Below, piece after piece: positions 1 through 25,134 of a DNA stretch of 25,134 bases. Under the pieces are notes generated by a model. It was not told the origin of the DNA, ran no database searches, and was given only the letters and a program-made list of their open reading frames with translations. The translations under genes were made by a program, and so were the position numbers. Origin of the DNA: a virus. The DNA lies in IMG/VR virus record IMGVR_UViG_3300007344_000218, positions 1 to 25,134 of that record. One strand, written 5' to 3'. The stretch's first letter is position 1. The number at the start of each line of letters is the position of its first letter.

Positions 1-1
1 A

Positions 2-1384
2 ATGTCGGAAGAAGTAAAAACTCCCGAAATCGACTTGGAAGCTTTTGCGAAGAAAGTAGCAGAGGAGACTGCTGCTAAGATCGCAATGAAGCAAGCTGAG
101 TCAAAGGCTGCCGAAGAAAAGGCTGCCAAAGAAGCTGCTGAAAAAGCTCAGGCAGATGCCGAAGCTAAAGCTCAGCAAGAAGAAGAAGTTAAGACAGCTA
201 TTAAGACAGGCATCGAGTCAGGTGCTGACCGTTTGTTGGCTGATGTGCAAGCAGATCTGAACAAGCGTAATGCTGATATGGAAGAGACTCTTGCCAAGTA
301 TAAGCGTGAGCTCGAAGAGAAGTCAGAAGAAATCGCTAAGATGCGTGATTCAAAGCGTGTATTCGCTGACCGCGCTGAAAAGTCTGACATCAGTAAGTGG
401 GGTCGTGACTTTTTGACCGCTCATATGCTGGGTGTAATGACTCGTAAGGGTTGGAACACTGATTTTGCTCAGGACCTGCAGCAGAAGGCTGGCGTAAACT
501 ACGCTGCTAACGCCGCTGACATCGACCAGGAAGTTTCTTCTCTGATCGAAAAGGAAATCATGCATGAGCTGAAAGTAGCTCGACTGTTCCGTGAGATTCC
601 TGTCAATGGTGGTGCAACTGTACTGCCGATCCAAACTGACGCAGGCAAAGCTGCTTGGGCAACCGCAGCTACCAGCGGCAACTTGGAAAACCGTCCTCAA
701 GTAACTGCTAACCAGTATAACGCTAAGCAAGTAGTACTTAATGCTTATCGTCTGGTTTCTAGCACCTTTATGGACAATGACGTAGACGAGCAGGTACTCA
801 TCAACTTGATGCCTATGCTGATCGAATCAGTAGCTCGTGCTCATGGTCGTGCAGTAGAAGACGTTATCCTAAATGGTAACGGTACTATCTCTGGTCTCGA
901 CAACTATGCAGCTGCGCACAGCACTACGCTGTCAATCGGTTCTGCAACTCGACTGACTTCAGGCGTTCTGCTGGCAGCTCGCGAAGACATGGGTAAGTAT
1001 GGTCTGAACCCTGCTGATATGGCTTTCGTTGTTAGCCAGAATAGCTACTTTGACCTGTTGAATGATGCTAACTTCCAGACTCTGGATGAAGTTGGTTCTG
1101 ATTTGGCAGCACGAGTAGTGGGCACTATCGGTGCAGTTTACGGTACTCCCGTAGTTGTATCTGAAGAGTTCCCGTCAGAGGCTGCAGGCGCTCCGGCTGC
1201 TTTCGCAGTTAATACCCGTAACTACGTTACTCCTCGACTCCGAGGTGTATCAGTTGAGCAAGACTACGAAGTCATGAACCAGCGTCGTGTAATCGTAGCT
1301 TCTCAGTCACTTGGCTTCGAAGAAATTCTGCCTGGTGATGGTGCAGGTAACGAGCCTTCTGTTAAGATTGATTTCGCAGCTTAA
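2..1384 (+). CDS. Major capsid protein, HK97 fold, with N-terminal scaffold-like region
   Basis: Forms the icosahedral head shell. Residues 1 to about 120 are a highly charged Ala/Glu/Lys coiled coil that looks like the delta (scaffolding) domain of HK97-type capsid proteins, normally removed by a phage protease. The remaining 340 or so residues read as the HK97 shell fold: a segment with EIMHELKVARLFREIP, then NGGATVLPIQ, ARAHGRAVEDVILNGNG and the C-terminal YEVMNQRRVIVASQSLGFE. The size of 460 residues is normal for a capsid protein with fused scaffold. The ATG sits on the second base of the window, so its ribosome binding site and any upstream start cannot be seen. Codons are strongly biased to CGT, CTG, AAG and GGT, unlike the genes that follow, as expected for the most abundant virion protein. 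The family is quite sure; where the scaffold is cleaved is not known. Confidence 0.9.
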   Translation: MSEEVKTPEIDLEAFAKKVAEETAAKIAMKQAESKAAEEKAAKEAAEKAQADAEAKAQQEEEVKTAIKTGIESGADRLLADVQADLNKRNADMEETLAKYKRELEEKSEEIAKMRDSKRVFADRAEKSDISKWGRDFLTAHMLGVMTRKGWNTDFAQDLQQKAGVNYAANAADIDQEVSSLIEKEIMHELKVARLFREIPVNGGATVLPIQTDAGKAAWATAATSGNLENRPQVTANQYNAKQVVLNAYRLVSSTFMDNDVDEQVLINLMPMLIESVARAHGRAVEDVILNGNGTISGLDNYAAAHSTTLSIGSATRLTSGVLLAAREDMGKYGLNPADMAFVVSQNSYFDLLNDANFQTLDEVGSDLAARVVGTIGAVYGTPVVVSEEFPSEAAGAPAAFAVNTRNYVTPRLRGVSVEQDYEVMNQRRVIVASQSLGFEEILPGDGAGNEPSVKIDFAA

Positions 1385-1400
1385 TAGAAACGCTTTTTAT

Positions 1401-1431
1401 AAACTGGGGAGGGTTTCCTCCCCAAGTTTTT
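1401..1431 (+). terminator. Rho-independent terminator after the capsid gene
   Basis: A perfect 7-bp stem GGGGAGG / CCTCCCC (1406-1412 with 1417-1423) closes a GTTT loop. It can be extended through AAAC/GTTT with small bulges and is followed by a T run (1427-1431). It begins 17 bases after the capsid stop codon. It would end much of the capsid message, so the connector genes downstream would be made at lower level by read-through. Confidence 0.85.
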
Positions 1432-1443
1432 ATTAATTGACTT

Positions 1444-2031
1444 ATGACTGATTTAGTAACCTTAGTACAATATAAAGCTGCCGAAGGGATTAACACCCCC
1501 AAAAACGACGAGCAGCTCAATTATATTATTCCTTCTGTGAGTCAATTAGTAAAAACTTATTGTGCAAATAGCTTTGTAGACTATTATAGTACTAATAAAG
1601 TGGATACAATTAGTGTAGACTGGGATACTCATATTGTTCAATTAACTGAGAGTCCTGTAAATACGATTGTATCTGTAGAAGAACGTTCTTCGTATGGAAG
1701 TTCTTATTCTACACTAACTACAGGAGCTTTTGAGTACTATTTAGATAGTGTTACGGATAGTGTAATTCGTACAACAAATGGGACATATAAGAACTGGGCT
1801 CGTGGCCCAGGAGCAGTTCGAGTAACTTATACAGCAGGATATTCTGTTTTACCAGATGATCTTCGTTTAGCAGTTTTTGATTTGATTACATACTACTTGA
1901 AAGATGAACACAAAGAACGACGGTCTATTGCTGGCGCTAGTATTCAGAATCAAGCAAGTTCAAGTCAGCGTAATAATGTGGCATTTCCTGACCATATTAA
2001 ACGCGTACTTGATTTGTACAAGAATTTTTAG
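1444..2031 (+). CDS. Head-tail connector, gp6-like / phage connector family
   Basis: Adaptor that sits under the portal ring and helps join the head to the tail. The 195-residue product shows the family pattern: an N-terminal helical segment (ITLV-type QYKAAEG, then YIIPSVSQLVKTYC), a beta-rich middle with TESPVNTIVSVEE and VRVTYTAGYSVLPDDLRLAVFDLITYYL, and a C-terminal FPDHIKRVLDLYKNF helix. The GYxxxPxDLxxAVxxLxxYYxK pattern at residues 137-158 is characteristic of HK97 gp6-like connectors. The ATG has no obvious Shine-Dalgarno sequence, because the upstream space is taken by the terminator hairpin. Translation may rely on read-through mRNA with a weak start. The stop codon overlaps the next start in TAGTG. 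Codon use is A+T-rich, in contrast to the capsid gene just before it. Confidence 0.85.
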   Translation: MTDLVTLVQYKAAEGINTPKNDEQLNYIIPSVSQLVKTYCANSFVDYYSTNKVDTISVDWDTHIVQLTESPVNTIVSVEERSSYGSSYSTLTTGAFEYYLDSVTDSVIRTTNGTYKNWARGPGAVRVTYTAGYSVLPDDLRLAVFDLITYYLKDEHKERRSIAGASIQNQASSSQRNNVAFPDHIKRVLDLYKNF

Positions 2032-3419
2032 TGAGCAAGGCAACTGTATCTAAAAGAATATCGAATCAGCTTCTTAAAAAGTTATCCGCAGAGTACAATA
2101 AAGAAGTAAGAAAAGATGCCCAAAGTAAAAGACCTCAAATACTTCAGCTTTATGACTTAAATTTTATAAATGAAACTTTAGACCAATTTATTGAAAGAGG
2201 TAAGGGAAGTAAACAAATAAAGAATGTTAAAATTACAAAAAGTGATATAGATAAAGCCAGAAATATTGCAAAACGATACCAGTCAAATTTTGTTCGTTCT
2301 AGAAAATATAAAGATGTCACTCAAACTTTAGAATTTGCTCATATTCAAGAAGTTTTACCCAATGTTGCAAAAGATATAGTCGAGGGAAAAAGTTTTATCA
2401 TCTCTAGTTTTTCTACTACTGGAGCGATTAAAAAAGAAATAGTAGATTTTGTTCTTAAAGATAAAAGTAAATCACTAAGAGCGAGAGTAAAAGCAAAAAT
2501 AGATAGAGGACATGGAGCCGCAGGAGGTACTGCAGTTTCTTCTTTGCAAATAGCTTCTGCAGCTTCTTTGGCTTCTTCTAAAGGTATAGATTTAGCTGCA
2601 GCCCCGGGTCTTGACGATTATTTAATTAATCAATTCACAGAATATGGAATTAGCTTAAAAAATATAGAAATAATAAAAGAAGTATTAGTCGAATATGAGT
2701 CTTTAGTAACTCCAAAAGGAGATTTAAAAGCAGAATATATTCCAATAATTACTTTTCAAGATTTTTATACAAATAGAGGAATAGATGCTAGGGAAGAAAA
2801 ATTAATACTAGAAATTGTAAGAAAATTTTTTACTGAAACAATATCTGCGGATGCTCTTGTAAATATGCAAGGATCTAAAAGTTTAAAAGAGCAAATAGAG
2901 GCAGTAATAGCACTTCCTATTGTTAAAGTTGCTTTAAAAAATAAAAATGTAAAAAGTACTATTAAAAAAAGTACATCAGAGTCTGCGGGTAAAAAGAAAG
3001 CCCCTAGTAATACGTTGAATTCAGGAACTGCAGTTATTGCAGCAAAAAGAAAAGCTGCAAAAAAATCTTTTAGCAGAAAACCTGCTAAAGATACTCAAAG
3101 ATCTATGTTTTCGATAATAGCAATGATTAATAGAAAATTGCCAACAACTGTAGAAAAAAACATGAAATATCCCACTCTAGAAAATAGAAGTGGAAGATTT
3201 GCAAATAGTGTTAGAGTATTAGATGTAATAGAAACACGAAAAGGCTTTCCTAGCTTTGGTTATACTTATGATAAAGAACCTTATCAAGTATTTGAAATGG
3301 GACGAGGAGCTCCCCCGTGGGCAACCCCTGACAGAGATCCAAGAAGTCTTATTGATAAATCTATCAGGGAAGTTGCAGCAGAAATGGCGTTAGGAAGATT
3401 TTATACTAGGAGACTATAG
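2031..3419 (+). CDS. Neck / head-closure structural protein with a long unassigned N-terminal extension
   Basis: Starts at GTG inside TAGTG, overlapping the connector stop by one base, with no Shine-Dalgarno sequence, so translation is probably coupled. The product has 462 residues. Only the last 90 or so residues suggest a function: LENRSGRFANSVRVLDV, then YDKEPYQVFEMGRGAPPWATP and a closing helix, similar in style to HK97 gp10-type neck or tail-completion proteins, which are usually 110-170 residues in total. The first 300 residues are Lys-rich and mostly helical, with a small GHGAAGGTAVSSL segment near residue 163, and are not recognised. A basic Lys/Ala/Ser linker (about residues 300-355) joins the two parts. 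The position between connector and tail terminator supports a neck role. The codons are very A+T-rich, with AGA for arginine. Confidence 0.6.
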   Translation: MSKATVSKRISNQLLKKLSAEYNKEVRKDAQSKRPQILQLYDLNFINETLDQFIERGKGSKQIKNVKITKSDIDKARNIAKRYQSNFVRSRKYKDVTQTLEFAHIQEVLPNVAKDIVEGKSFIISSFSTTGAIKKEIVDFVLKDKSKSLRARVKAKIDRGHGAAGGTAVSSLQIASAASLASSKGIDLAAAPGLDDYLINQFTEYGISLKNIEIIKEVLVEYESLVTPKGDLKAEYIPIITFQDFYTNRGIDAREEKLILEIVRKFFTETISADALVNMQGSKSLKEQIEAVIALPIVKVALKNKNVKSTIKKSTSESAGKKKAPSNTLNSGTAVIAAKRKAAKKSFSRKPAKDTQRSMFSIIAMINRKLPTTVEKNMKYPTLENRSGRFANSVRVLDVIETRKGFPSFGYTYDKEPYQVFEMGRGAPPWATPDRDPRSLIDKSIREVAAEMALGRFYTRRL

Positions 3420-3877
3420 TGGCGGTAGATATAAGTAGACAATACACTAGCCGACGGTCTGCTATTACCAAAGCTTTAGCAGATAAAATTGCAGAAATAG
3501 ACGGTAGAGGTGTATACCATACTGCAGTTGCTGAAACCAGCTCTCGTCTTAAATTCTGGGATGAAGTTGAAGAATTTCCTGCTGTTCATTTAAATGCAGG
3601 GTCCGAAACTCGGGAATACCAAGGCGGAGGCTATAAAGATAGATTTCTAAATATTACAATTCGATGTTATGTAAATCAAGAAGATGCAGTAGATGCTCTT
3701 GATGAGCTACTCGAAGATGTGGAAACAGTTTTAGAAAAAAATAGTAGATTTGCTTACTATGATAGAATGGGCTTAGAGCAAACTACTCAACAAATCACTA
3801 TTATTAGTATTGATACTGATGAGGGTGTGTTAGAGCCTTTAGGAGTTGGAGAAATTCTTATTGAGGTTCGATACTAG
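3419..3877 (+). CDS. Tail terminator / tail completion protein
   Basis: Predicted to cap the head-proximal end of the tail tube and dock it to the neck, as lambda gpU-type proteins do. The product has 152 residues, normal for the family. Typical features are an N-terminal helix (YTSRRSAITKALADKIAEI), FPAVHLNAGSETREYQGGG, a beta strand FLNITIRCYV, a long helix VDALDELLEDVETVLEKN and a C-terminal strand ending GVGEILIEVRY. It starts at GTG within TAGTG, overlapping the previous stop by one base. A good AGGAGA site at 3408-3413 supports this start. It is the last gene before a 62-base leader for the major tail protein. Confidence 0.75.
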   Translation: MAVDISRQYTSRRSAITKALADKIAEIDGRGVYHTAVAETSSRLKFWDEVEEFPAVHLNAGSETREYQGGGYKDRFLNITIRCYVNQEDAVDALDELLEDVETVLEKNSRFAYYDRMGLEQTTQQITIISIDTDEGVLEPLGVGEILIEVRY

Positions 3878-3881
3878 AAAC

Positions 3882-3913
3882 GGCTGGCACGAACAAACGT
3901 TCACGTCCAAGCC
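3882..3913 (+). other. Imperfect hairpin in the leader of the major tail protein gene
   Basis: In the 62-base gap between tail terminator and major tail protein, GGCT (3882-3885) can pair with AGCC (3910-3913). Further short ACG/CGT and AAC/GTT pairs lie inside it, with bulges, and TTTTC follows. It may be a weak attenuator or an mRNA-stabilising structure ahead of a highly expressed gene. The stem is interrupted, so the call is tentative. Confidence 0.3.
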
Positions 3914-3939
3914 TTTTCAAAGTTCATAGGAGATAAACT

Positions 3940-5514
3940 ATGGCTCAACAATTATACTTTAGTAGAGACTCAAAGCTCTATGTAGAGTTTGATAGTAAGT
4001 TGTGGGAAATTCCAGTATTAGATGGATTTAGCTTCTCGCAGTCTACTAATACCTCTGATATTACCCTTGCAGAAATGCAGGGCGCAGATGGAATTAGTCG
4101 CCGAGGTCGTCGACTTTTTACGGACTCTCTTGCTCCGGCAGAATGGTCTTTTAGTACATATGTACGCCCTTTTTATACTGGCACAGAGCATCATGCAGTA
4201 GAAGAAGTTCTTTGGGGAATTATGGCAGGTGCAGATAAGTTTGGATCAGTTTCTTCAGCAGGATCAATTGATGCACTAACTCTTACAACTGATACTGCAA
4301 CAGATCGTACTCAAGGTACTTATCTTGTGGACGCCGCAGATACAACTTATAGCGGGACTTTGGGCACAGGTGCAACTTTTCAAATTTCTGTAAATGCTTC
4401 GGGTACAGCAAATGCAGTCCAAGTAGTCAGTGGTGGTACCGACTATACCGCTGCTGAGACTTTTACAGTTCCTGCTAGTCTTGTAGGTGATGGTACAGGT
4501 ACCCTAACTGTAACAATTTCTACAGTTGATGCTGCTAGTAGTAATGCTTTTTATCGAAATCTAAATGTAGATGCAAATTCTGATTTTGATGAGCTTGTTT
4601 CCATGCCTACAAATGCAAATAATACAATTAATTTTGGACAATCAAACAGAGCTGTACTTGCAACTTGTAATCTTTATTTTGTAATGGAAACAAGTACAAC
4701 TAAACCAATGGTATATAAGCTCGTAAATGCCCAAATAAATGAAGCTTCAATTGATTTCGATGTAGATGGTATTGCTACAATTAACTGGTCAGGTTTTGCA
4801 AAAAATATTATAGATATGCAGTCAGCTGGGGATGTATTTGTACAATCTGGTACAAGTTTTGCAACTTCTAGAACAGCAGGAGATGTAATCCTTGATAGCG
4901 CAGACGACCTTAAACTAGGTCTTTATACTGCGGCAACTTCAGGAGTTATGGCAATTGATGCAGGAGTTGACTCAACTGCAGCATTTATTCGAAACCGTTT
5001 AACACAATGTATTGTAAATACTACAGATACTACTGCATTCCCTTCTGGAGATTATTATCTAACTCTTACCGGAGGAAATGTAACGGTTTCTAATAACATT
5101 ACATATCTGGTACCTGAGGAATTAGGTAACGTAAACCTTCCGATTGAAGGTGTAACAGGCGGTCGAACAGTAACAGGCACCTTTAATTGTTATTTGACTC
5201 TTGATACTGCGGGTGCAGATAGAGGTTCTTCAGTTGATTTATTTAATGATATGACTACTGCGGGACAAGGTTTGGACAAGGTTGTAAATGATTTCCAAGT
5301 TACTTTCCAAATTGGTGGTGCTGCTGCGGATGTTCCTCGTTTGTATATAAATATGCCGAAAGTCCATATTGATGTGCCGGTTCACTCAGTAGAAGATGTT
5401 ATTTCTGTTGAAACTGGATTTGGTGCTTATACAGATGACTTTAATAAGGCAGATGAGCTTGTAATTACTTATTTCGGTGATACAGCTTCTGCAAATCAGC
5501 AATCCTATCCATAA
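3940..5514 (+). CDS. Major tail protein (tail tube) with inserted beta-rich domain
   Basis: Polymerises into the tail tube. The product has 524 residues, about twice lambda gpV. The N-terminus (LYFSRDSKLYVEF, IPVLDGFSFSQSTNTSDITL, then LAPAEWSFSTYVRPF) and the C-terminus (VHIDVPVHSVEDVISVETGF) read as a tube protein. Its place between tail terminator and chaperone genes is the expected one. Residues of about 108-198 form an inserted beta-rich segment with GTYLVDAADTTYSG and ETFTVPASLVGDGTG. This segment is clearly related to one inside the L-like tip protein at 10348-11577. A strong AGGAGA site at 3928-3933 precedes the ATG. A terminator follows directly, so this gene forms a unit of its own with high expected expression. 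The role is well supported by gene order, and the insert probably decorates the tube surface. Confidence 0.8.
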   Translation: MAQQLYFSRDSKLYVEFDSKLWEIPVLDGFSFSQSTNTSDITLAEMQGADGISRRGRRLFTDSLAPAEWSFSTYVRPFYTGTEHHAVEEVLWGIMAGADKFGSVSSAGSIDALTLTTDTATDRTQGTYLVDAADTTYSGTLGTGATFQISVNASGTANAVQVVSGGTDYTAAETFTVPASLVGDGTGTLTVTISTVDAASSNAFYRNLNVDANSDFDELVSMPTNANNTINFGQSNRAVLATCNLYFVMETSTTKPMVYKLVNAQINEASIDFDVDGIATINWSGFAKNIIDMQSAGDVFVQSGTSFATSRTAGDVILDSADDLKLGLYTAATSGVMAIDAGVDSTAAFIRNRLTQCIVNTTDTTAFPSGDYYLTLTGGNVTVSNNITYLVPEELGNVNLPIEGVTGGRTVTGTFNCYLTLDTAGADRGSSVDLFNDMTTAGQGLDKVVNDFQVTFQIGGAAADVPRLYINMPKVHIDVPVHSVEDVISVETGFGAYTDDFNKADELVITYFGDTASANQQSYP

Positions 5515-5535
5515 TATAATACATAATACTTATTT

Positions 5536-5558
5536 AAACCCGCTTCGGCGGGTTTTTT
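5536..5558 (+). terminator. Rho-independent terminator after the major tail protein gene
   Basis: A perfect 8-bp stem AAACCCGC / GCGGGTTT (5536-5543 with 5548-5555) closes the very stable TTCG tetraloop and runs into a T tract. It lies 22 bases after the major tail protein stop codon and just upstream of a new promoter, so the two genes can be expressed at different levels. Confidence 0.93.
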
Positions 5559-5582
5559 CTTTCCAGGTGTTAAAAATAATTC

Positions 5583-5611
5583 TTGACATTTTTCCTGGCC
5601 TTCGATATAAT
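5583..5611 (+). promoter_or_regulatory. Consensus sigma-70 promoter for the chaperone-tape measure operon
   Basis: TTGACA at 5583-5588 and TATAAT at 5606-5611 are both perfect matches and are separated by exactly 17 bases. The site lies in the intergenic gap between a terminator and the chaperone gene start at 5654. Transcription is predicted to start near 5618, giving a leader of about 35 bases with an AAGGA ribosome binding site at 5643-5647. The host vegetative RNA polymerase should be able to use it. Confidence 0.88.
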
Positions 5612-5653
5612 ATGTGGTATAAATCAATAACAAATCTTTTTTAAGGAACAATT

Positions 5654-6082
5654 ATGACAGATAAGAAAGAGCCTATCTCTCTCGCGAGTCTTATGACTCC
5701 AAGTAAAACAGTATCAATTAACTTTCCTGGGTATGAAGGATTTACAGTTAATTTGTGCCATTTGGCTCGAGAAGAACTTTTAAATCTTCGAAAACGTTGT
5801 TTAAGTACGAAGTTTAACAGAAAAACAAGACAGCCTGAAGAAGAAATAGATGATGAAAAGTTTTTAGTAGAATATTGTGCTGCAGTAATTAAAGGGTGGA
5901 AGGGTTTAAAATTTCGATACCTAGAAGAGCTTCTTTTGGTTGATGTTTCTAAGCTTGACCCCGATGATGAACTGCCTTTTACAAAAGATAATGCAGAACT
6001 TCTTATGAAGAATGCAAATAATTTTGATACTTGGGTAACAGAAACAGTAGGTGATCTCGAAAATTTTACCAGCAACAAGTAG
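5654..6082 (+). CDS. Tail assembly chaperone, short form (lambda gpG-like)
   Basis: The product has 142 residues and is predicted to coat the tape measure protein during tail assembly without entering the virion. It has a beta-rich N-terminus with VSINFPGYEGFTVNL, then a helical section (LAREELLNLRKRCLS) and a charged C-terminal half ending GDLENFTSNK. Position and size fit lambda gpG: directly before the tape measure gene and after the major tail protein. Near its end is the slippery heptamer A_AAT_TTT (6061-6067), where a fraction of ribosomes should shift by -1 and continue into the longer product. The start is supported by AAGGA six bases or so upstream. The protein itself shows no strong motif, so the call rests on context plus the frameshift architecture. 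Confidence 0.82.
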   Translation: MTDKKEPISLASLMTPSKTVSINFPGYEGFTVNLCHLAREELLNLRKRCLSTKFNRKTRQPEEEIDDEKFLVEYCAAVIKGWKGLKFRYLEELLLVDVSKLDPDDELPFTKDNAELLMKNANNFDTWVTETVGDLENFTSNK

Positions 6083-6501
6083 AGGAAATTCTTCGTCTAC
6101 TTGAAAGATATGTAAAAGAATCATCTTCTAGTATAGATGTTGAACAGTACTTAAAAATTTGCGAACAATTAGGTCAAGAACCTGATCCATCTAAAATGCC
6201 GCTCGATTCTTCTGATTTTCCAGAGGAAGTTCAAGTGGCATTTTTTGTATTTAGTCTCCTCTCAGATAAGTGGGATGGGATGTCAGGAACCTATCTAGGA
6301 AAAGATTGGTCATCTTGTGAATATATTTTTAAACTACATAAAATAAGTAATAAAAAAGATATATTTTTTATTATGAAACTGTGGGAAGGAGTAGTTATGA
6401 AATATAGAGCAGAAGAAGCAGAGAGGAAACGTAAAGCAGAGGAGCGTAAGTCTAAATCTGCAGGAGGTGGAAAAAACTACACCCATAATGTGCGCGGCTA
6501 A
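5654..6501 (+). CDS. Tail assembly chaperone, -1 frameshift product (lambda gpG-T-like), join 5654..6067, 6067..6501
   Basis: A -1 slip at A_AAT_TTT re-reads base 6067, so residue 138 (Phe) of the short form is followed by Tyr-Gln-Gln-Gln and 144 residues from the second frame, giving 282 residues. The second frame is open from 6055 to 6498, while three stop codons close it just upstream (6019, 6025, 6052), so it can be reached only by a slip in the short overlap. The added part is helical: YQQQVEEILRLLERYV, then FPEEVQVAFFVFSLLSDKWDG, KLWEGVVMKYRAEEAERKRK and a basic Gly-rich tail. In lambda the T part recruits the major tail protein to the G-coated tape measure. An ATG at 6196 lies inside this frame but has no ribosome binding site. 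The stop overlaps the tape measure start as TAATG. Confidence 0.85.
6061..6103 (+). promoter_or_regulatory. Programmed -1 ribosomal frameshift signal
   Basis: The heptamer A_AAT_TTT (6061-6067) has the X_XXY_YYZ form in the correct phase of the chaperone frame. After an 8-base spacer comes a perfect 8-bp stem CAAGTAGA / TCTACTTG (6076-6083 with 6096-6103). Inside it GAA/TTC (6085-6087 with 6092-6094) can pair further around an ATTC loop. The zero-frame stop TAG (6080-6082) lies within the stem. Heptamer, spacer and hairpin fit the established layout of stimulated -1 frameshift sites. Confidence 0.88.
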
Positions 6502-9500
6502 TGGCAAAAAATAAGGTAATGATCGATGTAATTGTAGACGATAAAGGTACTACAAAACGCGTTGCTGTTGATGCTAAAAAATTAGGTGCGGCACTAGATG
6601 ATACCGCCCGATCTGCAATAAATACCGAAAAAAATGCAAAGGGATTGGCCGGTACTGCTTCTGCTGGTGCTAAAAACTTTTCTAAGATGGCGCAAGGGAT
6701 TACGGGAGGCATTGTTCCCGCATATGCTGCTTTTGCTGCACAAATTTTTGCCTTAACTGCTGCCTTTAACTTTCTGAAAAGAGCGGCAGATTTAGAGAAT
6801 TTAAGACAATCACAAATTTCTTATGCTCAAACGACAGGTCAAGCAGTAAATACAATTACAGAAAGACTAAAGCAAGCCTCCCAAGGCATGCTAGGTTTTA
6901 GAGAAGCTGCTCAATCGGCTGCGATCGGAGCTGCAAAAGGGTTTTCTTCTTCTCAACTAGAAAGATTAGCAGAGGGGTCTGTAAAGTTATCCGCTCGTCT
7001 AGGTAGAAGCTATGAGGATACTTATGATCGTTTAGTACGAGGTATTTCAAAAGCAGAACCTGAACTTCTCGATGAATTAGGAATTACGCTAAGATTAGAA
7101 ACAGCTACAAGAAGATACGCTCAATCTTTAGGAGTTAATCAAAAAGCTTTAACAGAAGCTCAACGAAGTCAAGCTGTTTATAATGAAGCACTTAGGCAGC
7201 TTAATCAACAAACAGTAGGGGCCCCAGCTTTAGCAAATCAATTTGAAGTACTTTTAAAAACTTTTGAAGAAATTGCACAAAATATTACTTCAAAACTCTT
7301 ACCTTTATTTACATCTTTAGCAGATTTTATAAATAAAAATGCAGATGCGGCTGCTGTTGCATTTGCTGCTCTTGGTACTCTTATACTTGTAAATATTGCA
7401 GGCTTAAAAGATGGAATTAAAGCTTCGTTAGTAAGTTTAGCAGGATTTGCTGGATCTAGTATTGGGCTCGTGGGTAAAACGGCTGCTTTAACAGGTAAAG
7501 TTGTAGGAACTGGACTAGAGCCTATAATTAAAGAAATAAAAGAAGCAGAGGATAAGTTGCTTGTAGCCGCAAAAGATTCTGCAGCTAAAGCACGGAATGC
7601 TGCAAAAACTCTTGTAAGCACTGGGGCAAAAAGTACAACTTTACAAAAAATTGCAGAAGGAATCGAAGTAACCCCTCAAGCCTTAGGTAAGTTAAGAAAA
7701 GATTTAGCAAGAGTTAAAAAAGAAATACAAGAAACAGGAGAAACAGCGTCTTCTGCATTTGCCGGAGCTACGGTGGACTCTATAGAAGCGGTAGAAAAAG
7801 AGTTAAAAACTCTTGGACGAACAAGTCTTACTACAGGGCAGAAAATTAAAAAGGCAATGGCAATCACTGCCGCTGGAGGAGTAAAGCTTCTTAGAGGAAG
7901 TGTAACACTTGCTTCCTATGCTTTTAAAGGGTTAGGAACTGCAGCTAAAGTGTCTGGCGGCGTAATTAATAAAGCCATGTCCTTGGCAATGAAAGGAACT
8001 TTTATTCTTGCAGGAATACAAGCGGTATATGAATTATTTCAAAAATTGGCAGAAACACCTTTAACTTTTGTAGAGAATGTAGAAGCCATTGCAGCTAAAG
8101 TTATAAAAATATTCGAAGGAATAATTAATTTTGTAATTGGAGGAATAAATAGAATTGGAGAAGCTTTACCAGATAGATTTAAATTTGAAGTAGATACGGT
8201 AGACTTATCTGATCTTGCTGCAAATGTTAAAAATGCTACAGACACCGTTCTCTCTTTCGCAGGTACTAGTAGAAAAGCTCTTGCAGAAAGAGAAGCCCAA
8301 AATAAAAAAGAGGCAGAAATTAAGAAAAAAATTGATGAACAAAATGAAGCTTTAAGAAGACAACAAGCTATTGTACAAGCATTAAATAAGGATTTAGGAA
8401 TAGCGAAGTTAGAAACGATAGAGCAGAGAAGTCAATTTATAAATACCCAGAGTATAGAAAAGCAAATCGAAGCCTATTTAAATGCACGAAATCAACTTCA
8501 AGAAGCTCAAAAAAGGGCTCCTAACTTAACGGGCCGTGAAAAAGTTGAAAATTTATACGAGCAAATGAATGCAGAAGCAACTATTAAGATGGCTCAAGAA
8601 AATATTCTTGGAGTTCTGGAGCTAGCCCCTAAGCTAAAAGAAACTATTTTGGAAAGCTTAGGTATTGCAACTTACGAAGAAGCTCTTAATAATCCAGAAA
8701 TCTTGAAAAAACTAGGAGAAATATTTGCAAAACAAGGCGAAGAAAGTGCAAGTTCATTTATTCGAGAGCTTTCAAGTATCAAAGATGGAGCAAACCAACT
8801 ATTGCAAGATTTAGGAGGGGGAGATATAGTAGCTGCAAGAGATACACTACAAGCACGTCTTAATTCTATTAAAAATATGGCAGGAACCCTAGGGGAAGAT
8901 GAATTAACAAGCACCGCCGCAGGAATCAAAGAATTAAAACAGCAGCTAGCAGATGGCGGTTATACAGAAGAAGCGGACAAACTTTTAGAAACTTTAAATA
9001 AACTGATAGATGCAAGAAATCGATTGGATGTAAAACAGGCAAATTTAAAGGTACAAAAAGTACAAACAGAACAGCTTCCGGGGGCCTTAAGAACTCAGGG
9101 AACTTTAGAAAACAATGCAACAGAAGCAGCTTTAAAATTAGAAGAAGCTCGACTAGCTTTATTAGAATATTCGGCAGTTTCAGCAAATGAAAGACAAATC
9201 AGCGAAGAAGTTTTTCAAGATAATGTTAGAAAGCGAGCATTTGCAATTCAAGAAGCTATAGAAGCAAAACGAATCGCAGATAGAAATCTAAGCGAAATTG
9301 GACAATTAGGAAATGCAGTAAGTGACTCTTTAGCCTCAAGTATGCAAAGTGCTTTTGACGGACTTATTCAAGGAACTATGTCTGCAAAAGAAGCTTTTGC
9401 AAGTATGGCAAAAAGTATGTTGCAAGCAATTGCAAAGGTTATTGCAGAACTTCTTGTTGCAAAACTATTAACCGCAGCTCTTGGGGGTACTTCTTTCGGA

Positions 9501-9896
9501 ACTTTTTTAGGAATTCCTGCAAGAACCGGCGGTATATTTGAGCAAGATCCTTCAATGCGTTACGGCGGGGTTGCAGAAAAAGTACAAGCATATGCGGGAG
9601 GAGGAATTGCAAAAGGACGACAAGCAGGATATCCTGCAATTCTTCACGGTACAGAAGCAGTTGTACCTCTTCCTAATGGAAAAGAAATTCCAGTACAAAT
9701 GACTAAAGGATCCGGGAGCACTAACAACGTTGTAGTAAATGTAACTGTCGACTCAAATGGAAATGCGCAGCAAAATACTTCTGCCAACCAACAACAAGGT
9801 GCAGGATTGGGTAAAGCTATAGCTATGGCTGTACAAAAAGAACTTCAAAATCAGAAACGGTCTGGGGGTATTCTTAGTCCGTATGGAGCAGCATAA
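6501..9896 (+). CDS. Tail tape measure protein
   Basis: Sets tail length and is expelled at DNA injection. It has 1131 residues and is the second longest gene here. An N-terminal charged region (residues 1-60) is followed by GGIVPAYAAFAAQIFALTAAF, then helical, Gln/Ala-rich coiled-coil stretches typical of tape measures (about 90-250, 595-690 and 850-940). Hydrophobic segments lie near 282-302, 497-520 and 983-1005 and could insert into the host membrane. The C-terminus has the usual Gly-rich YAGGGIAKGRQAGYPAILHG pattern followed by EAVVPLP and VVVNVTVDS, common in lambda-like tape measures. Taking lambda as a guide, the length suggests a tail of very roughly 170-200 nm. It starts in TAATG, overlapping the chaperone stop by one base, and its own stop overlaps the next gene in the same way. 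No lysozyme or peptidase motif was noticed. Confidence 0.92.
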   Translation: MAKNKVMIDVIVDDKGTTKRVAVDAKKLGAALDDTARSAINTEKNAKGLAGTASAGAKNFSKMAQGITGGIVPAYAAFAAQIFALTAAFNFLKRAADLENLRQSQISYAQTTGQAVNTITERLKQASQGMLGFREAAQSAAIGAAKGFSSSQLERLAEGSVKLSARLGRSYEDTYDRLVRGISKAEPELLDELGITLRLETATRRYAQSLGVNQKALTEAQRSQAVYNEALRQLNQQTVGAPALANQFEVLLKTFEEIAQNITSKLLPLFTSLADFINKNADAAAVAFAALGTLILVNIAGLKDGIKASLVSLAGFAGSSIGLVGKTAALTGKVVGTGLEPIIKEIKEAEDKLLVAAKDSAAKARNAAKTLVSTGAKSTTLQKIAEGIEVTPQALGKLRKDLARVKKEIQETGETASSAFAGATVDSIEAVEKELKTLGRTSLTTGQKIKKAMAITAAGGVKLLRGSVTLASYAFKGLGTAAKVSGGVINKAMSLAMKGTFILAGIQAVYELFQKLAETPLTFVENVEAIAAKVIKIFEGIINFVIGGINRIGEALPDRFKFEVDTVDLSDLAANVKNATDTVLSFAGTSRKALAEREAQNKKEAEIKKKIDEQNEALRRQQAIVQALNKDLGIAKLETIEQRSQFINTQSIEKQIEAYLNARNQLQEAQKRAPNLTGREKVENLYEQMNAEATIKMAQENILGVLELAPKLKETILESLGIATYEEALNNPEILKKLGEIFAKQGEESASSFIRELSSIKDGANQLLQDLGGGDIVAARDTLQARLNSIKNMAGTLGEDELTSTAAGIKELKQQLADGGYTEEADKLLETLNKLIDARNRLDVKQANLKVQKVQTEQLPGALRTQGTLENNATEAALKLEEARLALLEYSAVSANERQISEEVFQDNVRKRAFAIQEAIEAKRIADRNLSEIGQLGNAVSDSLASSMQSAFDGLIQGTMSAKEAFASMAKSMLQAIAKVIAELLVAKLLTAALGGTSFGTFLGIPARTGGIFEQDPSMRYGGVAEKVQAYAGGGIAKGRQAGYPAILHGTEAVVPLPNGKEIPVQMTKGSGSTNNVVVNVTVDSNGNAQQNTSANQQQGAGLGKAIAMAVQKELQNQKRSGGILSPYGAA

Positions 9897-10351
9897 TGGC
9901 TAAATATTATCAATTTACAATAGATTATACCGAGTTAAATACTCTTTTAGGTGCTAAAACTCCTGTTCGTACTAGTAGTGATAATTATGTAATTACTGCA
10001 GATCGTGGGTTTTCTCGACAAGTTGCTTTTAATGTTTTAACAGCTAGTTTCGGTGACGGGTATGAGCAAAGAGCAGAAAATGGAATAAATAGTAAGCAAG
10101 AACAAATTTCATTAACTTTTAATAATAGATACTATACAGAAGGTAATTTAATTGCTGCATTTTTTGATTTGAAAAAAGCATCAAATTTTTTACTAAAAGT
10201 TACAAATACAAAAGATGTAGAAAGTTCTTCACCCACTGATGTAGCAGAAGATATTCGTGTAGTCTGTGACGGCTATAATGTGGTATATCCTACAGAAGAC
10301 TTAATTTCAATTCAGACAACTTTACGAAGAGTGTATGAGCCTGCCGCATGA
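9896..10351 (+). CDS. Minor tail protein, lambda gpM-like
   Basis: The product has 151 residues and is predicted to be part of the tail tip, joining the tube to the tip complex. It contains the characteristic SFGDGYEQRAENGINSKQEQI section (about residues 50-70), a strand pattern FNNRYYT, and a closing LISIQTTLRRVYEP, all typical of the lambda M minor tail family. Size is slightly above lambda gpM (109 residues). It starts in TAATG directly from the tape measure stop, with TGGAG a short distance upstream. Its TGA stop overlaps the next start as ATGA. Gene order tape measure, M, L, K, I, J matches lambda. Confidence 0.82.
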   Translation: MAKYYQFTIDYTELNTLLGAKTPVRTSSDNYVITADRGFSRQVAFNVLTASFGDGYEQRAENGINSKQEQISLTFNNRYYTEGNLIAAFFDLKKASNFLLKVTNTKDVESSSPTDVAEDIRVVCDGYNVVYPTEDLISIQTTLRRVYEPAA

Positions 10352-11577
10352 CAGATTTAATAGATACAGTACAAAAAACAGCTTTAGACGATGCTTTTAT
10401 CGAGCTTTTTGACATAAATCTTAAGTATAAGAATAATCAAGGAGCTACTGTAACAGAGTTAATTCATTTAGTTGATGGGTTAAACACGGAAGACCAGTAC
10501 AATGTATGGATGCCTTATGAGCAAAGCGATGGAACAAGAATTTGGGCAGAATACTTAGCCTGCCCTATTTCTATAGAAGGTATTTCTATAGATAGTACAG
10601 GAGCCGCATCCAGACCAACTTTAAATATTGCAAATATAGCTTCTTTAGCTCGTAATATATCAGGGTACCCCTATCCTGGTACTAGAACTAATAGCGATGG
10701 TGCAGATAATGAAACAAACTTTGATGACATTTTAAAAGATTTACAAATTATAAAAAATGAAGATGTTTTAGGTTCTACAGTTACTTATAGAAAAACTCTT
10801 TTAAAAAATACCTTTGTAAAAGAAACAGACACCACTGCTACTCCTAGTGTCGATAGATGGTATGCTCAGAATCACCCTACAAAAAGTGGTACTTCAGGAA
10901 CTCATTATCTATACAATACTGCACCTAGTCCTGTAGAATTTCCAGCGCAAAAGTTTGTCTTAGACAGAGTAGCTACGGAAACGAATATATTAGTATCTTT
11001 CGAGCTCGCAAATCCTTTAGATGTTCAGGGTTTGCAAGTTCCAAATCGATATGTAATTGGAAAGTATTGCCCTTGGGCCTATAAAGGAGCTGTAGCGGGG
11101 TCAGTAAAATCTGGATGTCCTTGGAAAAATAATGGAATGAGAACTATATCAGTAACTACTGATTCAAGTGGTGCGACAGATGGAACTTATGGTATAAATC
11201 ACAATACTGCAAATATTACATACTCAGGTACAGACACAGACACTCTTCCAGCCGACTGGGCTTTAACAGTTACAGTAGCAAGCGGGTCTTCCACAGTTGT
11301 TATAAATAATCCAGGACATAGTTTTGAAAGCAATGAAACTATAACTATACCCACTTCAATTATTGGTGGCACTACCAATTTAGTAATACGAGTAGATACT
11401 CGAATGAATTTTGATATTGACGATAACTATGTTTCAGACCCTGCGAATGATGTTTGCGGAAAAACAGTAAATTCTTGTAAAACTCGATTTCACCCTAAAT
11501 ATACTGGGTCTGTTCATACAGCTACAGATATTGCTCTTCCTTTTGGAGGCTTTCCAGGAAGTCGTAAGTTTAAATAA
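10348..11577 (+). CDS. Tail tip protein, lambda gpL-like, predicted Fe-S protein with inserted domain
   Basis: Tip-complex subunit of 409 residues, compared with 232 in lambda gpL. The family is indicated by FIELFDINL near the start, WAEYLACPISIEGI, FVLDRVATETNILVSFELANPLD, and a C-terminal half with four cysteines: C241 in YCPWAYKG, C257 in SGCPWKN, C370 and C377 (C-x6-C). Lambda gpL relatives are known to hold an iron-sulfur cluster with four cysteines in this layout. Between C257 and C370 lies a beta-rich insertion of about 85 residues (265-352), with GTYGINHNTANITYSG and ETITIPTSIIGG, related to the insertion in the major tail protein. LPFGGFPGSRKF closes the protein, as in other L proteins. 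It overlaps the previous gene by four bases (ATGA) and the next by one (TAATG). Confidence 0.85.
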   Translation: MTDLIDTVQKTALDDAFIELFDINLKYKNNQGATVTELIHLVDGLNTEDQYNVWMPYEQSDGTRIWAEYLACPISIEGISIDSTGAASRPTLNIANIASLARNISGYPYPGTRTNSDGADNETNFDDILKDLQIIKNEDVLGSTVTYRKTLLKNTFVKETDTTATPSVDRWYAQNHPTKSGTSGTHYLYNTAPSPVEFPAQKFVLDRVATETNILVSFELANPLDVQGLQVPNRYVIGKYCPWAYKGAVAGSVKSGCPWKNNGMRTISVTTDSSGATDGTYGINHNTANITYSGTDTDTLPADWALTVTVASGSSTVVINNPGHSFESNETITIPTSIIGGTTNLVIRVDTRMNFDIDDNYVSDPANDVCGKTVNSCKTRFHPKYTGSVHTATDIALPFGGFPGSRKFK

Positions 11578-12269
11578 TGCTTGAAGAAATACAAGAACAT
11601 TTCGAAAAAGAGTATCCACGCGAAGGATGTGGAGTTATTGGAATTGTGAAAGGAAAAAAACAATGGTTTCCTTGTACAAATGTTGCAGAGGGTGATGAAG
11701 ATTTTATACTTTCATCTGATGACTACTTTAAAATTGTTAAAAAGTGTGATATATTTGCAATTGTACATAGTCACCCAGATACTTCAAATGAGCCTAGTGT
11801 TTCTGATATAAATAATTGTAATGCTCTGGGAATTCCTTATTGGATTTTTAGCTATCCAAGTATGGAACTAAATATTGTAGAACCTGAAGAAAAAATGCAT
11901 CCGTTAATTGGCAGAGAGTATAAGTTTGGAGTACAAGACTGTTTTGAAGCAATGAGGGATTACTTAAAGAGTCAAAATATTGATATACCTCCGAGAATAC
12001 CTTTTGAAGATAATTGGTGGGATAGAGAATTAGATTATTTTTCAGAAGAAATTATAAAACAATGGGGAGGAATAAAAGTCTCTTTAGAACAAATACAAAA
12101 AAATGATGTTCTTATATTTAAAGTAAAGCATAATGTTCCGGATCACTGTGGTGTTTATATTGGAGATAATAATTTCTTTCATCACGCAGAAAATAGATTA
12201 TCTTGTAGAGAACCTTTAAATGAGTTTTGGGTAAAAAGTTTAGACGGAGTTTATAGATATGGAGCGTAA
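11577..12269 (+). CDS. Tail assembly peptidase, lambda gpK-like (JAMM + NlpC/P60)
   Basis: Two enzymatic domains in 230 residues. Residues 1-105 are a JAB1/MPN metallopeptidase: E16, H64-S-H66 and the SxxD motif S74-x-x-D77 give the zinc site (HSHP then SVSD). Residues 108-230 are an NlpC/P60 cysteine peptidase with C122 in GVQDCFEAMRDY and H190 in DHCGVYIGD, followed by FFHHAENR. In lambda-like phages K acts in tail tip assembly. The NlpC/P60 domain could also cut cell-wall peptides at entry, and the JAMM domain has been proposed to act on the ubiquitin-like protein I encoded next door. All key residues are present, so both domains look active. The gene starts in TAATG from L and overlaps the next gene by 11 bases. 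Confidence 0.92.
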   Translation: MLEEIQEHFEKEYPREGCGVIGIVKGKKQWFPCTNVAEGDEDFILSSDDYFKIVKKCDIFAIVHSHPDTSNEPSVSDINNCNALGIPYWIFSYPSMELNIVEPEEKMHPLIGREYKFGVQDCFEAMRDYLKSQNIDIPPRIPFEDNWWDRELDYFSEEIIKQWGGIKVSLEQIQKNDVLIFKVKHNVPDHCGVYIGDNNFFHHAENRLSCREPLNEFWVKSLDGVYRYGA

Positions 12270-12978
12270 AGTATATTTAGAAGGAGCAATAGCAAAAAAA
12301 TTCGGCTCTGAGTTTACAATTTATGCAGAATCTGTAGCAGATGTATGGAGATGCTTAAATTGTAATTTTCCAGAACTTCGAGAGTATCTTGTTGAGTGTC
12401 ACGAAAAAAATATAGGATTTCTCTGCCAAGTAGGAGATAAAGGACTTGATGATGAAGAAGAAATGCTGCTAAAAATGGGGGAAGGGGATATTTTTATATC
12501 TCCTCAGCCCGCAGGCTCTAAAAGTGGTTTAGGAAAAATACTTGCAGCAGTAGCAATTGTAGCAATTATGTTAACCCCCGGCCTTAGAGAATACTTTGTT
12601 ACTGCTAGTTTAACTGCAGTGGGGCCGGCTGGAGTAACGTTTTCCTATGGCTTAACAACAGCAGGTTTAATTGCTGCGGGAGTAGCAGTAAACTTAGCAC
12701 TTACAGGAATACAGCAGATGATGGCTCCTGACCCAGCTGTGGACTCTCCAGATACTTCGGCCGGAGAAAACTCATATTTATTTCAAGGAAGCGAACAATC
12801 GGTTTTAGAAGGAGACCCAGTTCCTGTTGCATACGGACAATTACGCATTCCAGGCCGTCCAATAGGATTTGAGTTAAGAAATAAACAAAATGTGTATAGT
12901 AACTACTACTATAACGGAGGCTACGGATACGTTCCGGGAGACCCTCGATACTATGCTCGATTTTCATTTAGAATTTAG
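12259..12978 (+). CDS. Tail assembly protein, lambda gpI-like
   Basis: A protein of 239 residues. Residues 1-83 (VYLEGAIAKKFGSEFTIYAES up to GEGDIFISPQP) correspond to the ubiquitin-like beta-grasp domain of lambda tail assembly protein I. A short AGSKSG linker follows. Two long hydrophobic stretches (92-106 and 114-152, Ala/Gly/Leu-rich) come next. Residues 171-205 carry the conserved NSYLFQG and EGDPVPVAYGQLRIPG found in I proteins. The last 30 residues are unusual, rich in Tyr and Gly (NVYSNYYYNGGYGYVPGD) and not part of the family core as I know it. It overlaps the K gene by 11 bases, with CGGAG about nine bases before the ATG. It probably helps to fold or deliver the J tip protein. Family call is good; the exact role is known only by analogy. 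Confidence 0.82.
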   Translation: MERKVYLEGAIAKKFGSEFTIYAESVADVWRCLNCNFPELREYLVECHEKNIGFLCQVGDKGLDDEEEMLLKMGEGDIFISPQPAGSKSGLGKILAAVAIVAIMLTPGLREYFVTASLTAVGPAGVTFSYGLTTAGLIAAGVAVNLALTGIQQMMAPDPAVDSPDTSAGENSYLFQGSEQSVLEGDPVPVAYGQLRIPGRPIGFELRNKQNVYSNYYYNGGYGYVPGDPRYYARFSFRI

Positions 12979-12993
12979 ATAAGGAAAATATTA

Positions 12994-15900
12994 ATGGTAA
13001 CTCCTGTAAAAAGTAATCAACAACATATTTTTATACACGATGCTTTGTGCGAAGGCCCTATAGATGGACTTTTGTACGGAGATGCTTCTATTTTTCTTAA
13101 TGGAAATCGAGTAAAAGATATTGATCCGGATGCTCCTTGGACTCCTGCAGGGGGCAAGATATATTTTGACTCTTCCGTAGATATAGCAGGCGATGTTAGC
13201 GCTGCAACTATACCTTCCACTATGGTAGGGATTCCAAAAAATTCTAATTTTATAGTATTACGAAGTGCAGGAATTAGTAAAACGAGCTCAAGTGCGGAAG
13301 GAACTAGTGGGAATATCTCTATTACAGGGACATCTGATTTTTCTATTGAATACAATACCTATAATCAAGGAGCTTCTGTTCCTTTACAATACCCCACTGC
13401 GGGCTCTTTACCTTCCACTATAACGCCTTCAAATGGGGGGTCTGGGTACACGAGTGCTCCCACTGTAAAAGTAAAGTATAATGTTACGAACTTGGAAGTA
13501 CCTAATGTTAAATATAATGCCACTATAACCAACGGAAGTGTAACAGCCATTACTTTGGATGCAAATATTAATAGTGGAAACACTGGGCTAACCGGGGTTT
13601 TTCGATTCGAAATAAGTTCCCCCGAATTAATTGATAATAGATTTATTGCTCTCGCAGACCCTACTACTAATGATATAATTGCAATCGGAGAAGGCAAGTG
13701 GTCTTCTGGAAGTACTTTAACATTTATTCCTTCTACAGTTAATTATAATCAAAATTATTGGTTAGCAAATAATAATATACCTTATAAAGTTCAAGTTATA
13801 GAAACTATAGAAATAACGCAAATAGGCTCTACTTCCATTACTCTTGTTGATCCCCCTTCTTTAGGAGCAGGTACTTACTCTTTTACACTAACAGGATCTA
13901 GGTCTCCAAGTGCTTCAGAATTAGATGCAGAAAATCCAGGATCTTCTGAAAATTTTGTAGCTCAATTTAGAGCTGGCAATACATTTCAAGACCCAATTAC
14001 TGAATTAAATGGTGTTGGTGGAGGAACTTCCTATACCGTAGCCACAAATACTTTAACAAATATTATTTTAAGGCAGATAAACTACACAGTATGGAACACT
14101 AATAACCCAAATGATACCTTAACGGGGGTGCAAGTACATTCGACAACTGGCTACCCCGAAGGGCAAACTATTACTAGTGAAGGTAATACAGAGCCTTTTG
14201 AAATTCAGGGAAGCAATTTTTCTGTAAATCCAGATGTTGTTAAAAGTTTAGATGAAGTTAGAATTTCTATAGGGTATAATTCATTACAAGCCATTCGTAA
14301 AGATAATGGTGACGATATATATAATTATGCTAAGTATCTTATTCAAATTGCAAGAAAGCCCCCGGGAGCCACCGAGTATGAAAAATACAAGCATGCTTTT
14401 GAATCTGCCGATGGAACTTCTGTAGGTCAGATTGAACATTCAGGAAAAGACAGAAGTGCTGTTTCTTTTGAACACTACATTGATCTTTCTATAATTAAAC
14501 CTTTTGAAGATTTTAAAATTCGAATATTTAGACTAACTCGACCAAAAGGGCGAGGGGTAAGGCAAGGAGGAGGAGACCAACCCCCAGATTGGGATACAGA
14601 TCAAGGCGATTCAACTTCTTCTATTACCAATGTCGTAGGAATAAATAAAGATAAATTTTCTTATCCGTATACCGCTCATGCAGGACTATTTTTAGACTCT
14701 AAAGAGTTTACTTCTGTTCCTAATAGAAGTTATGAAATTCGAGGAATGAAAGTAAAAGTTCCTCAAGGATATTTACCCAGAGAATACAGCACTGCTACCC
14801 AAAATAAGCCAGACGCTAATGGCACTGCCTATACAGTTCCTACTTACCCCAATTTTTGGTCGGGCTCTTTTAGCGACGAATTATATTATACAAATAACCC
14901 TGTATGGGTCTTTTTAGATCTTATTACAAATGATCGTTTTGGGGCGGGAGAATGGATAAAGCTTTCCGACATAGATATATATTCTCTGTATAGAGTTTCA
15001 AAATATTGTGATGAGCTAGTTCCTGACGGAAAGGGGGGATATGAGCCTAGGTTTACAGCAAACTTGTACCTAGCAAAAGCGACTGATGTATATAAAGTTG
15101 TTAAAGATATGGCAACTATTTTTTCATCTATTGTGTATTGGATGGATGGAAAATTATCTACAGTATTAGATGCGCCGGGAGACCCTGTATATAGTTTTTC
15201 CAAGGCGAATGTTCTTGACGGAGCTTTTGTATACGAAAGTACAGGGCAAAAAACAAGAGTTAATCAAGTTGTAGTAACTTGGAACGACCCGAGTATTGGA
15301 TATGAACAATCAAATGTTATAGTTGAGGATAGAAACGATATTGTTTCGTCTGGAAGAGTTATAAGTCAAAATGCTGTTGCTTTTGGCTGTACTTCCGAAG
15401 GGCAAGCACGAAGATATGGCAAATGGAAGCTTTTTACTGCACAAGGCCAAAGTGAAATTGTATCATTTAGAACTTCTTTTGAAGGTCTTTTTCTTAAGCC
15501 TGGAGATGTAATCGAAGTACAAGATGCTTCACGTTATGGGTCAATGCTTAGTGGCCGTGTTGCTGGAGTAACTACTGATGGTAGTAGTAACCATGTCGTT
15601 ACAGTAGATAGACCTTTAACTTTAGATGCTAATAATACTTATAACTTAAATGTTCTTATAACAGAGCCTGCCGCGTTTTATGTGGGGGAAGATAGCCTTG
15701 AGCTAAGCAACACTGGAATAGTAGTAAACAGCGGAGGAACTCCATACTCTAGAGGTGATAGAATAATTACAGGTCTTTTTATTTGGGATGAGGTGGACGA
15801 AGAGTACCAATCAACATTTATTGATACAGAAGAAAAAGCAAGTAACGCTTTTTACAGGGATGGAGCTACTACCTATAGGCCAATAGAACTTTCTTGGAAA

Positions 15901-18900
15901 AAAGATACTTTTGTTGAAAGTAAGTCCGTAACTTCCTCTACTAACACCTCTGCTAGCGGGAACGCGGAAATAACTATATCGGGAACTTTTGAAACTGCTC
16001 CCTCAGTTAGCTCTGTATGGATGCTAGAAGAATTTTCTAGTGGTGTAAAAACAACAGGCTCTCCCGATCTTTATAAAGTTCTTGCAATCGCACAAGATGA
16101 AAAGAATATTTATAGTATTTCCGCAGTAGAGCATTATAATGAAAAATACGCATTTGTAGATGATCCTGACTCTATCATAGACATTCCAGATGATGTTTAT
16201 CCTACAGAACCAGAAACTATTATAAGCCCAACATCTGTTCGTATTTTACAAAATTCAAATGCTACTCGACCAAATGAAGAGTTAACTATAGAGTGGGATT
16301 ACCCAGAATTTGATAATAATGGCGATCCCACAAATAGGTTTTTAGATAGTTTCGAAGTATTACATACTATTCCTGGAAGGCAAAGTTCTTTCTTTACAGA
16401 TAATAGAACTCGATCTTTATTTTTAGAAAACGTACCAGATGGTACTTATATGTTCCGAGTGCGCGCAATTTCTGTTTCTCAGAAGAAATCGCCTTGGACA
16501 TCTTTTAAATATACTGTTGATGACCCTTTTGGAGATAAAGTAAATAGAATAAAAGGAATTCAAACAGAAGGTCTTACTTCTGTATACCCGTTTATTACAA
16601 ATGAAAGCCCCTCTACGGGAGGAAACTTACGGGGGGAATTTGATGGTACTTTGGGCGGGTATCCGAATAACGAAGATGGTTATAAAACAGGGGATATTGT
16701 CACTAACATCAGTGGAGATTATAAATATCTTCCTTCTAGTATTAATGGTGGAGATCCTACAGATTTAACAACTTGGAAGGACTATAGAGGAGGTATTTTA
16801 AAATTTAGTGGCTCTAATAGTGTTACAATAGCTCCTAGTAGATTTAGGCGAAATAAGTCAGTAACTTTTGGCTCTTCTGCAAATATAGATTGTAATTTTC
16901 TAAGAAAACCCTCTGATGAGTATTTTGGAGATTCTTCAGATGATGGAAGATTTTCTTATATAGCTGTTAATAATGATACAGAAGAGTTACTAGCTGTAAG
17001 TAATACTGTAGATAGGGATTTTGGTGTTTTTTACTGGTATGATGTTATTCATGCCGACAACCCCTCAAATACAGGAGTTTATAAGCATTGGAAAAATTTT
17101 AATAATACTCCTACTATTAGTATTACTGAAGATTCAAATAAAGTTACAGGGACTAATTTCGACGAGTTGGATAGTAATACTCCGATTTTATTTACAAAAG
17201 AACTTACTGCTAATGCTACAAATATTTCTTTTACTGCAAGTACAAAAACTATATCGTTACCTAGCCAGTATACCGCTGTTGAGGCTATAAGTGATTTAAT
17301 AGAAATAGAATCTTCTTCGGGAATTAATCAAGGAAGATTTACTATTGTTTCGAGAACATCCACTACAATTGTTGTAAAAGAGGCTTTAATTGATGAAAGT
17401 GTGGGGGCCACAATAACTATACAGCAACCACTATTTATCGCAAAAGTTGCAAGAAAAGAATCCTCCACTGTAATGTATCTTGATCGGCTTGCTCCGATGA
17501 CAATCAGATCGGTAGATAACCACAAAGTATTTAAGCCGCAGTATAACCCAGACTATCGTAATGATGTAATTGTAGGAAGAATAAGAAATAATAATAGTCT
17601 TGGCAGAGGAAGTTTTCAATTTGATAACTTTTTAACTTTTGATCCTAATTTAGGCGGAGGAAGGGAAGTTCAAGTTGATAGTAATGTTGCATTTTTGCAA
17701 TTTAATGCAGATCAAGAACAAGTTCTTGCACCAGATAATATAACTGTTACTGCAACTGCTTATGGTTTTGATAATCCCCAGTTTAAAATAACTTATGGAG
17801 ACCCTACTACTGAGCCTACTGATTCTAATGGTGGGTATACTATATTTGAACCCGCAGATACAACTCACAATACTCCCAGTGGAGGAGCTGTAGCAGTATA
17901 CAAAAAAGAAATATGGGATGGTTCTAATCCTATAACATGGGGAACCGGTGGAAATATAGAAGTTCATGTATCTGTTATAGAAGAAGAAGACCCCGGTGAT
18001 ACTTCAAAACAAGCAATAGATTCTATATCAATTCCTCGAGTTGGGGATGTAGCTGCCGGAGAAGGTGGTCGCACTGTATTTCTTGAATTAGAAGATTATG
18101 ATATTGTTTACGGTTCAGGCGGTACACAACCTATATGGACAGGAGGCCCAACAGCTTCTGATTATATTTCTTCTCCTTTTACAACCGACAGTCTAAGAAT
18201 TACTGCTACCGCCGGGGCAGGTTTTGGTGATCCTATATTTAGATTTAAAGTAGGTGGAGTAGTTGTGCCTAAGACTACTGGAGGTGCAGACTGGTTTGAC
18301 CCAGGTGGAGATATAGGCTTTGTTGACTGGCCTGTTCCTTATAGGTTATCTACAACCACAAATGGAGTAACAACCACTCCTTTTGGCTCCGAAGACGGAG
18401 GCAGTCTTATTGTAGTTGTAGACGTAGCAGAAAAACCCGACAATTGGACTTCAACTGTGCCGGGCTCGGGAGACAATACAAACGAACCTGCGACAGAGGA
18501 TATTTATGCAAAAGATGTAGATAATATTTTAGCTCTTCGACTAGGTGCTGGAGGTATTGCCGCGAATTTCACAAATGATAGTCATGTAGTTGCCTGTACT
18601 CCAGAAGGCGTAGTAGTAAATAATGCAAATAATCAAGTTGTTAACTCTGGCGGAGTAATGAAAGTTTTCGAAGGTGGGGTCGCTTTAAAGTATGTTGCTA
18701 GTAACCCCGATCATGGAGAGTGGACTATTTCTAGTACTTCTACCACCGAAGACTATAATCAGAATACCGGCAAAGGCATACAGGTAGGCGCATTTACTCA
18801 AACCCAAGAATCGGGAGGAGATTATGTAGCAACTGTAGCTGATCATGTTTTTATAGGTTCTTTAGGAGACGACCCCTTCGAAGAACAAGAGTCAATTACA

Positions 18901-21900
18901 TACGAAATCACAGTGCCTCAAGGAGCTGGAAAAACTGATTTGACTCTTGATGTATCTCAAACATTTGCTCTTGTAAAAGCTGGCCAAGGCGGGGTAGGGC
19001 AAGTTTACTTATATAAAAGTGCAGCAGCTACTGCAACTCCTTCCAGCCCCTCTGCATCTTTTCCTCAAGTTAAAGTAAATCTTCAAACCGGAGCAATTGA
19101 TACAACTGGAACAGATCCTAATGGAGATGCCGTTTATGATGGAGACGATGAAGGATGGTACACAAGTGCTTCAGCAGCACAAGCTGTAGGCACTGCTGGA
19201 CAGGTTGTATGGGTTGTTGCTGCCGCAGCCTCTGGATTTGAAACTTTCGATTATATAGAGAATGATGAGTGGACAACAGCGGCACAATTTAATGGAGAGA
19301 ATGGATTAAACTCAGCAACAATAGAAATATTTCAAGGAACAAATTCTTTAACTGCTCCCACTCTTCCTGAAGATATAGATTATACTTTTTCCTCGGGAGC
19401 TATAGCAGCAACGGGTAGTGGTACAGGATTGGGTTCCTGGTCTACAGATATGCCTGCCCCTTCAAAAACCGCTAAGTATGTTTGGAGAAGCGCGGCAGCT
19501 GCAATTAGTAACTCATCCACTGTCACAATTGATGGTACTGGCAGCGACCCTGCTGGAGAAGATTGGAGCACTCCTGAAATAGTTGCTCGTTTTTCTGCTG
19601 CCGATAAGATAATAGAGTACTATAAAAATACAACAACAAATACGGCTCCTACAACTCTGCCTGATATTACTTACGATTTTGATGACGATAGTATTACTGT
19701 AACAGCGCTGTCAGGTTGGAGCCAAGACGCCTCCGGAGTAGATTCTACAAATTTATATGAATGGAGAGTAGATAAGAGAGTTGTCTATCCCGATTCAGGT
19801 TCTACTGTAGCTATTAGTGGAAATGACTGGAACGGGCCTATACTCTTTTCTGCATATGGAGAAGTTGGAGAAGCAGCATACTCTGTTAGTGCAACAAATG
19901 TTAATCATACTTTTGTTGGCCAATCTGATGGCCTTGTAGATACTAATGATTTTTCATGTGGATTTGTTGTAAGAAAAGGAAGTCAAGCATATACTTTTGC
20001 TGCGACTGGTACTGCTGCAAATACTTATTTTGTTACTACTTCTAGTCCTGTTAATTGCGTACCTTCTGTAAATTCTAGTACAGGAGCGGTTACCATAACA
20101 GGAACTTCTGATATTTTAGACACTTCCAGTGTTAAAACAGCAAGTTTTACTATACAAGTTCTAGACTTAGGCGATTCAAATGCTATTATGGGAGAATTTG
20201 ATGTAAGTCTGTCTAAAATTATTCTTACTCGTGGTGGTGGTGATTTTACAAAAACCTCTGCAACTAATGCCGCAGCTTGGAAAGGAACCTTAACGAATGC
20301 GGCGGCGGTTGAAGCAGCGGCTTTTGTTATAGCTAATTCCGGGGACGGTTTTATAGTTCCAAATGATCGTGTTACAATGACAGATGGAACAAATGCAGCA
20401 ACGCGTATATATACTGGAGCAAGAACAGACACCTCGAGTACTGTCACTGCGGGCTCCTTTAGTAGTGTAGTAACAGAACTATTTGATGGAAGTGTTATTG
20501 TATCTGGGACTCTTTCAGCCGATAGACTTGCTGCAAATACTACTACCACAAATCAATTAAATGTTGGTAGTATATTGCAGGTAGGATCGCCGTCCGGGCC
20601 TGCTGCAGACGGCAAAGTGTACTCTGTAGGAAAAACATCTTATACGGATAATACTGCCGGATTTTATATGGACGGTAGTGGTAAAGTAAATATTGGTAAT
20701 TCCTCTAATTTCATGAAATTTGATGGCAGTACTTTTAGTTTTGGAGGTGCTGGAGGCGGTACTCAAGCAGTAAAGTTTGTACAAATCTTTAAGATTAATG
20801 ACAGTACTTTAGGATTCACTACAGGAAATGATGCAACAGATCAAACCTATTCTTCCCCATTAAATGGATTAGAGTCTGGCTGGAGCACAACTATACCCAC
20901 ACCTGCTACAGGTGAAAGTATTTATGTAGCATCTAGAACCTTCACTTCTGACGGACAATCTCCTCAAACATCCTCTTGGGACGGTCCTACTTTATATTCT
21001 TATATAGGCACTGATGGTGCTATCGGTCCGCAGGGCCCAGTAGGTCCTATTGGTCCAACGGGTGGTACAGGTCCTGCTGGAACCGGAGTTAATATTTATT
21101 TTACACGTACTAGTGGAACTCCAACGGCCACTGGGACTGCTGCTACTCCATCAGGCAATGTTACATGGTCTGATTCACCTCCTACAGGTACTACAAAACT
21201 ATGGGCTGTAAAGGGTACTAGCACTAATGGTACTACTTGGACTTGGGGGTCTCCCTACGCTCTAGAAGGTACTTCTGCAGTAGAACAATATGTATACCAG
21301 ATAAAAAGTAATGGGGGAGCTGCAACGAGTAACCCTCCCGCAGATGGAACATATAACTTCAGTAACGGTAATTGGAGTGCTCCTAGTGGCTGGCAAAAGG
21401 GGGTTCCGACTATAACTGCAGATAATGAAGTAGTATATGTATCTTATGCGGTAGCTACGGGTACTCCTACTACTACAAACGCTACACTTGATTGGTCAAG
21501 CGCTGCAGTATATGCTAGAAGAAATGATGGTGCTATCGGTCCGCAGGGCCCAGTAGGTCCTATTGGTCCAACGGGTGGTACAGGTCCTATCGGTCCGCAG
21601 GGCCCAGTAGGTCCAGTAGGTCCAGGGGGTCCGGCAGGCCCCACAGGCCCACTTGGGCCTAGTGGTTCTGCTTTTTACAATGTAGATGTTAATACTACTA
21701 CAGCGGCAAGTTCACTTACCCCTACGAATGCTCAGGTATTGGCAGTAATTGGCAGATATGCCGTAGTAGGAGACATAGTTGTTCTTACTACAAATAATAC
21801 TACCACTCCTTCTTACGGCTGGAGATGTACAGTGGCACAATCTTCTTCAAGTAATGGCAGTTGGACTGCTGCTGCTACATTTATCTCAGGAGATTTAATC

Positions 21901-22092
21901 GTAGATGGAAGCATTGGAGCAAGTGAAATAAAAGCAAATGCAATTGATGCAAACCAGTTAGCAATTTCAAATGCAAATGCGGGAGGAACTGGTATTTTTA
22001 TGTTCTCTGGAACAGGCGGTCCAAAAATAAATATATATGAAAGTGGTACTCTTCGAGTTAAATTAGGAAACTTATCAACGACTGGCGATTAA
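12994..22092 (+). CDS. Giant tail tip / central fibre protein, lambda gpJ-like host specificity protein
   Basis: Receptor-binding tip protein of 3032 residues (lambda J has 1132). N-terminal [24 protein letters not shown] is the J signature. [12 protein letters not shown] beta segment lies at about 140-209. The phage-tail_3 core (about 635-860) includes [22 protein letters not shown] and [17 protein letters not shown] fibronectin type III-like domain spans about 1075-1180. Then come Ig-like sections and six degenerate modules of about 65-105 residues (from 1999, 2105, 2205, 2591, 2699 and 2762). Two collagen-like Gly-X-Y blocks occupy 2675-2696 and 2846-2891. SADRLAANT (near 2503) and [17 protein letters not shown] near the C-terminus resemble DUF1983-type fibre segments. 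The start has AAGGAAA upstream. One base separates its stop from the oxygenase start. The C-terminal part probably trimerises as a fibre and contacts the receptor. Confidence 0.9.
21012..21075 (+). repeat. Direct repeat copy A encoding collagen-like block 1 of J
   Basis: 64 bases identical to 21525-21588, encoding [20 protein letters not shown] plus the following Pro. The offset is 513 bases, which is 171 codons, so recombination between copies would keep the frame. Confidence 0.95.
21525..21588 (+). repeat. Direct repeat copy B encoding collagen-like block 2 of J
   Basis: Exact 64-base copy of 21012-21075. It opens the longer second collagen-like block, which runs on for eight further Gly-X-Y triplets. 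Confidence 0.95.
21587..21614 (+). repeat. Partial third copy of the collagen-like repeat
   Basis: 28 bases identical to 21533-21560, offset 54 bases (18 codons), encoding a second GPQGPV-type run. It shows that the second block grew by local in-frame duplication. Confidence 0.85.
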
Positions 22093-22093
22093 A

Positions 22094-22654
22094 ATGAAAA
22101 AAATAATAGATACTCCTCTCTCTTTATGGAGAGGAGAGTTTTCTTCCGAAATATGTAGAAAAATAATAGCAGAAGGTTTAGAGTTAGACTTAGAAACTGC
22201 AGGAATTGATAAAACCATAGATACAAATATTCGTAAAAATAAAGTGGGCTGGTTCGAAGAAAACGGTTGGGTAGATAACTTATTATTTAATTATGTATCT
22301 AAAACAAATATGTTAAATGGTTGGAATTTTCATATAACCGATAAAGAAAAACCGCAGTTTACAGTTTATGAATCGAATGAGTTTTATAATTGGCACAGAG
22401 ATTGTGACGTAACTCTACCTCTGCAAAGAAAAATTTCAGTAACGGTTCAATTATCAAATCCTTTTACTTACGAAGGAGGAGACTTTAATATAAAAGACTA
22501 TTGGGGGCAAAACGATTTAGATATTCATCCTGATAGTAAAATAGAAGGAACTATTATAATATTTGCTTCGAGTCTTTTACATACAGTCTTTCCTGTTACA
22601 CAAGGTGTTAGGTATTCATTAGTACAGTGGTATTCAGGGCCAGATTTTATATAA
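22094..22654 (+). CDS. 2-oxoglutarate/Fe(II)-dependent oxygenase, prolyl-hydroxylase-like
   Basis: The product has 186 residues and is predicted to use 2-oxoglutarate, O2 and Fe(II) to hydroxylate a substrate. The double-stranded beta-helix motifs are complete: H101-x-D103 (FYNWHRDCDV) and H163 (LLHTVFPV) bind iron, and R173, ten residues on (GVRYSLVQWY), should bind the 2-oxoglutarate carboxylate. Y92 in the QFTVYESNEFYNWH section matches the usual Tyr of prolyl 4-hydroxylase-like enzymes, and GGDF in the middle is also typical. It begins one base after the stop of the J gene, which encodes Gly-Pro-X collagen-like blocks, so translation is probably coupled. The substrate is unknown. A tail fibre proline is one candidate, while host protein or nucleotide targets are alternatives. 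The family is confident. Confidence 0.9.
   Translation: MKKIIDTPLSLWRGEFSSEICRKIIAEGLELDLETAGIDKTIDTNIRKNKVGWFEENGWVDNLLFNYVSKTNMLNGWNFHITDKEKPQFTVYESNEFYNWHRDCDVTLPLQRKISVTVQLSNPFTYEGGDFNIKDYWGQNDLDIHPDSKIEGTIIIFASSLLHTVFPVTQGVRYSLVQWYSGPDFI
22113..22136 (+). other. Strong hairpin inside the start of the oxygenase gene
   Basis: A perfect 8-bp stem CTCCTCTC / GAGAGGAG (22113-22120 with 22129-22136), with an 8-base loop, is followed by AGAGTTTTCTT. It lies about 20 bases inside the oxygenase gene. It could act as an intragenic attenuator or limit translation at the end of the J message. The T run is not directly next to the stem. Confidence 0.45.
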
Positions 22655-22672
22655 CCACCAAAAAAATAAAAC

Positions 22673-22701
22673 TTGACATAGAATGTCCCCTTTGTTATAA
22701 T
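22673..22701 (+). promoter_or_regulatory. Consensus sigma-70 promoter for the fibre gene unit
   Basis: Perfect TTGACA (22673-22678) and perfect TATAAT (22696-22701) with a 17-base spacer. The predicted start near 22708 leaves a leader of only about 15 bases, with the ribosome binding site (TAGGAG, 22709-22714) at the very 5' end of the mRNA. The -35 box overlaps an inverted repeat, GACAT-AGA-ATGTC (22675-22687). Confidence 0.9.
22675..22687. promoter_or_regulatory. Possible operator overlapping the -35 box
   Basis: Perfect 5-bp inverted repeat GACAT-AGA-ATGTC covering the last four bases of the -35 box and the first half of the spacer. A repressor bound here would block RNA polymerase. It is short, so chance is possible. 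Confidence 0.3.
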
Positions 22702-22722
22702 TTCATCATAGGAGAACTTTAA

Positions 22723-23094
22723 ATGAGCGCAGCAACTTATAACTTATTCATTGACCAAGGGTCCGACTTTGCTATTGACTTGGTAATTAAGGAAAACGGT
22801 TCCGCAATGGATTTGACCAATTACTCCGGTCGGGGACAACTGCGCTCAACTCATGAGTCAACTACGATTGTGGGTTATTTTAAAGTTACAAAGACAAATC
22901 CTACAGGAGGCTCGTTAAAGGTAGAAATTCCAAACGGTAACTGGACGGACTCTGGAGGTACTGTTCGGCAGGGTAGCAAAGATATAGCGGCTGGGCAGTA
23001 TGTGTATGATTTAGAAATTTTTACGAATGCAGATGCAGTAGTTAAAAGGATTATGCAAGGAACTGCTACAATCAATCCGGAAGTTACACGATAA
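22723..23094 (+). CDS. Small virion-associated protein, Ig/baseplate-upper-protein-like
   Basis: A 123-residue, all-beta protein. It opens with ATYNLFIDQGSDFAIDLVI and continues with MDLTNYSGRGQLRS, GSLKVEIPNG, and AAGQYVYDLEIFTNADAVVKRI to the end. This pattern resembles small beta-sandwich structural proteins encoded beside fibre genes in many, especially marine, phages and the N-terminal part of BppU-type baseplate proteins. A specific role (adaptor between tip and fibre, or decoration) cannot be read from the sequence. It is the first gene behind a perfect promoter with a good ribosome binding site, which suggests many copies per particle. Its TAA overlaps the next start as TAATG. Confidence 0.6.
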   Translation: MSAATYNLFIDQGSDFAIDLVIKENGSAMDLTNYSGRGQLRSTHESTTIVGYFKVTKTNPTGGSLKVEIPNGNWTDSGGTVRQGSKDIAAGQYVYDLEIFTNADAVVKRIMQGTATINPEVTR

Positions 23095-23492
23095 TGGCAG
23101 GCCCAACTACAATTGAAGTTACAGAAAATGTAACATCTATCACAGCTACTGGCGATCAGATATCTATTGATCTTACTGATGATGTTACTACAATTCAGGC
23201 ATATAACTTAGCAGTTCCTACAGCGGTTCCCGGAGTAATTGACGCTTCAAGTGTGACTGTAACGGGATACAACACAATTTCTACAGGATTTTTAGACGAG
23301 GCTCTAAAAGTTCTTGCAGACCAAAGTTTTCGTGGTGGTAGCACCCCAACTACAAATGTAGAAGAGGGCGATACTTGGTACGATACTTTAAATAATATTT
23401 TTTACGTTTACCGGACAATCAATGGTATCACAGACTGGTACCCCCTGCTTGCAACGCAAACAGATAGTCGATTAGACGGAGGGGCCTTTTAA
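23094..23492 (+). CDS. Short fibre-associated structural protein
   Basis: A 132-residue protein. The N-terminal 40 residues are Thr/Val/Ile-rich beta repeats (TIEVTENVTSITATGDQISI, then LTDDVTTIQA). The middle is VTGYNTISTGFLDEALKVLAD. The C-terminal part EEGDTWYDTLNNIFYVYR with a following W-Y-P resembles the small beta modules often found at fibre ends (GDxWYDxxxNxxYVY). It ends in SRLDGGAF, strikingly like the TTLDGGTF end of the next protein. It starts in TAATG coupled to the preceding gene, with CGGAAG about 11 bases upstream. It may be a fibre hinge or chaperone; no enzyme motif is visible. Confidence 0.55.
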   Translation: MAGPTTIEVTENVTSITATGDQISIDLTDDVTTIQAYNLAVPTAVPGVIDASSVTVTGYNTISTGFLDEALKVLADQSFRGGSTPTTNVEEGDTWYDTLNNIFYVYRTINGITDWYPLLATQTDSRLDGGAF

Positions 23493-23512
23493 GGCTGCTG
23501 GAGACCATTTAA

Positions 23513-24730
23513 ATGGCCACTACTCAAACTATTCAAATTAAGCGCAGTACAACCACCGCTGCTCCCAGCACCAGCCTAGCGGCAGGCGAACTCGCGTACT
23601 CAAGTAACTCTGATAAACTTTTTATCGGGCATCCCGATGGAACCACTGGTAATATTGTAATTGCATCTACCGCTCCTCTTACAGTCGGAGGCGATTCAGG
23701 TACTGATGTAACTATTAATATTCAAGATCTTCTTGATATTACTGGCGATACCGGTATTACTACTACTATTGCTAAGTCAGGAACTACAGCAACACTTAGT
23801 GTAGATCTTGACGATACTGCTGTAACTCCTGGAAGTTATGGCTCTTCTACTGCGATTCCTACTTTTACGGTCGACCAGCAAGGTCGTTTGACCGCAGCGG
23901 GCACTGCTTCGATTACTACAAGTCTTACTATTCAATCTGACGACGCGGTAGACAATGTTGTAGCTCTTGCCACAGATAAGTTAAAGATTCTTGGTGGAAC
24001 CGGTATTACTACAAGTAACACTGGTGATGATGTAACAATTACTGGAGATGATGCTACTACATCTACAAAAGGTATTGCATCTTTTAGCTCTGCTGACTTT
24101 TCTGTTTCTTCAGGAGCGGTTAGCATTGCAACTGGAGGAATTTCAAATACTCAACTTGTAAATGACTCTACATTCCTTGGAAGCACAGAACTTACTTTAG
24201 GCGATACGACAGGCACTACATCCACTATTGATGGCATGCAAGTTATTCATGGTATTGATGGTTCGGGCACAGATGCTGCCGGTACAAATCTTACCTTTAA
24301 AGCGGGTGCTGGTACTGGAGCAGGTGCGGGCGGTTCAATTATTTTCCAAACTGCTGATGGTGCTACAAGCGGTACAGGTGTAAATTCTTTCACTTCTGCA
24401 ATGACAATTGCAGACGATGGTGCTGTAACAATCGCGGGTGATCTTACTGTAAATGGTACAACTACTACTGTTAATTCAAACACTGTTGAAATTGGGGATA
24501 ATATTATTCTTCTCAACCGTGATGAAACGGGCACTCCTTCACAAAATGCGGGTATTGAAATTGAGCGAGGCACAGCAACAAATGTTTACTTGCGTTGGAA
24601 TGAGACTTCCGACATTTGGCAGGTATTTGAGCCCGATCCGAATAATAGCAATACTTTGACTACCGCGAATCTGTTGACAACTGTCAACTTTGAGACTCAG
24701 ATTACGACACTCGACGGCGGTACATTCTAA
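23513..24730 (+). CDS. Tail fibre protein with major tropism determinant-type N-terminus
   Basis: A 405-residue fibre, very rich in Thr, Gly, Ser and Ala. Residues 1-45 (TIQIKRSTTTAAPSTSLAAG, then ELAYSSNSDKLFIG) match the N-terminal attachment domain style of Bordetella phage Mtd. The middle is a long run of beta-helix-like repeats (NIQDLLDITGDTGIT, ILGGTGITTSNTGDDVTITG). LTVNGTTTTVNSNTVEIGDN followed by IILLNRDETGTPS, IEIERGTATNVYLRWNET and IWQVFEPD form a fibre-end module widespread in marine phage fibres. It ends TTLDGGTF. A TGGAG site precedes the ATG by about nine bases. There is no lectin-type variable region and no reverse transcriptase nearby, so diversity generation is not indicated. 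Confidence 0.78.
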   Translation: MATTQTIQIKRSTTTAAPSTSLAAGELAYSSNSDKLFIGHPDGTTGNIVIASTAPLTVGGDSGTDVTINIQDLLDITGDTGITTTIAKSGTTATLSVDLDDTAVTPGSYGSSTAIPTFTVDQQGRLTAAGTASITTSLTIQSDDAVDNVVALATDKLKILGGTGITTSNTGDDVTITGDDATTSTKGIASFSSADFSVSSGAVSIATGGISNTQLVNDSTFLGSTELTLGDTTGTTSTIDGMQVIHGIDGSGTDAAGTNLTFKAGAGTGAGAGGSIIFQTADGATSGTGVNSFTSAMTIADDGAVTIAGDLTVNGTTTTVNSNTVEIGDNIILLNRDETGTPSQNAGIEIERGTATNVYLRWNETSDIWQVFEPDPNNSNTLTTANLLTTVNFETQITTLDGGTF

Positions 24731-24740
24731 ACAATATAAT
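24711..24740 (+). promoter_or_regulatory. Possible promoter for the last fibre gene
   Basis: A perfect TATAAT (24735-24740) lies 18 bases after TCGACG (24711-24716), which matches the -35 consensus at four of six positions. The predicted start would fall at the edge of the palindrome at 24746-24757. It is plausible because two other late promoters lie upstream, but it is weaker than they are. Confidence 0.35.
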
Positions 24741-24745
24741 CCTTC

Positions 24746-24757
24746 GCGTATATACGC
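24746..24757. repeat. 12-base perfect palindrome GCGTATATACGC
   Basis: Self-complementary over 12 bases in the 47-base gap between the two fibre genes, at the predicted start of transcription of the possible promoter. It could be an operator or a short hairpin. A T-rich AGTTTTA follows, but the stem is too short for a convincing terminator. Confidence 0.4.
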
Positions 24758-24777
24758 AGTTTTAAAGAGGAAGCCAA

Positions 24778-25134
24778 ATGGCACAGACGATTAAGCTAAA
24801 GCGCTCGGCTACGTCGGGCGCAATACCTACTACATCCAATTTAGCACTTGGCGAAGTTGCAATCAACACTTATGATGGCAAAATGTACATCAAAAAAGAT
24901 GTTGGAGGCACCGAGTCTATTGTAGAAATTGGCGGTGTCGGTGGAAATTCGGTTTCTTATCTAGAAGCTGGAATGATTGAGTATGAATATACTGCAACTT
25001 CCAATCAAACTACTTTTTCTGGCTCTGACAATAATTCTGCTACTCTTTCTTACACCGCGGGCTCTATACTTGTATTTCTCAACGGAGTATTTCAAGATGA
25101 CGGAGTTGACTATACTGCAACAAACGGCACTTCT
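24778..25134 (+). CDS. Second tail fibre protein with Mtd-type N-terminus (partial, runs off the window)
   Basis: Open from an ATG at 24778 to the window end (119 codons without a stop). The N-terminus AQTIKLKRSATSGAIPTTSN, then LALGEVAINTYDGKMYIKK is the same attachment-domain type as in the preceding fibre, so the two may bind the same site on the virion or pair with each other. Residues of about 85-119 (YTAGSILVFLNGVFQDDGVDY) form a beta module frequent in T7/cyanophage-type fibres. A strong AGAGGAAG ribosome binding site (24765-24772) sits six bases before the start. Codons at the start are richer in G and C than in the tip genes (CGC, TCG, GGC). The C-terminal receptor-binding part is outside the window. 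Confidence 0.75.
   Translation, partial: MAQTIKLKRSATSGAIPTTSNLALGEVAINTYDGKMYIKKDVGGTESIVEIGGVGGNSVSYLEAGMIEYEYTATSNQTTFSGSDNNSATLSYTAGSILVFLNGVFQDDGVDYTATNGTS

Follow-up and report, generated by a model that had tools for sequence, protein, structure and literature searches.

A bacteriophage oxygenase gene one base past a collagen-bearing tail-tip gene probably encodes a prolyl hydroxylase for the tip fibre of the phage itself

The window analysed here, a 25,134-nucleotide stretch of virus DNA (IMG/VR record IMGVR_UViG_3300007344_000218), carries a 2-oxoglutarate/Fe(II) (2OG-Fe(II)) oxygenase gene next to J, a tail-tip gene with collagen-like blocks. This oxygenase is probably a prolyl hydroxylase that modifies the tip fibre of the phage itself, at the collagen-like blocks of J. 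The basis for this reading was the adjacency of the two genes, the intact catalytic residues, the predicted fold, the co-occurrence of the enzyme with proline-bearing collagen and its absence beside the proline-free collagens that were found; from these observations we infer its activity, substrate, timing, target carbon and benefit. An earlier note on this DNA had proposed that the phage may hydroxylate its own tip fibre, and the co-occurrence survey described below supported that proposal, with hydroxylation itself and any change in stability or receptor contact as deduced steps. The data suggest that phages, like animals, carry out chemical finishing of their own collagen.

Features of the J-oxygenase region (positions in the window)
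Feature	Position	Strand	Basis
J, central tail fibre / tail-tip host-specificity protein, 3032 aa	12994..22092	+	phrog_31 and Pfam Phage-tail_3
73-nt repeat spanning the core of block 1	21003..21075	+	
Collagen-like block 1: 9 Gly-X-Y triplets, 5 Gly-Pro-X	21007..21087, aa 2672-2698	+	strict G-X-Y pattern
Collagen-like block 2: 16 Gly-X-Y triplets, 13 Gly-Pro-X	21529..21672, aa 2846-2893	+	strict G-X-Y pattern
C-terminal part of J past the collagen, 139 aa	21673..22089	+	
2OG-Fe(II) oxygenase, 186 aa, putative collagen prolyl hydroxylase	22094..22654	+	PF13640, phrog_61, predicted model
H101 and D103 codons, HxD iron ligands	22394..22402	+	invariant in 44 relatives
H163 codon, third iron ligand	22580..22582	+	invariant in 44 relatives
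R173 codon, expected 2-oxoglutarate anchor	22610..22612	+	invariant in 44 relatives
Perfect sigma-70-type promoter closing the slot	22673..22701	+	12/12 consensus bases
phrog_1084 gene, first past the slot	22723..23094	+	phrog_1084 match

The J-family core was present in J, as judged by its match to phrog_31, 'central tail fiber J' (E = 3e-136), and Pfam Phage-tail_3 was also matched (E = 5e-22). Two collagen-like blocks were found, as the earlier note had reported, but its counts of 7 and 15 triplets became 9 and 16 under the strict pattern. Nor do the blocks end J, where they had been placed, since 334 residues still follow block 1 and 139 follow block 2; a C-terminus like LRVKLGNL is common among many relatives. 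All 18 block prolines occupied the X position and none the Y position, and the blocks contained no lysine. A run of at least seven triplets with at least five proline-bearing triplets occurred in none of 2000 shuffled versions of J. The Pfam Collagen family (PF01391) scored 23.4 bits, or 27.3 bits when neighbours in the frame were counted, against a cut-off of 27.2. Further copies of the 73-nt repeat were located in J at 21516-21588 (95% identical) and 21570-21642 (71%).

The last base of the J stop codon is 22092 and the ATG of the oxygenase begins at 22094, which leaves a gap of one base. The earlier description of a complete oxygenase at this spacing, with H101, D103, H163 and R173, was confirmed: the ORF was complete, the PF13640 threshold was passed, and the HxD...H triad and the basic residue were invariant in 44 chosen aligned relatives. 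PF13640 (2OG-FeII_Oxy_3; 49 bits, cut-off 27) was the sole Pfam family matched, and phrog_61, '2OG-Fe(II) oxygenase', was matched at 1e-29. The alpha subunit of animal-type collagen prolyl 4-hydroxylases has a lysine as its 2OG anchor. In the window enzyme the residue at the expected anchor is Arg173, not lysine, in all 44 rows, and we presume that it plays this role. The enzyme was not filed as an animal-type collagen prolyl 4-hydroxylase. A hairpin with a T-run at 22113-22136, in the start of the oxygenase gene, was rejected as a feature since many shuffles folded as well (z = -1.36).

The predicted model of the oxygenase (pLDDT 94.2) matched double-stranded beta-helix 2OG-Fe(II) oxygenase folds. 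The top rows of the VIA-align comparison were all prolyl hydroxylases and were tied: the Pseudomonas putida prolyl 4-hydroxylase with EF-Tu (Z = 19.3), the chlorella-virus enzyme vCPH (Z = 19.1) and HIF-type hydroxylases (Z = 18-19); the first enzyme of another kind was PiuC (Z = 17.3). Ordering by Foldseek E-value mixed in PiuC, in fourth place, and another putative oxygenase. By sequence, the closest solved relatives were PKHD-type hydroxylases, with profile matches (3dkq, 6e-16; PiuC 9ghl, 2e-12) that covered only residues 90-182, the catalytic half; the Bacillus anthracis prolyl 4-hydroxylase (5hv0) was matched at 6.6e-6. The predicted fold is thus prolyl-hydroxylase-like; a shared fold is by itself no demonstration of function, and this one leaves C3 and C4 of proline undistinguished.

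Between J and a conserved promoter lies an optional slot, which in the window is occupied by the oxygenase gene. In a census of 80 loci, centred on the phrog_1084 gene, a promoter at the equivalent place had 11-12 of 12 consensus bases in all 34 loci examined, and a new transcription unit probably starts after it. The usual spacing between J and the phrog_1084 gene was 66-74 nt. Among the slot loci, the junction of J and the oxygenase ranged from a one-base overlap to 14 intervening bases, a spacing that makes translational joining of the two genes plausible. A scan of genome contigs with the slot oxygenases, aimed at the host of the window phage, gave two weak loci.

To compare J proteins, four census loci without J and four with only a J fragment were removed, and five oxygenase loci from outside the census and 13 from a J-core scan were added, which gave 90 systems in 79 clusters; L004 was omitted as near-identical to L003, and the L175 cluster, which has a glycosyltransferase in the slot, was counted in neither row. 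Where the slot oxygenase was present, J was collagen-like and proline-bearing in 10 of 10 clusters (seven strong, three weak or short); where it was absent, J was collagen-like in 11 of 68 clusters (one strong) and the remaining 57 had none (Fisher's test, 2.8e-7; strong cases only, 3.5e-7; neither value corrected for descent). In this sample the oxygenase was therefore not as common beside collagen-less tips; equal frequency was the survey outcome that the earlier note had named as counting against its reading. The GPPG rule for the 'weak' class was added after L002 had been seen, and L002 alone depends on it; when the rule was removed, 9 of the 10 oxygenase clusters were collagen-like (7.9e-6). 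Without the loci that came from oxygenase scans, the proportions were 5/5 and 10/55 (p = 0.0005), or 3/5 and 1/55 for strong collagen only (p = 0.0011). The Pfam Collagen search at E 1e-3 was passed by only five of nine J-slot records. Confinement of proline to one fixed triplet position was ruled out, the J-slot collagens using X, Y or both.

The 10 slot oxygenases formed one clade (support 100/99) in a tree which, like alignment A8, was built from chosen rows and not from all 79 oxygenase loci. Their J proteins were scattered, with four changes on the J tree for seven of them; the other three were without the J core used for that tree, from which 9 of the 90 systems, without a usable core, were omitted. 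Four rows made up the J-core alignment (A4), with L006 omitted because the motif was not detected. A correlated-change test on the J tree was underpowered (three independent pairs), and the Fisher values therefore stand uncorrected for descent.

Individual loci departed from the pattern. The J proteins of L173 and the L238/L240 pair (a five-triplet run) are nearer to that of the window than is the J of L020, yet their slots are empty; L020 has a strong collagen J and a glycosyltransferase-like gene in its slot. In L204 and L002, the collagen-like stretch that accompanies the enzyme is short. These two loci would suit an enzyme whose target is a different region of J or a different tail protein, with collagen as a marker of long modular fibres, as would the isolate S-SCSM1, in which a relative of the oxygenase precedes a tail-fibre gene where no run of three triplets was found. 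We give this explanation very little weight: the commonest class of J had neither collagen nor enzyme (57 of 79 clusters), and proline content separated the loci with PLOD-like genes described below.

When the search started from collagen DNA, the oxygenase family was found downstream in 9 of 113 collagen loci and 0 of 120 random loci (p = 0.0013, among the matches listed). All nine, again among the matches listed, lay downstream on the same strand, and on the same basis the other 104 collagen loci had no such oxygenase in the available stretch. All 120 loci listed by each of the two pattern scans entered this comparison. The random loci were taken irrespective of biome and gene type and were searched with profile A8 only, which contains eight of the nine hits; profiles A5 and A7, built without them, recovered those eight.

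In other phages, isolated cyanophages included, the oxygenase lies between a collagen fibre gene and a PLOD-like lysyl-hydroxylase/glycosyltransferase gene, whose products matched the hydroxylase domain of Mimivirus L230 (1.5e-15). From 80 PLOD-like loci kept of 391 found, plus CRP-6, a test set of 56 was taken with at least 1000 nt upstream and collagen within 4 kb. The oxygenase was present with 43 of 47 proline-containing collagens and with none of nine proline-free collagens (Fisher's test, 9e-8; 0.0065 with PLOD clustered at 85% and 0.010 at 75%), although these nine represent only three clusters and independent clusters are few. Proline without an oxygenase between fibre and PLOD was seen in L533, L539, L540 and CRP-6. 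Collagen proline in the 56 loci was nearly all in X. The earlier note had cautioned that the prolines of the window are in X; they are, but the doubt drawn from this is largely lifted, because the enzyme tracks proline, nearly all of it in X, in these loci and because, according to a review (PMC8968730), the B. anthracis enzyme hydroxylates PPG peptides at prolines in both positions, with a preference for Y.

Two other targets have to be weighed against these counts. The oxygenase could act elsewhere in the collagen block, on threonine in Y or on C3 of proline, perhaps giving a hydroxyl for a sugar; threonine in Y is frequent in L097, L099 and L020 (7, 7 and 15), the last being the locus with a glycosyltransferase-like gene in the slot. 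Such a target is unlikely, as the presence of the enzyme follows collagen proline, L003 has the enzyme with 16 prolines and no threonine in Y, and the fold is prolyl-hydroxylase-like, albeit without telling C3 from C4. Modification during infection of a host protein, for example EF-Tu, by an enzyme whose slot merely tolerates cargo, would agree with the P. putida EF-Tu complex tying for best fold and with collagen-less relatives lying beside helicase, annotated DNA endonuclease V or baseplate genes. We consider it decidedly unlikely; such an enzyme has no need of a collagen-like J, yet one was seen in every slot cluster with the enzyme, and it would not be predicted to be absent beside proline-free collagens.

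Under the preferred reading, in which the enzyme hydroxylates the collagen of J, the two proteins would probably be translated from a shared message, since the next conserved promoter comes only after the oxygenase gene. The oxygenase would then hydroxylate prolines, which in the window all occupy X of Gly-Pro-X, presumably ahead of triple-helix winding by the J chains, and the result would be hydroxyproline in the tip-fibre stalk.

Whether this is one instance of a modular collagen-finishing system run by tailed phages is, in our judgement, an even question. In such a system, the collagen fibre gene would be followed by a slot or cassette with enzymes matched to the residues of the fibre: the oxygenase for proline, a PLOD-like enzyme with three domains (galactosyltransferase, glucosyltransferase and lysyl hydroxylase) for lysine in Y, or glycosyltransferases of other kinds. 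PLOD-like genes that were full-length or contig-cut accompanied lysine-rich collagens, and partial PLOD-profile matches (L256, L303 and L340) accompanied lysine-poor ones. A constant pairing of PLOD-like genes with lysine was ruled out, as 11 collagens with at least 15% lysine in Y had no PLOD-like hit in the available stretch. If the modular system is real, hydroxylated and glycosylated collagen stalks would be ordinary in many phage virions, and enzyme swaps would tune stability or adsorption.

Relatives of the oxygenase were collected in the A5 scan (79 loci), which superseded a close-relative scan (14 loci) and the A2 scan (six). Sixty-nine of the 79 did not adjoin J, and no run of at least seven triplets was found in any frame in 68 of these, which are partial contigs. 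Isolates with a relative were P-SSM7, Syn30, ACG-2014a, HTVC008M, HTVC023P, S-SCSM1, S-H38 and 023Pt_psg01; in the 8-12 kb examined in these eight, no collagen was found save one six-triplet run in HTVC023P. A helicase frame lay within 1.1 kb downstream in 46 of the 69 loci, which is consistent with the AlkB-like role in DNA repair or modification proposed for cyanophage relatives, as is the position of the prolyl-4-hydroxylase-domain genes of Syn9 beside uvsX and uvsY (PMC2984593). For the slot enzymes this role is scarcely credible, since they lie in the tail region and protein hydroxylases are the solved folds nearest to theirs.

Searches of open-licence PMC papers, covering listings and selected passages, turned up none that connects an oxygenase of phages with their collagen through gene neighbourhood or assay; PMC9301287 mentions prolyl 4-hydroxylase alongside tail-fibre collagen and treats the matter as open. 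For one branch of the phage 2OG oxygenases, these loci point to a specific candidate substrate, and the isolated cyanophages S-PRM1 (laboratory host Synechococcus WH 7803) and S-CAM9, together with Roseobacter phage CRP-6, make that proposal checkable. If it is true, chemical finishing of collagen would belong to the assembly of virions in several groups of phages.

Among known systems, the PKHD-type hydroxylases (3dkq, PiuC 9ghl) resemble the window enzyme in sequence in the catalytic half only, and we know of no link between them and collagen. The P. putida prolyl 4-hydroxylase that binds EF-Tu (4iw3, 4j25) is the best fold match, but it is bacterial, its partner is a translation factor and, to our knowledge, it too has no collagen link. 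PLOD-like proteins and further oxygenases likewise fall within phrog_61, a family catalogued with auxiliary metabolic genes rather than with tail modification. In B. anthracis, the prolyl 4-hydroxylase is a cellular enzyme active on collagen-like peptides (PMC8968730). The Mimivirus L230 lysyl hydroxylase/glycosyltransferase (6ax6) is alike in that a virus modifies its own collagen, but it acts on lysine (review PMC9614988), whereas the collagen of the window has none, and Pfam and phrog searches found no PLOD-like frame next to J and the oxygenase. Finally, vCPH, the collagen prolyl hydroxylase of PBCV-1 (5c5t), shares with the window enzyme the fold of a viral 2OG prolyl hydroxylase (163 residues aligned, 21% identity); vCPH belongs to a virus of eukaryotes, whereas the window enzyme is encoded by a bacteriophage, one base past the gene of its proposed substrate.

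The J gene, in a 25-kb virus record with a G+C content of 38.6%, was found to carry two collagen-like blocks, as the earlier note had claimed, although these comprised 9 and 16 Gly-X-Y triplets rather than the 7 and 15 counted there. All 18 prolines in the blocks occupied the X position, as had been stated, and lysine was absent. A 73-nt repeat was common to both blocks (95% identity), with a third copy at 71%. The adjoining gene, here called the slot oxygenase, encodes a 186-aa protein of the 2OG-Fe(II) type; its start one base past the J stop and its complete catalytic set (HxD...H...R) were confirmed from the sequence. A terminator-like hairpin and T-run (22113-22136) was located within its first codons (four overlapping calls vs 0.2 expected), and was not out of the ordinary when tested as a fold. 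Further downstream, a gene at 23513-24730 gave a weak match to Mtd_N (Major tropism determinant N-terminal) of 20.4 bits, below the cut-off.

Features of the J region and of the PLOD-like loci
Feature	Coordinates	Remarks
J	window 12994-22092 (+)	lambda-type central tail fibre
Slot oxygenase	window 22094-22654 (+)	between J and promoter
Perfect sigma-70 promoter	window 22673-22701	downstream of oxygenase; conserved in 34/34 census loci examined
PLOD-like protein	L259:2798-5178	after collagen fibre; galactosyltransferase, PLOD glucosyltransferase and lysyl hydroxylase parts
PLOD-like protein	L482:11447-13845 (S-PRM1)	as for L259

The structure model of the oxygenase was confident (pLDDT 94.2). 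Its top VIA-align rows were prolyl hydroxylases, which were tied: the P. putida EF-Tu-binding enzyme (Z 19.3), the chlorella-virus collagen hydroxylase (Z 19.1) and HIF-type hydroxylases. PiuC came next (Z 17.3) and was fourth in Foldseek E-value order. By sequence, the nearest solved proteins were PKHD-type hydroxylases.

A slot census was centred on phrog_1084, the gene after the oxygenase, using the best 80 of 434 loci. In these loci the gap between J and phrog_1084 was usually 66-74 nt and contained a sigma-70-type promoter, with 11-12 of 12 consensus bases at every one of the 34 loci examined; at least 10 consensus bases occurred in 4% of shuffled stretches. Since the slot extends from the J stop to this promoter, a slot gene is most simply read with J. 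Among the 76 census loci with J or a J fragment the slot was empty in 69, held the oxygenase in five, and held a Capsule_synth (glycosyltransferase-like) gene (L175) and a 103-aa frame in one each. L175 and L020 are one and the same contig, where the Capsule_synth-like (PF05159) gene (L020:11980-13038) overlaps the stop of a J that has strong collagen, with Thr frequent in Y, and no oxygenase.

The earlier note had proposed that the phage may hydroxylate its own tip fibre, and had regarded a genome survey as able to refute this; when the survey was run, the oxygenase was not as common beside collagen-free J genes in the sample covered. A broad oxygenase alignment, used as the scan query, gave 79 loci. 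In ten of these (L003 and L004 being near-identical) the oxygenase start lay between a one-base overlap and 14 bases from a J stop, and all ten J proteins contained Gly-Pro sequence. Pooled J systems were clustered at 90% (79 clusters) and their collagen scored as strong (at least 8 triplets, at least 5 of them with proline) or weak (at least 4 triplets, 2 with proline, or GPPG pairs); the 4-with-2 rule was met by 0.3% of shuffled J tails. Oxygenase-positive clusters were strong in 7, weak in 3 and negative in 0 cases, compared to 1, 10 and 57 for oxygenase-negative clusters. The GPPG rule was introduced after L002, the sole case depending on it, had been seen; with this rule omitted, collagen was present in 9/10 positives vs 11/68 negatives (Fisher 7.9e-6). 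Five of the ten positives were supplied by the oxygenase scans. In the slot census alone, collagen accompanied 5/5 slots with the oxygenase vs 10/55 without (p = 0.0005), or 3/5 vs 1/55 when only strong collagen was counted (p = 0.0011). The Pfam collagen model was positive for 5/9 J-slot records vs 1/16 records with a relative elsewhere.

A census was also started from collagen, using a DNA pattern of five in-register Gly-Pro-X (at least 120 viral loci, of which 113 had a collagen ORF) and a random 14-mer as control (at least 120 loci). The oxygenase family was present at 9/113 collagen loci vs 0/120 controls (p = 0.0013), in every case following the collagen on its own strand, at spacings that ranged from a ~58-nt overlap to 2.4 kb; one of the nine, L340, was a weaker match that the PLOD profile also matched. 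At the other 104 loci no member of this family was seen within the stretch examined. In one contig (L256:1-13774) there were two collagen fibres of great length, 308 and 259 triplets; behind them lay a protein that matched both glycosyltransferase group 1 and family 25, an oxygenase of this family and further genes.

The ten slot oxygenases formed a single clade (support 100/99). On the J-core tree, the seven slot-oxygenase J proteins with the core required four changes (the window, L184, L204 and the L002-L006 group); the J proteins of the other three systems lack that core. L204 and L209 had identical J cores over the columns used, with the oxygenase in L204 only; these two loci also differ in their collagen-like stretches. 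The four changes and the L204/L209 contrast indicate that the oxygenase gene was repeatedly moved or lost, and it is found alongside collagen-bearing J. The J tree offered only three independent pairs, a number at which significance is unattainable; strong collagen agreed in 1.8 on average and disagreed in none.

Sixty-nine of the 79 oxygenase loci did not adjoin J, and in 46 of these the oxygenase was followed by a helicase frame at a distance of at most 1.1 kb. Two example frames matched phage DNA helicases, and some isolates annotate uvsW; in some isolates a relative had baseplate or fibre genes nearby and no collagen. Given these settings, the wider family, taken whole, is not a collagen enzyme. 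Relatives in L007-L014 and L100-L150 for the most part shared 33-48% identity with the window protein; many lay directly upstream of a helicase gene and often behind another small gene.

At L259 the oxygenase began 14 bases past a fibre with 164 triplets or more. The protein encoded after it (607 aa) contains a Glyco_transf_25 and a GT_PLOD domain, and its 2OG oxygenase match, at 25.6 bits, was marginally short of the cut-off (27). In consecutive sections, a PLOD-like profile built from six such proteins matched procollagen galactosyltransferase 1 (~1e-33), LH3 (1e-54) and the lysyl hydroxylase domain for mimivirus collagen (1.5e-15). The phrog_61 profile (689 positions) spanned the entire protein at L259:2798-4621, indicating that PLOD-like proteins and single-domain oxygenases are pooled under phrog_61. 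The cyanophage isolates S-PRM1, S-CAM9 and S-8S53 share the order collagen fibre, small gene, other 2OG oxygenase, this-family oxygenase and PLOD-like gene; the fibre of each contains 22-24 Y-position lysines and 20-31 X-position prolines. The fibre of Roseobacter phage CRP-6 (99 triplets, 26 lysines, only 6 prolines) is accompanied by a PLOD-like gene, which was the sole match of the oxygenase profile in that genome; no oxygenase of the slot type was found there.

A PLOD-like scan of viral contigs kept 80 of 391 loci; among the 54 of these 80 with 1.5 kb upstream, a collagen fibre ended within 4 kb in 50 and a slot-type oxygenase lay within 1.5 kb in 42. Across 56 suitable loci, CRP-6 included, the oxygenase stood beside proline-containing collagen in 43/47 and beside proline-free collagen in 0/9 (17/19 vs 0/3, p = 0.0065, with PLOD clustered at 85%; 14/16 vs 0/3, p = 0.010, at 75%). 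The exceptions with proline were L533, L539, L540 and CRP-6; at L550 a profile-matched oxygenase with HxD...H...R lay upstream, not downstream, of a proline-free fibre. This comparison, whose proline-free side comprises three clusters, is the strongest pointer to proline as the target residue.

Among open-licence PMC papers, none was found in which gene neighbourhood or an assay links an oxygenase of a phage with phage collagen. The Phold paper describes phrog_61 proteins as similar to human prolyl hydroxylase EGLN3 (PMC12774648), and a bacterial enzyme acting on collagen peptides is already known (PMC8968730). The window gene is filed here as a putative hydroxylase of bacteriophage collagen, encoded in a probable operon together with its fibre. 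The chlorella-virus collagen hydroxylase (a eukaryote-virus example, per the title of PDB entry 5c5t) and mimivirus L230 (PMC9614988) are collagen hydroxylases from viruses of eukaryotes, whereas the window gene, with its predicted activity, belongs to a bacteriophage.
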